Shown here one piece after another: positions 1 through 64,000 of a stretch of DNA of 64,000 nucleotides. Every line of letters starts with the position of its first letter. Within the stretch, counting starts at the first letter, position 1. The notes beneath the pieces were generated by a model that ran no database searches, was not told the DNA's origin, and saw only the letters and a program-made list of their open reading frames with translations. A program made the translations under genes and the position numbers. The DNA comes from Phycisphaerae bacterium (GTDB lineage: Bacteria; Planctomycetota; Phycisphaerae; Sedimentisphaerales; Anaerobacaceae): the NCBI GenBank assembly GCA_017993835.1, contig JAGOLX010000033.1, positions 1 to 64,000 of the forward strand, written 5' to 3'.

Positions 1-11
1 ACCGCGCGTTC

Positions 12-461
12 ATGACCGAGGCAATCGGGTCGCTCGATTGGGAGGACCTGCGTTGCGTGTGCCAGGCGCTGGACTGCGGTGTCACTCGCGTGGTCGGCAG
101 AGCGATGGATTACCAGATCGCGCGGGCCCGCCGCCTGCGCGGAGCGCCAGGCGGAAGGAACATGGAGCCCAGCCGCCCCCGGCTGGGGAAAGCCCCGGCC
201 CCGGGCCAGGACACGGACCAGGGGAAAGCCACCCCCGAGGGCGGGGGTGCCCCATGTAGCGGAGCGGGCGCGTGCTGCCTGTGCGGGCGGTGCTTTGCGA
301 TCGCAGGGAGTCGCGGGCCGTGGAAACACCGCACGGTCCGCCGGGTGTCCTCTGCGCCGGCGCGGGTCCGCGCCCTCGTCGCCGAACGCGGCATCGCGGA
401 CAAAGACGCCATGCTGTGTCGTGAATGCCGCATGGACCTTCTGGAAGGGGTGCCATCATGA
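12..461 (+). CDS. Hypothetical protein with two CxxC knuckles and an in-frame repeat
   Basis: The protein is 149 residues and I do not recognise its family. The C-terminal half has two cysteine pairs (CCLCGRC near residue 88 and CRECRMD near residue 136), which look like a zinc-binding fold. Residues about 50-83 are encoded by a family B palindromic repeat (160-260) read through in frame, so the native protein was probably shorter. The gene starts 12 bases into the window, so the true start could lie further upstream. Its stop overlaps the start of the next gene (ATGA), which suggests translational coupling with the HNH nuclease. Codon composition and small size suggest an accessory or phage-like cluster. 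Function is unknown. Confidence 0.5.
   Translation: MTEAIGSLDWEDLRCVCQALDCGVTRVVGRAMDYQIARARRLRGAPGGRNMEPSRPRLGKAPAPGQDTDQGKATPEGGGAPCSGAGACCLCGRCFAIAGSRGPWKHRTVRRVSSAPARVRALVAERGIADKDAMLCRECRMDLLEGVPS
160..260. repeat. Family B palindromic repeat inside a CDS
   Basis: The left part (AGCCCAGCCGCCCCCGGCTG) is an imperfect hairpin and the right part (CACCCCCGAGGGCGGGGGTG) is another. Related copies occur at 3864-3952, 29676-29752 and 31270-31361. This copy is diverged in its middle and lies inside the first coding sequence without introducing a stop. Confidence 0.8.
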
Positions 462-1531
462 GCGAATCCTTATGCTCCTTTTCTCTTGCTGCGCAGGGCG
501 CGTACTCACGCGATGCAGTCCCTCCGGCGCCGTGTGCGGCAGGCCCGGCGATCCCGCCGGGCTCCATCCAGGACGTCGGGGAGGAAAAAGGCAGATCGGG
601 CCTATATTCCTCAACGAAATCTTGTGGTTCGATTTCGTTGAGGAACGGACACGACGAGGCTCCCGACGCGCGACAAGGGTTTGAGGGGGAAAAACCGAGC
701 CAAGAGGTTTTTCCCCCTCAAAGTAGGCCCGATCTGCCTTTTTCCGGTCCGACATCTTTTGTCCGCCTGCCCGTCCGCGGGGGCTGCGAAACCCTCGTCG
801 ATGCGGATATCGCGGAGGCCCTCGGCAGGCGTACGCTACGCCTGTGGCAGGGGTACCCGGCGGTGCGTTTCTCGAATCGCTCCATTCGCCTCCATCAGTT
901 GGTGAGCGGCACGGCTCTGGGAGGGCAGGTCGACCACATCAACGGGGACAAGCTCGACAACCGCCGCTGCAACCTGCGGATCGCGGATCGATCCCTCAAT
1001 CAGACGAACCGCCACACGGCGGTGCGGGCCGCTTCGGGCTTTCGCGGGGTGTATGCGACGGGCTGCGACGGGCGCTGGGGCTCCGTGTTGAAATGGCATG
1101 GCCATCTGCATCATCACTCGTCGTGGCGCGAGCGGGTGATCGCGGCGCTCGCGCGGGACGACCTGGTGCGTCGTGTCACCGGCTTCGAGGCCGGCCTGAA
1201 CTTCCCCCGCGCGATGCCGCGCGCGGAAGCCGCCGCCGTCCTGCGCACCTGGGCGCTGTCGCCTGTGACGGTCTGGTTCGTCAAGCGCTCCAACGGCGCG
1301 ATCCGAAGGCTTGTCTGCCGTGCTGCGCAGGGTGTTCCGGCGCAGCGTCTCGCGCGCGACGCGCGCCAGAACGTCGTCACGATAACCGATATCGACGTCG
1401 CAGGATTCCGTTGTATCCCCTTGGAGGCGATCCTATGTCTGACGTACAAGAACGAATCGTTTCGCGTGACGGACGCGCGTCCGACGGAAAAAGGCGAATC
1501 GGGCCGCGACGCGCCCCTCGCGCGCGTCTGA
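458..1531 (+). CDS. HNH endonuclease with in-frame family A element
   Basis: This 357-residue protein has an HNH_3-type nuclease core: VDHINGDKLDNRRCNLR near residues 157-173, followed by an AP2-like segment (GFRGVYATGCDGRWGS). It would cleave DNA, as homing or phage HNH nucleases do. The start at 458 is preceded by GGAAGGGG and overlaps the upstream stop. Residues about 42-96 come from a complete family A repeat (583-745), read as EKGRSGLYSSTKS and then SRPDLPFSG. The C-terminal 30 residues overlap the start of the next gene by 97 bases and include a single family A arm (1486-1505), so the original C-terminus may have been different. The nuclease assignment is fairly secure; the biological role is not. 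Confidence 0.75.
   Translation: MSESLCSFSLAAQGAYSRDAVPPAPCAAGPAIPPGSIQDVGEEKGRSGLYSSTKSCGSISLRNGHDEAPDARQGFEGEKPSQEVFPPQSRPDLPFSGPTSFVRLPVRGGCETLVDADIAEALGRRTLRLWQGYPAVRFSNRSIRLHQLVSGTALGGQVDHINGDKLDNRRCNLRIADRSLNQTNRHTAVRAASGFRGVYATGCDGRWGSVLKWHGHLHHHSSWRERVIAALARDDLVRRVTGFEAGLNFPRAMPRAEAAAVLRTWALSPVTVWFVKRSNGAIRRLVCRAAQGVPAQRLARDARQNVVTITDIDVAGFRCIPLEAILCLTYKNESFRVTDARPTEKGESGRDAPLARV
583..745. repeat. Family A modular palindromic element, copy 1
   Basis: The ends are perfect 21-bp inverted repeats beginning GGAAAAAGGCAGATCGGG. Inside are two further perfect hairpins: one with arms TTCCTCAACGAAATC, and one with arms TTTGAGGGGGAAAAACC. The copy is 163 bp and lies inside the HNH gene without a stop codon. 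Other full copies are at 3778-4000 and 9243-9432; single arms are at 1486-1505 and 4469-4489. Confidence 0.9.
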
Positions 1532-1740
1532 ACGCGTTCGGCGATCTCATCTGTCCCTCGTGCGGCGCGCAGCTCATCACCCCGCCAGGACACTACGTCC
1601 GCTCGGGTCCTGCACGCTGCTCGATCTGCTCGCACGAATTCCGCGTCGCGACAGCCACGGCCAGAGGAGCCAATCGGCGCGCCGAGGCCCTCGGCGCCAG
1701 GATGGCCATGGAGGACCTGATCCATGCAAGCGATGCATAG
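1435..1740 (+). CDS. Small zinc-ribbon protein
   Basis: The protein is 101 residues. It has CPSCG near residue 38 and CSICS near residue 60, which form a plausible four-cysteine zinc ribbon of the zinc-ribbon/MJ0042 kind. The start has a strong ribosome binding site (GGAGGCGATCCT then ATG), although it overlaps the end of the HNH gene by 97 bases. The residues SDGKRRIGPR are contributed by a single family A arm. The stop overlaps the next start. No function can be assigned beyond likely metal or nucleic-acid binding. Confidence 0.55.
   Translation: MSDVQERIVSRDGRASDGKRRIGPRRAPRARLNAFGDLICPSCGAQLITPPGHYVRSGPARCSICSHEFRVATATARGANRRAEALGARMAMEDLIHASDA
1486..1505. repeat. Single family A arm
   Basis: GGAAAAAGGCGAATCGGGCC matches the terminal arm of family A with one or two changes. 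There is no second arm nearby, so this is a remnant or a minimal unit. It sits in the overlap of two coding sequences and is open in both frames. Confidence 0.7.
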
Positions 1741-1981
1741 CCAGCGCGATGGGCGGACGGCGCCGGCGCGGATCCGCGCCATGAGGCAATCCTCTGACGC
1801 GACGAGGCGCCAGGTCGGCCTGATCCTGGAAGCGTTCGCGTCCGAGCGCCGAACCGAAGGCGCGTTCTACCTGCGATTCCTGCGCCTGGCGCCGATGGAG
1901 GTCGAGGCGCTCAAGAGCTTCTGGCCGATCCGGGACGAGTGGGGTCTGCTCCGAAGGATCTGTCGGTTCTTCGCGGTGTGA
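1724..1981 (+). CDS. Small hypothetical protein
   Basis: An 85-residue frame that overlaps the preceding stop by 17 bases and ends just before the convergent folate gene. It is rich in arginine and has a central segment (RRQVGLILEAFASERR) that could form an amphipathic helix. I recognise no family. The tight packing with the three upstream genes argues for one small accessory operon. An alternative start lies nine bases downstream. Confidence 0.4.
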   Translation: MQAMHSQRDGRTAPARIRAMRQSSDATRRQVGLILEAFASERRTEGAFYLRFLRLAPMEVEALKSFWPIRDEWGLLRRICRFFAV

Positions 1982-2046
1982 CGATCTGCTTCGTCACTGC
2001 GAGACCACGTTGCAGAACCGGTATGACAGACGACCGGGCCTTTTGC

Positions 2047-5000
2047 TCAGCTTGCCTTACGGTTTTCGCGGCAGAACTGGGCCATGAGTTCCATGGCCTT
2101 GGAGGTTCTTTCCATGGAGCCGTCGAGCTTGGCGTAGGCGTCGACGAGTTCGAGCAGTTCCGGCGGGGCCTCGGTCGATCCGTACTGGTGGGCGGTGTTG
2201 ACGATTCCCGCGTCCAAGCCGTACTCCATTGCCTTGGCGACGTAGGCGCGACAGACTCCGATGCGACGCGCGGGCAGGTCGCGCACGCTGTTGCTGATCC
2301 CGAGCGAGCAGTGGACGCCCTTGAGCTTCGGATCGCTGCGGATCTTCCGGATCGTCTCGAACGTGCGATAGGTGTAGCCTGGGACTCCCGGCTCCATCGG
2401 CATGTCGATCGCCAGCGGGAAGACGGTCGAGTCGAAGAAGATCTGGTCGGGCTTGAATCCGTGGCGCATCGCGGCGTCGAAGAGTCGTTTCGCCAGGGCG
2501 TAGAGTTCGTCCACCGAGTGCGACCCGCCGGGACCGGTGGCCTTCTCTTCGCTCACGAGCAGGCCGACGAACGAAAAGTCGTAGTCCTTCTTCAGGGGCA
2601 TCATCTGGTCCATCGTGTAGACCTTGATGGAATTCAGAAGCGGAGGCAAAACGGATTCACCACAGAGACACAGAGAACCCCGAGAAGAGATGGGTGATTC
2701 GTGATTTGCGGCCTCTGTGACCTCCGTGCCTCTGTGGTGAAGTTCTTTCTTGTCGTTTCCATACCACTCTTTCAGTCCCGCGGTCAGGACCGCGTCGCTG
2801 CTGCTGTCGACGCAGACGGGCACGCCGCGACCCCACTTCTTCACGAGCCGGACGTACTCGACCATCATGTCCACCGCCTGCTGCGGATTCTGCTCGCCGA
2901 AGGCGTCGAGATTGATCGCGATGTAGTCGGCGCCGTCGTTGGCCTGCGACTCGATCAGCGCACGGACGTAGTCAAGCTGCGGGCTCGGGGTCGTGTAGGC
3001 GCCCGCGCCGAGGGCGTGCAATTCTCTCATGATCTGGCCGGTCTTGGGGATAGAAGCGTGGATCGATTCGCCAATCGAGATGATCGCGTTCTTCATCGTG
3101 TGGTCTCTCTCGAACAGGTAGTTGATGATAGATGACGTGTGCTGCAGCAAGGGATTGCGGGGCTTGTTGATGATCGTCCGCAGGCGTTGAAGGCCGGCGC
3201 CGGAAGAGGGCGAGCCGGGGCAAGAAGGTGGGAAGTTGAGAAGGTCAGAAGGTCGGACAGACTGGTCGTCGTCCGAGCGTTGGTCACGTGCCACCATCTC
3301 TCCGACCTTCTTACCTTCTGACCTTCTTACCTTCTCCTGCTCCGACGCCGCGGCTTCATAGATCCGTTCGCCGATGCAGACGCGGTCAAGGTTGTTTCCG
3401 CAGCGGCCGTCGAAGGTGGCGTCGCCGCAGGGGGCGTTGTCCATTCCCTTCTCGCAGCCGCCGATGGTGCACAGGCCGAAGTTCTCGGGCAGGAAGCAGT
3501 CGCCGCACTCCTCGCACTCGAACAGGAGGTATTTGAAGCCCTTCTCGCTGCTGTTGAAGAGCTTGTAGATGGCGCCGCAGCCCGCCTCGGCGCCGAGGAG
3601 GGACATCGTCTTGCGGAAAGCGTGAAAGCCGAAGTGCTTGGGGTCCAGGAAGGCCCAGTGGGCGAAGTCGAAGAACCGCTTTGCGAACGTCGGGTACGGC
3701 GTGATGAGATCGGCCCTCTTGCCGGATTCGTCGTAGAGATAGAAAACGGCGTCGTCGTCGGTTGTGCTCCGCGCGTCGGAAAAGGGCGCATCGGGCCTGC
3801 TTTCAGGGGGAAGAATCTCCTCATCGATTTTTCCCTCCCAAACCGTGGTCGCCTGCGGCACCTGTGGCACCCCCGCCCTCGGGGGTGTTCTTTCCCCAGC
3901 CGAGGGCGGCTGGGCTACATGTTCCTTCCCACGCCGGGGGCGGCTGGGCCACGAATCAAGAGATTTCGTCGAAGAATCTAGGCCCGATCTGCCTTTTTCC
4001 GACGCGTCTCGCGTGGCGCCGCCGGCCGGCGGCCAGCAGAGATTGTCCTGGAATGGCTCCCAATGCGTGCCGATCTCGGCGGCCCGCTGGAGAATCCTGG
4101 TGAACAGGTCGAAGGTGGGTACGCCGCCGAGATCGACGCCGGCGGCACCCATTGCCTTGTACATGGCCACCTGCTGGGCGGCCCGCTCGATGTGGTCGTC
4201 CACCCGCTCAGACTGGACCTTGGCGAGCAGTTCGTCGCTGACGAAGCAGCCGGGGAGCTTGCCGTCGTGCATCAGTCGCGGGGCGGGCGTCAGCGTGCTC
4301 AGCAGGTACACGTTGCCGATCACCGGGATGCCAGCAGCATCGGGGGCAGAAGGTGAGAAGTGGAGAAGGTCAGAAGGTCGGACAGACCGGTTCTCTCCGG
4401 GGCGTCCGTCGCGCGCCACCATCTCTCCGACCTTCTCACCTTCTAACCTTCTTACCTTCTGTTCTTTCGGGCCCGATTCGCCTTTTTCCGATGTCGAGGT
4501 TCCGCCGATCCGCTGCGCGCCCAAGCCGATCTCTCTGAGGTAGGTGAACAGTTCGAGCGACTTTCGCCAGTCCCAGCCGACCTGCGTGATGAGGAACTCG
4601 GCGCCGCAGGCAATCTTCTTCTCCATTTTGAAGTACTGCTGCATCTGGGAGGGCTCGGTGTACTTGAAGGGCGAGACCGCGGCCCCCGCGAAAAAGCGTC
4701 GAACGTCTTTGAGCGATTGCGGCTTGGCCTGCAGGAGCGAGTCGTGGTTGATCTTCTGGATCGCGCGGAGCAGTCCGAGTGATTCGAGCTCGAAGACGCC
4801 TGCGGCCTTGACCGGCTTGTCGCCCGTCAGCGCCAGGACGCTCTCGACGCCGGCCCTTCGCAGGCTCATCAGCGAGCTGACGATGGCGTCGGCGTTCATG
4901 TCCTTGCAGGTCACGTGCGGCACGACGTCCAGCGCATCGAGCAGGCCCGTGCCCGCGAAGGCGGCGATCACCGCCGCAGGCTCGATGTTCGCGACGCCGC

Positions 5001-5187
5001 CGGGGCTTTGCGGCAGGGTGATCGCGGCCAGGTCGAATTCCGCCGGGATCGCCGTGGGGTTCTCCTTGTACGCTCCGAGGAACTTCTCGATAGGATCGAA
5101 GCTGAACCCCGGCCCGCCCGTCAGTTCCGCCAGAACGACGAAGCCCGATCGCTTCGTCAACTTGTCTCGAAGACTCGTTCGCGCCAT
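2047..5187 (-). CDS. Methylenetetrahydrofolate reductase / methyltetrahydrofolate methyltransferase fusion frame
   Basis: The frame encodes 1046 residues. Residues 1-395 are a MetF-like methylenetetrahydrofolate reductase; residues about 480-695 are the cysteine-rich MTHFR C-terminal domain (CEECGDCFLPENFGLC, GGCEKGMDNAPCGD); residues 698-1046 are a pterin-binding methyltransferase of the AcsE/MtrH type (CVDSSSDAVL, ISNSVRDLP). Together they suit one-carbon metabolism or the methyl branch of a Wood-Ljungdahl-like pathway. Four blocks of repeat-derived sequence interrupt the protein in frame near residues 226-281, 396-470, 614-657 and 812-845. The start at 5187 was chosen for GGGAG seven bases upstream. 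MKNAIIS at 3096 could be the start of a separate methyltransferase gene, but no stop separates the two. The family calls are secure; whether one or two proteins are made is open. Confidence 0.8.
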   Translation of the reverse strand: MARTSLRDKLTKRSGFVVLAELTGGPGFSFDPIEKFLGAYKENPTAIPAEFDLAAITLPQSPGGVANIEPAAVIAAFAGTGLLDALDVVPHVTCKDMNADAIVSSLMSLRRAGVESVLALTGDKPVKAAGVFELESLGLLRAIQKINHDSLLQAKPQSLKDVRRFFAGAAVSPFKYTEPSQMQQYFKMEKKIACGAEFLITQVGWDWRKSLELFTYLREIGLGAQRIGGTSTSEKGESGPKEQKVRRLEGEKVGEMVARDGRPGENRSVRPSDLLHFSPSAPDAAGIPVIGNVYLLSTLTPAPRLMHDGKLPGCFVSDELLAKVQSERVDDHIERAAQQVAMYKAMGAAGVDLGGVPTFDLFTRILQRAAEIGTHWEPFQDNLCWPPAGGATRDASEKGRSGLDSSTKSLDSWPSRPRRGKEHVAQPPSAGERTPPRAGVPQVPQATTVWEGKIDEEILPPESRPDAPFSDARSTTDDDAVFYLYDESGKRADLITPYPTFAKRFFDFAHWAFLDPKHFGFHAFRKTMSLLGAEAGCGAIYKLFNSSEKGFKYLLFECEECGDCFLPENFGLCTIGGCEKGMDNAPCGDATFDGRCGNNLDRVCIGERIYEAAASEQEKVRRSEGKKVGEMVARDQRSDDDQSVRPSDLLNFPPSCPGSPSSGAGLQRLRTIINKPRNPLLQHTSSIINYLFERDHTMKNAIISIGESIHASIPKTGQIMRELHALGAGAYTTPSPQLDYVRALIESQANDGADYIAINLDAFGEQNPQQAVDMMVEYVRLVKKWGRGVPVCVDSSSDAVLTAGLKEWYGNDKKELHHRGTEVTEAANHESPISSRGSLCLCGESVLPPLLNSIKVYTMDQMMPLKKDYDFSFVGLLVSEEKATGPGGSHSVDELYALAKRLFDAAMRHGFKPDQIFFDSTVFPLAIDMPMEPGVPGYTYRTFETIRKIRSDPKLKGVHCSLGISNSVRDLPARRIGVCRAYVAKAMEYGLDAGIVNTAHQYGSTEAPPELLELVDAYAKLDGSMERTSKAMELMAQFCRENRKAS
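2656..2741. repeat. Family D palindromic repeat inside the methyltransferase
   Basis: The arms TTCACCACAGAG and CTCTGTGGTGAA form a long imperfect hairpin. The block is translated in frame (KKELHHRGTEVTEAANHES and following) and interrupts the pterin-binding domain between two conserved strands. Confidence 0.75.
3094..3112 (-). promoter_or_regulatory. Possible internal translation start of the methyltransferase
   Basis: On the minus strand GAGAGAG precedes ATG by about eight bases, and the following residues MKNAIISIGESIHASIPKTG look like a natural methyltransferase N-terminus. The upstream residues (TSSIINYLFERDHT) look like the natural C-terminus of the MTHFR C-terminal domain. An independent start here is therefore plausible. 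Confidence 0.45.
3223..3336. repeat. Family C repeat, copy 1
   Basis: Blocks of AGAAGGTCAGAAGGTCGGAC face blocks of GTCCGACCTTCTTACCTTCT-like sequence, forming a long hairpin around a variable centre. A second copy lies at 4348-4460 in the same gene and in the same reading frame (EKVRRSEGKKVGEMVARD). Confidence 0.85.
3778..4000. repeat. Family A element, copy 2, with a nested family B element
   Basis: The outer arms are GGAAAAGGGCGCATCGGG on the left and the complement of GGAAAAAGGCAGATCGGG on the right. The interior keeps diverged versions of the two inner hairpins. Between them sits a family B block (3864-3952) containing GGCACCCCCGCCCTCGGGGG and two partial copies of its GGCGGCTGGGC end. 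The total is 223 bp, open in the gene's frame. This is a repeat within a repeat within a gene. Confidence 0.85.
4348..4489. repeat. Family C repeat, copy 2, followed by a family A arm
   Basis: The family C part covers 4348-4460 and matches the copy at 3223-3336. It is followed at 4469-4489 by one family A arm ending CGCCTTTTTCC. The whole block is open in frame and splits the MetF domain just after a conserved IGLGAQRIGG segment. Confidence 0.8.
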
Positions 5188-5356
5188 GAGCGACTCCCAA
5201 AACCAATCCAATCCGACCGTCCCGAGCCGGGCGGCCGAGAGCAGCAGAATACCAAATCAGCCGTCAGACTGCCACGCCAATCGCAGCCATCGATCAGATG
5301 GGTGGCATGACCGCAGTCGAGACCTCCTGTCGCGCGGCGAGGCGCTGCTCGGACCC

Positions 5357-5443
5357 TGTCATTCCTGCGACAAGCAGGAATCCACAAGCCATGGCATGCG
5401 ACACGGCCCAGGGACTGGATTCCCGCGTTCGCGGGAATGACAA
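5357..5443. repeat. Family G intergenic palindrome, copy 1
   Basis: Two small hairpins, CATTCCTGCgacaaGCAGGAAT and ATTCCCGCgttcGCGGGAAT, flank a variable spacer and point in opposite directions. Copies occur at 10856-10928, 23271-23355, 44825-44934 and 49731-49813, all outside genes. Confidence 0.85.
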
Positions 5444-5504
5444 TCCGGGGCCTCGATGAACCCGCGTGCCCGCCCGCAGATACGGTCACGCACGCACGAG
5501 GTGG

Positions 5505-5533
5505 TTTACCGTCCCGGCGTCCTGGTGTATAGT
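5505..5533 (+). promoter_or_regulatory. Sigma70-like promoter for the DUF5010-like gene
   Basis: TTTACC and TATAGT are separated by 17 bases and lie 34 bases upstream of the start codon at 5567. Confidence 0.5.
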
Positions 5534-5566
5534 CGTGTGCGTGAGCATGCAAAGGAGTCCATACAG

Positions 5567-7129
5567 ATGACACAATTCGTTCTTCTCTCGGCGTTGTTGT
5601 TCCCGATGATGGCGGAGCCAAAGCAAGTGCCAGCGATGCCGCCGGGCGAGTTCTTTCCAGTCACGGCCCAGGACCATCGCGACGCCAGCTCCTTCCAACG
5701 CGGCCAGGCGATTGTCGGGACGACGTATTTCTACTGGTATGACGCCGCGACCAAAGCCCACATCGTGGACCACGACGGATCGGACGCCCTGACGACACAC
5801 CCGGCGGACCTAACTGGGATCAGCTTCCGGAGCCCTGCCTGGCACGAGACCCAACTCACGGACATGATCGACGCGGGAATAGACTTTCTGATGCCGGTCT
5901 TCTGGGGCGTGCCGGGCAAATACGATGGGTGGAGTTTCGTCGGACTGCCGCCTCTGGTCGAGGCGCACACCGCGTTGGAGAAGGAAGGTCTTCAGCCTCC
6001 CGCCATCGGCCTGTTCTACGATACCTCGATCCTGGCGTGGAACGGCGCCAATGCCGACGGGAGCAACTATCACGTGGATCTGACGACCGATCTCGGGCGC
6101 GAGTGGTTCTATCTGGCGATCCGCGACTTCTTCAGTCTGATCCCGCCTGCGAAGTGGGCACGGGTCGACGGCAGGCCGATCATCTTTCTCTACGACGCAT
6201 CGTTCGCCAGGAAGCAGGACGCACAGCGGCAGTTCGTGCACGCCAAGTCGCGGTTCAGGCAAGATTTCGGCGTAGAGCCGTTTATCGTCAAGTGTGCCGG
6301 CTGGGAGGGCGACACCGATGCGATCTACGCCTGGGGCGGGGCCGTGCGAGGGCCCATAATCTTCCGCGAGACAGTATCCTTGGGACCGGGATACGACCAC
6401 AGCGCCGTTCCCGGGCGCGAGCCGCTGATCGTCGAACGCCGGGATGGCAGGACCTACATCGACCGCTGGACCAAGGTGCTGCAACTCGACCCGGCGGCCC
6501 GGCCGTGGATGGTGCATGTCGAAACCTGGAATGAATGGCACGAAGGCACCGACATCGCGCACTCTCTCGAGTACGGGCGAAGCTACATCGTCCTGACGCG
6601 ACTATTCAGCGACCTGTGGCACACCGGCACGCAGCTTCGTTTCTCGTGGAGTTACGTCAACGCCGACGCGATCACGTGGCAGGTCGAGAAACCCGCCGGT
6701 CTCGACGTGCGGCCCAGCAGTGGCGACGGTGTCTGGGAGCCCCGTGCCTTCGGAGACCGCCAGGCGGTGGTCAGCGGGCCGAATCCACATTCCCAGACGA
6801 GCCGATACCTGTACTTCGATGTGGACGACGCCTTCGCCTGCGGGATGGTGGGCAAAGGGGCGATCCTGCTTGTGACGTATCGGGACGCCGGGTGTTCGTC
6901 CTTCGCGGTGGAGTACGACAGCACGGTGGACGAAGGGCCGCTGGAGGGCGCATTCCGGCCGGCAGGGGGGATGCAGGTTACCGGCACAGGCGAATGGAAG
7001 ACCGCCCAGTTCAGACTGGCCGATTGCCAGTTCATGAATCGCAACAACGGCGCGGATTTCCGCCTGGCCGTCTTCGGGGGCGACGTCGAGCTGGCGGTCA
7101 GCCGGGTCGAGCTCAGGAAAGACAAGTAA
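5567..7129 (+). CDS. Secreted DUF5010-like glycoside hydrolase
   Basis: A 520-residue protein with an N-terminal signal segment (FVLLSALLFPMMA). The next 370 residues look like a TIM-barrel glycosidase related to DUF5010 or to the GH71/GH99 type: GTTYFYWYDA, GIDFLMPVFWG, GRPIIFLYDA and VETWNEWHEGT. The acidic residues in the last motif are reasonable catalytic candidates. The C-terminal 140 residues are a beta-rich domain, probably carbohydrate-binding (YLYFDVDDAF). The start was chosen for AAAGGAG before ATG 5567. It would act on polysaccharide outside the cytoplasm; the substrate cannot be read from sequence. The family name is from memory of conserved motifs, so moderately certain. Confidence 0.65.
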   Translation: MTQFVLLSALLFPMMAEPKQVPAMPPGEFFPVTAQDHRDASSFQRGQAIVGTTYFYWYDAATKAHIVDHDGSDALTTHPADLTGISFRSPAWHETQLTDMIDAGIDFLMPVFWGVPGKYDGWSFVGLPPLVEAHTALEKEGLQPPAIGLFYDTSILAWNGANADGSNYHVDLTTDLGREWFYLAIRDFFSLIPPAKWARVDGRPIIFLYDASFARKQDAQRQFVHAKSRFRQDFGVEPFIVKCAGWEGDTDAIYAWGGAVRGPIIFRETVSLGPGYDHSAVPGREPLIVERRDGRTYIDRWTKVLQLDPAARPWMVHVETWNEWHEGTDIAHSLEYGRSYIVLTRLFSDLWHTGTQLRFSWSYVNADAITWQVEKPAGLDVRPSSGDGVWEPRAFGDRQAVVSGPNPHSQTSRYLYFDVDDAFACGMVGKGAILLVTYRDAGCSSFAVEYDSTVDEGPLEGAFRPAGGMQVTGTGEWKTAQFRLADCQFMNRNNGADFRLAVFGGDVELAVSRVELRKDK

Positions 7130-7144
7130 GAAGCACCAGTGCGA

Positions 7145-7651
7145 TCACTGCTGTCCGACGACCTCGACCTCGATGGGGTTGCTGACCACCTCGACGCCTT
7201 CGAAGGAGAAGGCGAGTTGAATGACGTGCAGGCCGGGCGTCAGGAGCGAACGAGCATCCTGGGGCAGAGTCGCCGGCATGTCCGCGATCTCAACGCCTGG
7301 GCCGAGGGCTCGGACCTTCCCGTCTTTGGGCGGGTATGCCGGCCAGCGCCGCCAGCGGCCGTCGATGGAGTACTGCGACAGGGGCGCCTGGTCGGTGGAG
7401 CGGAATGCGAAGACCCGCCCGCCTTGATTGCGCAGGTCGATCCGGAGGGTCGGGCTCTCCCCTGCAGGGCAGATGCGCTTGTCGGACCGCAGCCGGCACT
7501 GGAGACCGTCTGCTGCCTGGCCCCAGGTCGGCTCCGTGGGCACGGTTCTTTGACGATCATGCGTGCGGATGGTGACTGCGCGCCTCGCACAGCCTGAGCC
7601 CGCCGTGCCGACCGCCAATATGACCAGAATGCTGCACTGGAGGATTCTCAC
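7145..7651 (-). CDS. Putative lipoprotein, unknown function
   Basis: A 168-residue protein. The start is GTG at 7651, chosen because AAGGAG lies eight bases upstream. The N-terminus (ILQCSILVILAVGTAGSGC) is a signal peptide ending in a lipobox cysteine. The mature part has a beta-sandwich feel (TLRIDLRNQGGRVFAF, GLHVIQLAFSFEG), similar to small periplasmic proteins that resemble BsuPI or invasin-like domains, but I cannot name it. It is convergent with the DUF5010-like gene, with 15 bases between stops. Confidence 0.6.
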   Translation of the reverse strand: MRILQCSILVILAVGTAGSGCARRAVTIRTHDRQRTVPTEPTWGQAADGLQCRLRSDKRICPAGESPTLRIDLRNQGGRVFAFRSTDQAPLSQYSIDGRWRRWPAYPPKDGKVRALGPGVEIADMPATLPQDARSLLTPGLHVIQLAFSFEGVEVVSNPIEVEVVGQQ

Positions 7652-8518
7652 GCGGCGTTCTCCTTGCCAAAGGCGTTGTCTGGACACCAGCGGCTATTAT
7701 ACCGACGCCGTGCGCCGGCGCCATGCATCTTCCATGTGTCTCTAATTCATGGTAGGGAAAGGGATTATCTACGAGGATTCGGCTATTGGCGAGCCGTTTC
7801 TCGCGAGTTGTCAACCGTTTTTCCACCATAGTCGAGAAGTGAAGGTGTAAAGATGGGTGATTTGGGCAGCTTTTCGCCCTCGGTTTGTATCATTTCATAC
7901 AGAAACAGCGTGTGCAGAGTAGTCATTTCATAAAACTCGATAGAATAAAGACTTACAGGTTCATCACTCGGAGGGAGGCCCGAATAGGATCGAATACTAT
8001 CTGGGCGGGTCTGCGGCGCACGACTGGATGGGTTCACATTCTGCGGCCCCTCGCGGAAGACCCGCCTGAGTTATCCACAGGTTCTCCACAGCAGTCCCGG
8101 CGAGCGATCCAAGCCGCATGGCAGGAGCTGCCGCAGGCGACGCGGACCGTCGATCGAGCCAACCGCCCGTTGACGCCGTGAGCCAGACCGCTGCGAGTTG
8201 GGCTGAAAAATCTCCGCGCCGAGCTTCGAGGAAGAAGGGGCATTGGCCGATAATCCGCAGGCTGACAGCCCAGCGAGCGAGATGCCCTTCCGGATTCGTC
8301 CCCCCTTGGGGGCCGCCAGGGCGATTTCATTGACTCTGGGTCGCCAAATGGGTACACTACCTATATCAATCGCCCGACGGGCGCTTGATTCGAAATGGGG
8401 GGTGCTCATCAATCTCCTCTCTTGAGCACCATGGGTTTCTAGGTAAGTGGTGGCTTGGTGATTCCTGCTCGCATGGCAGGGGGTCGTTCTGCGCCAAGTC
8501 ATCGGGGGGTGTGGTGAC
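7652..8518. other. Long intergenic region with a paired DnaA-box motif
   Basis: No convincing gene is present. Positions 7740-7990 are notably AT-richer than the surroundings. TTATCCACA (8071-8079) is a consensus DnaA box and TTCTCCACA follows 12 bases later. GTATcatttcATAC near 7886 is a short inverted repeat. The rest is unremarkable. Confidence 0.5.
8401..8430 (+). promoter_or_regulatory. Hairpin in the leader of the PEP-CTERM gene
   Basis: GGTGCTCA and TGAGCACC form a perfect 8-bp stem around a 14-base loop that contains CTCCTC, an anti-Shine-Dalgarno-like stretch. It lies 89 bases upstream of the start at 8519. A regulatory role is only a possibility. Confidence 0.3.
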
Positions 8519-9496
8519 ATGAGAGAACGAACGTCTGGATTTCTTTGGGCCGCAGGGGGCCTCGTGCTTGCGTTGGCAACGACCCACGCGGCGCGGGCCA
8601 ACACGGTGGACGTGGTGCACGATGGATTCGGCGCCTACGACGTCACGACTTTCTGGGCCGGCGGGTACGACGGATACGACGTCAGCGCCGGCGTCTACAT
8701 GCTGAACAAGACCGCCGACACCGGCACCGGAAGCACGTGGCACAACGGCTCGATCCCGGGTTTCTGCGTCGAGCTCCACGAGACGGCCCCCACCGCGACG
8801 CACACTTACGACGTGGTCATGCCCGAGGACATGTACAACAGCTACACCGGCGAGCACCTGGGCACGACGAAGGCGAACTACCTGCGGGAACTGTGGGCCC
8901 GCTACTATGATTCCGCGTGGACCTCGGGCTCTTACACCGCGCAAGACAACCGGGCGGCCGAGGCGTTCGCCGCCGCGGCTTGGGAGATCGTCTACGAAGA
9001 CATGCCCCACTCCGCCGCGGAATGGGATGTCACCACCGACGGCACCTCCGGCGTCGGCGGCTTCCGCGCCCAGGACCTCGACTGGGAAACCGCGAACAAG
9101 TGGCTCCAATCGCTCACGGGCGGTGGGGCCAAGGCGGACCTGCGAGTCTTCGTTTGCGACGGCCAGCAGAACTACCTGGTCGCGGTGCCCGAGCCGGCCA
9201 CGTTGATCCTCCTCGGTCTGGGTGGGCTGTGCGGCCTGCGTCGGAAAAAGGCAGATCGGGCCTACTTGGGGAGGGAAAAACCTCCCTCTTCGGTTTTTCC
9301 CTCCCAAACGCCCGTCGCACGACGAGAGTCTCGTCCTGTCCATTCTTCAACGAAATCGAACCCCGACGCGCAGCGGTGCTCTGCCCCGAGGGAGATTTCG
9401 TTGAAGAATATAGGCCCGATCTGCCTTTTTCCGACGCATCCGTTGCGAGGCCGTGAAACAGGCGGTGCGGGAACAGTAGAGGAGCGAGAGCGATGA
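8519..9496 (+). CDS. PEP-CTERM protein extended by a family A element
   Basis: A 325-residue exported protein. It has a signal peptide (GLVLALATTHAARA), a body of about 195 residues of the type found in secreted PEP-CTERM proteins (GFCVELHE, AAAWEIVYED), and a sorting signal near residues 223-243: VPEPATLILLGLGGLCGLRRK. That signal normally ends the protein. Here a family A element (9243-9432) starts right at the arginine/lysine tail and adds about 80 residues before a stop. The extension could block exosortase processing or be trimmed with the tail. The stop overlaps the next start (ATGA), so the two PEP-CTERM genes are coupled. Confidence 0.85.
   Translation: MRERTSGFLWAAGGLVLALATTHAARANTVDVVHDGFGAYDVTTFWAGGYDGYDVSAGVYMLNKTADTGTGSTWHNGSIPGFCVELHETAPTATHTYDVVMPEDMYNSYTGEHLGTTKANYLRELWARYYDSAWTSGSYTAQDNRAAEAFAAAAWEIVYEDMPHSAAEWDVTTDGTSGVGGFRAQDLDWETANKWLQSLTGGGAKADLRVFVCDGQQNYLVAVPEPATLILLGLGGLCGLRRKKADRAYLGREKPPSSVFPSQTPVARRESRPVHSSTKSNPDAQRCSAPREISLKNIGPICLFPTHPLRGRETGGAGTVEERER
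9243..9432. repeat. Family A element, copy 3
   Basis: The outer arms begin GGAAAAAGGCAGATCGGG and are perfect inverted repeats. Inner hairpins have arms TTGGGGAGGGAAAAACC and TTCTTCAACGAAATC, in the reverse order compared with copy 1. Length is 190 bp. The element is open in the frame of the PEP-CTERM gene, but in a different phase from copies 1 and 2. Confidence 0.9.
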
Positions 9497-10167
9497 GAGT
9501 ATCCCTGACCCTGACAACCTTCCTGCTGGCGGCCCTGACGAGCCCGATGCTCGCCGACACGGTGACTCCGCAGCAGGTTCTCACCTTCGGCCCCGCCGAC
9601 GGCTCCGCGGGCGAGTGGTACTACAACGGCGCCGGCGTCATGAGCTTCGACCAGGACATCGTGGTCGATAGCGGCCTGGCCAGCAACTACGACGCCCTGG
9701 TCGGCGCCCGGGTGTATCTGCCTACGTTCCAGGTCAGCGGCATCCCGGACGCGCCGTATACGCTCACGCCGTTGGGCAGCTCCGAAATCACGATCAGAAG
9801 CGCCGACAACAGCGTTACCTATATGACAGGCACCCTGACGATCAGCGACCTGACCACCGTCGGCACCGTCGCGGGCGCCTACACCCAGTTCCAAGCGGAC
9901 ATCACGGACGTCTTCATCACGCACGAAGGTTCGGCCCTCGGGTCATCCGCCCTGGAGATCCTGGAGAACCTGAGTGTGACCTCGCTCGATTTCGACCTGT
10001 CCTTCACGGGCGGCAGCGGATCGGGCTACAAGAGCTTCGCGGACATGCTCGACCGCGGCGGCATCGGCAGCGGCGGCTTCAGCGGCTCGATGTCGATTCC
10101 GGAGCCCGCGACGATCATCCTGCTGGGCCTGAGCGGCCTGACCCTCGTCCGCAAACGACGCACCTAA
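9493..10167 (+). CDS. PEP-CTERM sorting domain protein
   Basis: A 224-residue exported protein with a signal peptide (LTLTTFLLAALTSPMLA) and a C-terminal PEP-CTERM signal (IPEPATIILLGLSGLTLVRK), which an exosortase would recognise and cut for attachment to the cell surface or matrix. The middle is rich in Thr, Ser, Gly and Asp and probably beta-structured, with no known enzymatic motif. GAGGAG before the start supports translation. It overlaps the upstream PEP-CTERM gene by four bases, so the two are probably made together. This copy ends normally and is a useful contrast to its extended neighbour. Confidence 0.85.
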   Translation: MRVSLTLTTFLLAALTSPMLADTVTPQQVLTFGPADGSAGEWYYNGAGVMSFDQDIVVDSGLASNYDALVGARVYLPTFQVSGIPDAPYTLTPLGSSEITIRSADNSVTYMTGTLTISDLTTVGTVAGAYTQFQADITDVFITHEGSALGSSALEILENLSVTSLDFDLSFTGGSGSGYKSFADMLDRGGIGSGGFSGSMSIPEPATIILLGLSGLTLVRKRRT

Positions 10168-10199
10168 TACAGACTTGAAGCCCCCCTTACCTTGGAAGG

Positions 10200-10227
10200 C
10201 TGGCCGCGGGTCCATACCCGCGGCCAG
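10200..10227 (+). terminator. Strong hairpin after the PEP-CTERM pair
   Basis: CTGGCCGCGGGT pairs perfectly with ACCCGCGGCCAG around a four-base loop, 33 bases after the stop. There is no run of T after it, so termination is plausible but unproven. Confidence 0.45.
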
Positions 10228-10244
10228 TGCCATTTCTGCAGGAA

Positions 10245-10400
10245 AAGCACGAATATCGAAACTCGAAATCCGAAACAAATCCAAACGATCAAAAGGAAGA
10301 AAACTCGAAACGGAGCCTCCGGTCCGGCGGCGGCGTTTCGTTCATTTGGACTTCGTGCTTCGGATTTGTTTCGAATTTCGTGCTTCGGATTTCGGATTTG
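10245..10400. repeat. Family E inverted repeat, copy 1
   Basis: The left arm is made of CGAATATCGAAACTCGAAAT and CCGAAACAAATCC. The right arm is the complement with duplications (GGATTTGTTTCGAATTTCG, CTTCGGATTTCGG). Copies occur at 25361-25516, 43969-44127 and around 57238-57570. Confidence 0.85.
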
Positions 10401-11040
10401 CTGCTTGCCGGTCTTTTGTGTCGTCGGGCGTGAGGGGTAGGGTGCGTATCACGCACCGTTCAATCTGCACTCGACATTTCTGCGCGCAAAAATAGAGGGA
10501 GACAGCGACCCCCCATTGCCTTGAACGGTCTGCCGCCCCCCCTGGAAAGAAGGAAGGAGTATTATGAGAAAGCCTGTTTGTGCCGTAGTGCCGTCTTCTG
10601 GTCACCCCTTACCAAGCAAAGTATACGGTGCGTTTCCCGGCGGGCAAAACGGGGCAGCGCGAAAATTCTCGCACGGAAATCAAAACCGCGAAGGACGCGA
10701 GGAAACCCAGGAACATGATTTGGGCGGCAGCGGTAGGGTGGGCTCTGCCCACCGTCTTGTCAACCGCCGAGGACCGCAGAGAACAACGCCTGGAACCCCA
10801 AACGCCGTCCTGAGCAGAGTCGAAGGATGAACGCCGATGAACGCGGACGCGGAGCTGTCATTCCCGCGAAAGCGGGAATCCATTCATCAGGTCGCGCCCC
10901 ATCCTGCGGTTCCTGGATTCCTGCTTGCTTGGCGCGGCCTTCGGCCGCAACCCAGATGTTTGATGTAAAGGAACGGACGGACCGATCCGGAATCCGACAC
11001 CCCACTGGCTTCACGATTCACGACAGTTGTCCCCACCCCA
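10401..11040. other. Intergenic region with repeat fragments and one doubtful short frame
   Basis: A short frame from 10564 to 10830 has a good ribosome binding site (GAAGGAAGGAG), but its residues have no protein-like pattern and it runs into repeat fragments such as GGTGGGCTCTGCCCACC near 10738. It may be the remnant of a gene broken by repeats. A family G palindrome occupies 10856-10928. I see no other feature. Confidence 0.4.
10856..10928. repeat. Family G palindrome, copy 2
   Basis: CATTCCCGCgaaaGCGGGAATCC is followed by GGATTCCTGC, the same two-hairpin layout as the copy at 5357-5443, but with a degraded right hairpin. Confidence 0.75.
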
Positions 11041-11069
11041 TTGACAATCATGGTTTTCAAGGGTATACT
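11041..11069 (+). promoter_or_regulatory. Near-consensus sigma70 promoter with a long leader
   Basis: TTGACA and TATACT are separated by exactly 17 bases. The next gene starts 294 bases downstream (11363), so the transcript would have a long untranslated leader. I see no known riboswitch in the leader. Confidence 0.65.
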
Positions 11070-11362
11070 GTAGGATTGCCGGATGGGGTGTGCACGGCTG
11101 CAGGCCGCCCCTGTTCGGCTTGGCTTCGGCATGTGTCGCTGCGAGTGCGTCCGATATAAGATCTCAGGACGGTCCATTGAGTGATCATGTCACGGAGCCA
11201 AGGGGAGGTGACGAAAAGTGCTCGCGCAGGACGGGTGATGGAGCACCGCGAGCCGGTCGCGCGTGGATCGAGAGGCCATGCGACGTCTTCACCATGCAGC
11301 GACAACGCAGCCGTAGAATAGGTGCATGAATACCGGGTGGATGCTTGAGAGGTGATGCGACA

Positions 11363-12097
11363 ATGTCAACAGCGTATGATGCATACAACATCGCGAGAAG
11401 CGAGGTTCGTTCCGTTGAGACAAGAGTCTCTGGGTTAGCGGATGCGCCCGTCGATGGCACAGTAGCCCCAGAAGCGGCACCGGTTCCTGCCTGTAGCCGT
11501 GCGGGATTCGGAACGAAGGCGACTCTTGTGACAATGCTGGCATTAGCAGCACTGGGAGCTAAAGCAGCACCAGTAAAAGCAGATATTTCAGAATTTCCTT
11601 CAACAAAATACGAATGGACATTGACTCTTAACGGAGCTGTTGGTGATGGACTGTACAGCTGGACTGGACTACTTAAAAATGTTAGTACAGGGGGAGCTGA
11701 CGATGCCGGAAAGGGTCTAGAAATATTTGCAGATAGTTTATCAAACATAAGTTTTGCTGGCGGGAGTCAGGCAGACTTCTGGGTTCCAACTTCTCTTGAT
11801 TCGAATAAATTAACAGCAGAGGCAACAAGTCCATTCGGACATATTTTGCCACAAGACATAAACCAAAGTCAAAGCTATTTATATGTTACTATGGAAAGTC
11901 AATGGAATACTAGTACTAACGGCGTAGTCTCTGTTTTTACTACCGACCATGGTAATTATACTTTTGAAAATGCTCAGGTTCCTGGAGAAATACCTGCAGT
12001 TCCATTACCTGGTGCAATCCTTCTTGTTGCTGCTGGAGCACCAGTAGTCGCTCATGGACTGAATAGGGAGAACAGGAAGAAAGCTCGTCGGGGGTAG
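11363..12097 (+). CDS. VPLPA-CTERM-like surface protein, AT-rich
   Basis: A 244-residue protein. A hydrophilic N-terminal extension of about 50 residues precedes a signal-like helix (TLVTMLALAALGAKAAP). The mature part is beta-rich with many Asn, Ser and Thr. The C-terminus (VPLPGAILLVAAGAPVVAHG then a basic tail) is a VPLPA-type sorting signal, a variant of PEP-CTERM. From about 11560 to 12000 the DNA is strikingly AT-rich, with codon use unlike its neighbours, while the N- and C-terminal coding ends are GC-richer. This suggests a transferred middle joined to local ends, or recent transfer. Start chosen for GAGAGGTG upstream. Confidence 0.7.
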   Translation: MSTAYDAYNIARSEVRSVETRVSGLADAPVDGTVAPEAAPVPACSRAGFGTKATLVTMLALAALGAKAAPVKADISEFPSTKYEWTLTLNGAVGDGLYSWTGLLKNVSTGGADDAGKGLEIFADSLSNISFAGGSQADFWVPTSLDSNKLTAEATSPFGHILPQDINQSQSYLYVTMESQWNTSTNGVVSVFTTDHGNYTFENAQVPGEIPAVPLPGAILLVAAGAPVVAHGLNRENRKKARRG

Positions 12098-12207
12098 GGG
12101 GTCGCATCCGGATTCAGGAATTAGAGATTGTCCCTGATCCCTCGCCGGTTTTGATTTCCGGCGACAACAACGGTGGGCACAGCCCGCCCTATTGCTGCCG
12201 ACCCACT

Positions 12208-12367
12208 CAGCCCCCGCCGTACAACGACGTCAGCCGCTGCCACCCACTCTTGGCCCCGTGGCGAACCGGGTCGATGATCGTCGCGGGAATCGGGGTTCAT
12301 CAGCCTTCCTCTGCGGTTCGATTTCCTCTGGGATCCTCGCCGGCCTCTGCGGTCGAAGAACAGCAAG
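12208..12367. repeat. Long direct repeat, left copy flanking the HEPN/MNT pair
   Basis: About 160 bases shared with 13210-13370, including CAGCCCCCGCCGtACAACG and CTGCCACCCACTCTTGGCCC, at roughly 80-85 percent identity by eye. The region before it (12121-12207) holds a GGTGGGCACAGCCCGCC hairpin and no gene. Confidence 0.75.
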
Positions 12368-12376
12368 AGCACGGTG

Positions 12377-12760
12377 TCACGTACTCCTCTGGAGAAGTGA
12401 TAGCAGGCGTTCCCTCATCGCCGTGGCCACACTCAATGCCGCATCGGCTTCCTCTCGACCCGCCGACTCGCCGGGGTAGCGGAAGATGACCGCTGAGCGC
12501 GACAGCAATCGGAGTTCTTCGACTGGCCAGTGCCATTCGGGACTGGAGGTATTGAGCAGACCGCTCAGGACTGTAAGGTCATGGGTCTTTGGCGGGATTT
12601 GGTCCTTGACGATGATCGCGGCTTTCATCAGCTTCTCGACGCATTGCTGGGCATGAAAACAACCCGCATCGTAGTTGGGGGGATCAGCCCGGACCTCACG
12701 CGTGGCCGTCAGGTAGTCCCCCTCGGCCTTCTCAATCCACTCGCGCACGACTTCGTTCAT
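12377..12760 (-). CDS. HEPN-domain protein (putative toxin of a HEPN/MNT pair)
   Basis: A 127-residue all-helical HEPN protein of the PF05168 type, with the typical YDAGCFHAQQCVEKLMKA near residue 30 and KTHDLTVL near residue 58. HEPN partners of MNT proteins are usually ribonuclease-type toxins. I do not see a clear Rx4-6H catalytic motif; RYPGE is found where family members often have related residues, so activity is uncertain. It overlaps the upstream MNT gene by 29 bases, the usual arrangement of a co-translated pair. Confidence 0.8.
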   Translation of the reverse strand: MNEVVREWIEKAEGDYLTATREVRADPPNYDAGCFHAQQCVEKLMKAAIIVKDQIPPKTHDLTVLSGLLNTSSPEWHWPVEELRLLSRSAVIFRYPGESAGREEADAALSVATAMRERLLSLLQRST

Positions 12761-13052
12761 ACAAGACCCGTCCCTGGTCCAAGGCTTCGCGGATCAGCGG
12801 GTCGCCCTGGGCGTAGCGTCGCTGCGTGTCATCCGGACGGCGGGCCAGCAGGTCCACAGCGAAGGGGGGATTCACGCAGTTCGTGATCTCCAGCGATTTC
12901 CAGAAGGGCTTGCCTTCGAACGGCAGGATCACCAGCAGGTCCACGTCCGAATCGCTCGTAGCCGTACCGCGAGCGTGTGATCCGAAGAGCACCACGCGCT
13001 CCGGGTCGTATGCCGCCGCAATGCGGTCCACCACGGCCTGAATGTCGTTCAT
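12732..13052 (-). CDS. MNT-type nucleotidyltransferase (putative antitoxin)
   Basis: A 106-residue minimal nucleotidyltransferase with the signature GSHARGTATSDSDVDLLV (GSx10DxD). In studied HEPN/MNT systems this protein AMPylates or otherwise neutralises the HEPN partner. The start is MNDIQ; an alternative start lies three codons upstream. It is the first gene of the pair and overlaps the HEPN gene. The module lies between two copies of a direct repeat, suggesting that it was inserted or duplicated as a unit. Confidence 0.85.
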   Translation of the reverse strand: MNDIQAVVDRIAAAYDPERVVLFGSHARGTATSDSDVDLLVILPFEGKPFWKSLEITNCVNPPFAVDLLARRPDDTQRRYAQGDPLIREALDQGRVLYERSRARVD

Positions 13053-13209
13053 CGCGACCATAACCAGCGACCTTCGTTAACCTGGAACCCTTGCTATACA
13101 TTACCGACTTTCCCGGCAAATGGCAAGATGAACGGTGGGCACAGACGGGACCCCAAACGCGAATTACCGTGTCTTGGGAACCCGACCACGGTGCGGCTGT
13201 CGCGCCACC

Positions 13210-13370
13210 CAGCCCCCGCCGCACAACGACGTCAACTGCTGCCACCCACTCTTGGCCCCATCGCGAACCAGGTCGATGATCGTTGCGGGAATCAGCGTTC
13301 ATCACCGTTGATCTGCGGTTTCATCCCCTCTGGGGCCACCGGTGGCCTCTGCGGTTGAAAGACAACAAGA
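13210..13370. repeat. Long direct repeat, right copy
   Basis: Matches 12208-12367 in the same orientation and ends 12 bases before the permease stop codon. The stretch 13062-13209 upstream of it holds the MNT gene leader and no other gene. Confidence 0.75.
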
Positions 13371-13381
13371 TCGGCGGGAAG

Positions 13382-15220
13382 TCAGCTCTCGCTTCGTTTG
13401 CGTTTGCTGAGCAGGACGGTGTCTCGCAGGGCCTGCTCGTTTCTTGCGGACATCCACTTGCGTTCGAAGTCGGCGTTCTGGACGATTTGGGCGATGGCGG
13501 AAAGGACGCGGAGGTAAAAGTTCCGCTGCTGGCGGCTGCCGACGATGACGAAGATCGTGCGGACCTCAGGGGCCTTGTCGGAGAAACGAATGCCCTGTCG
13601 GTTGCGGGCCAGCAGGATGTCGAAGCACTCGGTCCCGTCCACGACCACATGAGGCACCGCCAGCGTCTCGGTCAGGACCGTGCTCGTGTCCCGCTCTCTC
13701 TCGTGCAACAATCGCGTGAGCGTCTCGGGTTCTATGCCGACCCGCTGGGCTAGTTGCTTGCCCACCAGACCGAAAAACTCCTCCAGGTCCATTCTGCGGT
13801 CGAGGTCCAGCACGGGGCTCCTCTCCAGGATCCTGTCGAACCGATCCAGGGCGATCTGGTCCCGCTCGCGGACGATGGCCTTGAGCTCGCTTTCGAGGTT
13901 GCTGTCGCCGAAGTCCCTGTCCATGATCCGGCTCACCAGGTGCAGGATCGCGGATTCCGTCTGAGCCCGCCTGCGCCCGTAGAACCAATAGAGCGCAAAG
14001 CCCGCCACGACCAGAGCCGTCGTGACCAGAAAGGCGCTTTCTCCCATCTCCAGAATCACGAAGGCGAAACCGAGGATCGTTGCCAACTGGACCCAGGGAT
14101 ACAAAGGTGTGCGGAAACTCGGCCGATAGTTCTGCAGGCGACTCTCCCGCAGCAGGATCACCGACAGACTCGCCAGGACATACCCGAGCACGAAGACGGT
14201 CGACGCTGCCTCCACGAGGATCTCCAGGTGGATGAACATGGCCAGCAGGACGAGTGCGCCTGTAGTTAGAACCGCGACCCAGGGGACCTTCGATTTCATC
14301 CCGACCCGGCTGAACCCCTGCGGCAGCAGTTGATCCCGACTGACGGCGAGGAGGTATCGTGAGGCCGTCATGATGCCTGCGTTGGCGGTCGTCAAAAAGG
14401 CCAGCAGAGCCGCGACCGCGACGGTGAATCGTCCCGCCGATCCCATGAACGCGCCCGCAGCGTCCGAAATTGGGGTCAACGAATGGTCCAATTGCTCGGC
14501 GCCGAGCACGCCGCTGGTGACTGTGATCATCAGCGTGTACAGGATCGTGACCAGCGACAACGCCAGGACCATGCCCAGAGGAACCAATCGGTCGGGCTCC
14601 TTGATTTCGCCTGCCACGCTGGCGACTTTGAGCAACCCGCCGTAGGAGACGAACACGAAGCCCGTCGTCGAGAACACCGCGCGCAGGCCGTAGGGCGCGA
14701 ATGGCTCAAAATGACGCACGTTGATCTGGGGCAGTCCCCGAAAGATGAAGTACAACATCAGGCCGAGCAGCGCGACCACCAGGGCAACCTGGAACCTCGC
14801 TGCCTCTCGCACACCCACGAGATTCAGCACGATGAAGGCGATCCCCAGGGTCACCCCGACGACATAGTGATTCACCGGGAGGATCGGCGCCAGCAGTACC
14901 GCTGCTCCGACCAGCGCGAACGCGCTCTTGAGTGACAGGCTGAACCAGCTCAACACCCCGGCGGCGGTCCCCATGGCCGGCCCCATGGCGCGAGAGATGT
15001 AGAAGTAATCGGCGCCGGCCTTGGGCATTGCGGTGGTCAGCTCGATAATGCTCAGCAGGCCGCCCATGGCCAGCAGACCGGCCAGGAAGTAGGACAGCAC
15101 CATGGCCGGGCCGGCTCGCGCGTGCGCCAGGCCCGGCAGGATGAACAGGCCGGAACTGATCATCGCCCCCGAGGCGAGCGAGAAAATGTGAATCAGCCCC
15201 AGTTCCTTGGCCAGCCGCAT
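13382..15220 (-). CDS. APC-family amino acid permease with C-terminal EIIA-like domain
   Basis: A 612-residue protein. The first 435 residues are an APC-superfamily permease with about 12 membrane segments (SGAMISSGLFILPG, ITTANAGIM-type helices). The last 170 residues resemble a PTS EIIA type 2 domain with a plausible phospho-histidine in LAVPHVVV. This fusion is known in several phyla, and the domain may regulate transport through phosphorylation or simply bind a ligand. The start at 15220 was chosen because GAGGA lies about ten bases upstream and a promoter lies 60 bases away. Substrate is not readable. It is transcribed divergently from the antiporter gene. Confidence 0.8.
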   Translation of the reverse strand: MRLAKELGLIHIFSLASGAMISSGLFILPGLAHARAGPAMVLSYFLAGLLAMGGLLSIIELTTAMPKAGADYFYISRAMGPAMGTAAGVLSWFSLSLKSAFALVGAAVLLAPILPVNHYVVGVTLGIAFIVLNLVGVREAARFQVALVVALLGLMLYFIFRGLPQINVRHFEPFAPYGLRAVFSTTGFVFVSYGGLLKVASVAGEIKEPDRLVPLGMVLALSLVTILYTLMITVTSGVLGAEQLDHSLTPISDAAGAFMGSAGRFTVAVAALLAFLTTANAGIMTASRYLLAVSRDQLLPQGFSRVGMKSKVPWVAVLTTGALVLLAMFIHLEILVEAASTVFVLGYVLASLSVILLRESRLQNYRPSFRTPLYPWVQLATILGFAFVILEMGESAFLVTTALVVAGFALYWFYGRRRAQTESAILHLVSRIMDRDFGDSNLESELKAIVRERDQIALDRFDRILERSPVLDLDRRMDLEEFFGLVGKQLAQRVGIEPETLTRLLHERERDTSTVLTETLAVPHVVVDGTECFDILLARNRQGIRFSDKAPEVRTIFVIVGSRQQRNFYLRVLSAIAQIVQNADFERKWMSARNEQALRDTVLLSKRKRSES

Positions 15221-15282
15221 CCGGTTTCCGTCCTCAACAACAGCACTCTCTGCTCCATTCACACGGGTAGATACCCGCAGGC

Positions 15283-15310
15283 ATTATACCGGGTTCGGGG
15301 TATCAGTCAA
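15283..15310 (-). promoter_or_regulatory. Sigma70-like promoter of the APC permease
   Basis: On the minus strand TTGACT and TATAAT are separated by 16 bases, with the -10 box about 63 bases from the start codon. Confidence 0.6.
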
Positions 15311-15479
15311 ATCACTCGTGGCTTTGTGCGTCCCTGTGAACCGGCACATCGTATCGTCTTCGTCCGATATCGGGGTGACCATTTCCTGTCTTGTCCTGGG
15401 AGTGGGCTTGTCGCTGTCGCGCGGATCGACTATGATCCCGGGGACAATTGAGCTGCAGGATATCAATGGAAGAGAATGG

Positions 15480-17966
15480 ATGCTGCCGATCTCGGATCCC
15501 ATACTGATCTTCGCGGTGGTCATGGCGATGATCCTCATCGCGCCGCTGTTGGCGCGAAGGGTCCGTCTGCCCGAGATCGTCGGATTGATCGCTGCCGGTG
15601 CGATCTTCGGTCCCCATGGCCTGGGGCTTCTCGCCCGCGATCAGACCGTCCAGTTGCTCGGCGCCGTTGGGCTGCTGTACATCATGTTCCTGACCGGGCT
15701 CGAAATCGATCTGCACCATGTGCGGAAGAACCGCAACCACGCGGCGATATTCGGACTGCTGTCTTTCGCCATTCCTATGTTCCTGGGCATTGTGCTGGGA
15801 CGGTGGGCCTTCGGAATGACCGTATCCGCATCGTTTCTGCTGGCCGGCATGCTCTCCTCGCACACCCCGCTCACGTTCTCCATCGTGAGCAAGCTGGGTT
15901 TGACCAAATCACGATCCGCAGGGACAGCGGTCGGCGGCACGATCATCAGCGACACCTTGGCTCTGTTGGTGCTGGTAGCGGTTGCCAGCACCGTGAATGG
16001 CGATGTGAACACATGGTTCTGGGTCAGGCTGTTTGTCTCGATGCTGGCGTACGTGGCAGGCGTGGTGTTTCTGGTCCCCTGGATTGGCTCTGCTTTCTTC
16101 CGACACCTCTCCACGGACGAGAATACGGACTTCGTATTCGTCCTGGCCGTTGCGCTGCTGAGTTCCTATCTGGCCCATCTGGCCGGGCTGGAGCCGATCA
16201 TCGGTGCCTTTCTGGTCGGCCTGGCGCTCAACAGCCTGATCCCTGAGAAGAGCCTGCTGATGACTCGAATCCAGTTCACCGGGAACGCGATCTTCATCCC
16301 GTTCTTCCTGCTGTCCGTGGGGATGCTGGTCAACGCGCGTCTGCTGTTTACCCGGATCGAGGCATGGGTTCTGGTTGTCGGCATGGTGGTCGTCGCGATT
16401 GTCGCCAAGGGCATTGCCGCATTGGTCTCCCAGAGGATACTCAGATACCTCCCGGACGAGGGACTGCTGCTCTTCGGCCTGACTGTCAATCGGGCGGCCG
16501 CCACGCTGGCGATCGTCCTGGTGGGCGGCAACCTGGGACTGTTCTCCGACGCGGTGGTGGTGGGCGCCATCATGACGATCGCGGTCACCTGCCTGGTCGG
16601 GTCCATTGTCACGGAACGCGCGGGACGCCGGGTGGCCCTGCACGAAGCGCAGGGCGGCTTCGATGTTTCCGCGGCGCCCCATCGGATCATGATTCCGCTT
16701 CAGGAGCGTCAGGGAGCCAAGGAACTGCTGGAGATCGCTTTGCTGCTTCGCGAGAAGGGGTCGCACGAACCGCTGTATCCTCTTCAGGTCGTCCCCGAGG
16801 ACCGCGATGTGGAACAGAAAGTGGCGCTGGCGGAGAAAGTGCTCGCCCATACGGTGGTTCGGGCCATGTCGGCCGGCGTTCCCGTGACCGCTCTGACCAG
16901 TGTGGATATCAGCGTCATCTCCGGCGTCGTCCGCACCCTGCGGGACAATCGGATTTCCATGATCCTCCTGGACTGGGATGGACAAGCCAGCTCCAAGACG
17001 CGGACCTTCGGCCGAACGATCGACGGCATCATCGAGCGAAGCGTCCAACTCGTGATGGTCAATCGTCTTCGCCGGCCGGTGAGTACGGCCACGCGGATCG
17101 TGCTGGTTCTGCCCCCGTTGGCAGAGCGTCAGCCGGGTTTCGAATCTGTCGTCAAGGCCACCAAGACGCTGGCCAACCAGGCCGGGACCTCGCTGCTCAT
17201 TCTGTCCTTGCCTGACATGGCAGTCGGCGCCGCGAACTTCATCCGAAGGACAACGCCGTCCGTGCCGGTCTCGTTCCGGACGATCCGGTTCTGGAAAGAG
17301 GTCCGTGCGGACCTCGACGATTTGGCCGGTAGAAACGACTGGCTCATCCTCATGGCGCCTCGCAAGGGGGAGCTGGCCTGGCAACCGAGCCTGGACCGCC
17401 TCCCGGCCCGGTGGGCACAGGAGTTCCCCGACACGATGTTCTCCGTTCTCATTCCGCCCGACGAGCGCTGGGAGAGCCAGCAGGCGGCGGAGAAGACCGC
17501 CGATTCCTCGTACATCTTCTCGACCTTCATCCGGGACCGCACGATGCTCCGGATGGACGTCCGGACGACCGAAGATGCCGTCCGCAGACTCCTGGGCCCC
17601 TATTTCGGCCATCGCACGACGGATGCCCACGAGGTGGCCGTCCTGCTGCACACCATCAGTCAGGAGGAGCCGGTGGAACTGACCCAGGATGTGGTGCTTT
17701 TGCATGCCCACGTCCCCCATGTGACCGAATCGGTGGTGTTCCTGGGGGTGTCGCAGGAGCCGCTCGACATCCCCCTGGCCTCGGGAGGGCCTCATATCCT
17801 GATCATCCTCCTGGACCCGGTTGGGCAGGACCCGGCGCGGCATCTCCAGGCGCTGGCGGACATTGCGCGGATCATCCGGCTGCCGGACATGGTCCGCGTC
17901 CTCAGAACGATCCCCGATTTCGACGGCCTGGTAGCGGAGATTGCCCGTCGTACGATCGACAAGTAA
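15480..17966 (+). CDS. CPA2-family cation/proton antiporter with USP-like C-terminus
   Basis: An 828-residue protein. The first 390 residues form a Na+/H+ or K+/H+ exchanger domain with about 12 helices (PEIVGLIAAGAIFGPHGLG, GLEIDLHHV, SSHTPLTFSI). The remaining 430 residues are soluble and contain two segments like universal stress protein folds (RIMIPLQERQGAKELLEIAL, RIVLVLPPLAERQ), which probably regulate the exchanger by nucleotide or other ligand binding. The start at 15480 has GGAAGAG upstream; an in-frame ATG at 15432 lacks a ribosome binding site. The pairing with the divergent permease is not obviously functional. Confidence 0.85.
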   Translation: MLPISDPILIFAVVMAMILIAPLLARRVRLPEIVGLIAAGAIFGPHGLGLLARDQTVQLLGAVGLLYIMFLTGLEIDLHHVRKNRNHAAIFGLLSFAIPMFLGIVLGRWAFGMTVSASFLLAGMLSSHTPLTFSIVSKLGLTKSRSAGTAVGGTIISDTLALLVLVAVASTVNGDVNTWFWVRLFVSMLAYVAGVVFLVPWIGSAFFRHLSTDENTDFVFVLAVALLSSYLAHLAGLEPIIGAFLVGLALNSLIPEKSLLMTRIQFTGNAIFIPFFLLSVGMLVNARLLFTRIEAWVLVVGMVVVAIVAKGIAALVSQRILRYLPDEGLLLFGLTVNRAAATLAIVLVGGNLGLFSDAVVVGAIMTIAVTCLVGSIVTERAGRRVALHEAQGGFDVSAAPHRIMIPLQERQGAKELLEIALLLREKGSHEPLYPLQVVPEDRDVEQKVALAEKVLAHTVVRAMSAGVPVTALTSVDISVISGVVRTLRDNRISMILLDWDGQASSKTRTFGRTIDGIIERSVQLVMVNRLRRPVSTATRIVLVLPPLAERQPGFESVVKATKTLANQAGTSLLILSLPDMAVGAANFIRRTTPSVPVSFRTIRFWKEVRADLDDLAGRNDWLILMAPRKGELAWQPSLDRLPARWAQEFPDTMFSVLIPPDERWESQQAAEKTADSSYIFSTFIRDRTMLRMDVRTTEDAVRRLLGPYFGHRTTDAHEVAVLLHTISQEEPVELTQDVVLLHAHVPHVTESVVFLGVSQEPLDIPLASGGPHILIILLDPVGQDPARHLQALADIARIIRLPDMVRVLRTIPDFDGLVAEIARRTIDK

Positions 17967-17991
17967 CCCCGTCCAGATGGCACATTCGCAG

Positions 17992-18020
17992 TTGACTTTT
18001 TGCTGGAATGCCGGTACTTT
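17992..18020 (+). promoter_or_regulatory. Promoter candidate for gyrA
   Basis: TTGACT and TACTTT are separated by 17 bases, about 130 bases before the gyrA start. Confidence 0.45.
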
Positions 18021-18148
18021 GGCGGTGTTTGGAACACAACCCTGACTATGGATGGTGGCCGGCCTTCACGTGAGCGTCACCCCTTGTGATTATTCGGCGG
18101 TCCTGAGCGGGTCGTCGTGCTGCCTGGAACAGAGAGAAGATAGAGAAC

Positions 18149-20707
<2,559 letters not shown>

Positions 20708-20726
20708 TCGAATGCGGGGCGAGGAA

Positions 20727-20797
20727 TGAGTCCTATCCGTCCCATTTGTCCTATGGGTCCTATAGGACGAATAGGACGGATAGGACGAATAGGACCG
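20727..20797. repeat. Family I palindromic and tandem repeat
   Basis: TCCTATCCGTCCCATTTGTC faces repeated units of ATAGGACGAATAGGACGG, giving a long hairpin made of short tandem units. It fills the space between gyrA and holA and abuts the holA start. Confidence 0.8.
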
Positions 20798-20804
20798 ATC
20801 TTCA

Positions 20805-21770
20805 GTGACCGATCGCATCTACGTCATCGCAGGCAAGGACGAATCGCTCGTCGGGGCCCGGGCCCAGGAGCTGGTCGACGAACTGCTGGCCCCCCAGCAG
20901 CGAATGACCGCGCTGCTGAGCGTCGAGGGCGACGAGGCGATCATCTCCGAGGTCCTGGACGAATTGAAGACCGTGCCGTTCCTGGCGGACAAGCGCGTCG
21001 TGCTCGTCAAGGGCGCCGACGGCTTCGTCTCGAGGCACCGCGAGATTCTGGAACGGTACTTCGAGAAGCCCGCGAGCACCGGCATCCTCGTCCTCGCGGT
21101 CTCAAGCTGGGACGCCCGCACGCGGCTGTCCAAGATGCTGCCCAAGGTCGGCTCGCTCGTCACGATGGAGCAGCCGAAGAAATGGGAGCTGCCTGCGCAC
21201 TTGGTGCAACACGCAGCGGCCAAGCACAAGATCAAGCTCAATCGCGACGCAGCGGAAATGCTCGTCGAGCTGATCGGCGAGGAACTGGCCCAGCTCTACA
21301 ACGAGCTGGAGAAGCTGGTCCTGTTCGCTCGGGATGAGAAGGTGATCCGCGCGGACCACGTCGAGTCGCTGATCGGCCACCAGCGGATCTTCGGCGCGTT
21401 CGAAGTGATCGACGCCATGATGGGCGGCAACACCGGCCAGGCCGTCACGCGCCTTCGCAATATGTTCGAGCAGGACAAGAGCGCCGAGTACAGCGTGGTC
21501 GGCGCATTCGCATTCCACCTGCGGCGCATGTTCCAGGCCAAGACCCTGCTCGAAAAGCGGACCAGTCCGGACATCATTGCCAAGCAGCTCCGCGTGGGAT
21601 TCCACAAGGACCGCTTCTTCGCCCAGCTCCAGCGGACCACGTTCTCGCAGATCGCGACGTTCCTGGAGGAGCTGGCGGCGGTCGATCACGCGACGAAGAC
21701 CGGCCAGGCCCAGGCCGCCGTCGCCATCGAGCAACTGGTCCTCAGGCTCGCGAGTGCGTCACTACGATAG
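20805..21770 (+). CDS. holA: DNA polymerase III subunit delta
   Basis: A 321-residue clamp-loader subunit. The N-terminal domain has YVIAGKDESLVGARAQELVD, and the middle contains SSWDARTRLSKMLPKVG followed by helical segments typical of delta. It opens the beta clamp during loading. The start is GTG at 20805 (MTDRIYVIAG), and no clear ribosome binding site is visible because a family I repeat directly abuts it. It may be expressed from gyrA, 98 bases upstream. Confidence 0.85.
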   Translation: MTDRIYVIAGKDESLVGARAQELVDELLAPQQRMTALLSVEGDEAIISEVLDELKTVPFLADKRVVLVKGADGFVSRHREILERYFEKPASTGILVLAVSSWDARTRLSKMLPKVGSLVTMEQPKKWELPAHLVQHAAAKHKIKLNRDAAEMLVELIGEELAQLYNELEKLVLFARDEKVIRADHVESLIGHQRIFGAFEVIDAMMGGNTGQAVTRLRNMFEQDKSAEYSVVGAFAFHLRRMFQAKTLLEKRTSPDIIAKQLRVGFHKDRFFAQLQRTTFSQIATFLEELAAVDHATKTGQAQAAVAIEQLVLRLASASLR

Positions 21771-21786
21771 AGCCGCGCTCACGAGT

Positions 21787-22728
21787 TCACCACAGCGTCT
21801 CCTCGCTCAGTTCCCGGAGCCACTCGTCGGATTGGGGCTTGGAGAAGCCGAGGAAGGCGGAGGCCGGATCGTGGATATCGAAGTTGCGCTGGGCGACGGC
21901 CTTGTTTGCGTTGGCGTAGCAGTAGATGCAGCCGTGAGGACAGGTGTCGTAGGCGCCGATATCGATGCTCTCCGTGCAGCCGCAGCCTTCTCGCGTGGGT
22001 TTCTCGCCCCATGCCAGACCCTCGGGATAGAACAACTGCTTGATGAGCGAGCCGTCAATGCAGTGGGCCTTCTGAATCCTGTCGCCGACGAGGCACTCGC
22101 CGCAGCAGGAGTACGTCCGGATGCCGTGCGATTCGGCGATCTCAGCGAGCCGGCCGGCCAGCTCGATTCGGCGTTCTTCGCTCTCCTGGACCACGCGGAT
22201 GCCTGTACCTTGTTCCAAATCGCGGAAGTTGCGGTCCACCTTGCGATAGGGCATTACGAAACTGAAGTAGCACCGCTCGACGACGCCCTCCAGTTCGCAC
22301 GCGAGTCTCGCAAACTCGCTCACGTAGAACTCCGCGTCGCAGACGCTCGACAGGACGATGGGATCGAACCGCCAGTTGATATGCTTGGGCGAGTATCGTC
22401 TGCTGAGCAGTTTGAGGGTCCGCAACGCGGCGGTCCTGTCCACGCTGCTCTCGAAGACCGGGGGCACGCCCGTGACGGTGTAGTTGAAATAGAATCGGTA
22501 GCCGAGCCGGTCGAGCGTCTCCAGGTGCCCGACGAACGGCGTGAAGTCCTTCGACCAGAACACCAGGCACGTCACCTCCTTGGGCCGCAGCGACACGAGG
22601 TATCGCTTTCCGCCGAACGGGTGCACCACGCCCGCGAACCCTTCGCGCACCCGGCCCATGAACCAGTCGCCATAAAAGGCCGGCACATCCGTCCGTCGAG
22701 ATACTGAGATGATCCGTCCTATTGCCAT
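21787..22728 (-). CDS. DUF1848 family iron-sulfur protein
   Basis: A 313-residue protein of the DUF1848 family. It begins MAIGRIISVSRRTDVPAFYG and ends with the cysteine cluster CGCTESIDIGAYDTCPHG followed by CIYCYAN, which probably binds an iron-sulfur cluster and resembles radical-SAM chemistry. Other conserved blocks are KEVTCLVFWSKDF and YFNYTVTG. Its biochemical role is not established as far as I know. The start was chosen from the conserved N-terminus; an upstream extension in the same frame is not protein-like. It is convergent with holA, 16 bases apart. Confidence 0.8.
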   Translation of the reverse strand: MAIGRIISVSRRTDVPAFYGDWFMGRVREGFAGVVHPFGGKRYLVSLRPKEVTCLVFWSKDFTPFVGHLETLDRLGYRFYFNYTVTGVPPVFESSVDRTAALRTLKLLSRRYSPKHINWRFDPIVLSSVCDAEFYVSEFARLACELEGVVERCYFSFVMPYRKVDRNFRDLEQGTGIRVVQESEERRIELAGRLAEIAESHGIRTYSCCGECLVGDRIQKAHCIDGSLIKQLFYPEGLAWGEKPTREGCGCTESIDIGAYDTCPHGCIYCYANANKAVAQRNFDIHDPASAFLGFSKPQSDEWLRELSEETLW

Positions 22729-22795
22729 GTGACAATCCAGAATCTCATGCGACCTTCGGTCCCACAGGCCGCCCGAAGCACTCAGGTACAGTCTG

Positions 22796-22824
22796 TGGAC
22801 GGCTGCGAAGACCACGTCTATAAT
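22796..22824 (+). promoter_or_regulatory. Sigma70-like promoter of the small membrane protein
   Basis: TGGACG and a perfect TATAAT are separated by 17 bases. The start of the downstream gene is 79 bases away. Confidence 0.55.
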
Positions 22825-22903
22825 ACCACTGATTCGCGGGGAGTGTTGGGACATGACGTCGGAGACAATGAGACTGCATTCGTCGGAGGATCGCTGAGCA
22901 TGG

Positions 22904-23245
22904 ATGAACGTCGTCGGGACGGGTCTGAGAGATCGTCTCGACCGCCTGGACAATCGCTGCCATGTGGACCGAGGAGCGGTCCCAACCTGGGTTCGTCGTG
23001 CCCAGGCGGGGGTGGGGACCTTCGCGGTCGTTTCCGTAGCCGCATGCATGTCGCTATCGTGGATTGCCGGGTCCCGTGGGGAATGGCTGAGATCGGCCCT
23101 TTTTCTGATGGCGTGCGCTGTCACAGTGATCGTCTTCATGGCCATTCTGTCTGGAGTGGGCATTGGGATGCGTCTGCGTCGTCTGGAAGAAACCTGGCTG
23201 CCGGAGCTGTCGGGGGTGCATGACCGCTCTTGTTGCCTCCCGTAG
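22904..23245 (+). CDS. Small two-helix membrane protein
   Basis: A 113-residue frame with two hydrophobic segments (GTFAVVSVAACMSLSWIAG and FLMACAVTVIVFMAILSGVG) separated by a short loop, followed by a basic, charged tail. A promoter with TATAAT and GGAGG about 12 bases from the start support expression. I recognise no family. The alternative ATG four bases upstream opens a frame without membrane segments, so I prefer this one. It faces away from the DUF1848 gene. Confidence 0.5.
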   Translation: MNVVGTGLRDRLDRLDNRCHVDRGAVPTWVRRAQAGVGTFAVVSVAACMSLSWIAGSRGEWLRSALFLMACAVTVIVFMAILSGVGIGMRLRRLEETWLPELSGVHDRSCCLP

Positions 23246-23270
23246 AGGGACAAGACGCTGTCGGGACTCT

Positions 23271-23355
23271 GTCATTCCTGCGAAAGCAGGAATCCACGTC
23301 ATGCGATACGGGACATCCCATGGTTTCTGAATTCCCGCTTGCGCGGGAATGACAA
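23271..23355. repeat. Family G palindrome, copy 3
   Basis: CATTCCTGCGAAAGCAGGAAT and ATTCCCGCttgcGCGGGAAT are separated by a spacer. It lies between the small membrane protein and the DUF2961 gene. Confidence 0.85.
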
Positions 23356-23435
23356 CCCACGGCCCCCATGAGCCTCCATCGCGTGCACGCGAATACGGTC
23401 ATGCACTCTGCTGCCGGCTCTTCGCAATCGTGATC

Positions 23436-23464
23436 TTGACGGCTCCGTCTGCCTCCGGTAGATT
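23436..23464 (+). promoter_or_regulatory. Sigma70-like promoter of the DUF2961 gene
   Basis: TTGACG and TAGATT are separated by 17 bases, ending 63 bases before the start at 23528. Confidence 0.45.
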
Positions 23465-23527
23465 GTCGAGACAGCCCGGTGGTTGGGCGACTACAAGTAT
23501 CGACCCTCTGCGTGGAAAGGACAGATC

Positions 23528-24637
23528 ATGGGGAAACGGATTTCCGCGAGTGTGACATGTCTTCTGGCGGCGGCTGCGATAGTGTTGGGCGTCGCGTCGT
23601 GCCAGTCCATGAAGAGCGTGAACGTCGTGGGCGAACCCTACCGGCTCGATACCCCTCTGGTTTCGCGGTCGATCTGCTTCGAGAATCCGACCGGCGCGCC
23701 GGGCGAAGGGGGCAAGGCTGCGAGCAAGCTGGGCGTCGGGCGCAAGGGCGCGCCTGCGATCAATCTCATGGCCGGCAAGGAGGTCCAGCTCTGCGATATC
23801 GTCGGGCCCGGGACGATCCGTCACATCTGGATGACCACGGCCAACAATCCGGCGAACCTCCGCAGCCTGGTGATCCGGGCCTGGTGGGACGGCCAGACGC
23901 ACCCGAGCATCGAGTGCCCGATCGGCGACTTCATGGGCTTCGCGCACGGCAAAGTGACGCCGTACTTTTCCGCGGTGCACTCGCTGGGACGCAACGCGGG
24001 CATGAATATCTGGCTGCCCATGCCCTTTACGCACCGTGCCCGGATGACGCTCACGAACGAGGGCAAGGAGGATGTCCCGCTCTTCTACCAGATCGATTTC
24101 ACCAATGGCGACGACTATCGACCGAGCATCGGGCGGTTGCACGTGCTGTTTCTACGGGAGAACCCCACGACGGAGCAGCAGGATTTCGAGCTGCTGCCCA
24201 AGCGGACGAACCCCGGCCGCTACATCGGCTCGGTGATCGGGATCCGCAACATGCACCCCGCCCAATGGTGGGGCGAGGGCGAGATCAAGATCTTCATGGA
24301 CGGCGACACGGAGTACCCCACGATTGTCGGGACCGGCAGCGAGGACTACGTCGGTCTGTCCTACGGGATGCAGCAGACGCCGTACTTCTACAACGGTTGC
24401 AGCCTGGATCAGCAGAACTTCGTCTCGATGTACCGCTGGCACCTGCCCGACCCGATCTACTGGAAGACACAGGCCCGAATCACGATCCAGCAGATCGCGT
24501 GGAAGGACGGCCTGGCCGAGACGCACGACGACTGGTCCACGGCCACCTTCTGGTATGAGCCGATCCCGAGCGCCCCGTTGCCGGCGATGCCGAACGTCCG
24601 GGTCCGCACGACCGAGATCTGGCAGGAACAGAAATGA
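23528..24637 (+). CDS. DUF2961 (GH172-like) lipoprotein
   Basis: A 369-residue exported lipoprotein with the lipobox VASC at about residue 25. The mature part matches the DUF2961 family, some of whose members are GH172 glycosidases acting on fructofuranosides or arabinofuranans: GPGTIRHIWMT, WWDGQTHPSIECPIGDF, GEGEIKIFMDGD and GTGSEDYVG. The acidic residues in the last motifs are catalytic candidates. AAAGGA precedes the start. It is followed after 79 bases by a DUF1080 protein, so the two probably act together on sugars in the periplasm. The exact substrate is unknown. Confidence 0.8.
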   Translation: MGKRISASVTCLLAAAAIVLGVASCQSMKSVNVVGEPYRLDTPLVSRSICFENPTGAPGEGGKAASKLGVGRKGAPAINLMAGKEVQLCDIVGPGTIRHIWMTTANNPANLRSLVIRAWWDGQTHPSIECPIGDFMGFAHGKVTPYFSAVHSLGRNAGMNIWLPMPFTHRARMTLTNEGKEDVPLFYQIDFTNGDDYRPSIGRLHVLFLRENPTTEQQDFELLPKRTNPGRYIGSVIGIRNMHPAQWWGEGEIKIFMDGDTEYPTIVGTGSEDYVGLSYGMQQTPYFYNGCSLDQQNFVSMYRWHLPDPIYWKTQARITIQQIAWKDGLAETHDDWSTATFWYEPIPSAPLPAMPNVRVRTTEIWQEQK

Positions 24638-24716
24638 CGCAGGTGCATGAAGGCGGGACAAGCCCCGGCGTCGCGCGCCTGTCGTACGGAATGAAGTGAT
24701 GAGAAAGGAAAAGGAC

Positions 24717-25355
24717 ATGCAGAGCAAGACATTCGTGTTCATTCTGGCGGCGATGATGATCGCGGGTTGCCAGAAATCGGCCCAGAACAGCGAGAAGCCG
24801 GCAAAGGCAGTGGTTGCCGAGCGCGGGTATACGAAGCTGTTCAACGGCAAGGACCTCACCGGCTGGGAGACCAGCGGCGGAGCCAGGTGGGTCGTCGAGA
24901 AGGGACTGCTGATCGGCACGCAAGGGGAAAACAACGCGCCGGGCGACCTGTTCAGCACCGCCGGCCTCACGGACTTCGAGGCCGTCGTCACGTATCGCGC
25001 CGAGTGGCCGTGCAACAGCGGCGTGTGGTTCCGCTACCAGAATCCGGGCAAGGCCTACCAGGCGGATATCCTGGAATATACGAATCCGGAAGCCTATTCC
25101 GGGACGCTCTACTGTCCGGGCAAGATGTTCCTCGCGGTCAACCTGGACAAGGCCGTCGAGAACCGCGACGGGTGGAACACATTCAAGATCCGCGCGGAGC
25201 GCGACCATCTCCAGATCTGGTTTAACGGCAAGCAGGTTGCCGACGTCCTCGACCAGACCTCCGACTCGGGCAAGCTCGGCTTCCAGGTCCACCCCGGCGC
25301 CGACTTCGGCCCGATGAAGATCATCGTCCGCGAGGTGCTCGTCAAAGAACTGTAG
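24717..25355 (+). CDS. DUF1080 (3-keto-disaccharide hydrolase type) lipoprotein
   Basis: A 212-residue lipoprotein with the lipobox IAGC. The mature domain is a jelly-roll DUF1080 fold: GYTKLFNGKDLTGWE, SGVWFRYQ, DGWNTFKIRAERDHLQIWFN and KLGFQVHPG. Members of this family include 3-keto-glycoside hydrolases and are very abundant in planctomycetes. The start at 24717 has AAGGAAAAGGAC immediately upstream; an ATG seven codons earlier is less likely. Probably co-transcribed with the DUF2961 gene. Confidence 0.85.
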   Translation: MQSKTFVFILAAMMIAGCQKSAQNSEKPAKAVVAERGYTKLFNGKDLTGWETSGGARWVVEKGLLIGTQGENNAPGDLFSTAGLTDFEAVVTYRAEWPCNSGVWFRYQNPGKAYQADILEYTNPEAYSGTLYCPGKMFLAVNLDKAVENRDGWNTFKIRAERDHLQIWFNGKQVADVLDQTSDSGKLGFQVHPGADFGPMKIIVREVLVKEL

Positions 25356-25360
25356 CAGGA

Positions 25361-25516
25361 GGAAATCCGAAATCCGAATATCGAGATTCGAAACAAGCAC
25401 AAAGAACCGAAACTCAAATGACCGAAACGCTGTCGCTCATCGGATGCTCCGTTTTGAGTCTCCTCCTGTTTGGTCATTTGAGTTTGTTTCGGATTTTGGA
25501 TTTCGAGATTGGTGCT
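25361..25516. repeat. Family E inverted repeat, copy 2
   Basis: Left parts GAAATCCGAAATCCGAATAT and GATTCGAAACAAGCAC face the complement at 25470-25516. It lies between the convergent ends of the DUF1080 gene and the RND pump and may act as a bidirectional end signal. Confidence 0.8.
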
Positions 25517-25541
25517 TTCTGCGCAGCAGGTTCCCCATGTC

Positions 25542-28500
25542 CTATTTGATGGTCTTTCGTGTGAACAGATCGTAGAGGATCGGCAGCAGGATCAGGGTGA
25601 GGAGGCCGGAGACGAGGATGCCGCCGACGGAAGCGATGCCGACGCCCGTCCGCAGCTCCGCGCCGATCCCCCGGCTGGTCGCCAGGGGGAGCATTCCCAG
25701 CACAGCGGCCAGCGTGATCATGACCACCGGACGAAACTGCTCGCAGGCGGCGGCGATCATCGCCTTATGACGCGGAGTGCCCTCGCGGACGTGCACGTTC
25801 ATCGAGTCCACGATCAGAATCGCGTTGTTCACGACGATGCCGACCATCATGACCATGCCCATCAGGACGAACAAGGACATGCTCTCGCCGGTCATCGCCA
25901 GGGCCCACATGACGCCGATCAGGCCCAGCGGCACCGTCACGAGGATCAGCCAGGGCTGCTTGTACGACTCGAGGATCGCAGCCAGGCTCAGAATCACCAG
26001 GATGATGGCCATCAACCCCGCCTCGCCGAACGCGGCCACCGCCTCGGCCATTCTCTCGTACATGCCGGAAAACCAGTAGTCGTATCCCGGCGGGAAACGC
26101 CCCTCGGATTCAATGGTCTCCGTGATCTTTTTGACCGCGTTTCCCAGCGCCAGCTCGGGCTTCAGGTTGGCGAATACCTTGGTCACCCGCTGTTTGTCCT
26201 GCCGGGTGATCTGGACCGGCGCCACGCGGCGCTCCATGTCGGCCAGGTTCGACAGGAGGATCGGCTGGCCCGGGGTCCCCGGAAAGAGGAATCGCCCGAC
26301 CTGGTCCTGCCCCGGCTCGTCGGCCAGCTCGACGACGATGTCATAGTTGCGGTCGCCGCGTTTGAAGGTGCCTGCCTCGATCCCTTCCAGGTTGGCTCTC
26401 AGCACCATCCCCAGGCTGGTCGCAGGGATGTTCAGGTCCGCCAGAACCGCCCGCTTGGGCAGGATGGCCATCTCGGGCTTGCCCTCCCGAACGGTCGTGT
26501 CCATGTCCTTGATTCCCTGAATGCGGCCGGCCCGACTCTGGGTCTCGACGGCCAGTCGGTTCAGGGTCGCCAACTCGTCGCCGGCGATCAACAGCTCGAC
26601 GTCCTGGTTCTGCCCGCCGATGAGCGCAGGCTGAGTGACCGTGATGATGCACTCGGGATGGCCATCGAGACGCCTCCTGATTTCCATCTGGAGATCCTCG
26701 ATTGTGAGAGTCCGTTCATCACGTTCCGAGAAGGTCAACAGCAACTGGGCCAGGTAGACGCCTTCCGTGGATTGCCCGATGACGCCTTCGACCTTGCCGA
26801 TGGAGCTGAGCACGTGCCGGAGCTCGGGCACGTCCTTCAATCGCTCCTCGACCAGTCGCACCCGTTCGATGGATCGGTCGAGGCTGTACGACGTGGGGTA
26901 TTCCAGCTTGACGAAGATCCTGGCCTGGTCGGTCGTCGGAGCGAAGCCGAACCCGACCCGCCCCCCGAGGGACGTCGCATGGACGAGCAGGGCGACCGTG
27001 AGCAGGAGGATGGCAATCGCCACGAGCCGGTGCTTCTCGTTGAATGAGAGGATCGCACGATAGCCGGCGATGACCCCGTCCAGGATGCGGTTGAATCCCG
27101 CCTCCATCCGATGCAGGATTCCCTTCTGCGAGCCACTCGCGGGCTTGAGCAGGATCGAGCACAGGATCGGCGTCAGGGTGAACGAGATGAACAGGGACAC
27201 CGCGGTCATGATGAGCATGGTCCAGGCCAGAGGCTTCATGAACTGCCCGACGATGCTGCCCATCATGGCGATGGGAAACAGCACGACGATGTTGGTTCCG
27301 GCGCTGGCCAGGACTGCGACGGTCACCTCCTTGGCGCCGAGCCGCGACGCCTCCTTCGGATCGCCCGTCGCCTTGAGCCGGGAGACGATGGACTCCAGGA
27401 CCACGATGGAGTTGGTCACGAGGATGCCGACGGACAGGCCGATGGAGATGAGCGTCGAGGTGTTCAGCGTGTACCCGGCCAGTTGCATGAAGAACAGGCC
27501 GATGACGATAGTCAGCGGCATCGTGATCGCGACGACCAGCGTGGCGCGGACGTTGTACAGGAAGAAGAACAGGATCGCGGCGGTCAGAAGGATTCCCTGC
27601 CCGACGTTGCTCCAGGCACTCTGGACGGAGGCCTCAATGAACCGTCCGTCGTCGGTGACCCAGACCAGTTCCATGCCGCCCGGCAGTTGCTTGTTCAATT
27701 TGTCCATGGCCGTCTTGACACTGTTGACCACCTTCACCGCGTTGGCCTCGGCCTTCTTGACGACCTTGATATAGACGCAAGGCCGACCGTCGACGGCCGC
27801 CTTCTGGCGGAGTTCCTCCGTGGTCATCACGACCCGGCCGACGTCGCGAATGTAGCACCGCTGGCCTGCTTCGTTCGCCACTTCGAGCGTGCCGATCTCC
27901 GGGACCTCCTTGTACTCGGCGTCGAACTTCACGGACAGTTCCCGCCCGTGGTCCGTCACGCGCCCGCTGGGAATCGTCCGCACCGCCTGCTGGACCGCCT
28001 GGACGACGTTCAGGCTCGAAAGGCCCTTGGCGGCCAGTTCCTCGCGGTCCAGCAGGACATGGACCTCGCGCTTGGCGCCGCCGACCAGCTCGACGTTCGC
28101 GACACCGGCCAGCACGGTGATGCGGTCCCGCAGCGTGTTGTCCGCGTAGTCGTACAGTTCGTCGAGCGGGACATCGCCGGTCAACGCCATGTGGACGATG
28201 GGCTGGGCGTTGATGTCGAACTTGAGGATCTTCGGGTCCTCCACGTCTTCGGGGAAATCCGCGCGGATCAGGTCGAGCTTCTCCCTCACGTCCGTCGCCG
28301 CGATGTCCACGTCCACGTCGAGCTCGAACTCCAGCAAAGTCTGGCAGACGTTCTCCATGCAGGCGGAGCTGACGTGCTTGAGGCCGTCGATGGTCACGAC
28401 CTGGTCCTCGATCCGCTTGGCGACGTCGGTCTCGATCTGCTCGGGACTGGCGCCGGGATAGATCGTGGTGACGGTGATATAAGGCACGTCCATCTTGGGC

Positions 28501-28610
28501 ATCAGTTCCAGGCCGAGCTTGCGATAGGCGTTCAACCCCAACAGGGTCAGTCCGATGATCAAACTGGTCATCGCCACCGGCCGGCGAATAGATGAGTCGG
28601 ACAGGAACAT
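25542..28610 (-). CDS. RND efflux pump 1, permease subunit
   Basis: A 1022-residue inner-membrane RND transporter of the AcrB/HAE1 type, with 12 predicted helices and two large periplasmic loops (YPGASPEQIETDVAKRIEDQ near residue 50). It would pump substrates to an outer-membrane channel. The proton-relay positions are unusual: the segment that is [10 protein letters not shown] in AcrB-like pumps reads LVTNSIVVLE (near residue 397), and the helix with the conserved lysine reads VVNNAILIVD (near residue 925). Both acidic residues and the lysine are therefore replaced. It is the last gene of the operon TetR, OMF, adaptor, pump, and its start overlaps the adaptor stop. Confidence 0.9.
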   Translation of the reverse strand: MFLSDSSIRRPVAMTSLIIGLTLLGLNAYRKLGLELMPKMDVPYITVTTIYPGASPEQIETDVAKRIEDQVVTIDGLKHVSSACMENVCQTLLEFELDVDVDIAATDVREKLDLIRADFPEDVEDPKILKFDINAQPIVHMALTGDVPLDELYDYADNTLRDRITVLAGVANVELVGGAKREVHVLLDREELAAKGLSSLNVVQAVQQAVRTIPSGRVTDHGRELSVKFDAEYKEVPEIGTLEVANEAGQRCYIRDVGRVVMTTEELRQKAAVDGRPCVYIKVVKKAEANAVKVVNSVKTAMDKLNKQLPGGMELVWVTDDGRFIEASVQSAWSNVGQGILLTAAILFFFLYNVRATLVVAITMPLTIVIGLFFMQLAGYTLNTSTLISIGLSVGILVTNSIVVLESIVSRLKATGDPKEASRLGAKEVTVAVLASAGTNIVVLFPIAMMGSIVGQFMKPLAWTMLIMTAVSLFISFTLTPILCSILLKPASGSQKGILHRMEAGFNRILDGVIAGYRAILSFNEKHRLVAIAILLLTVALLVHATSLGGRVGFGFAPTTDQARIFVKLEYPTSYSLDRSIERVRLVEERLKDVPELRHVLSSIGKVEGVIGQSTEGVYLAQLLLTFSERDERTLTIEDLQMEIRRRLDGHPECIITVTQPALIGGQNQDVELLIAGDELATLNRLAVETQSRAGRIQGIKDMDTTVREGKPEMAILPKRAVLADLNIPATSLGMVLRANLEGIEAGTFKRGDRNYDIVVELADEPGQDQVGRFLFPGTPGQPILLSNLADMERRVAPVQITRQDKQRVTKVFANLKPELALGNAVKKITETIESEGRFPPGYDYWFSGMYERMAEAVAAFGEAGLMAIILVILSLAAILESYKQPWLILVTVPLGLIGVMWALAMTGESMSLFVLMGMVMMVGIVVNNAILIVDSMNVHVREGTPRHKAMIAAACEQFRPVVMITLAAVLGMLPLATSRGIGAELRTGVGIASVGGILVSGLLTLILLPILYDLFTRKTIK

Positions 28611-29878
28611 CAGTTCTCCTTCTGCTGGACCTGGACCGCAGCGCCGTCATCGAGCACGTTCTGCCCGAGGGTCACGACCGGCTCGTTCTCCTTCACCTGG
28701 CTCTGGAGGATCTCGGTCCAGCCGTCGGCCTCGATGCCGGTTGCCACGGTCTCCTGCCGTGCCAGGCCGTCGCGGACGACGAAGACGACGGTGCCCCCGG
28801 CGCGGCTCTGGAGGCTCGACGACGGGACGCCCAGTCCCTTGCGCGTCTCGAGCACGACCGCGATCTGCGCCATGGCGCCCGGCGCGACGCCTGCGGGCGG
28901 GTCCCTCAGGAGGCATTTGACCTCGAACGTCCGCAGCTTGGGGTGGATCGTCGGGCTCTTGTACGTGACGGCTTGCTTGCCGAGATCGATGTCGCCGACC
29001 TCGACTCTCATCGGGGTCTGTCCCAACACCACGTTGCTGTAGTACTGTGCCGGCAGGTACGCCGCGATTTCCACAAGGGACGTGTCGTCGATTCGCACCA
29101 CCGGCTGGCCCGGGCTGCCCATCTCGCCCGGCTCGCGGAGCCGCTGGCTGATCGTGCCGCTGATCGGCGCGCAGATCGTCGCGTCGGCAAGCTCCTTGCG
29201 TGCAATTTCCAGTTCCGATTTGCTCTGGTCTTCTTTCGCGACGCTCAATTCCACCTGCGCCTGCGCCAGCTTCTGCGCCGCCTGGAGCTGCTGATACCGC
29301 GACTGCTGCTGCTCGAACGCGTCGGCCGTCACCGCGTTCTGGTCGTACAGACGTTTGAACCGATTGAAGTCGAGCTCCGCCTTGTTCAAGTCCACTCTCA
29401 CCTTGTCGAGATTGGCTGCGGCCTCCCGACTGGCGCATTGTGCGACGGTCGTGGCCTGCTCCTTGATTTGCACATTCCGCTCCAGGCTGACCGCGTCGGT
29501 CTGGAAGAGCTTCGTCTGGCCGGCAACGACACGGTCGCCTTCATCGACGCAGATCGTCTCGATCGTCCCTGGGATTCGCGGGGAGACCATGGCGAACTCC
29601 TTGGCCTGGACGTTGCCCTGGACCACGAGTGCCCGCTCGAAGTCTCGAACGGCGGCGGGCGTCACGACGACCGGGAGCGGCTGGGCTACATGTGGCACCC
29701 CCGCCCTCGGGGGTGTTCTTACCCCAGCCGAGGGCGGCTGGGCTACATGTGGGGCTCGCTGTTGATGGAGGAAGTACCCTCCCGCCGCGACAGCAGCGAC
29801 CAGAATCGCCCCGATGAGCAGTTTCGCCGCCACCGGCATCCCTCGGGCGGCAGCCTCGCTATTTCGATTGGCCGTCAT
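28610..29878 (-). CDS. RND efflux pump 1, periplasmic adaptor
   Basis: A 422-residue membrane fusion protein. An N-terminal membrane anchor (LLIGAILVAAVAAGGYFL) is followed by a lipoyl-like barrel, a long coiled coil near residues 130-230 (DQNAVTADAFEQQQSRYQQL) and a barrel with APISGTISQRLREPGEMG. It links the RND pump to the channel. Residues about 43-67 (HVAQPPSAGVRTPPRAGVPH) are encoded by a family B repeat inserted between the anchor and the first strand, a flexible place. The start overlaps the OMF stop by 20 bases. Confidence 0.9.
   Translation of the reverse strand: MTANRNSEAAARGMPVAAKLLIGAILVAAVAAGGYFLHQQRAPHVAQPPSAGVRTPPRAGVPHVAQPLPVVVTPAAVRDFERALVVQGNVQAKEFAMVSPRIPGTIETICVDEGDRVVAGQTKLFQTDAVSLERNVQIKEQATTVAQCASREAAANLDKVRVDLNKAELDFNRFKRLYDQNAVTADAFEQQQSRYQQLQAAQKLAQAQVELSVAKEDQSKSELEIARKELADATICAPISGTISQRLREPGEMGSPGQPVVRIDDTSLVEIAAYLPAQYYSNVVLGQTPMRVEVGDIDLGKQAVTYKSPTIHPKLRTFEVKCLLRDPPAGVAPGAMAQIAVVLETRKGLGVPSSSLQSRAGGTVVFVVRDGLARQETVATGIEADGWTEILQSQVKENEPVVTLGQNVLDDGAAVQVQQKEN
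29676..29752. repeat. Family B repeat in the adaptor gene
   Basis: GCGGCTGGGCTACATGTGG occurs at both ends as a direct repeat, around GCACCCCCGCCCTCGGGGGT and CCCCAGCCGAGGGCGGCTGG hairpins. It is open in the adaptor frame. Confidence 0.9.
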
Positions 29879-31388
29879 GTTCGTCTTCCTCGGTGTACGT
29901 CTCGGTCTTGCCCATTACGTTCAGGAGCGTGGCCGCCGCAACCTGGTACTGGAACTCCGCGGCCAGAGCCTGCATTTGCGATTTGGATCGCTGCGCGGCC
30001 TCGTGGAGAATGTCCGCCGAGCCGATCAGCCCTTCCTTCCATTTCTCCCGCATCTCGGCGTACCGTGCGTCGGCGACTGCCATCGCCCGCCGGGCCAGGT
30101 CCAACTGGTCCTGCGCCGTGTCGAGGTTCTGTCGGGCGCGGATGACCTCGAGCATCAGGGTCAGCGTCGTCTGCTCGCGGGCGACGAACGACTGTTTGCG
30201 TCGTTCGCGAGCCGCCTTGTATTCGTTGACGTTGGCGAATCCGTCGAACAGAGTCATCGTGCCGGCCAGGCCGTAAATCCACTGGTTCGAGGGCATCAAG
30301 GACGTCTCGATCGAGTCCGGATGGTAGACGAACGCGCCGAGTACCGGGAGGAAACGCGATATCGCGATCTTGACTTTCTCCTTCTCGATGGCGATCTGGC
30401 GGTCGGCAATCTGCAGCGACGGGTGGTTCAACATGGCTTCGACGATCAGCTCTTCGGTCGAGCCCTGCGGCGGCACAATCGGCGTCTGGCCGGCCAGGGA
30501 GATCTCCGCCAGGGGGGACAATCCCATCGTGGTCAGCAGGGCGTAGTTCGCCTGCCGGCGCATCCGTTGCGTCCTCGCCAATTCCGCGCGTCGGGCCTGC
30601 GCGTTGACCGCGGCTTGGTCGGCCTGCCAGGCGCTGGCGAGTCCTTCCTTCTGGAAAGCGACGACATCGCTGCAAAGGGCGTCGGCCGCCTCCACGTCCG
30701 CGACGAGCGAACGCTCCGTCTGCTCCAGCGTCAGGCACTCGAAGTACCGCGCGGTCACCTCCATGGCGACCATTTGTCGGGTGTACAGCCCGAGCAGGTC
30801 GGCGATCTCCTCGCCGCGACGGTGCGCGCCGTACAGGAACCAGGTCGCGGGATGGAATACGGAGATGCTCCCATTCCATACGAGCGAGCGGACGTTGTCG
30901 AGGTTCATGGTCTGTGTATCCGACAGCGGCAGCGAGATCTCGGGGTCGAACTCGTAGTCCGAGTAACTCACGCTCACCGTGGGCAGGAAGTTGGCGAAGG
31001 CGATGTCGCGTTGGAGCCTGGCGATCCGTTTGTCCATCGCGGCGGTTCGCGCGTCGAGATTGTTCTCCATCGCAACGCGAATGCAGTCCTCCAGACCCAG
31101 GGTCTGATGTGGGTCCAGGATCTCTTTCGTCCGGGCCAAAAGGGTCTGCGGGTACTCCTGGGCGTGCTCCCGCCGGACCTTGTCGCCGTCGTAGGAGCGG
31201 CAGCCGGCCAGGAGCAGAAGCAGGGATTGCCAAAAGACAGTGACGTATGCCGCGCGAAGAACCAGAGCCTGTAGCCCAGCCGCCCCCGGCTGGGGAATCT
31301 TGAGAGTAGCCCTCGGCTGATCAATTCCGGGAATCACCCCTGAGGGCGGGGGTGCCACACGCCGACGCAGCATGTCGTTACTTGTCAC
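29859..31388 (-). CDS. RND efflux pump 1, TolC-like outer-membrane factor
   Basis: A 509-residue outer-membrane efflux protein with two OEP halves (MAMEVTARYFECLTLEQTER; LEVIRARQNLDTAQDQLDLA). The start is GTG at 31388, with GGGAG six bases upstream, and it overlaps the TetR stop. The lipoprotein signal (AAYVTVFWQSLLLLLAGC) does not begin until about residue 46, because residues 10-39 (RVAPPPSGVIPGIDQPRATL) come from a family B repeat in the reverse orientation. Export with such an N-terminal extension is doubtful unless an internal start is used. Confidence 0.85.
   Translation of the reverse strand: MTSNDMLRRRVAPPPSGVIPGIDQPRATLKIPQPGAAGLQALVLRAAYVTVFWQSLLLLLAGCRSYDGDKVRREHAQEYPQTLLARTKEILDPHQTLGLEDCIRVAMENNLDARTAAMDKRIARLQRDIAFANFLPTVSVSYSDYEFDPEISLPLSDTQTMNLDNVRSLVWNGSISVFHPATWFLYGAHRRGEEIADLLGLYTRQMVAMEVTARYFECLTLEQTERSLVADVEAADALCSDVVAFQKEGLASAWQADQAAVNAQARRAELARTQRMRRQANYALLTTMGLSPLAEISLAGQTPIVPPQGSTEELIVEAMLNHPSLQIADRQIAIEKEKVKIAISRFLPVLGAFVYHPDSIETSLMPSNQWIYGLAGTMTLFDGFANVNEYKAARERRKQSFVAREQTTLTLMLEVIRARQNLDTAQDQLDLARRAMAVADARYAEMREKWKEGLIGSADILHEAAQRSKSQMQALAAEFQYQVAAATLLNVMGKTETYTEEDEHDGQSK
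31270..31361. repeat. Family B repeat at the 5' end of the OMF gene
   Basis: GTAGCCCAGCCGCCCCCGGC opens the copy and CTGAGGGCGGGGGTGCCACA closes it. It separates the start codon from the signal-peptide codons. Confidence 0.85.
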
Positions 31389-32019
31389 GTCTTTCTCCCG
31401 AGGGTTTCAAAAGCCCGCTGAAAAACACCGCCTCGATCTTCTTGAGATCTGCGTCCAGGTCGACCGCCTGCGGGTTCTCTATGGCGGCCAGGATGAACGG
31501 CTCCAGCGAGGCGAACAGGCACCGGGCGGCGATGACCGGGTCGATGCTGTGGAATAATCCCTTGTCGATGCCGGCTGCGATCACGCCGGAGAGCTGCGCG
31601 ACGATTCGCCTGTCGATTTCCTTCTTATAGGCTTCGACGCGAGGTCCGGGCAGGCACCGCCCCTGGCTCTCCATGAGATAGAGCCGAAAGGCGGCGCCGT
31701 GTTCCCGGACTACCCGTGTGTGGAGGTGGATGAAGAGGCTCAGTCGGTGCCGCTCATCGCCGGGGCCATCGAGCGCGGACAGGACAGTGCCCAGGCTCTC
31801 CTCGGTCGTGGCGTCAAGCAGCTCGAAGAACAAATCCTCCTTGCTGGAGAAGAAGTTGTACAGGGTACCCGTGGCGAACTCCACGGCCGCCGCGATCTCC
31901 TGCATCGAGACATCGTGGAACCCCTTCTCTGCGAACAACCGCAGCGCCTTGGACAGGATCTCCTGCCGGTGCCGATGTCGCTCCCGTTCCTTCCGTGACG
32001 ACTTCTCTGCCGGCGCCAT
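31378..32019 (-). CDS. TetR-family repressor of efflux operon 1
   Basis: A 213-residue TetR regulator. The helix-turn-helix lies near residues 30-55 (DVSMQEIAAAVEFATGTLYN), followed by a variable ligand-binding domain. The start is ATG 32019 with GGGAGG upstream. It is the first gene of its own operon and is about 65 percent identical by eye to the TetR at 38062-38697 over the DNA-binding half. Both promoters contain the same palindrome, which is the obvious operator, so autorepression and cross-regulation are likely. Confidence 0.9.
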   Translation of the reverse strand: MAPAEKSSRKERERHRHRQEILSKALRLFAEKGFHDVSMQEIAAAVEFATGTLYNFFSSKEDLFFELLDATTEESLGTVLSALDGPGDERHRLSLFIHLHTRVVREHGAAFRLYLMESQGRCLPGPRVEAYKKEIDRRIVAQLSGVIAAGIDKGLFHSIDPVIAARCLFASLEPFILAAIENPQAVDLDADLKKIEAVFFSGLLKPSGERRDK

Positions 32020-32083
32020 ACCAACCTCCCGGTCAGACACCATGAGCCATGAATAAATGCTCAAATACTGACCGCACATTCGT

Positions 32084-32112
32084 ATTATGAACGATAATTC
32101 ATTTCAATGCAA
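32084..32112 (-). promoter_or_regulatory. TetR promoter and operator 1
   Basis: On the minus strand TTGCAT and CATAAT are separated by 17 bases. The near-palindrome TGAACGATAATTCA (32088-32101) lies between them and overlaps the -10 box. The same layout is found at 38769-38797. Confidence 0.75.
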
Positions 32113-32203
32113 GAGAAATCTGCCACGAACCGAAAAAAGGGTACAAAACCCTCACGTTCGGCCTGATTGGACAGCTTGCCCGTGGGAATTGCCACAGGCG
32201 AGA

Positions 32204-33634
32204 TCAGGGTTCCGTGCTGTCCGCCAGGTCGTCGCCGCCCCCGCCCAGGACCGCGTACAGTCTCACCTGGCTGGCGAGCTTCGCCAGGCGGAGGGAAACG
32301 AGACCCTGCCGGGCGGCGTAAAGCGACCGTTGTGCGTCCAGGACGCCCAGATAGCTGTCGATCCCCTTTTCATAACGGGCGTAGGACAGACGGTACGTCT
32401 GGGCGACGGCATCGACCAGCGATTGCTGCGCCGACACCCGTTCGTCCACGGCACCGCGTACGGCCAGCGCGTCGGCCACTTCCCGGAAGGCGTTCTGAAT
32501 CGCCTGCTCGTACTGGGTCAACGCAATCTGGCGCTGCACCTTGGTGACCTTGAGCGCCTGCCAGGCGCGGGTGTCGAAGATGGGCATCGTCGCCTGCGGC
32601 GCGAAAGCCCAGGCGCCCGAGCCGGATTCGAAAAGTCCGGATAACTCGCTGCTGGCGGTGCCGACGGAGGCGGTCAGAGAGACGCGGGGGAACAAGGCCG
32701 CCCTCGCGGCGCCGATGTCGGCGTAGGCCGCTCTCAAGCGACTCTCGGCCTGGAGAACGTCGGGCCGGCGCAGCAGCACATCCGACGACAGCCCGGCGGC
32801 GATTTCCTTCGGCCCGACGACGTCGCTCAACGCAGGCGACAACAGGTCGTCCGGCGCCGGACCGCCCAGCAGGAGGTTCAATGCGTTCTCATCCTGCGCC
32901 ACCACCTGGGTGAAGTAGGCGATGTCTCCCCTCGCGGCATCCACCTGAGTCTGTGCACGATAGAGGTCCAGGTCGGACGCGAGGTCGCGGTCGTGGCTTC
33001 GTTTGATCAGATTATAGGAATCCTGCTGAGCGGTCAGGGTGGTCTGGGCCAGGGCCAGGTTCTCGCGATCCGCCGCCAGCGCCAGATACGTGTTGGCGAC
33101 CGCGGAGACCAGCACGATCTGGGCGCCGCGCCGGGCCTGCTCCGTCGCCAGGTACTCCTGCAGGGCGCTCTGCTTGAGGCTGCGAATCCGCCCGAAGAAG
33201 TCGAGCTCCCAGGAGGCGATGCCCAGATCGACGCTATACTGTTCCGCCGTGTAGCGTTTCCCCGTGCTGGACAGATCGGCAGGCACGCGCTTCTTGAGCC
33301 CGCTGGCAGCGGCATCGACCGTGGGCCACAATTCCGCGCGTTGGATGTTGTACATCGCTCGGGCTCGTTCCACGTTCAAGGCCGCCAGGCGCAGATCGCG
33401 GTTGTTCCGCAGGGCGATCTCGATCAGCTTCCGCAACTTCTCATCGGCGAAGAACTGCTGCCATGTCAGATCGGGGGCTTGCGGAGCGTCCGGCGACGTC
33501 TGTGCGTTTCGATACACGTCGCCGCTGGGCCATTGGGCAGGGACCGGAGCGTCCGGCCGGTCGTATTTCGGTGCCGGGTTACAGCCGGCCAGACAGGCCG
33601 CGAGGCTCAGGATGAACAGGTTCCACGGTCTCAT
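32204..33634 (-). CDS. RND efflux pump 2, NodT/OprM-type outer-membrane lipoprotein
   Basis: A 476-residue outer-membrane factor with a lipobox (LAACLAGC at residue 18) and the conserved family blocks [34 protein letters not shown] and [20 protein letters not shown]. It forms the exit channel for pump 2. The start has AAGGGGG upstream and overlaps the pump stop by four bases. It is the last gene in the operon TetR, adaptor, pump, OMF, a different order from operon 1. Confidence 0.92.
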
Positions 33635-36600
33635 GTCGTACCCCCTTTGGTGCGGTTCCTCTGGAAGATGCGGGACACCAGCACGAAGAACAGCGGGATG
33701 AAGATGAGGTCGATGAAGGTGGCGGAGAGCATCCCGCCGGCGACCGCGGTTCCGATGGCGTTCTGGGCGCCCGCGCCGGCGCCGGTTGAGATCGCCAGAG
33801 GCAGGACGCCGCAGAAGAAGGCCAGCGAGGTCATCAGCACCGGCCGGAATCGGGTCTTTACCGCGCCCAGGGTCGCCTCGACCAGTCCCTCGCCCTGGCT
33901 CAGGCGGTCCTGTGCGAACTGGATGATGAGGATGGCGTTCTTGGTCGAGAGTCCCAGGGTCGTCAGGAATCCGATCTGGAAATAGACGTCGTTGGACAGC
34001 CCGCGCGACCACGTCGCCAGCGTCGCGCCGAAGACGCCCAGCGGCAACATGAGCATATTGACGAAGGGGATGGTCCAGCTCTCGTAGAGCGCCGCGACGC
34101 ACAGGAAGATGATCAGGATGGAGAAGGCGTAGAGTGGAGCGGTCTGCGCGCCGGCTTGCCGTTCCTGATAGGAAAGGCCGGTCCAGTCGTAACCGATCCC
34201 CTGGGGCAGCTCCCTGACGAATCCTTCCATGGTGGCCATGGCCTCGCCCGAACTGCGTCCCGGCGCCGATTCGCCCAGGATGTTCATTGAGGGGAAGCCG
34301 TTGAATCGCTCGAGTTTCGGAGAGCCGCTGGTCCAGTGCCCGGTCGCGAACGAGGAGTAGGGGACCATGGCGCCCGTGGTATTGCGGACGTAGAGCCTGT
34401 CCAGGTCGCCCGGCAACATGCGGTAGGGGGCGTCCGCCTGGACGTAGACCCGTTTCACTCGTCCGCCTTGAATGAAGTCGTTGACGTACGAGCTGCCGAA
34501 GGCGGCGGAGATGGTCCTGTGGATCGCAGCGATGGGCAGGCCCAGGGCGCCGGCCTTCTCCCAGTCCACATCGATCCGATACTGCGGCACGTCTTCCAGC
34601 CCGTTGGGTCGGACCTTGGTCAACACAGGGTCGTTCGAGTCCGCGTTGGCTGCCGCCATGCCGAGGAGTTGGTTGCGGGCCGCCATCAGGCCGGCATGGC
34701 CGAGCCCGCCGCGGTCGAGCAGTTGGAAGTCGAATCCCTTCGCCTGGCCCAGCTCGACCACCGCTGGCGGCGCGAAGGCGAACACCTGGGCATTGCGGAT
34801 ACCGGAGAACACCCTCATAGCCCTTCCCGCTACGGCGGTGACTTTCAGGTCCGGTCGATCGCGGAGTTTCCAGTCTCTGAGTTTGACGAAGGCCATGCCC
34901 GAGTTCTGGCCGCGTCCGGCGAAATTCACTCCCGCGACCGCCATGCAGCATTCCACGGCATCCGTCTCATGCGTCAGGAAGTACTCTTCCACCTGCTCTA
35001 CGACCTCTCGGGTTTGCTCCAGAGTGGAGTTGGCCGGCAGCAGGGCCTGCACCATCAGGATGCCCTGGTCCTCGTCGGGGAGATAGGCGGTGGGCATCCT
35101 ATAGAGGAGATATCCCGTCCCAGACACGATCAGAAGGAAGATCACAACGTATCGGATCTTCCTGGAGAAGGAGCGACCCACGAGTCGCAGATACCGCTCG
35201 CGAACCCAGAAGAAGACCCAGTCGAATCCGCGGAAGAACGGGCGCAGCAGCCAGAACCCGCCCTCCGCGGGATCGTGCCCCTTCGGGACCGGCTTGAGCA
35301 GCGAGGCGCACAGCACCGGCGTCAGGATCAACGCGACCACCACCGAAAGGAGCATCGATGCGATGATCGTTACGGAGAACTGTCGATAGATCACGCCGGT
35401 GGAGCCGCCGAAGAACGCCATCGGACCGAACACCGCCGAAAGCACCAGGCCGATGCCGATCAGGGCGCTCGTGATCTGGCCCATGCTCTTGGAGGTGGCC
35501 TCCTTGGGCGGGAGCCCCTCCTCGCTCATGATTCGCTCGACGTTCTCCACGACGACGATGGCGTCGTCGACCAGCAGACCGATGGCCAGGACCATGGCGA
35601 ACATGGTCAGCATGTTGATGGAGTAGCCGAGAAGGCCCAGAGTCGCGAACGTCCCCAGGAGCACCACGGGCACTGCAATCGTCGGGATCAGGGTCGCGCG
35701 GATGTTCCCCAGGAACAGGTACATCACCAGGAAGACCAGCAGGATGGCCTCGAACAGGGTCTTGACCACCTCTTCGATGGCCACTGTGACGAAGGGCGTC
35801 GTGTCGTAGGGATAAACGACCTTCATCCCGGTGGGGAAGAACTCGCTCATCTCTTTCAGTTTGGCCCGGATGGCGTTGGCCGTGTCCAGGGCGTTGGCGC
35901 CAGCCGCCTGTCGGACCGCCAGCATGGCCGAGGGCTTGCCGTTGTACCTCGCCTGGATGTCGTACACTTCCGTCCCCAGTTCGGTCCGTCCCACATCGCT
36001 GATTCGCACGATGGAACCGTCCGCGTTGCTGCGAAGGGGGATCGAAGCGAACTCCTCGGGCGTCTTCAGCAGGCTCTGGACGATGATGGCCGCGTTCAGA
36101 CGCTGGCCTGGCGTCGCGGGTGCCCCGCCGAACTGGCCTGCCGACACCTCGACGTTGTAGGCGTCCAGGGCCGTGATGACGTCCTGCATCGTCATCTGGT
36201 ACTCGGTCAGCTTGTCGGGGTCCAGCCAGATCCGCATGGCGTACTGGCTTCCAAAGACCTCCACCTCTCCGACGCCGGGCACTCGGGAAAGCACCTTCTC
36301 GATGTTGGATTGGGCGTAGTCCCGCAGGTCCTCGCCGTCCTGGCTGCCGTCCTCGGAGATCAGGCCCACCATCAGGAGGTAGTTTCGGGTGGATTTGGAG
36401 ACCTTGACGCCGGCCCGCTGCACGACCTCCGGCAGGCTGGCCATGGCGAGCTGCAGCTTGTTCTGCACCTGGGCCCACGCGAGATCCGGATCGGTTCCCG
36501 GCGTGAAGGTCAGCTCTACGCGCGAGGAGCCCGACGAGTCGCTCGTCGCGGACAGGTACAGCATCTTGTCGAACCCCGTCATCTTCTGCTCGATGATCTG

Positions 36601-36792
36601 GGTCACGCTGTTCTCCACCGTCTCGGCGGAGGCCCCCGGGTAGAAGGCTGCGATGGCGATGGACGGCGGTGCGATGGGTGGGTACTGCGATATGGGCAGA
36701 CCGTAGATGGCCAGGCCGCCGGCCACCATGAGGATGATGGCGATGACCCAGGCGAAGACCGGGCGCTCCAGGAAGAATCTCGACAACATCAT
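33631..36792 (-). CDS. RND efflux pump 2, AcrB/MexB-type permease
   Basis: A 1053-residue hydrophobe/amphiphile RND pump. The proton relay is intact: [18 protein letters not shown] near residue 404 and [20 protein letters not shown] near residue 940 keep both aspartates and the lysine. The N-terminus ([20 protein letters not shown]) is typical. It should export drugs, bile-like compounds or solvents using the proton gradient. Start and stop overlap the neighbouring genes by four bases, so the operon is tightly coupled. Confidence 0.95.
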
Positions 36793-37994
36793 GCACCTCC
36801 GTTCGCTTGGTTCGGCGTCCCGGCTTCGGCGCGGTCTTCGCGACCAGCATCAGGAGGGGCCACCGTCACAGCAGCGCCCGGCCGCACCTTCTGTGCTCCC
36901 TCGACGATCACGCGATCGCCCGCCGCAAGGCCCGACAGAACCAGCCATTGGTTGCCGATGGCCCGATCCAGGACGAGCATCCGCTGCTGAACCTTCCCCT
37001 CGCCATCCACGAGCATCGTCACGGGTCTGCCCTTGGGGTCGCGCGAGACCGCCTGTTGGGGGATCAGGATGGCCTGGTCGTTGACCCCTTCCTTCACGAC
37101 CGCTCGGACGAACATGCCCGGCAGCAGGACTCCCTGCGGATTGGGGAAGACCGCTCGCACGATCACGGACCCGGTCGTCGGATCCACCGTCACGTCGCGG
37201 AACTGGAGCGTTCCCTCGGACGAGTACTTCGTGCCGTCCAGGATGAGCTCGACCTCGTTCTGGTTTGCCTGGTCCTGGTTGAGACGTCCGTCCTCCAGGC
37301 GTTGCTTCAGTCGCAGCAGGGTCGCTGTGGACTGGCGCACGTCCACGTAGATGGGGTCGAGTTGCTGGATGGTCGCCAGGGCCACGGGCTGATAGGCCGT
37401 CACCAGGGCGCCATCCGTGATGCTGGATCGGCCGATACGTCCGGAAATGGGGGCGGTGACACGGGTGTAATCCAGGTTGATCCTGGCGGTCTCCGCGGCT
37501 GCCCTCCAGTACTGAATGTCCGCTTCCGCCTGGTTCAGGGCGCTGACGGCGTCGTCGTAGTCCTGCTGGCTGACCGCCTTGTCGTCGAGGAGGTCCTTGT
37601 AGCGTTCGACCCGCGAGCGGATCGAAGGCAGACTGGCCTCGGATCGGGCGAGGGCGGCCCGGGCGCTGTCGAGCGCCGCTTGAAACGGAGCGGGGTCGAT
37701 CTGATAGAGCACCTGGCCGGCCTGGACGTCGGAGCCTTCTGTGAAGAGGCGTTTCTGCACCAAGCCGCTGACCTGGGGTCGGATTTCCGCGACCAGATAG
37801 GGAGATGTGCGTCCGGGCAACTCCGTGGTCAGCACGACTCTCTGCGTCTGCACCGTCACGGCCACGACCTCGGGAATCACGGGCGGCACCGACGACTGCT
37901 GCTGACGACGGTCGCAGCCCCCCGGCAGAAGGCCGCCCGACAGAACCGCCGCAGACAGAATCACTATGACCACAAGCCTTGTTCGCAGTTGCAT
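36789..37994 (-). CDS. RND efflux pump 2, periplasmic adaptor lipoprotein
   Basis: A 401-residue membrane fusion protein of the AcrA/MexA type, with a lipoprotein signal ending LPGGC. Family blocks are [38 protein letters not shown] and [20 protein letters not shown]. It connects the permease to the channel. The start at 37994 has GGAG eight bases upstream; an upstream frame of 26 residues is not protein-like. No repeat is inserted here, unlike its counterpart in operon 1. Confidence 0.92.
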
Positions 37995-38061
37995 TGGGAA
38001 TCTCCAATCACGCTGAAGAAGCAGGAATGTCCGTGATAACGACGGCAGAGGCCGTCGGTTG

Positions 38062-38697
38062 TCATGCGTCACGCTTTTGCCCCCGGGCCTTCACGAGCCC
38101 CTGGAAGAACACCGCCTCGACCTTCCTGAGGTCGGCGTCAGAGTCGCTTGCCTCGGGGTCTTCCACCGCGGCGAGGGTCAGCGCCTGCAGCGCCGCGGAC
38201 AGGCATTTGGCGGCCACCACCGGATCGATGCTGTTGAATTGCCCTTTACGAACGCCGGCGGCGATCACATTCGAGAGCGGCTTGATGACTTGCTCGTCGA
38301 TTTCCTTCTTCTTGGCTTCGACTCGCGTTCCGGACAGGCACCGCCCTCGACTCTCCAGAAGATACAGTCGAAGGGCGATTGCCTGCTCGCGGGCGATCCG
38401 TGCGTGGAGGCGGATGAAGCGGCTCAGTCGGCGCCGCTCGTCGCCGGGGCCGTCCAGCGCGGGAAGGACCAAGCCCAGACACTCTTCGCCTGTGGCGACG
38501 AGCAGCTCGAAGAACAGTTCCTCTTTGCTCGGGAAGAAGTTGTACAGGGTGCCCGTGGCGAACTCCGCGGCCGCCGCGATCTCCTGCATCGAGACATCGT
38601 GGAACCCCTTCTCGGAGAACAGACGCAGCGCCGCAGACAGGATCTCCTGCCGGTGCCGCTGTCGTTCCCGTTCTTTTCGTGACGGCTTCTGTGCCAA
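38062..38697 (-). CDS. TetR-family repressor of efflux operon 2
   Basis: A 211-residue TetR regulator with the same recognition region as its paralogue (DVSMQEIAAAAEFATGTLYN). The probable start is TTG 38697, downstream of a GGGAGGTTGG box; the alternative frame from ATG is not protein-like. It heads the second efflux operon. The near-identical DNA-binding helices and the shared palindrome in both promoters suggest the two regulators recognise the same operator and arose by duplication of a tetR-efflux module. Confidence 0.88.
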   Translation of the reverse strand: MAQKPSRKERERQRHRQEILSAALRLFSEKGFHDVSMQEIAAAAEFATGTLYNFFPSKEELFFELLVATGEECLGLVLPALDGPGDERRRLSRFIRLHARIAREQAIALRLYLLESRGRCLSGTRVEAKKKEIDEQVIKPLSNVIAAGVRKGQFNSIDPVVAAKCLSAALQALTLAAVEDPEASDSDADLRKVEAVFFQGLVKARGQKRDA

Positions 38698-38768
38698 CGC
38701 TGTTCCAACCTCCCGGTCGGACCCCTATTGTACCTGAATCAACACTCGCACGCTGACCGTGCGTTCAT

Positions 38769-38797
38769 ATTGTGAACGATAGTTCATGCCAATGCAA
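38769..38797 (-). promoter_or_regulatory. TetR promoter and operator 2
   Basis: On the minus strand TTGCAT and CACAAT are separated by 17 bases, and the perfect palindrome TGAACGATAGTTCA (38773-38786) sits inside, overlapping the -10 box. Confidence 0.8.
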
Positions 38798-38843
38798 GAA
38801 AATTCCGGGCGAAGAGGATGTCGAGCGTGGGAGACGACGCGCG

Positions 38844-39380
38844 CTATACGATCTGCCCGTCCTTCTGGATCGCCCAGATCGTGCGCGGACCCGCGCCGTT
38901 GTTGGAGGGGACCTCAACCTGAGCGATGGCATAACCCGATTCGCCGGCCCGCGCCCGCTTCCACGCTTCGTGGAGACAACCGAGGTAGACCGAATCCTCG
39001 CGGGCTCGCGCGATCTGTTCCTGGAGCGGCCTGGCGGCGTCGGACCCGAGATCGTCCAGCGCTCGCTGCCTGGCGGCCTCGACCTCCTCCGCGGAGGATT
39101 CCAGGCCCAGGCCCAGCCGGCCCAGGTGCTCCTGGAGGCCCTGCATGTAGGCGGTCCGCAGGTGCTCGCGAATCGCCGCTCGACCCACGTCCGCCAGCTC
39201 CTCCCATCGCAGGTCGGGCCTGTAAACCCTGCACTGGAAGAACAGGCCGACCACCGCGTCGTCCGGAAGCGATTGACGGATTACGTCCTCGGCGCGGACG
39301 CCGAACGTGCCTGCCAGAGCGGACAATCCCTTCCACCACTCTTCCGGAATGTAGAATGCGACGCGTTTGTTCTTTGCCAT
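38844..39380 (-). CDS. Hypothetical helical protein with an RHH-like N-terminus
   Basis: A 178-residue protein. The N-terminus (KRVAFYIPEEWWKGLSALAG) resembles ribbon-helix-helix DNA-binding or regulatory N-termini, and the middle is strongly helical and charged (AIREHLRTAYMQGLQEHLGR). A short C-terminal strand (RTIWAIQKDGQIV) closes it. I recognise no family. GAAGGATGC lies upstream of the start. It reads towards the efflux operon 2 promoter, with its stop about 50 bases from the operator, but no functional link is implied. Confidence 0.6.
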   Translation of the reverse strand: MAKNKRVAFYIPEEWWKGLSALAGTFGVRAEDVIRQSLPDDAVVGLFFQCRVYRPDLRWEELADVGRAAIREHLRTAYMQGLQEHLGRLGLGLESSAEEVEAARQRALDDLGSDAARPLQEQIARAREDSVYLGCLHEAWKRARAGESGYAIAQVEVPSNNGAGPRTIWAIQKDGQIV

Positions 39381-39648
39381 ATATGCATCCTTCAAGGTCT
39401 CTGAGCCGGCATGTTATAACGGCCCGCGGACGGAACGCAAGTGCGATTTGCCTCGCCAACCCATGAAAGGCCGCAAGGACGGCCGTGCATCCGACCCAAC
39501 AGCCGGGTTGCATGTCCCGCAGCGATGTGATATAACCCCCTTCAAATGCTACCTACGATTCATGGTCTGCTAGTTGCGCGTTCGATGCGCCGTCGCGGCG
39601 CAATTCGCAAGCAGTAAACGGTAAATCACAAATTCCTGAAGGGGTTTT

Positions 39649-40771
39649 ATGGAAGTCGCGGAACTCAAATCCTTGATCGTCGATCTGGAGGCCCGGGTGG
39701 AAAAAATCCGGGACTGGCTTTGACTTGGCGGGCAAGAAGAAGCAATTGGAGGAGTTGGGCAACAAGATGTCCACGCCCGGGTTCTGGGACAACCAGGAGA
39801 GGGCCCAGGCGGTGGTGGGGCAGCTCAGCGCGCTGAAGGCCGTGGTCGAGCCGGTCGAGGAACTGCAGAAGGAAGTGAAAGACGTCGTGGAGCTGTTCGA
39901 GCTGGCGGCGGACGAAAACGACGCGGATGAACTGGCCCAGCTCGAAAACGACGTGCATGCGCTGGAGCGTCGCTATCGGCAGGTGGAATTGCAGGGTCTG
40001 CTGTCGCGACCGCAGGACATGCGCAACTGCTTCTTCGGTATCCACGCGGGTGCCGGAGGCACCGAAAGCTGCGACTGGGCCAGCATGTTGCTGCGCATGT
40101 ACACGCGGTACTTCGACGCAAACAAGTTCAAATATGAGGAGTTGGAGATCACGCCGGGCGAAGAGGCGGGCATTCGCTCGATCCAGTTGCGCGTGATCGG
40201 GCCGTTCGCGTTCGGCAAACTCTCGTGCGAGTGCGGCGTGCACCGGCTTGTCCGGATCAGCCCGTTCGACGCCAACGCCCGACGGCACACGAGCTTCGTG
40301 GCCATCGACGTCCTGCCCGAGCTGCCCGAGACCGACGTGACGCTCAAGGACGCCGATCTCGACATCGTCTATTTCCGACGTTCCGCAGGGGCCGGCGGGC
40401 AGAACGTCAACAAGGTTTCCACTGCGGTCCGCGTCCGTCACATCCCGACGGGCCTCGTTGTCGAGTGCGTCAACGAGCGCAGCCAGGCGCAGAACAAGAG
40501 AATGGCCTTGATCATTCTGCAATCCAAGCTCGAACGGATCGAGCAGGAGAAACGCGACAAGGAGATGGACAAGCTCTACGGCGAGAAGGGCGAAATCGCC
40601 TGGGGCAACCAGATCCGCAGTTACGTGCTCCAGCCGTACCAGTTGGTCAAGGACCACCGCACCGATTTTCAGACCGGCAACGTCGAAGCCGTTCTCGACG
40701 GTGAGATCGAGCCCTTCATCGAGAGCTACTTGCACTACCGCGCCAAGGAGAAGACCAAGGGCAAGGGATGA
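39649..40771 (+). CDS. prfB: Peptide chain release factor 2 with programmed +1 frameshift
   Basis: RF2 terminates at UGA and UAA. The reading frame starts at ATG 39649 (AAGGGG upstream), encodes 24 residues and meets TGA at 39721. A +1 shift at CTT-TGA-C continues into the 349-residue main frame, giving about 373 residues. The stop-codon-recognising motif SPF (RISPFDANARRHTSF) identifies RF2, and the catalytic GGQ is in SAGAGGQNVNKVS. Low RF2 increases frameshifting and restores RF2 levels, the known autoregulation. The Shine-Dalgarno-like stimulator found in E. coli is not obvious here. Confidence 0.95.
39718..39724 (+). promoter_or_regulatory. RF2 programmed frameshift site
   Basis: CTTTGAC: the CTT codon slips one base forward at the in-frame TGA and translation resumes at GAC. 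Context upstream is ATCCGGGACTGG, without the AGGGGG seen in E. coli. Confidence 0.9.
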
Positions 40772-40782
40772 GGATTGAAGGA

Positions 40783-40862
40783 GGATGATCGACAATTGAT
40801 GATTGGACATGACGTCCAAGTCTTCTCTTCGATCATCCATCATCCATGATCCGTCATCAATG
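40783..40862. repeat. Family J palindromic repeat
   Basis: GGATGATCGACAATTGATGA faces TCGATCATCCATCATCCATG, forming an imperfect hairpin between prfB and pepA. A shorter relative (TTATGGATAATGGATGATGG) lies inside the MurQ-like gene at 58024-58055. Confidence 0.75.
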
Positions 40863-40872
40863 GACTCGCATC

Positions 40873-42411
40873 ATGAAGCAGATCATCAACGTGGACGTGA
40901 AGACAACCAGGACCGACCTTGCCAAGTGCAGGACGGGCATGCTCGTCATCGGTCGGTTCTCCGACGGCGATCCCGGCGAGCCGATCGCAGCGCTCGATAA
41001 GAAACTGGACGGCGCTATCGCTCGACTGGCTAAGATCGGCGATTTCACCGGCAAGGCCAAGACCCAGGCGGTAGTCTATGGCAATGGGCGGATCGGCGTC
41101 GAACGCATCCTGCTCCTCGGATTGGGCGATCGCAAGAAGGCGACGCTCGACACGCTCCGCAAAGCCGCGGCCACCGCGGCCAACCGCGCCGTCGAGATGA
41201 AGGTCAAGCACGTCTCGCTGGCGTTGCACCGCGGTTTCGCAGGCGACCTCGATGGGCAAGCCATGGGCCGGGCGATGGCCGAGGGCGTCCATTTCGGCGC
41301 CTATCGCTACGACGAGTACATCACGGCCAGCGGCAACGGCAGGCCCTCCTCGCTCTCGGTCGAGATCGTGGACTCCGACGCCGCGACGCTCAAGGCTCTC
41401 GCGTCCGGTTTGTCGGCCGGCGCGGTCGTCGGGCGGGCCCAGGCCTACGCGCGGACGCTCGCCAATCGCCCGGGCAACGTGATCGATCCGCCCGCGCTGG
41501 CGAAAGCGGCGCAGGACCTGGCTCGCGGGCTCAAGGGAGTGCGTTGTACCGTCTTCGACGAGAAGCAGCTCCGGCGAAACAAGATGGGCGGCATCCTGGC
41601 TGTCGGCGCCGGCAGTCGCAGCGCGCCGAGACTGATCGTGCTGAAGTACACCCCCCGGAAGAAGCCCGCCAGGGACCTGCCCACGATCGCGCTGGTGGGC
41701 AAGGGCATCACGTTCGATTCCGGCGGCATCAGCATCAAGCCCGCCCAGGACATGGACCAGATGAAGCTCGACAAGAGCGGAGCCATCGCGGTGCTCGCGA
41801 CGATCCGTGCGATTTCCGAGATGGAGCTGCCGGTCTCGGTGCTGGGCGTGATCCCGTCCGCAGAGAACCTGCCGAGCGGGACGAGCTTCCGCCCAGGGGA
41901 CATCGTCACGACCTACAGCGGCAAGACGGTCGAGATCCTGAACACGGACGCGGAAGGGCGGATGATCCTGTGCGATGCGATCGCGTACGCCGCGAAGCAG
42001 AAGTGCGGCGTGATCGTCGATATCGCGACGCTCACCGGTGCGTGCATGGTCGCTCTGGGGACGTACAAGGCCGGCCTGATGGGCAACGACGACGATCTGA
42101 TCTCGCGAATCGAGAAGGCCGCCAAGGACAGCGGCGAGAAGGTCTGGCACCTGCCCAGTGACGACGAATACGCCGACGAAATGAAGAGCAAGATCGCCGA
42201 TCTCAAGAACACCGGCAGCCGCTGGGGCGGCGCCTGCAGCGCCGCGGCGTTCCTTCGCCAGTTCGTCGGCGATGCGAAGTGGGCGCATCTGGACATCGCG
42301 GGCATGGACCTGTTTGCCAAGGCGACCGAGTGCGCCACGTTGGGCAGCACGGGTTTCGGTGTCCGCCTGCTGACAACCTATCTGATGAATTTGGTGAATA
42401 AGAAGCGATAA
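40873..42411 (+). CDS. pepA: Leucyl aminopeptidase (M17)
   Basis: A 512-residue cytosolic aminopeptidase that removes N-terminal residues using two metal ions. The metal and catalytic blocks are visible: [16 protein letters not shown] (Lys, Asp), [10 protein letters not shown] (Asp) and the signature [10 protein letters not shown] (Asp, Glu, Arg). The N-terminal half is the usual non-catalytic domain. An in-frame ATG nine codons upstream lies inside a family J repeat and is less likely. The stop overlaps the folE start by one base, indicating a shared transcript. Confidence 0.92.
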
Positions 42412-42998
42412 TGGCTCAAGAGAACAGAGCAATCGATGCCGAGCGCATCCGCAAGGCAGTGGAAGAGATCCTTCTGGCGGTCGGGGAAGACCCGGGTCGC
42501 GAGGGACTGAGAAAGACGCCGGAACGCGTCGCACGCATGTACGCCGAGCTGCTGGGCGGCACGTTCGAGGATCCGCACATCCATCTGCAGAGCGTCTTCA
42601 CGGAGAAGTACGACGAGATCGTCCTGCTTCGCGACATCCCGTTCTACAGCATCTGCGAGCACCACCTGCTGCCGTTCATCGGCAAGGCCCACGTTGCGTA
42701 TCTGCCGACGGGCCAGGTCCTGGGCGTCAGCAAGCTGGCGCGAATCGTGGACAACTTCTCGCACCGCCTGCAGGCCCAGGAGCGTCTGACCGGCCAGATC
42801 GCCGATTTCCTCATGGAGAACCTCAAGCCGCAGGGCGTCGCGGTCGTGCTCCAGGCCTCGCACGGGTGCATGACGATCCGCGGGATTCGCAAGCCCGGCT
42901 CCATGATGGTCACCTCCGCGCTGCGAGGCATCTTCAAGCGGGACGCCCGCAGTCGCAGCGAAGTGCTCAGCCTGATGCACCACGACAAGGGGCAGTGA
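42411..42998 (+). CDS. folE: GTP cyclohydrolase I
   Basis: A 195-residue enzyme that converts GTP to dihydroneopterin triphosphate, the first step of folate and other pterin pathways. The zinc site is seen in ICEHHLLPF and SHGCMTIRG, and the active-site lysine region in [17 protein letters not shown]. Length is typical. It overlaps pepA and is followed by a pterin synthase, suggesting that its product feeds that enzyme. Confidence 0.95.
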
Positions 42999-43106
42999 GG
43001 ATTTACGATTTATGATTTACGATTTGCGATCGGGTCTCCATGCGAGGCAACAGTTCACGCCCGGACGCACACAAATAGTAAATAGTGAATCGTAAATAAT
43101 AGATAT
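42999..43106. repeat. Family F palindrome, copy 1
   Basis: GATTTACGATTTATGATTTA faces AAATAGTGAATCGTAAATAA across a GC-rich centre. Copies at 50581-50673 and 51668-51772 are also placed between a stop and the next start on the plus strand. Confidence 0.8.
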
Positions 43107-43117
43107 CCGGGTTTCGT

Positions 43118-43939
43118 ATGGTTCGCTTGGGCAGGCTGGTTCGGTTCTCGATCAATCCGTTCCTCGCGGAGGACAGCCCGGGATTCAATTCGTACGCGTC
43201 CAAGCCCGCCGGCGAAGGGTTGACGATCTTCCTGGAGCTGGCGGTCGAGCTGGTGGGACCCGTCCAGCCGGACACGGGCCTGGTGGTCAACGTCAGCGAG
43301 ATCGACAAGATCGCCCGCCGGTTCGCGGTGCTGGTCTTCGCCGATCGGATTCGTGAGCACCTCGGTCGCGCCGAACACATGCCGCTTCGCGCGGTCCTGC
43401 ACGTCCTGCGGCTGGCCCACGACCACCTGGCCGACAAGTTCGAACAAGCACAGGTGGATCGGCTCTCGCTCAACCTGAATCCTTACAGGAAGGTCACGAT
43501 GGATACCAAGGCCCCCGGCATGATGTACTTCAGCGAGAAGTTCGAGTTCGCCGCGACGCATAAGCTCTGGAACGACGCGTTCTCCGAGCAGGAGAACTTC
43601 GCAGTGTTCGGCAAGTGCGCCAATCCGAGCGGCCATGGCCACAACTACATCGTCGAGGTCACGGTCTGCACGCCCGCCGACGGCCCGATGCTTCGGATTG
43701 GCGAATTCGAGCAGACGGTGGACTCTCGCCTGATGCAGCTCGTGGACCACAAGAACCTGAATCTCGACGTGCCCGAGTTTCGGGATCGGATCGCGACCGT
43801 GGAGAATCTGGCGGTCTTCGCCTGGGAGCGGCTGGCCGACCAGTTCCATCCCGGCCGGCTCCACTGTGTCACGGTCTGGGAGTCCGACCGAACGTACTGC
43901 ACGTACTATGGCCCGTCGGAGGCCAGCCGCACGATGTGA
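43118..43939 (+). CDS. Two-domain 6-pyruvoyl/6-carboxy-tetrahydropterin synthase
   Basis: A 273-residue protein of the PTPS/QueD fold in tandem. The second domain (residues 127-273) has the complete active site: FEFAATHKLW, GKCANPSGHGHNYIVEV with Cx5HGH as in animal PTPS, LVDHKNLNLD and TVENLAVFAW. The first domain keeps the fold pattern (GLTIFLELAVELVG, PDTGLVVNVSEIDKI) but lacks the zinc histidines and cysteine, so it is probably structural. Next to folE, a role in biopterin-like or queuosine precursor synthesis is likely; the Cx5HGH form favours pyruvoyl chemistry. Confidence 0.85.
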   Translation: MVRLGRLVRFSINPFLAEDSPGFNSYASKPAGEGLTIFLELAVELVGPVQPDTGLVVNVSEIDKIARRFAVLVFADRIREHLGRAEHMPLRAVLHVLRLAHDHLADKFEQAQVDRLSLNLNPYRKVTMDTKAPGMMYFSEKFEFAATHKLWNDAFSEQENFAVFGKCANPSGHGHNYIVEVTVCTPADGPMLRIGEFEQTVDSRLMQLVDHKNLNLDVPEFRDRIATVENLAVFAWERLADQFHPGRLHCVTVWESDRTYCTYYGPSEASRTM

Positions 43940-43968
43940 TTCTTGGCGGCGCCTTGCGCAGTGGATCA

Positions 43969-44127
43969 GGAAAAACCGAATATCGAAACTCGAAATCCGA
44001 AACAAATCCAAATAGGGAAATCCAAACGCTCGAAATGCTATCGCCGGATCAGCGGAACCGTTTCGAATTCTGGATTTCGGTCATTCGTGCTTGTTTCGGA
44101 TTTCGGGTTTCGATATTTGGATTTCAT
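43969..44127. repeat. Family E inverted repeat, copy 3
   Basis: ACCGAATATCGAAACTCGAA and CCGAAACAAATCC on the left face GTTTCGGATTTCGGGTTTCG and TTTGGATTT on the right. It abuts the start region of the RluA gene. Confidence 0.85.
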
Positions 44128-44148
44128 CTTCGTGAGGTGTGCTGACTG

Positions 44149-44796
44149 ATGTTCGACATCCTCTACGAAAACACGGACCTGGTTGTCGTGAACAAGCCGG
44201 AAGGGCTGGCGGCCATTCCCGAGCAGAACCCCCAGGAGCCGTCCCTCTTCGAGCGGCTCTGCGCCGAGCGGGGCGAAACGCTCTTCATCGTGCACCGGAT
44301 CGACAAGGACACCAGCGGCGTGATCCTCTTCGCACGCAACGCGGATGCGCACCGGCACCTGAACATGGAATTCGAGACCCGCAGGGCCCGCAAGGTGTAC
44401 CTCGCGCTGGCGCACGGCGTGATTGCGGACGACTGGGGCAAGATCGACAAGCCGCTGGCCCGCTTCGGCTCCGGCCGGGTCGGCGTCAACGCCCAGCGGG
44501 GCAAACCCTCTCTCACCGAGTACCAGGTCGTACGCCGATTCCCCGCCCGCACCCTCGTCGAGGCCTACCCCAAAACCGGCCGGCGGCACCAGATTCGCGT
44601 CCATCTCTACAGCGTCGGCCACCCCATCGTCGGCGACCGTCTCTACGGCGAGCGGACCCTCCAGCAGAGGTATCCGCGCATGATGCTCCACGCGAAGATG
44701 CTGACGATCCGTTCGCCTTCAGGCGACGAGCTGACGTTCGAAGCCCCTGTCCCCGAGTCGTTCACCGGTGTGCTCGACACAAGGACTGGTGTATAG
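44149..44796 (+). CDS. RluA-family pseudouridine synthase
   Basis: A 215-residue RNA pseudouridine synthase with the catalytic aspartate in the RluA motif HRIDKDTSGVILFARN and the C-terminal block GRRHQIRVHLYSVGHPIVGD. There is no S4 domain, so it resembles the short RluA/TruC type. It modifies uridines in rRNA or tRNA; the exact target is not readable. It follows a family E repeat and is probably transcribed alone or by read-through. Confidence 0.9.
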   Translation: MFDILYENTDLVVVNKPEGLAAIPEQNPQEPSLFERLCAERGETLFIVHRIDKDTSGVILFARNADAHRHLNMEFETRRARKVYLALAHGVIADDWGKIDKPLARFGSGRVGVNAQRGKPSLTEYQVVRRFPARTLVEAYPKTGRRHQIRVHLYSVGHPIVGDRLYGERTLQQRYPRMMLHAKMLTIRSPSGDELTFEAPVPESFTGVLDTRTGV

Positions 44797-44824
44797 CCGG
44801 AGTATTCCGTTGTGTCCTGCGAAG

Positions 44825-44934
44825 TGGATTCCCGCTTGCGTGGGAATGACAAGCCGGGAGTGAGCCAACGATTCGAGGGTGTCTTGCAAGACGCGGTACC
44901 GACCCTGTCATTCCTGCGCACGCAGGAATCCAGC
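44825..44934. repeat. Family G palindrome, copy 4
   Basis: ATTCCCGCttgcGtGGGAAT and CATTCCTGCgcacGCAGGAAT with a 50-base spacer, between convergent genes. Confidence 0.85.
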
Positions 44935-44963
44935 AACCTGGGGATGTGAAATACCCCGAGTCC

Positions 44964-46088
44964 TCACTGCCTGACCATAGCCGCGAAGGCCGGCTGGTCG
45001 AGGATCTGTCGGGCCAGAAGGGCGTAGCCCTCGCCGATGGGGTGACTGGCGTCCACGTACTGCTCGGCTGGCAGTGCCTGCGGGACAAAATGCGGGACCT
45101 TATTCTTTTCGAGCCAATCGGCGACCTGGGTCTTGATCGTGTTGTAGGTCGCGGCGTCCGCGTCGTTGAGCATGTGCTCGTTGAACGGCCCGACGAGGAC
45201 GAAGACTCGATTGCCCTGGCTGTGGAGGAGGTCCAGGGCCCGGCGGAAGAACTGCCATTGCAGCGACGTGTCCAGCTCGACCCAGGCGAGGCCCTGTTTC
45301 TTGGCGCCCTTTTCGACCCAGGTGCCGCCCGTCGGCTCGGGCGCGCCGCCCAGCGAAGGCAGGCCGCGAGTCAGCGCCGCCAGCGGGCATTGGTACGGAT
45401 GCTGGAGCGTCCAGTTCTGGACGTCCATGCTCTCGTAATACGTGGTTCGCAGATGGGTGATCCAGTTGGCGAAGGGGATCGTCCGCCGCAACGCGATTCG
45501 TGCACGCTGCGAGAACGGCGCCTTGTAGCAGGGGATCTTGACCGTGAACTGCGAGACCAGATCCGAGTGGTTGAAGCGGAATTCCTTGTCCGTCTGCAGG
45601 TCGTGCTTGACGGAGGTCATCCAGAGCGGGTTGAAGTGCAGCAGGATGGTTTTGTCGCGCAAACGCGGCGCATAGTATCGTAGCAGACCCTCCAGCGCCG
45701 CGGGGTGTGTGCCGTCCAAGCCGAGGTTGGCGAATCGCGCCTGGCCGGAGAACTCGTTGAGGTAGTGCGAAAGGGTCTCGTCCGGCGGCACGTAATGGCC
45801 CCAGACGACGGAATCGCCGATCACGAGCGATTGTGCCTTGCCGCACACGCCACGGCAGTAGCGGCTGTAGAGCCAGTAATCGCTGCCCAGTTCGTATGGC
45901 ACGCGGTAGTCGTCGCCGGGCTCGAGCTTCTCGAATTGCTGCCAGCCGGTTGGGCCAGAGCCAATCAGCGCCAGCAGGACCACAGCCACGATGAGCCAGT
46001 CCGCGCCCGACAGCCGCAGGGCGTGCGAGCAGTCGAACGGCGGGACAGCATCGCTATTTGCCGGATTCGCCTGGGTTGTTCGTGTCAT
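44964..46088 (-). CDS. SGNH/AlgJ-like acetyltransferase partner, membrane-anchored
   Basis: A 374-residue protein. An N-terminal helix (WLIVAVVLLALIGSG) anchors a periplasmic SGNH-type domain: LVIGDSVVWG supplies the serine and DASHPIGEGY the Asp-His pair. It resembles AlgJ/AlgX-type proteins that transfer acetyl groups to exopolysaccharide. The MBOAT gene immediately upstream in the operon supports this. AGGTG precedes the start. The polysaccharide is unknown. Confidence 0.75.
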   Translation of the reverse strand: MTRTTQANPANSDAVPPFDCSHALRLSGADWLIVAVVLLALIGSGPTGWQQFEKLEPGDDYRVPYELGSDYWLYSRYCRGVCGKAQSLVIGDSVVWGHYVPPDETLSHYLNEFSGQARFANLGLDGTHPAALEGLLRYYAPRLRDKTILLHFNPLWMTSVKHDLQTDKEFRFNHSDLVSQFTVKIPCYKAPFSQRARIALRRTIPFANWITHLRTTYYESMDVQNWTLQHPYQCPLAALTRGLPSLGGAPEPTGGTWVEKGAKKQGLAWVELDTSLQWQFFRRALDLLHSQGNRVFVLVGPFNEHMLNDADAATYNTIKTQVADWLEKNKVPHFVPQALPAEQYVDASHPIGEGYALLARQILDQPAFAAMVRQ

Positions 46089-46133
46089 GCGGAACACCTG
46101 TCAGAAGAACATGGAGAAAACCACCGGGAGTCC

Positions 46134-46213
46134 GTAGGGTGGGTCCTTGACCCATGCGCCTCTTCGATCCAGGTGCGTTCGACGCGTGGGTTGAGAACCC
46201 ACCCTACACGGCT
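46134..46213. repeat. Family N palindrome
   Basis: GTAGGGTGGGT on the left pairs with ACCCACCCTAC on the right, with a variable centre. It lies between the MBOAT and SGNH genes, where a hairpin in the transcript could affect the ratio of the two proteins. Confidence 0.7.
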
Positions 46214-46254
46214 TTGCCCCACGATAAGGTCCGGTGTCAGATTCACGTTATGCC

Positions 46255-47631
46255 TCAGAACTGCATATAAATGAACGGCTGGCCCTGGGCCGGCACGTTC
46301 AGAACCAGGTACGCGAGCAACAGGATCATCAGGATGATCCGCACGAGCCGAATCTCCAGGATGGCGCGGAGCCGGGATTCGAACAGGAACTCATAACACC
46401 ACACGCCCGCGATCAACAGGAGCATCAGTATCGGGCAGTTCGGATTCGCCCAGCCGGAGGTGAAGATCCTCGCGACAATCGTCCAGGCGTCGCCGATGCT
46501 GCCGGCACGGAAGAAGATCCAGGCGAATGTCACCAGCACGAAGACGAAGAGCTGCTTGACGATCGTCGGTAGCCTGCGGACATAAAACGGCGTTCGCTCC
46601 AGCTCGCGGGTCGCGAAGTTGCCGAGGGCGTGGACCGCGCCCCAGAGGACGAAGGTCCAGGCGGCGCCATGCCAGAGGCCCGACAGGACCATCGTGATGA
46701 AGAGATTCCGGTAGGTCGCGAACTTGCCCTTGCGATTGCCCCCCAGCGGGATGTAGACGTAGTCGCGGAACCACGAGGACAAGCTGATGTGCCAGCGCTT
46801 CCAGAAGTCGCCCATACTGATCGCGAGATAGGGATTGTCGAAGTTGAGCATGAGTCGGATGCCCATCATCCGTGCGATGCCGCGCGCCATGTCGGTGTAG
46901 CCGCTGAAGTCGAAGTAGATCTGCCAGGCGTACAGGAACGTCGCCAGCAGCAGGGCGGGCGACTGGAATTCCCCCGGCGCCGCGTAGACCTTGGCGACGT
47001 AGATCGCCAGGTAGTCGGCCAACGCGACCTTCTTGAAGTACCCGACGACGAAGATGGACAGGCCGTCGGTGAAATCCCGCAGAGTGACCCGGCCCTCGCC
47101 GTGCAGTTGCGGCAGGAGATGGTTGGCGCGCTCGATGGGACCCGCCAGCAGTCGCGGGAAGAATGAGACGAATGCGGCGTAGGCAAGAAAACTCTTCTCC
47201 CGCTGCGTCGTGCCGCGATAGACGTCGATGGAGTAGCCGATGGATTGCAGGAGAAAGAACGATAGGCCCGCGGGCAACAGGAAGCTCGGCGTCTGGATCG
47301 CGTACGACACGTGCAGAGACGAGAGCAGGAGGTTGACGTTCTCCGCGACGAAGCCTGCGTACTTGAAGAACCCCAGCACGGCCACGTCGTTCACGATGCT
47401 CAGAGTCAGCCAGGCGCGCTTGTGAGAGCCCTTCTCGATTCGCCCGGCGACGAGGTAGTCCACGACCGTCGCGTAGGCCAGCGGGATCAGGTACAGCGGA
47501 CTGAGCCAGGCATAGAAGACGTAGGAACTGGCGAGCAGCCAGGGCAGGCGGAGCCGGGTCCCTTTGACGAGCAGGTATCCGCCGTAGACGAGTGCGAAGA
47601 ATATGAAGAAAGGCAGGGTTTGGAAGAGCAT
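46255..47631 (-). CDS. MBOAT-family O-acyltransferase (AlgI-like)
   Basis: A 458-residue polytopic membrane acyltransferase. The MBOAT core is clear: FSGYTDMARGIARMMGIRL, DFWKRWHISLSSWFRDYVYI and the catalytic histidine in LSGLWHGAAWTFVLWG. AlgI-type proteins pass acetyl groups across the membrane to an SGNH partner, here the gene at 44964-46088. It starts eight bases after the HDAC-like stop, so the cluster is probably one transcript. Confidence 0.92.
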   Translation of the reverse strand: MLFQTLPFFIFFALVYGGYLLVKGTRLRLPWLLASSYVFYAWLSPLYLIPLAYATVVDYLVAGRIEKGSHKRAWLTLSIVNDVAVLGFFKYAGFVAENVNLLLSSLHVSYAIQTPSFLLPAGLSFFLLQSIGYSIDVYRGTTQREKSFLAYAAFVSFFPRLLAGPIERANHLLPQLHGEGRVTLRDFTDGLSIFVVGYFKKVALADYLAIYVAKVYAAPGEFQSPALLLATFLYAWQIYFDFSGYTDMARGIARMMGIRLMLNFDNPYLAISMGDFWKRWHISLSSWFRDYVYIPLGGNRKGKFATYRNLFITMVLSGLWHGAAWTFVLWGAVHALGNFATRELERTPFYVRRLPTIVKQLFVFVLVTFAWIFFRAGSIGDAWTIVARIFTSGWANPNCPILMLLLIAGVWCYEFLFESRLRAILEIRLVRIILMILLLAYLVLNVPAQGQPFIYMQF

Positions 47632-47638
47632 TCGATTG

Positions 47639-49549
47639 TCAATCCATGAGCACGCGGATATGGGCTTCTACCGATGCGGCCAGCCCGTCCAGGCCGTAGC
47701 CGCCCTCCAATACGGAGACCAGGCGGCCCTTGCAGCATTGCTCGGCGATTTCCTTGACGATGCGAGTGAGCTTGCCGAAGCACTCGGTGGTGACTCGCAT
47801 CCCGCCGAGCGTGTCGTTCTCGTGGGCGTCGAAGCCCGCGGAGACCAGGACGAAGTCCGGCGCGAACGCCACCGCGGCCGGTCGCAGTTTTTTCTCGAAG
47901 GCCTCCAGAAAATCGCTGTCGTCTGAGCCCGCCGGCAGCGGCACGTTGATCGTCGTATTCAGGCCCTTGCCTCGCCCGATCTCCCGCTCGGCGCCGGAAC
48001 CGGGATAGAACGGGTACTGGTGGACGCTGAAGTAGAGCACGCTCGGGTCCTCGTAGAAGGTTGCCTGTGTGCCGTTGCCGTGATGGACGTCCCAATCCAC
48101 GATCAGAACCTTGGCGAGATCGTATTGTTGCTGGGCGTATTTCGCACCGATGGCGACGTTGTTGAAGATGCAGAAGCCCATCGCCCGGTCTTCCACCGCG
48201 TGATGTCCCGGCGGGCGGACGGCGCAGAAGGCGTTGGCGACCTTGCCCGCCATGACGGCATCGACCGCAGTGAGCACCCCGCCGGCCGCCAGGACCGCGG
48301 CCTCGTACGATTTCGTCGAGATCGGGACATCGCCTGAGTCGAGATAGTCGTCGCCCGCGGCGCAGGCCAGACGGGCCCGTTCGATGTAGCTCTCAGCGTG
48401 GACCGTCCGAAGCCATTTCTCCTCTGCCGGCCGGGGCGCCAGACGGACCAGTTGGGCGTCGAGCCCGACGGCTTTGAGGTGTTCGGTGATCGCGGTCAGC
48501 CGTTGCGGCGACTCCGGGTGGCCCGGCGTCGTCTTGTGCTCCAGGTAGATCTCGTCACAGACGAACCCCGTTTTGGACTTCGGTCGAGAGGACATGGTTG
48601 CACCTCCACTTGCCTGATGGGTCGCGGCGGACGCGACGCCTGAAGTCCCGGTGGTTTTGGGTGACTCGGCGGGGCCGTTCCTCACGCAGCGGAATCCGAT
48701 GGCGTCATTGGCCAGGCACGTGTCGTCGATGGCGGGATCGCTGGCCCGATACGACGACCGACAGCTCTCGGGACTGGAATTCCACGCTCCGCCGCGAAGG
48801 ACCCGCTCCTGTCCCTCTGCGGGCCCTCGCGGATTCTCGATTTCACGTAGCACGGGCATCTTGCCCGTGTTCATGGGCGGGACGCCCATGCTACTGTAGT
48901 AGTCCCTGGCATAGCGGTCGTTGCACCACTCGGAGACGTTCCCGTGCATGTCGTAGAGGCCCCAGGCGTTGGGCTTCTTCTGGCCGACCGGGTGGGTGGT
49001 CGCGCCGGAGTTGCCCGCGTGCCAGGCGTAGTCGTTCAGTCGGCCCGCGCCGTTGCCGAAGCTGTACTCGGTGCTCGTGCCCGCGCGGCACGCGCACTCC
49101 CACTCGGCCTCCGTGGGCAGGCGGTAGCCGTTGGCGTCGAAGTTGCAGGACCAGGTCTCCTCGTCGTAGCAGGGCGTCAGACCCTCCGCCATTGACCGGT
49201 CGTTGCAGTAGAGGGCCGCGTCGGTCCAGTTGATCTGCTCGAGCGGCTGGCGGGCCCCCTTGAAGTGCGACGGGTCGGAGATCTGGTACTTCTTGAACTC
49301 CTCCTGCACGACCTCGCAGCGGTCCATCCAGAAGGACCCGAGCCGTACCGTGTGCGCGGGACGCTCGTCCTCGCCGCCCGCGTTGCTGCCCATCTGGAAC
49401 GATCCGGCCGGGATGAGCACCATCTCAATGCCGCTCTGGGTGGTGATGACCATGGGCGACGCCGGTTCTTTGCCCCGTCGGCAGCCGGCGAACAGGACGC
49501 ACAATCCAAGCAAGCAGGGGCAGACCATTTGTCGAAGTGACGACTTCAT
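47639..49549 (-). CDS. FGE-like lipoprotein fused in frame to an HDAC-like deacetylase
   Basis: The frame encodes 636 residues. Residues 1-22 are a lipoprotein signal (LLGLCVLFAGC). Residues about 35-300 are a formylglycine-generating-enzyme (SUMF1) domain: MVLIPAGSFQMGSNAGG, RLPTEAEWECACRAG, DMHGNVSEWC and GFRC; only one of the two catalytic cysteines is apparent (PESC), so activity is doubtful. Residues 319-636 are a class II histone-deacetylase/acetoin-utilisation domain with zinc and catalytic residues in RPPGHHAVEDRAMGFC, DWDVHHGNGTQ and AGFDAHENDTLGG. An exported FGE joined to a cytoplasmic deacetylase is odd. A strong start signal at 48595 suggests the deacetylase is made separately. 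Confidence 0.75.
   Translation of the reverse strand: MKSSLRQMVCPCLLGLCVLFAGCRRGKEPASPMVITTQSGIEMVLIPAGSFQMGSNAGGEDERPAHTVRLGSFWMDRCEVVQEEFKKYQISDPSHFKGARQPLEQINWTDAALYCNDRSMAEGLTPCYDEETWSCNFDANGYRLPTEAEWECACRAGTSTEYSFGNGAGRLNDYAWHAGNSGATTHPVGQKKPNAWGLYDMHGNVSEWCNDRYARDYYSSMGVPPMNTGKMPVLREIENPRGPAEGQERVLRGGAWNSSPESCRSSYRASDPAIDDTCLANDAIGFRCVRNGPAESPKTTGTSGVASAATHQASGGATMSSRPKSKTGFVCDEIYLEHKTTPGHPESPQRLTAITEHLKAVGLDAQLVRLAPRPAEEKWLRTVHAESYIERARLACAAGDDYLDSGDVPISTKSYEAAVLAAGGVLTAVDAVMAGKVANAFCAVRPPGHHAVEDRAMGFCIFNNVAIGAKYAQQQYDLAKVLIVDWDVHHGNGTQATFYEDPSVLYFSVHQYPFYPGSGAEREIGRGKGLNTTINVPLPAGSDDSDFLEAFEKKLRPAAVAFAPDFVLVSAGFDAHENDTLGGMRVTTECFGKLTRIVKEIAEQCCKGRLVSVLEGGYGLDGLAASVEAHIRVLMD
48593..48608 (-). 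promoter_or_regulatory. Strong internal ribosome binding site for the deacetylase
   Basis: GGAGG lies seven bases before ATG on the minus strand, and the next residues (MSSRPKSKTGFVCDEIYLEH) match a natural HDAC-family N-terminus. The product would be 318 residues. Confidence 0.65.
48847..48895. repeat. Family K palindrome inside the FGE domain
   Basis: GCACGGGCATCTTGCCCGTG and CATGGGCGGGACGCCCATG are two adjacent hairpins. They are translated in frame (SMGVPPMNTGKMPVLR) within a surface loop region of the FGE domain. A related, larger copy lies at 57363-57482. Confidence 0.8.
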
Positions 49550-49730
49550 TGGCACCATTCTCTTTCTTGTCGGGTGTGCCGGGCACACCGCTTCCACCGC
49601 GATCTTTCAAACCGCGGGCAATTATACGCGGGGTCCCCCGGGTCCTCAACCGGAATCGACTCGACGTGCGTGTCGGGGTGCATGACCGCATCTGCTCGCG
49701 TGCAATAGGGGTTCACGGAGACCCTGGAGT

Positions 49731-49813
49731 GCCATTCCCGCGGAAGCGGGGATCCACTTCCTGGAATACGTTGCATGCCACGGTTTCTGGATTCCTGCTT
49801 GTGCAGGAATGAC
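49731..49813. repeat. Family G palindrome, copy 5
   Basis: CATTCCCGCggaaGCGGGgAT and ATTCCTGCttgtGCAGGAAT separated by a spacer. It lies in the divergent space between the FGE gene and the next lipoprotein gene; the rest of 49550-50009 holds no recognised gene. Confidence 0.85.
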
Positions 49814-50009
49814 AGAGTCGCAGCAACGTCTTGCCGCTCTGCAGGAGGCCGCAAGAACGATCACGCACCCTGCGTGCCTTCTCCTGCTCACGATCCGAGA
49901 TTGCCGGAGGGCACCATGTTCGGTACAATCCCGTGCAGGCAGCGGTGGGCACGGCTCACCCTGCAAGAACCGATGGCGGGTACGACCCGCCCCAGGAAGG
50001 TTGAACAGG

Positions 50010-50582
50010 ATGAATCGAAGGATCGAGATACTGTGGTTTGCCGCTCTGGCGGGGGCGATGTTGTCGCTGGGATGCGCCGCGCCCGACCATGCCTCCGGGC
50101 CGGCTCGTCTGGCCTGTCCGGAAGGCATCACTACCGCCCAAGTCATGGAAGCGGCACACAAGGTCCTGGCGGACATGCATTTTGCCATCGAGAAGCTGGA
50201 CGCCGAGCACGGCGTGGTCCGAACCCGACCCCTGCGGGCGGGCCAGTTCTTCGAGGTCTGGCAGTGCGACAACGTGGGCGGCTACAGCGCAGCGGAGGCC
50301 AACGTCCAGTCGGTCCGCAGGATAGTCGAGCTGCGAGTGACCGCCCAGGCCGACGGCCCGCAGATCGAGTGCGACGCGCGGGTCCAGCGTCTGACGATGC
50401 CGGGCAACGAGGTTGCCGGCGTGTCTCAGGCCTACCTGATGCACACCCGTAGCCAAGCCACTCTCCTGGGCTTCGAGGTCAGCCCGCAACAGCGGCAGGG
50501 CATGGCCTGGATCGATCTGGGGACCGATCCCGACCTCGCGGCCGAGGTCGTTAAACGCGTCGAACGCAAGCTCCAGCATTGA
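50010..50582 (+). CDS. Putative lipoprotein, unknown function
   Basis: A 190-residue protein with a lipoprotein signal (LAGAMLSLGC). The mature part has an alpha/beta pattern (VMEAAHKVLADMHFAIEKLD, RRIVELRVTAQADGPQIECD) that resembles small periplasmic proteins with a secretin- or NlpE-like fold, but I cannot name a family. AGGAAGG precedes the start. It is followed by a family F repeat and galE. Confidence 0.65.
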   Translation: MNRRIEILWFAALAGAMLSLGCAAPDHASGPARLACPEGITTAQVMEAAHKVLADMHFAIEKLDAEHGVVRTRPLRAGQFFEVWQCDNVGGYSAAEANVQSVRRIVELRVTAQADGPQIECDARVQRLTMPGNEVAGVSQAYLMHTRSQATLLGFEVSPQQRQGMAWIDLGTDPDLAAEVVKRVERKLQH

Positions 50583-50673
50583 CGATTTACGATTTGCGGT
50601 TTACTATTTGACGCCATGCGCCTTGCCTCGTGCACGGCGCGCTTTTGAATCGTAAATAGTAAATCGTAAATTG
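50581..50673. repeat. Family F palindrome, copy 2
   Basis: GACGATTTACGATTTGCGGT and TTACTATTTGA face ATCGTAAATAGTAAATCGTA. It fills the gap before galE. Confidence 0.85.
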
Positions 50674-50687
50674 TGAGTGGAAAATCC

Positions 50688-51671
50688 ATGCGGGTTCTTG
50701 TCTGCGGCGGCGCCGGGTACATCGGGAGCAACATGACGGCCCTGCTCATGGCGCACGGCCATGAGCCTGTCGTCTTCGACAACTTCAGCAAAGGTCACCG
50801 CGGCGCGGTCCAGGGTGCTCAGGTCGTCACAGGTGATCTGGGCGACTACCACGGTCTCGTGCGAGTTCTCCGGGATCGCCAGATCGAGGCGGTGATGCAC
50901 TTCGCCGCCTCCATCGAGGTGGGCGAGTCGGTGCAGGAGCCGCTGCGGTACTACCGCAACAACCTCTCGAACACGCAGAACCTGCTCTCGGCCATGGAGG
51001 CCGCAGGCGTCGGGAAGTTCGTCTTCAGCAGTACCGCTGCGGTCTACGGGATGCCCGAGAAGGTCCCGATCACCGAGGACGCCCCCAAGCAGCCGATCAA
51101 TCCCTACGGGGAGACGAAACTGGCGGTCGAGCGAATGTGTCACTACCAGGTCCGGACCGGGAGGCTGCGATTCGCCGCCCTTCGCTACTTCAACGCCTGC
51201 GGCGCGGGCGACGACGGCCGACGGGGCGAGGACCACCGCCCGGAATCCCACCTGATCCCGCTGATTATCCAAGCCGCGATGGGCAAACGGGCGGACATCA
51301 AGGTCTATGGCACGGACTACCCCACCCCCGACGGCACCTGCATCCGCGACTACATCCACATCGACGACCTGTGCCGGGCGCACCTGCTGGCCCTGGACCG
51401 GCTCGAAACGTCCGCGGAAATGGCTTTCAACCTGGGCAACGGCCAGGGGTATTCGGTCCGCCAGGTGATCGAGACGGTCCGACGGGTCTCCGGCCGGGAC
51501 TTCAAGGTCGTCGAGACCGCCCGCCGGCCCGGCGATCCGGCTATCCTGACCTCCGATGCGACCAAAGCGAAGGCCGAACTCGGCTGGCAGCCGCAGAAGC
51601 CCGCCCTCGAAGACATGGTCGAAACCGCCTGGAAATGGCACACCGAACACTCCGACGGGTATGAGGATTGA
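50688..51671 (+). CDS. galE: UDP-glucose 4-epimerase
   Basis: A 327-residue extended short-chain dehydrogenase. The NAD-binding motif is GGAGYIGS at the N-terminus, the catalytic serine lies in FSSTAAVYG and the tyrosine/lysine in YGETK. RYFNACGA and DYIHIDDLC are typical of GalE. It interconverts UDP-glucose and UDP-galactose and so feeds polysaccharide synthesis, which fits the O-acetylation genes a few kilobases away. Start chosen at the conserved MRVLVCGG. Confidence 0.92.
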   Translation: MRVLVCGGAGYIGSNMTALLMAHGHEPVVFDNFSKGHRGAVQGAQVVTGDLGDYHGLVRVLRDRQIEAVMHFAASIEVGESVQEPLRYYRNNLSNTQNLLSAMEAAGVGKFVFSSTAAVYGMPEKVPITEDAPKQPINPYGETKLAVERMCHYQVRTGRLRFAALRYFNACGAGDDGRRGEDHRPESHLIPLIIQAAMGKRADIKVYGTDYPTPDGTCIRDYIHIDDLCRAHLLALDRLETSAEMAFNLGNGQGYSVRQVIETVRRVSGRDFKVVETARRPGDPAILTSDATKAKAELGWQPQKPALEDMVETAWKWHTEHSDGYED

Positions 51672-51772
51672 CGATTTACGATTGACGATTTACTATTTGA
51701 GTGCCGCGGCGCGTGTCCGATTCATCGGGTGCGGCGCAAAATCGTAAATAGTAAATCGTAAATAGCAAATGA
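51668..51772. repeat. Family F palindrome, copy 3
   Basis: GACGATTTACGATTGACGAT faces ATCGTAAATAGTAAATCGTA across a GC-rich centre, between galE and the hexokinase gene. Confidence 0.85.
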
Positions 51773-51785
51773 CGAGGGTTGGGCA

Positions 51786-53099
51786 GTGAAAGATGCACGG
51801 GGCCGGGCCAAGGCGTTTCTCAGCGAACAGGGCATGTACCATGGGGACATCCAGATCCAGGAGACGTGCGACGCCTTCCTGAGCGAGATGGACAAGGGCC
51901 TGGCGGGCAAGAAGAGTTCGCTGGCCATGCTGCCCACCTACATCGGGACCGACCGCGCCCTGTCCCGCAACGAGCCGGTGATCGTCATGGACGCGGGCGG
52001 GACGAACTTCCGCATCGCGACCGTCACGTTCCGCGAGGTGGGCGAGCCGGAGATCGCGGACTTCAAGGTCTTCCCCATGCCGGGCATCACCGCCCAGGTC
52101 GGCAAGGACGAGTTCTTCGGGACCATGGCGGGCTACGTCAAAGGCATCGCGACGAAGAGTCCCAACGTGGGCTTCTGCTTCTCGTATCCCATCGAGATGT
52201 TCCCCAGCAAGGACGGGCGGGCGCTGTACTTCTCCAAGGAGATCAAGGCCCCCGAGGCCGCAGGCCAGATGATCGGCGAGAACATGGGCAAGGCCCTGGG
52301 CAAGCTGGGCGTGTCGCAGGAAAAGCACTTCGTCCTGCTCAACGACACGGTCGCGACGCTGCTGGCGGGTCGTGCGGAGACCAGCGGCAGGCGGTTCGAC
52401 AGCTACATCGGCTTCATCCTCGGGACCGGCACGAACACCGCCTACATCGAGCTCAACAGCAAGATCGGCAAGGCGAAGGACCTGGAGCTCGACGGCAGCC
52501 AGATCATCAACGTGGAATCGGGCGGGTTCGGCAAGGCCCCCCGCGGTCGGATCGACAAGAAGTTCGACGCCGCGTCCGTGTGCCCGGGCGTCAACACGTT
52601 CGAGAAGATGATCTCCGGCGCGTACATCGGGCCGCTGTGCCTGGCGACGGTCCAGGCCGCCGCGACCAGGGGTCTGTTCTCGAAGGCGACCGCTGCATCG
52701 CTGACGGGCATCGAAGCCGCCACGACCAAGGACATCAGCAACTTCCTGAGTCGCCCGGAAGGTGGGGACAACCCGGTCTCGACCGCCCTGGTCGGCGCCG
52801 CGGACGACGAGATCGTCACGGTGTACCACCTCGTGGACGCCCTGGTCGAGCGGGCGGCCAAGCTGACCGCCGCCAACCTGTCGTCGGCCGCCCTCAAGTC
52901 GGGCAAGGGCCGCAACCCTTGCCGGCCCGTCTGCATCGTCGCCGAGGGCACGACCTTCTACCGTCTCAAGTCCCTCCGCCAGAAGATCGAGCGGTACTTG
53001 ACGCAGTACCTGGTCGAGCGTAAGCACGTCTACTATGAGATCGTGAGCATCGACAACGCCACCCTGATCGGCGCGGCTATCGCGGGCCTGACGAACTGA
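51786..53099 (+). CDS. Eukaryotic-type hexokinase
   Basis: A 437-residue sugar kinase of the hexokinase family (PF00349/PF03727), not the bacterial ROK or Glk type. Diagnostic blocks are VMDAGGTNFRIATVTF (phosphate 1), FCFSYPIEMFPSKDGRALYF (sugar side), LLNDTVATLLAG with the catalytic aspartate, and GFILGTGTNTAYIE. It phosphorylates glucose or a related hexose with ATP. The start is GTG 51786 with GAGGG upstream. Such hexokinases are uncommon in bacteria but known in some planctomycetes and relatives. A MurQ/GKRP-like gene lies 4.5 kb away. Confidence 0.88.
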   Translation: MKDARGRAKAFLSEQGMYHGDIQIQETCDAFLSEMDKGLAGKKSSLAMLPTYIGTDRALSRNEPVIVMDAGGTNFRIATVTFREVGEPEIADFKVFPMPGITAQVGKDEFFGTMAGYVKGIATKSPNVGFCFSYPIEMFPSKDGRALYFSKEIKAPEAAGQMIGENMGKALGKLGVSQEKHFVLLNDTVATLLAGRAETSGRRFDSYIGFILGTGTNTAYIELNSKIGKAKDLELDGSQIINVESGGFGKAPRGRIDKKFDAASVCPGVNTFEKMISGAYIGPLCLATVQAAATRGLFSKATAASLTGIEAATTKDISNFLSRPEGGDNPVSTALVGAADDEIVTVYHLVDALVERAAKLTAANLSSAALKSGKGRNPCRPVCIVAEGTTFYRLKSLRQKIERYLTQYLVERKHVYYEIVSIDNATLIGAAIAGLTN

Positions 53100-53154
53100 G
53101 CAGAGCAGGGCGGGCTGTACCCGGCAAAAACCCAAGCATCGGGAAGACCGGACG

Positions 53155-53340
53155 GTGTGCATAGCACACCCCACATGGATGATGGAGCCCTTGGATGCGC
53201 AGCAAGAGGAATCGTGGCGTCGGCGCGAACGAACCGGCCGGCCACTCGGCATGCCGGCGTTTCTCGATCGGATCGAGGCCATCGTTGGCCGACTCGTGCG
53301 ACCGCCCAAGCGAGGCCGGAAAGCAGAGCGGTCGGAGAAT
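53155..53340 (+). pseudogene. C-terminal relic of a REP-associated tyrosine transposase
   Basis: The residues WRRRERTGRPLGMPAFLDRI and EAIVGRLVRPPKRGRKAE match what I know of the C-terminal tail of RAYT (Y1-family, REP-associated) transposases. The catalytic N-terminal two thirds is absent. The fragment follows a small palindrome (GTGTGCATAGCACACCCC, 53154-53171), related to one inside the MurQ-like gene at 58536. RAYTs mobilise palindromic repeats, so the remnant fits this window. The tail is short, so the call is moderate. Confidence 0.5.
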
Positions 53341-53374
53341 CAAGTATGCTGTCTCCGGAATTCCCCCTCAGACT

Positions 53375-54376
53375 TCAAATCTCCTCCCCACCGTTCTGGC
53401 GGAAGAGTGGTCCAAAATCGTATCGCCATTGCAACGCATAGGACATTCCGATGACGCCGTCCAAGGGACTGTCAAGAAACCTCTGCCATTCGTTGTCATT
53501 TGGATACCGAGCGAAATCCTTCTGTGTCTCAATTACCCAGTTGTCGGCCGCGTTCACGACTGCAATCCATCGCGGTGACACATCAAGGATGGCTCTGACC
53601 CGTTCAAGCCACACGTCTGGAATTGCCTCTTCTGATCTGTTTCCTTTCTGTGCCTGAGCCTTGCGGAATGCCGTGGTCAGACGAGCTACTTCCGCTTCGG
53701 TAGCCGCATCGCTCAGTTCACCGGACAAGAGTTTCAGAATCGCCTTTGCTTCCCAATCGCTTTGGTTCACATAGGCAAGGAATCGGACGATCTTCTTGAG
53801 TTCAGGAACATTGCCCTTGAGCAATCTCCCACGATACTTGATCGCAATGGCGCAGAGATTCTTATCTGCAATCTGACTCCCATTCAGATAAGCATGCTTG
53901 ATAATCTGGATGCGCAATGGCGGTGTTTTCTTTCTGATCTGATAGTCTGTAAGAAGAACTATGGCATCGTGCGTGTTACCGATGAGACGCTCATAAGCGG
54001 AGAAGAAAGGTTCGCTGGTGCAATAGTTCTCTGAGGGCGACTTCACTCCCAGTTCCAGAGTAGGTATATCGACACCACGAGCCGGATTTATGCTGAAGGG
54101 AACCAGCGAAGTGTGGCCATAGAACTTGCGCTCAAGAACCGCCACAAGGACCATTTCAAGAACGCTCCCCAGGCTCTTTCCATCAAGGTTTGGCAGAGTC
54201 CCACTCCGTTCAAGGCTGCGATACCAATGAGGCAATTTGCCACCTCGGCCCAGACGTTCTATGGTCGGCTTGAGGTCTGAAAGTGCCCGATGCCCTTTGA
54301 GAGCGGCGTTTACGACTGACACAATATCGCGAAGGCGCCTATGGATGTCATTTCTTATGTCTTTCGCACTGGTCAT
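53375..54376 (-). CDS. Putative type II restriction endonuclease
   Basis: A 333-residue protein directly downstream of a cytosine methyltransferase, overlapping its stop by four bases. The central segment RGVDIPTLELGVKSPSENY fits a PD-(D/E)xK nuclease core (Asp, then Glu and Lys), and a conserved-looking IKHAYLNGSQIADKNLCAI follows. I do not recognise the exact specificity group. It would cut unmethylated DNA. The gene is AT-richer than the core genes around it, which suggests transfer as part of the R-M island. Confidence 0.7.
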   Translation of the reverse strand: MTSAKDIRNDIHRRLRDIVSVVNAALKGHRALSDLKPTIERLGRGGKLPHWYRSLERSGTLPNLDGKSLGSVLEMVLVAVLERKFYGHTSLVPFSINPARGVDIPTLELGVKSPSENYCTSEPFFSAYERLIGNTHDAIVLLTDYQIRKKTPPLRIQIIKHAYLNGSQIADKNLCAIAIKYRGRLLKGNVPELKKIVRFLAYVNQSDWEAKAILKLLSGELSDAATEAEVARLTTAFRKAQAQKGNRSEEAIPDVWLERVRAILDVSPRWIAVVNAADNWVIETQKDFARYPNDNEWQRFLDSPLDGVIGMSYALQWRYDFGPLFRQNGGEEI

Positions 54377-55563
54377 AGGCCAAGGCTCATCTGGGAATAT
54401 GCTATCGGTTCGAGTGTGCGGACGTGAAGGCCACGTGCAAGTACTACCTGCGCAATTGCCCATTTCGCCAGTGGCACAGGAACGGCGTTGCCATAGAGGA
54501 TATACTGATTGAACTCGGAAGCGACCGAACAGTGATTGTCCGGAAAGCCCTGCAATCTCGCATACTCTATATTTGTCAGACGCCGGTATCGGGGCCCAAC
54601 TTCATATCGCTCGTAGTGCCGACTATGTGATGCAGTGAGCGTTGGAGCGATGCCATCTGTGCCAAAGACAGTATAACCCATTCTTGCACCCCCGTTTTGG
54701 TTGTACAGAATTCGGACTCCGTCTACGAGGCGATTGACAAATACACTTGCCTTGATCCTCTCCCTGGTTGTCTCATCCATGAAGAACTCCGCCGGGGGAT
54801 TCTCCTCTAACACCGATGCGAGTGTTGGCAAGTCCTTCGCTTCCGAGAAAGCCTCAAGTTCAGAGCAGTAGAACCTCCCCATGTAGCAGAGGCCCCACGT
54901 CGGAAATTTCTTCTTGTGGCGGGTCAGGTCGCGCCAAGTTGCGTAGTTCTGAAGGCCAAAGAGATCATGCCGAATCGTACTGGAGAGATCATTCAAAGTG
55001 GCCAGCGAAACCTTCGCGGAGCTAATGTCTGACATGCGCGTGCCGACGATTACCACACGCTGTCGATTCTGGGGGAGCCCAAAGAACGTCGCGTTCAGAA
55101 GACGCCACTCGACAAAGTAGTCCAGTTCACTCAACGCAAGAAGAATGGTCGCAAAATGGTCACCTTGTTCCATGGTCAGAAGACGCTTCACGTTCTCCAA
55201 GACAAACCACTGGGGGGAATGACGCTCTAGTATCTGCACGATCTCCTGAAAGAGAGTGCCACGGGAGTCCCGAATGCCTAGCTTCTTTCCCGCGCTGCTG
55301 AATGGCTGACAAGGAAATCCGGCCGTGAGGAGATCGTGCGGCGGGACACGATCGTGCAACTCTCGGATATCTCCCTGAGCAATCGTGTCTGCCCCAAAGG
55401 CATCTGCATATACTTGGCAGGAAAGCGGATCGATATCATTGGCCCACACGGTTTCAATGCCCAGGCCGTCACATGCAAGGCGGAATCCGCCAATGCCGCT
55501 GAAGAGCTCAACCGATTTCACGCATTGCGATTCATTCGTGTGCTTGATTTGATTCACCATCAT
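54373..55563 (-). CDS. DNA (cytosine-5-)-methyltransferase
   Basis: A 396-residue C5-methyltransferase. Motif I is ELFSGIGGFRLA, motif IV with the catalytic cysteine is GFPCQPFS, motif VI is FVLENV and motif VIII is QNRQRV; a variable target-recognition region precedes the C-terminal GYTVFGTDGIAPTLTASHSR and RLTNIEYARLQGFPD. It protects host DNA by methylating a specific cytosine. It starts inside the vsr stop codon and overlaps the endonuclease start, so the three genes are co-translated. Confidence 0.93.
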   Translation of the reverse strand: MMVNQIKHTNESQCVKSVELFSGIGGFRLACDGLGIETVWANDIDPLSCQVYADAFGADTIAQGDIRELHDRVPPHDLLTAGFPCQPFSSAGKKLGIRDSRGTLFQEIVQILERHSPQWFVLENVKRLLTMEQGDHFATILLALSELDYFVEWRLLNATFFGLPQNRQRVVIVGTRMSDISSAKVSLATLNDLSSTIRHDLFGLQNYATWRDLTRHKKKFPTWGLCYMGRFYCSELEAFSEAKDLPTLASVLEENPPAEFFMDETTRERIKASVFVNRLVDGVRILYNQNGGARMGYTVFGTDGIAPTLTASHSRHYERYEVGPRYRRLTNIEYARLQGFPDNHCSVASEFNQYILYGNAVPVPLAKWAIAQVVLARGLHVRTLEPIAYSQMSLGL

Positions 55564-55988
55564 CTCACATTGCGGAGCAAGACCGACTGAATTCTCTCTG
55601 CTGCACATGCGGGCAATTCATGCCCCCAGACGCGAACGACTGTCCAGCCAGCCGAACGAAGTTCCGCGTCGTGTCTCCGGTCACGTTGCATATTGGCCAC
55701 TATCTTCTTCCGCCACCACTCACTATTCGTCTTGGGCCAAGTACCATGCTTCGGACAACCATGCCAGAAGCAGCCATCTATGAACACCGCGACGCGCGCT
55801 CTGGTGAACACAATGTCGGGCCTTGCCAAACAGCCCTCTACCGGACGCCGGTGGACACGATAACGTAATCCCAGCCGGTGTAGGCAACGCCGTACTGCCA
55901 TTTCCGCCCCTGTGTCACGCCGCCGAACACACCGCATTCGGCGACCGATATCCTGTGATTCTGCACGCGGCCCAACCATGCCAATCAT
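55560..55988 (-). CDS. vsr: Very short patch repair endonuclease
   Basis: A protein of about 142 residues that nicks T:G mismatches created when methylated cytosines deaminate. Family blocks are MRCVRRRDTGAEMAVRRCLH, GLRYRVHRRPVEG, RPDIVFTRARVAVFIDGCFW and HGCPKH, with metal-binding Asp and His. Genes of this type accompany C5-methyltransferases. A second ATG three codons downstream (55979) is also possible. Confidence 0.9.
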   Translation of the reverse strand: MIGMVGPRAESQDIGRRMRCVRRRDTGAEMAVRRCLHRLGLRYRVHRRPVEGCLARPDIVFTRARVAVFIDGCFWHGCPKHGTWPKTNSEWWRKKIVANMQRDRRHDAELRSAGWTVVRVWGHELPACAAERIQSVLLRNVR

Positions 55989-56151
55989 CTTTCTAATCGG
56001 GCGGAGCACCCTATCAGTTCCCATAATAGCGAAGTGGCCGTTTCTGACAAGCGTGAATCTGAAGAAGGGCGAACAAGAGGAGAGGGCCAGTCCCTATTGC
56101 AGTCATAGCGGAAGAAGCGTTCTGCTCCGATGCCCGGATGCTCCACTTTGT

Positions 56152-57573
56152 TCAGTGGCTGTCTCGCGGCGGGAAGACGATCTGGGCGAGCTTCTCGCGG
56201 ACGGGCTTGGTGGCTCCACCGTCGTGGGGATGGGCGCGATTGGTCAGCAGGATCAAGTAGACGCCGGTCTCGGGGTCGCAGACGAGACTGGTGCCGGTGT
56301 AGCCTGTGTGGCAGAAGGCCAGCGGCGAGGCGTTCGGTCCTTTCACCCAGGCGTAGCTGGAACTGAGGTCGAAGCCATAGGCCCGGCCATGAGACTGTTC
56401 TGTCGTGAGCATCGCAACCGCGGCGGGGCTGAGGATTCGCTTGCCCTTCCACTTGCCGTCGTTCAGGAGCATCCTGCAGAAGATCGCCAAGTCGGAGGCG
56501 GTGGAGAACAGGCCCGCGTTGCCGCTCGTGCCTGCCATGAGCCGGGCCAGCGGGTCATGCACCGTCCCGCGGAGCGGCTCGCCGTCCACGATCTCCGTCG
56601 CCGCGATTCGTTCCTTCCAGGAGGTGGGCGGATTGTAGGTCGTGTCCTTCATCCCGAGGGGAGTGTACAGGTTCGCGCGGGTGAAATCAGCGACGCTTTG
56701 AGTGGAGACGACCTTCACGATCTCCGCGAGCGTGATGTAGCCCAGGCAACTGTATCGGAACTCCTCGCCCGGTTTGGACCGGGCGTCCAGACTGCAAATC
56801 CTCTCGATGACCTTCTCCGGGCATGGGGTGCCATTGTTTTGCTTCAGGGAGTTCGCGTCGGTGTACGCGGGCAGGCCGGAAGTGTGGGTCAGGAGGTGGC
56901 GGATTCGCGCGTCCTCCTTGCCGCCGCAGGCGAAGGCGGGCAGGCAATCGCGGACGTAGTCGTTGGGATCGAGCTTGCCACGATCCACGAGGACCAGGAC
57001 CGACGCGGCGGTCGCTATCGGCTTGGTCATCGAGGCCAGGTCGAAGATCGTGTCCTTCTGCATCGGCGCCTGGTTCGGCTCGGAGATCGCCAGCCCGAAC
57101 GCCTTGTGGTAGAGCGTCTTGTTGCCCCGGCCGACGAGGACCACTGCGCCGGGGAAATGCCCGGCTTGGATCTCCTCCTCCACGACGCCGTCGATTCGGC
57201 CCAACTCCAAACGGGGCGCATGGTCCAGACGACAGGAGGAGCAAAGACACAGAAACACGACGACGGCAAAACTCGAAACTCGAGACTCGACCCCGCCGGA
57301 GCGGGAACGCAAATCCGAAACAAATCCCACGGCTCCAAATGGCGGAAACCCTCGCGTTACCGTGGCGAGGGCATCTTGCCCTTGTGTCCCGAGGGCGTCC
57401 CGCCCTCGGTTGTGTTGCCCGGAAGAAAGGCAGGGGCAAGATGCCCCCGCCACGCAAGGGCGGGACGCCCTCGCCACAGAGGTTGCACGCCGGGCGGTCC
57501 GTTTGGAGTTTCGGGTTTTGACCATTCGTGCTTGTGTCGGATTTCGAATTTCGGATTTCGTGCTTATCCTCAT
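56152..57573 (-). CDS. Beta-lactamase-family serine hydrolase with a repeat-derived N-terminus
   Basis: The catalytic region (about residues 120-473) is a class C beta-lactamase/esterase-like domain: SxxK in LASMTKPIATAA, a YxN-like YSCLGYITLAEI, HTSGLPAY, and HTGYTGT near the end. It may be a peptidase or esterase acting on cell-wall or small substrates. The start ATG 57573 overlaps the MurQ-like stop (ATGA) with AAGGAAA upstream. The lipoprotein signal (VVVFLCLCSSC) comes about 100 residues later, because families E and K repeats lie between. No better start is visible next to the signal. Confidence 0.7.
   Translation of the reverse strand: MRISTKSEIRNPTQARMVKTRNSKRTARRATSVARASRPCVAGASCPCLSSGQHNRGRDALGTQGQDALATVTRGFPPFGAVGFVSDLRSRSGGVESRVSSFAVVVFLCLCSSCRLDHAPRLELGRIDGVVEEEIQAGHFPGAVVLVGRGNKTLYHKAFGLAISEPNQAPMQKDTIFDLASMTKPIATAASVLVLVDRGKLDPNDYVRDCLPAFACGGKEDARIRHLLTHTSGLPAYTDANSLKQNNGTPCPEKVIERICSLDARSKPGEEFRYSCLGYITLAEIVKVVSTQSVADFTRANLYTPLGMKDTTYNPPTSWKERIAATEIVDGEPLRGTVHDPLARLMAGTSGNAGLFSTASDLAIFCRMLLNDGKWKGKRILSPAAVAMLTTEQSHGRAYGFDLSSSYAWVKGPNASPLAFCHTGYTGTSLVCDPETGVYLILLTNRAHPHDGGATKPVREKLAQIVFPPRDSH
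57238..57570. repeat. Family E element with a nested family K block
   Basis: The outer family E parts are AACTCGAAACTCGAGACTCG and AATCCGAAACAAATCCC on the left, and GTCGGATTTCGAATTTCGG on the right. The inner block 57363-57482 has GAGGGCATCTTGCCCTTG and its inverted counterpart, with the pairs GAGGGCGTCCCGCCCTC and GGGCGGGACGCCCTCGCC. All of it is open in the serine hydrolase frame. Confidence 0.8.
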
Positions 57574-59396
57574 GGGGTTTCCTTGGCGCCAGCCTGGATC
57601 CGCTCGATCGCCATCGCCACGGGCGAGGGGACTTCCTCGCCGCATTGGGCCCGCTCGGCCAGTTCCTCGATGGCCTCGTGGAGGACCTCGCAGGCGCGCT
57701 CGTAGGTGCATCCGGTCTGGAGCACGATGAGCCGGCAGCCGCGGTCGATGAGTTTCTTGTTGCTGGGCGAGACCCAGACCATCGCGTTGCCGATCACCCG
57801 GCCCATGCGGACCATCGTCGCGGTCGAGAGCGTGTTCAGGATGAGCTTGATCGCCAGGTGTTCCCACAGCCGCAGCGGCGAGTCGGGTACGTCGCAAGGG
57901 ACGTGGATCTGCTCGTCCGCGAAGACCGGCGTTCGTTGCATTCGTGGCCCAGATGCTTCGCTTCGCTCAGCATGACAAATGCCGGCGGGGGGGCCGAACG
58001 TGATCGCGGCGGTCCGTCCGAATTGATTATGGATAATGGATGATGGATGATGGGGCACGCTGCCGACCTGGACGAGCAGCGAGTCGGGGGCATTCGTGCG
58101 CGAGGGGTCGGGCTCGTTGCCGATGCGGAACTTGTGAATCTGGGTGTTGTCCAGTCTCGGCGGGTTGGCCTGGATGTGCGCGGGGGCTTTCAACTGTCTG
58201 AAGACCTCCGGACCCCAGGTCAGGCCGCGAGGCTCCCGCTGGAGCATCTCGCGCCATGCCTGCTCCGTCGAGCGACCCGGGTCCTTGACGAACGCCCAGG
58301 AGACAGGCGAAATCGTGTCGCCGGCCCTGCGGAAGGGGGGCGTCATGAACGTGGGCGACCGCTCGGTCGTGTCGGTCAGGACGTCGAGCATCAGGGAATC
58401 GGCGAGGTAGGTCACCAGGCCGTGACTGCGGTAGATCTGTTCCTCCAGTTCGACGGCCCGCGCGATCGCCGCGACGGCCTGCGGACTCGACAACTGCCCG
58501 AGCAGAGTCTCGAAGAGCTGGCGATAGGAGGAGATGGTGTGCACAGCACACCCTACATGCTTCGCCAGGGCCATCTCGGTTGCGGAGTCCTGCAGGGTGG
58601 GCTGTGCCCACCGCTTGTCTTCTGCCGCCAAGGCCATCTCCAGGGCGGCGCCGACGACGAGCAATTCGACTGTCGTCGCTTGCATGCGGGTCGAGCCGGT
58701 GATGGCCATGGGCCCGGTCGTCAGGTCGAGCTTGCCGATGCGGGGTTCCTCGATCACCTCGCGCGACCGTTGCACGTGCCGGCGGAGCAGATCGGTCGGA
58801 TTGTTGAAGACGAAGAACACGTGGGCGCCGACGTCGAGGCCCTGCCAAGCGGTGCCGATGACGAACGAGGTCTCGCCGCCCTCGGTGATGGCGACGACGA
58901 CATCGCCGCGCTGGACGCCGGCCTCGCGGATCTGATGCCGGCCGAAATCGGCGAAGTCCTCGAACCCCTCCACGGACTTGATGAGTGCGAAGTCGCCGCC
59001 GGCCATGACGCTGACGCACAGGTCTCGCATCCGCGCCGCGCCGGGTCGTTCGGGCTCTGCCTCTCGCCAGAACCGTCGCCAGGCGGCCTCGAGGAGGATG
59101 CTCAGCCGGCCGGTGGCGCCGCAGCCGGTGAAGAAGATCCGATGCCTGGTGCGAATCGCGCAGGCCAGGGCCTCGACGAGCCGGTCGAGACTCTCCTGTG
59201 CGAAGATCCGCTCCAGGGCCGCCGGGATGTCGTCGTCCACCGATTGCAGCAGGCGAATCCCCGCCGGCAGGTCGGTCGCGAGAGTCTGCGAGAGCCGTTG
59301 CGTCTTCGGGTGCGACGACTCCGTCAGCAGTTCGCCCAGGCGAAACGCCTTCTGGCATTCGAGGAACTCTCTGGCCTTTTCATGTACTCGTGACAT
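57570..59396 (-). CDS. MurQ/GKRP-like two-SIS-domain protein
   Basis: A 608-residue protein, twice the length of a normal MurQ etherase (about 300). The first SIS domain carries the MurQ signature GCGATGRLSILLEAAWRRFW and TEGGETSFVIGTA; a second SIS-like part follows (LWEHLAIKLILNTLSTATMV, GNAMVWVSPSNKKLID). The two-domain size and order match glucokinase regulatory protein relatives, so it may be an N-acetylmuramate-6-phosphate etherase or a sugar-phosphate-sensing regulator. Three repeat blocks are inserted in frame (58536-58612, 58024-58055, 57948-57979). It lies 42 bases downstream of dnaA and no clear ribosome binding site is seen. Confidence 0.75.
   Translation of the reverse strand: MSRVHEKAREFLECQKAFRLGELLTESSHPKTQRLSQTLATDLPAGIRLLQSVDDDIPAALERIFAQESLDRLVEALACAIRTRHRIFFTGCGATGRLSILLEAAWRRFWREAEPERPGAARMRDLCVSVMAGGDFALIKSVEGFEDFADFGRHQIREAGVQRGDVVVAITEGGETSFVIGTAWQGLDVGAHVFFVFNNPTDLLRRHVQRSREVIEEPRIGKLDLTTGPMAITGSTRMQATTVELLVVGAALEMALAAEDKRWAQPTLQDSATEMALAKHVGCAVHTISSYRQLFETLLGQLSSPQAVAAIARAVELEEQIYRSHGLVTYLADSLMLDVLTDTTERSPTFMTPPFRRAGDTISPVSWAFVKDPGRSTEQAWREMLQREPRGLTWGPEVFRQLKAPAHIQANPPRLDNTQIHKFRIGNEPDPSRTNAPDSLLVQVGSVPHHPSSIIHNQFGRTAAITFGPPAGICHAERSEASGPRMQRTPVFADEQIHVPCDVPDSPLRLWEHLAIKLILNTLSTATMVRMGRVIGNAMVWVSPSNKKLIDRGCRLIVLQTGCTYERACEVLHEAIEELAERAQCGEEVPSPVAMAIERIQAGAKETP
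57948..58055. repeat. Two repeat fragments inside the MurQ-like gene (families L and J)
   Basis: Family L at 57948-57979 is GCCCAGATGCTTCGCTTCGC followed by TCAGCATGACA, a widespread planctomycete-type repeat. Family J at 58024-58055 is TTATGGATAATGGATGATGG. They are translated as CHAERSEASGPRMQ and HHPSSIIHNQF and sit between the two SIS halves. Confidence 0.75.
58536..58612. repeat. Family M/H fragments inside the MurQ-like gene
   Basis: GTGTGCACAGCACACCC at 58538 and GGTGGGCTGTGCCCACC at 58597 are two small palindromes in one block, translated as KRWAQPTLQDSATEMALAKH and VGCAVHTISS. The first matches the palindrome beside the RAYT relic. Confidence 0.75.
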
Positions 59397-59438
59397 ATGC
59401 GATCGGAGGGCACGACGCCGGGGACGAGGGCCCTCGGC

Positions 59439-60911
59439 TCAGCGGGTGATGCTCTCTTCGAGCCGGGCGACGATCTCGCGGGCCTTGGCCACCTTGTTCC
59501 CGTGGGGGCCGTCCCAGTGGACTTCCGCGTCGCGCTCGAGCATTTCTTCGATTTTTTTACACGCAACCAAAACCGTTGCGTGATTTTTGTTGCCCATATA
59601 CCTACCCACTTCAGAGGAGGACATGTTCGTGTGCTTGCGGGTCAGGTACATGCTGAAGTGCCTGGCGAGGGAGACGGTTCGGCCCTTCTTGGCGGAGTGC
59701 AGGCCGGCGGGGGTGACGCCGAAATAGGCGCCCGCCGCGGCCTCGATGTCCGAGACGTGGACGATCGGGTCGCACCGCTCGATGTGCTCCGCGAGCACGG
59801 TCTCGGCCATGGCCAGCGAGAGCTTCTCGTCCTGCAACGTCGCGTAGGCGATGAGCTTCAGCAGCGCGCCTTCGATCTCGCGGACGTTCGTGCGGACCCG
59901 CTCGGCGACGTAGCGAATGACGTTCTCGGGCAGGTCGCTCCTGGACCTGGGCTCGCCGCCGGGCGAGATCCGCATCATCCGCCGGGCGAACTGCCGGCAG
60001 ATCTCGCAGCGCATGTGAAAGTCCGGCGCCTCGATCTTCACCACCATCCCCGACACGAACCGATTCACCAGCTTCTCCGACAACTGGGCGATCATCTTCG
60101 GGTGGGCGTCGGAGACCAGGACGACCTGCTTGCCCGCCAGGCTGATCGTATTGAAGGTGTGGAGGAATTCCTCCTGCGTCGAGGGCTTATTGGCGAGGAA
60201 GTGTACGTCGTCGATGGCGAGCAGGTCCATCTGTCTCATCCTGCGTCGGAAGACCTCCAGTTTCTTGGTCTTGAGTGCCAGGACGAACTGGTTGGCGAAC
60301 TCCTCCGCGGACAGGTACAGCCAGCGGGTCTGCGGGCGGGCCTGGGTCACGCCGTTGCAGATGCCCTGGAGCAGGTGGGTCTTGCCGACGCCGCAGCCGC
60401 CGTGGATGAACAGCGGGTTGAACGGGCTCTGCTGCTCGCGGATCAAGGCCTTGGCGGCATTGAACGCCAGCTCGTTCGAAGGGCCGACCACGAACGTGTC
60501 CAGCGTCAGGCGCAGCCCGTCGACGCTCTCGGATGATCCGCCGGCCTTCGTGGCGCTCCGGCTCTCCTGCATCGCAGCCGCCGGCGTGCGACGAGGCCCG
60601 GCGGCGCCCGACCGCCGACGTTCGCCCGACAGTTCCGTGTCGATCGTGAACGCGATCTCGGGCAGATGCCCCATCGCCGACTCCGCGGCCGCCCGGATGT
60701 CCTTGATGAAATGGCCTTCGAGCCACGTAGCCAGGAAGGGGTTCGCGACGCCGATACGCAGGTACCCGTCCGCCAGCGTGAACCGGGCGCTGTTCTGAAA
60801 CCAGATTCGATACTTCTGCACGCCGATCCGCTTGGCCAGCTCATCCGTGATCGCCGTCGTGTCGCAGCCCGCACCGCTGCGGGCGTTCTCATCCGTGACT
60901 ATGCCGTGCAT
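59439..60911 (-). CDS. dnaA: Chromosomal replication initiator protein
   Basis: A 490-residue AAA+ initiator that binds DnaA boxes and opens the origin. The Walker A motif is GGCGVGKTHLLQ, Walker B LLAIDDVHFL, and the C-terminal DNA-binding helix-turn-helix has the signature SLARHFSMYLTRKHTNMSSS followed by GRYMGNKNHATV. Domain I is at residues 1-100 and a low-complexity linker follows. GGGAG precedes the start. DnaA boxes lie upstream at 61201-61360. Confidence 0.97.
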   Translation of the reverse strand: MHGIVTDENARSGAGCDTTAITDELAKRIGVQKYRIWFQNSARFTLADGYLRIGVANPFLATWLEGHFIKDIRAAAESAMGHLPEIAFTIDTELSGERRRSGAAGPRRTPAAAMQESRSATKAGGSSESVDGLRLTLDTFVVGPSNELAFNAAKALIREQQSPFNPLFIHGGCGVGKTHLLQGICNGVTQARPQTRWLYLSAEEFANQFVLALKTKKLEVFRRRMRQMDLLAIDDVHFLANKPSTQEEFLHTFNTISLAGKQVVLVSDAHPKMIAQLSEKLVNRFVSGMVVKIEAPDFHMRCEICRQFARRMMRISPGGEPRSRSDLPENVIRYVAERVRTNVREIEGALLKLIAYATLQDEKLSLAMAETVLAEHIERCDPIVHVSDIEAAAGAYFGVTPAGLHSAKKGRTVSLARHFSMYLTRKHTNMSSSEVGRYMGNKNHATVLVACKKIEEMLERDAEVHWDGPHGNKVAKAREIVARLEESITR

Positions 60912-61488
60912 CAGGTCTCCCTGCCGACAAGGGCGAGCCGACGCAAGAGAGCCTGCGCCGAATCCCTGTCGATACCTGCTTCTCGATTATGGTTGCACTG
61001 GAGAACTGCCAGGAGGTCCGCCAGCGAAAACCGTGCTTGCTGGAGGACCCAATCCGTCCTCACGAAACACTCATATTCTGCGTGCTATTATTCAGCGAAC
61101 GAGCGACGAATCAATACGCATCCGGCGGTTTTCTTTTCCACCGGAGCGAGGGACAGCAGGACAATGGCTTTGCGCACGTTTTTTTTTTCTTGTTCACACG
61201 TTATCCACCTCGCAAGTGGCACTTGTGGATAACCCGTGTACAGGTGCAAGGCCCTTCGCGCCCCTAATCCCCTGCGTATCAGTACTGGGAATGCGGATAA
61301 TCGGGCAAACTGGGCGCTCGGCCTGCCATCCTGTGTATTTCCGCCAGTCAACTATCCACAACAAACGCAAGTCGCTCGAAACCCGCGCATCGCTGCGGCT
61401 TCCGTGCAGCCCCGCCTGGGAGATAGATGCCGTGTTTCCTTGGCAGCAGACTCCAGACGGCTCATGCTGCGTGAAGCCCGACGTGGTC
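60912..61488. other. Probable oriC with DnaA boxes
   Basis: Between dnaA and the type IIG gene there is no protein-coding gene. It contains TTATCCACC (61201-61209), its inverted match TGTGGATAA (61224-61232) and CTATCCACA (61352-61360), plus a run of nine or more T residues near 61180 and AT-rich sequence at 61060-61140 that could unwind. Position next to dnaA supports the call. Confidence 0.7.
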
Positions 61489-61517
61489 TTGACACCCTCC
61501 CCCCAACCGCCCATAAT
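61489..61517 (+). promoter_or_regulatory. Sigma70-like promoter of the restriction-methylase gene
   Basis: TTGACA and CATAAT are separated by 17 bases. Confidence 0.65.
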
Positions 61518-61555
61518 CAACTCTGATTTGACTGGCCCGCGAGGGATTCAAAGCG

Positions 61556-61591
61556 ATGCGACGAGAAGCCCTGCTGTCTATCGAACAATGA
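61556..61591 (+). CDS. Possible 11-codon leader peptide
   Basis: A tiny frame (MRREALLSIEQ) has GAGGG nine bases upstream and ends in ATGA, overlapping the start of the next gene, which itself lacks a ribosome binding site. Translation of the restriction-methylase may therefore depend on this leader, a feature that could limit or time its production. No family evidence exists, so confidence is modest. Confidence 0.35.
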   Translation: MRREALLSIEQ

Positions 61592-64000
61592 GTGCCAAAC
61601 AAGAATACCTGTTCCGAAGAATGGATCCGGCCCGATATGGCGAGCACCGCCAGAAGAGGCCGCTCTTCGTTCAGGCGTACCTGAGGAAGGAGTCCTCAGA
61701 CAACCGCCTGCAGGATGACCGATGCGAGCAGGCGTATAAGATCATCCAGAGATGGGCGGAACTGGAGTCCAGCGGCAAGCTCCAGACGCAGACCGAGAGC
61801 AATATCGAGGCCGAGTTCCTCACGCAGGTGTTTGGCGAGGCGCTGGGTTACACCCTGTTCTCGGAAGGCCAGACCCAATGGAACCTCAAGCCGAAGTTCC
61901 GTCTCAACGACCAGACCGCCGACGCCGCAATCGGATTCTTCGAGGCACATCGGCAGATTCCGGCGCGAGCCGTCATCGAACTCAAAGGGCCAACGGTCAA
62001 CGTGGACCGCGACCGGTTCAATGGACGCACGCCCGTCCAGCAATGCTGGGATTACCTTGCTGAGGTGCCCGAGTGCCCCTGGGGGATCGTGTCGAACATC
62101 GTGAGCTTTCGGCTCTACCACAGAGGCCAGACGCCGCGAGTGTACCAGCTCTTCACCCTCCAGGAGCTGCGCAAGCGAGAGACATTCCTGGAGTTCTATT
62201 GGCTGTTCGAGCGCGGCGGCCTGCTGCCGCTCGGCATCGGACAGGCGGCCCGCGCGGACGTGTTGCTGGAGAAGTCCGAAAAGCGTCAACGCGAGGTCGG
62301 CGACGAACTCTACAGCGACTATCATGACAATCGCGTCCGCCTGATTCAATACCTGACTGGTCCGGCCCACAACAAGCCGCTGGATGTTGCCATCCGCATG
62401 GCGCAAAAACTCGTGGACCGGATCATCTTCGTGGCGTTCTGCGAGGACCGCGAGTTGCTCCCCGCGCGATCCCTGTTCCGCGCGTGGAAGGAGCTTCCTG
62501 CCTTTTACCGCGTCACGAATCCGAAGTGGCAGAACTTCCTGTCGCTGTTCCGCAGCATCGACGAGGGAAGCCCGTCCGGCGACGTGCCCGCCTACAACGG
62601 GGGTCTGTTCCGCAAAGACGACGGCGTTGACAACCTCCAGCTCGACGACAACTGGACGGACTTCTTCAAGAGCCTCGGGGACTATGACTTCGGGACCGAA
62701 GTCACCGTCGATGTGCTCGGCCACCTGTTCGAGAAATCGATCAACGACATCGAGCGAATCCGCACAGCAGGCGGCCTCTTCGAGTCCAAAGGCGAGGAAC
62801 CTGTCGCCCCCAGGATGGCGAAGTCGGCGGAACGAAAGAGAGGAGGGGTCTACTACACCCCGCCTGAATTCACCAGGTTCATCACCGACCGCACGGTCGG
62901 GCTGACTGCACATGAGAAAATCCAGGCCGTCCAGGACAAGCATGGAATCGACGTGAGCGACCCCGAGCCCCACAAGAAGGACGGCAAGCTCAAACGCTGT
63001 GTCGAAGACGCGGTTCAGGCGCTCCGCGCGATCCGTGTCGTCGATCCCGCCTGCGGGAGCGGGGCCTTCCTCCTCCAGGCCTATGAAGTCCTCGAAGATC
63101 GCTACATGGATCTGGTGCACGCCTTGGAGCATGTCGATCCCAAGGGAGCGGACTCCCTCCGAGACCGGATCGCCGACTACATCCTCCACGACAACCTGTT
63201 CGGCGTCGATCTGTCCCCCGAGGCGGTCGAGATCACGCAACTATCGCTGTGGCTCCGCTCAGCCCAGCCCGGTAAGACGCTGGCCGACCTCTCCAAGAAC
63301 GTCGTCTGCGGCAACAGCTTAGTGACGGACCCCGACATGGACCCGCGGGCGATGAACTGGCAGACGACGTTTCCGCAGGTCTTCACGCCGGACCGAAGCG
63401 GTTTCGACTGCGTCATCGGGAATCCTCCCTGGGAACGCCTGAAGCTCCAGGAACGGGAGTTCTTCGACGCGGTGGTCCCGGAGATCGCCTCGGCGGTGGA
63501 TGCGGCGACGCGACGTCGGCTGATCGCCGAGATCAAGCAGACCCGTCCCGGAATCTACGAGCGGTACCTCCAAGCCAAGGCCGATGCAGACAAGATGCTC
63601 GAGTACGTCCGAGCCAGTGAGCGATATCCCCTGTGCGGCAGGGGCGATATCAACACCTACGCCGTCTTTGCGGAGCTGGCGCGAAGTCTGGTGGCGCCGA
63701 CGGGTCGCGTGGGCCTGCTCGTCCCCTCAGGCATCGCCACCGACCACACGACGAAGGCCTTCTTCGGCGACATCGTAGACAATGACTTGCTCACGGGCCT
63801 CTATGACTTCGAGAACAAGACCCCCATTTTTCCCGATGTTCACCGGTCGTACAAGTTCTCCGTGCTGCTGTTCGGTGGCGCCGAGCGCAAGTCGGAGTCG
63901 GCGGATTTCGTCTTCTTCGCCCATCAGATGGAGGACCTGGAGGGACGGGACAGGCACATCTCGTTGTCGAAGAAGGACCTGCGGTCCCTGAACCCCAATA
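61588..64000 (+). CDS. Type IIG-like restriction-modification methylase, partial
   Basis: An open frame of more than 800 residues cut off by the window end. The N-terminal 250 residues contain RAVIELKGPTVN, a plausible PD-(D/E)xK nuclease core. The middle is an adenine-specific N6-methyltransferase domain: motif I DPACGSGAFLLQA near residue 486, and motif IV GNPPWERL near residue 611, preceded by GGVYYTPPEFT as in Eco57I-like enzymes. One polypeptide thus probably both cuts and methylates DNA. Alternatives are a PglX-like or other defence-system methylase; the genes beyond the window would decide. It is transcribed away from oriC. Confidence 0.82.
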   Translation, partial: MSAKQEYLFRRMDPARYGEHRQKRPLFVQAYLRKESSDNRLQDDRCEQAYKIIQRWAELESSGKLQTQTESNIEAEFLTQVFGEALGYTLFSEGQTQWNLKPKFRLNDQTADAAIGFFEAHRQIPARAVIELKGPTVNVDRDRFNGRTPVQQCWDYLAEVPECPWGIVSNIVSFRLYHRGQTPRVYQLFTLQELRKRETFLEFYWLFERGGLLPLGIGQAARADVLLEKSEKRQREVGDELYSDYHDNRVRLIQYLTGPAHNKPLDVAIRMAQKLVDRIIFVAFCEDRELLPARSLFRAWKELPAFYRVTNPKWQNFLSLFRSIDEGSPSGDVPAYNGGLFRKDDGVDNLQLDDNWTDFFKSLGDYDFGTEVTVDVLGHLFEKSINDIERIRTAGGLFESKGEEPVAPRMAKSAERKRGGVYYTPPEFTRFITDRTVGLTAHEKIQAVQDKHGIDVSDPEPHKKDGKLKRCVEDAVQALRAIRVVDPACGSGAFLLQAYEVLEDRYMDLVHALEHVDPKGADSLRDRIADYILHDNLFGVDLSPEAVEITQLSLWLRSAQPGKTLADLSKNVVCGNSLVTDPDMDPRAMNWQTTFPQVFTPDRSGFDCVIGNPPWERLKLQEREFFDAVVPEIASAVDAATRRRLIAEIKQTRPGIYERYLQAKADADKMLEYVRASERYPLCGRGDINTYAVFAELARSLVAPTGRVGLLVPSGIATDHTTKAFFGDIVDNDLLTGLYDFENKTPIFPDVHRSYKFSVLLFGGAERKSESADFVFFAHQMEDLEGRDRHISLSKKDLRSLNPN

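What the first reader, a model, noticed from the sequence alone, without database searches (positions are those of the whole stretch)
57238..57573. Repeats sit between the start codon and the lipoprotein signal of a serine hydrolase
The start codon at 57573 overlaps the MurQ-like stop and has a ribosome binding site. The signal peptide VVVFLCLCSSC appears about 100 residues later, and the sequence in between is made of family E and K repeats in open frame. Either export is lost, or an unseen start restores it, or the N-terminal part is tolerated or removed.
Basis: partly seen in the sequence, partly recalled or inferred. Interest (0 to 1): 0.6.

Follow-up and report, generated by a model that had tools for sequence, protein, structure and literature searches.

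The report
Repeat-built leader before lipoprotein signal peptide
In this planctomycete and all seven relatives examined, unrelated hairpin repeats have landed in frame between the start codon and the export signal of the same enzyme, where they most likely become a long, throw-away front end that is cut off when the protein is exported.

Summary
The serine hydrolase ORF starts at the ATG (57573-57571) that overlaps the stop of the MurQ-like gene (ATGA). It then runs through a palindromic "E" repeat with a second hairpin "K" nested in it. The hydrophobic core starts at residue 104 and the lipobox-like Cys is residue 114.

Eight same-genus genomes share the junction: MurQ, ATGA, 34-103 repeat-derived codons in frame, signal peptide, hydrolase. 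The repeats differ: E in five species and three unrelated families in the others. Other genera have a plain short signal peptide.

The start is conserved: the last MurQ codon ends in A in 8/8 species (A at third positions is 6-12%) while its amino acid varies. The frame is stop-free in 8/8. The window/G005 signal peptide evolves under the same purifying selection as the enzyme. Two relatives have no ATG/GTG/TTG close enough to replace the long start.

The pattern recurs at a second ATGA-coupled lipoprotein gene, where one species lost nearly all of the repeat and has a normal 26-residue signal.

Best reading: repeats settle in gene junctions. Where genes overlap, only the signal-peptide n-region can absorb them, and signal peptidase II removes it. 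Export itself is inferred. This is a new variant of known intragenic repeat insertion (Rickettsia palindromic elements, REPs).

The parts
57570..59396 (-). MurQ-like N-acetylmuramic acid 6-phosphate etherase, upstream gene, stop TGA 57572-57570
   Evidence: NCBIfam PRK05441 164 bits against a cut-off of 168, N-terminal 250 residues; synteny with the hydrolase in 8 same-genus genomes
57578..57584 (-). Shine-Dalgarno-like AAGGAAA before the ATG
   Evidence: sequence; purine-rich GGAGAAG/AAGGAAA/GAGAAG in the same place in all 8 species
57570..57573 (-). ATGA start/stop overlap, start of the hydrolase ORF
   Evidence: conserved in 8/8 although the preceding codon varies (CCA, TTA, GCA, GCA, ATA, ATA, ACA, GTA; A3 6-12%)
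57491..57565 (-). 5' arm of palindromic repeat E, read in frame as (K)SEIRNPTQARMVKTRNSK..
   Evidence: dispersed matches genome-wide; pairs with the 3' arm
57361..57484 (-). repeat K, nested hairpin inside E, read in frame as SVARASRPCVAGASCPC..GRDALGTQGQDALAT
   Evidence: dispersed matches, self-complementary (one search lists the match of the region to its own reverse strand at 57362-57477); fold
57267..57323 (-). 3' arm of repeat E, ends just before the hydrophobic core
   Evidence: dispersed matches; fold
57232..57264 (-). hydrophobic core and lipobox-like end VVVFLCLCSSC, Cys = residue 114
   Evidence: present at the same place in all 8 species; SP of window vs G005: dN/dS about 0.09 over 15 codons
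56152..57231 (-). mature serine hydrolase, class C beta-lactamase/S12 type; SMTK, YSC and HTG motifs
   Evidence: PF00144 E 3.9e-69, NCBIfam PBP4B model E 2e-48 below cut-off; motifs and dN/dS 0.11 against G005

Best explanation
The hydrolase is translated from the ATGA that couples it to the MurQ-like gene. Palindromic repeats (E, with K nested in it) inserted between that start codon and the hydrophobic core of its lipoprotein signal peptide. Because the insert is in frame and stop-free, it only lengthens the cytosolic n-region of the signal peptide, to about 103 residues here. The hydrophobic core still enters the Sec translocon, and lipoprotein signal peptidase (LspA) cuts before the Cys, so the mature enzyme is unaffected. 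The site attracts repeats because E settles in the short gap after a stop codon and before the next start. In a start/stop-overlapping pair that gap does not exist, and the disposable n-region is the nearest sequence that can take an insertion. Shown: repeats, frame, conserved start, conserved signal, different repeats in relatives, recurrence at a second gene. Inferred: translation, membrane insertion, cleavage, neutrality.
For: (1) 8/8 same-genus genomes have ATGA in phase with the hydrolase, with 34-103 codons before the hydrophobic core and no stop in frame 0; the other frames hold 12 stops (after leaving out the eight ATGA ones) and 6. (2) The last MurQ codon ends in A in 8/8 while the amino acid differs (P, L, A, A, I, I, T, V) and A3 is 6-12%, so the ATG is conserved for its own sake. 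(3) The inserts belong to different dispersed families: E (+K) in the window genome, S in G007 (24 matches), W in G002 (78 matches), R in G008 (4 matches in G008, 4 in G007 and 5 in G002). (4) Outgroups have short normal signals such as MKSIRTNIIFLALLLLTITGC. (5) SP dN/dS 0.09, body 0.11. (6) Second case: another lipoprotein with an ATGA overlap carries E in 4 species and another repeat in 2; one species keeps only a remnant and has a 26-residue signal (MRTNSDFVLRVSFSMAVVVGVLMGGC); frame 0 is stop-free in 7/7. (7) Ordinary E copies: 32 of 39 with both neighbours called lie between tandem genes, mostly 0-60 nt after the upstream stop; only 3 of 32 copies just before a gene are open through to it, one being the second case.
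Against: No proteomic or ribosome data exist for these uncultured genomes. In the window species GTG (33 codons before the mature part) and TTG (27 codons) could start a normal-length signal. The -3 Cys of the lipobox (L-C-S-S-C) is atypical in the window species and G005. E alone is open in about half of random frames (123 of 252), so openness by itself is weak; the argument rests on phase, start conservation and recurrence together. At the second gene the other two frames are also nearly free of stops (2 and 1 in seven species), so openness says little there. The eight species are related, so they are not eight independent trials.
Confidence: 0.8

Rival explanations
1. The repeats are an untranslated intergenic spacer. 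The hydrolase starts at a GTG or TTG shortly before the signal peptide, and the ATGA frame is open by accident.
For: In the window, GTG -33 and TTG -27 would give 33- and 27-residue signal peptides. Ordinary E copies do lie in spacers just upstream of starts. My own coding-score gene caller placed the start at 57210, after the repeats.
Against: G004 has no ATG/GTG/TTG after the ATG 46 codons upstream; G008 has none between the TTG at -50 and the one at -7, and the G008 copy of the second gene has none after its ATGA. ATGA is conserved in 8/8 and 7/7 junctions and always in phase. In G006 the only later starts lie inside the core.
Confidence: 0.12
2. The long leader is itself useful: the repeat hairpins in the coupled mRNA, or the long basic n-region, tune translation or export of the lipoprotein, so the repeats are kept by selection and not merely tolerated.
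For: Insert present in 8/8 species at this gene and 6/7 at the second gene. Very stable hairpin, z -7.3. Net charge of the region is positive in 7/8 and 7/7.
Against: Insert family, length and sequence change freely between species. G005 has deleted nearly all of it at the second gene. Repeats of the same kind also sit in spacers and in a MurQ loop, without a common role.
Confidence: 0.15
3. The insertion abolished export and the enzyme is now cytosolic or the gene is decaying.
For: A 103-residue stretch before the hydrophobic core is far outside the usual length of a signal peptide (general knowledge).
Against: Signal-peptide codons and enzyme body are under equal purifying selection. The Cys and hydrophobic core are kept in all 8 species. 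The second lipoprotein gene keeps its core and Cys too.
Confidence: 0.04

Closest known systems
Rickettsia palindromic elements (RPE; Ogata et al. 2000 and 2002, as reviewed in PMC10969869)
   Same: Dispersed palindromic repeats of about 150 bp, several families, in frame inside protein-coding genes.
   Different: Here unrelated repeat families occupy the same place in one gene in different species, and that place is the n-region of a signal peptide behind an overlapping start codon. No sequence relation to RPE was tested.
REP/BIME-type repeats, including intragenic GTAG and CGTC REPs (PMC3733652)
   Same: Hairpin DNA located mostly just downstream of stop codons; some copies lie inside ORFs; reported in Planctomycetes.
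   Different: E arms are much longer than 20-40 bp REPs; no RAYT association was tested.
[quoted passage not shown]
   Same: A small mobile repeat contributes to a predicted signal peptide.
   Different: There a single case with the repeat inside the predicted cleaved signal. Here a conserved junction in 8 species, with repeats upstream of an intact ancestral core and swapped between species.
murQ gene clusters with an exported S12-type enzyme: E. coli murQ-murP-yfeW (PBP4B) and B. subtilis murQRP-amiE (PMC5061867)
   Same: MurQ-like gene coupled to a PBP4B-like serine hydrolase; the NCBIfam PBP4B model matches at 2e-48, below its cut-off.
   Different: MurP and MurR were not looked for around this locus; activity on muropeptides is a guess; a repeat-built leader has not been reported there to my knowledge.

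Membership tests
Class C beta-lactamase/S12 serine hydrolase (PF00144) | profile match over most of the domain | tested here: met
   E 3.9e-69, profile 2-325 of 329
Class C beta-lactamase/S12 serine hydrolase (PF00144) | SxxK, Y-x-x and H/K-T-G active-site motifs | tested here: met
   SMTK at 67, YSC at 160, HTG at 308 of the mature part; assignment of the Tyr by position only
PBP4B (YfeW) equivalog | score above the curated cut-off | tested here: not met
   165 bits against a cut-off of 385
Bacterial lipoprotein | hydrophobic core ending in a lipobox Cys | tested here: inconclusive
   Core and Cys are present in all 8 species. Endings LVSSC, LLSSC, LSLSC, STLSC and FSLSC look acceptable, but the window's LCSSC has an unusual Cys at -3. 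No prediction program was available.
Bacterial lipoprotein | signal close to the start codon, usual length | tested here: not met
   Cys at residue 114 here and 47-77 in congeners; usual in outgroups
RPE-like intragenic palindromic repeats | dispersed in the genome | tested here: met
   (52 other places); for the other families
RPE-like intragenic palindromic repeats | palindromic, hairpin-forming | tested here: met
   fold z -7.3 with nested stems
RPE-like intragenic palindromic repeats | in frame in ORFs of unrelated proteins | tested here: met
   hydrolase, second lipoprotein, MurQ loop
RPE-like intragenic palindromic repeats | sequence homology to a known RPE or REP family | not tested
   no repeat library was searched

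The most novel reading that the evidence does not exclude
Signal-peptide n-regions behind overlapping (ATGA) gene junctions are a general landing site for palindromic repeats in this lineage. Repeats there are inserted, deleted and replaced by unrelated families over and over, always in frame, because the product is cut away. That would make them natural evidence that Sec/Lsp export tolerates n-regions of 100 residues of almost arbitrary sequence, and a possible source of new signal peptides built from repeats.
Probability: 0.45. Interest if true: 0.65.

Novelty: new variant of a known kind. Interest (0 to 1): 0.5.

Why it matters
It shows, by comparison across species, where in-frame repeat insertions survive in bacterial proteins: in a part that is translated and then discarded. 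It suggests that export tolerates very long, repeat-made n-regions, which is testable with a simple reporter. It also warns annotators: a coding-score gene caller places the start after the repeats, and signal-peptide prediction on the full ORF may miss the signal, so such proteins may be filed as cytosolic or given a wrong start.

Tried and rejected
The idea that the core VVVFLCLCSSC is itself repeat DNA was checked and rejected: genome matches end at query 334 (57267), just before it, and its codons are under purifying selection against G005. 'Openness alone proves coding' was rejected: about half of random frames through E are open and single-species shuffle probabilities are 0.2-0.65. A k-mer survey of 859 kb for repeats in genes gave few in-gene families and was superseded by the junction survey. 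A statistical claim that repeats prefer signal-peptide genes at ATGA junctions was not made: of 55 in-phase junctions examined only three carry a recognised repeat, all before a hydrophobic segment, which is too few. Paper searches found no description of repeats in n-regions beyond RU-2 in YPO1552; the library lacks most subscription papers.

Full report
What was claimed and what is there. The hydrolase ORF on the minus strand begins at ATG 57573-57571, overlapping the stop TGA 57572-57570 of a MurQ-like gene (ATGA), with AAGGAAA a few bases upstream. It is open to the stop at 56152 and carries a beta-lactamase/S12 domain (PF00144, E 3.9e-69; NCBIfam PBP4B model at 2e-48, below its cut-off). 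The hydrophobic core VVVFLCLCSSC starts at residue 104 and its Cys is residue 114. The stretch between is repeat DNA: its parts match 52 other places in the same 6.37 Mb genome (one is the K hairpin matching its own reverse strand). As RNA it folds into a long hairpin E with a second hairpin K inside, z = -7.3.

Relatives. A search of 60 relatives found the gene in eight same-genus genomes with a complete 5' end, counting the window's own (a ninth is cut by its contig end). All eight have MurQ, ATGA and then the hydrolase frame, open and in phase, with 34 to 103 codons before the hydrophobic core. The inserts are not the same. E-type sequence is in the window genome, G005, G004, G006 and G003. 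G007 has a different repeat (24 matches in its genome). G002 has a third, with sharp ends (78 matches). G008 has a fourth. Other genera have an ordinary short lipoprotein signal directly after the start, for example MKSIRTNIIFLALLLLTITGC and MKLIRRITIFLTLLLCLAAGC. A protein tree puts the eight species in one clade (99/98). The three labels (E, other repeat, none) need four changes in all, so the inserts are partly inherited and partly replaced; E in the common ancestor is possible but not shown.

Is the ATGA the real start? The last codon of MurQ is CCA, TTA, GCA, GCA, ATA, ATA, ACA and GTA in the eight species. The amino acid varies but the third base is always A, although A is only 6-12% of third positions in these genes. 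This is what selection for the ATG would leave. Frame 0 has no stop in any species. Frame +1 has 12 stops besides the ATGA ones and frame +2 has 6. By dinucleotide shuffling alone the joint chance of openness is about 10^-3.6, before counting that the ATG is in phase each time. The species are related, so these are rough numbers. In G004 no ATG, GTG or TTG follows the ATG 46 codons upstream. In G008 none lies between a TTG 50 codons upstream and one inside the core. In the window species a GTG or TTG could make a normal-length signal, so for this one species an internal start is not excluded.

Is export kept? Between the window and G005 the signal peptide (15 codons) has dN/dS about 0.09 and the enzyme body 0.11. 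The core and the Cys are present in all eight species. The window's lipobox, L-C-S-S-C, is unusual at -3, so lipoprotein status there is likely but not certain. Loss of export is not supported.

A second, independent gene. A survey of E copies in the window's genome turned up another lipoprotein (C85:182574, no Pfam family) with the same layout: upstream gene, ATGA, E, then AFLLVVVVLSLLIGGC. Of seven same-genus orthologues, four carry E and two carry a different repeat-like insert (RTEDRGQ type, not checked for copy number). G005 keeps only a scrap of the 3' arm, giving a normal 26-residue signal, MRTNSDFVLRVSFSMAVVVGVLMGGC. All seven are ATGA-coupled and in frame, though there the other two frames are nearly stop-free as well. 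In three other genera the gene has a separate start and a short signal. The G005 copy shows that the gene can do without the insert. A third, weaker case is a K-like repeat before the first membrane segment of a DoxX-like protein (named by its look, not searched), also at ATGA.

Why there. Of 39 long E copies with both neighbours called, 32 lie between genes on the same strand, most of them 0-60 nt after the upstream stop and 10-50 nt before the next start. Only 3 of 32 copies lying just before a gene are open through to it, one of them the second lipoprotein. So E is normally a spacer element. My explanation, an inference, is that at overlapping junctions there is no spacer, so repeats arriving there fall just inside the downstream ORF. 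They survive only if in frame and harmless, which a signal-peptide n-region allows because it stays in the cytosol and is discarded after LspA cleavage. MurQ itself carries repeat-derived inserts in a variable loop, so in-frame tolerance is wider in this genus than the n-region alone.

Function of the host gene, from established knowledge. murQ is clustered with yfeW (PBP4B) in E. coli and with amiE, an extracellular MurNAc-L-alanine amidase, in B. subtilis (PMC5061867). An exported S12 enzyme coupled to MurQ would fit cell-wall recycling. This was not tested.

Relation to what is known. In-frame palindromic repeats in ORFs are known from Rickettsia (reviewed in PMC10969869) and as intragenic REPs (PMC3733652). 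[quoted passage not shown] What appears new is the repeated use of one site by unrelated repeat families across species, at start/stop-overlapping lipoprotein genes. I rate it a new variant of a known kind, interest 0.5.

Noticed in passing
window 57920-58054 (minus strand): The MurQ-like protein carries two repeat-derived in-frame inserts in a loop (PHHPSSIIHNQF and CHAERSEASGPRMQ); G007 has a different repeat-like insert in the same loop.
   Followed up: partly
L190:1501 onward (G006:C93): An E element sits between the ATG and the start of a mature protein (TAQAADTSSW..); the E 3' arm seems to supply the only hydrophobic segment, a possible signal peptide made from a repeat.
   Followed up: no
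L174:1501 (G003), L132:1561-1630 and possibly C85:51597-51666 (G000): E fragments run into the N-terminus of proteins beginning YDLEDRTFAFAR.., which look like S23-type four-helix proteins (from memory, not searched); the C85 gene was flagged by position only and its protein was not examined.
   Followed up: no
L044 and L046, about positions 2670-3000: A sister group has the same hydrolase behind a different upstream gene, again with E before the hydrophobic core; L044 would start at a GTGA overlap, but L046 would not.
   Followed up: partly
G000:C104, about 104.8 kb (minus strand; position 70197 of the reversed 175 kb stretch): Rhodanese-type gene overlapping (ATGA) a DoxX-like membrane protein with a K-like repeat (STGVPPVIHGQDAHAT) before its first membrane segment.
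   Followed up: partly
window 54373-56024 (minus strand): Downstream of the hydrolase lie a Vsr-like endonuclease and a DNA cytosine methyltransferase by the look of their translations, probably a restriction-modification cluster.
   Followed up: no
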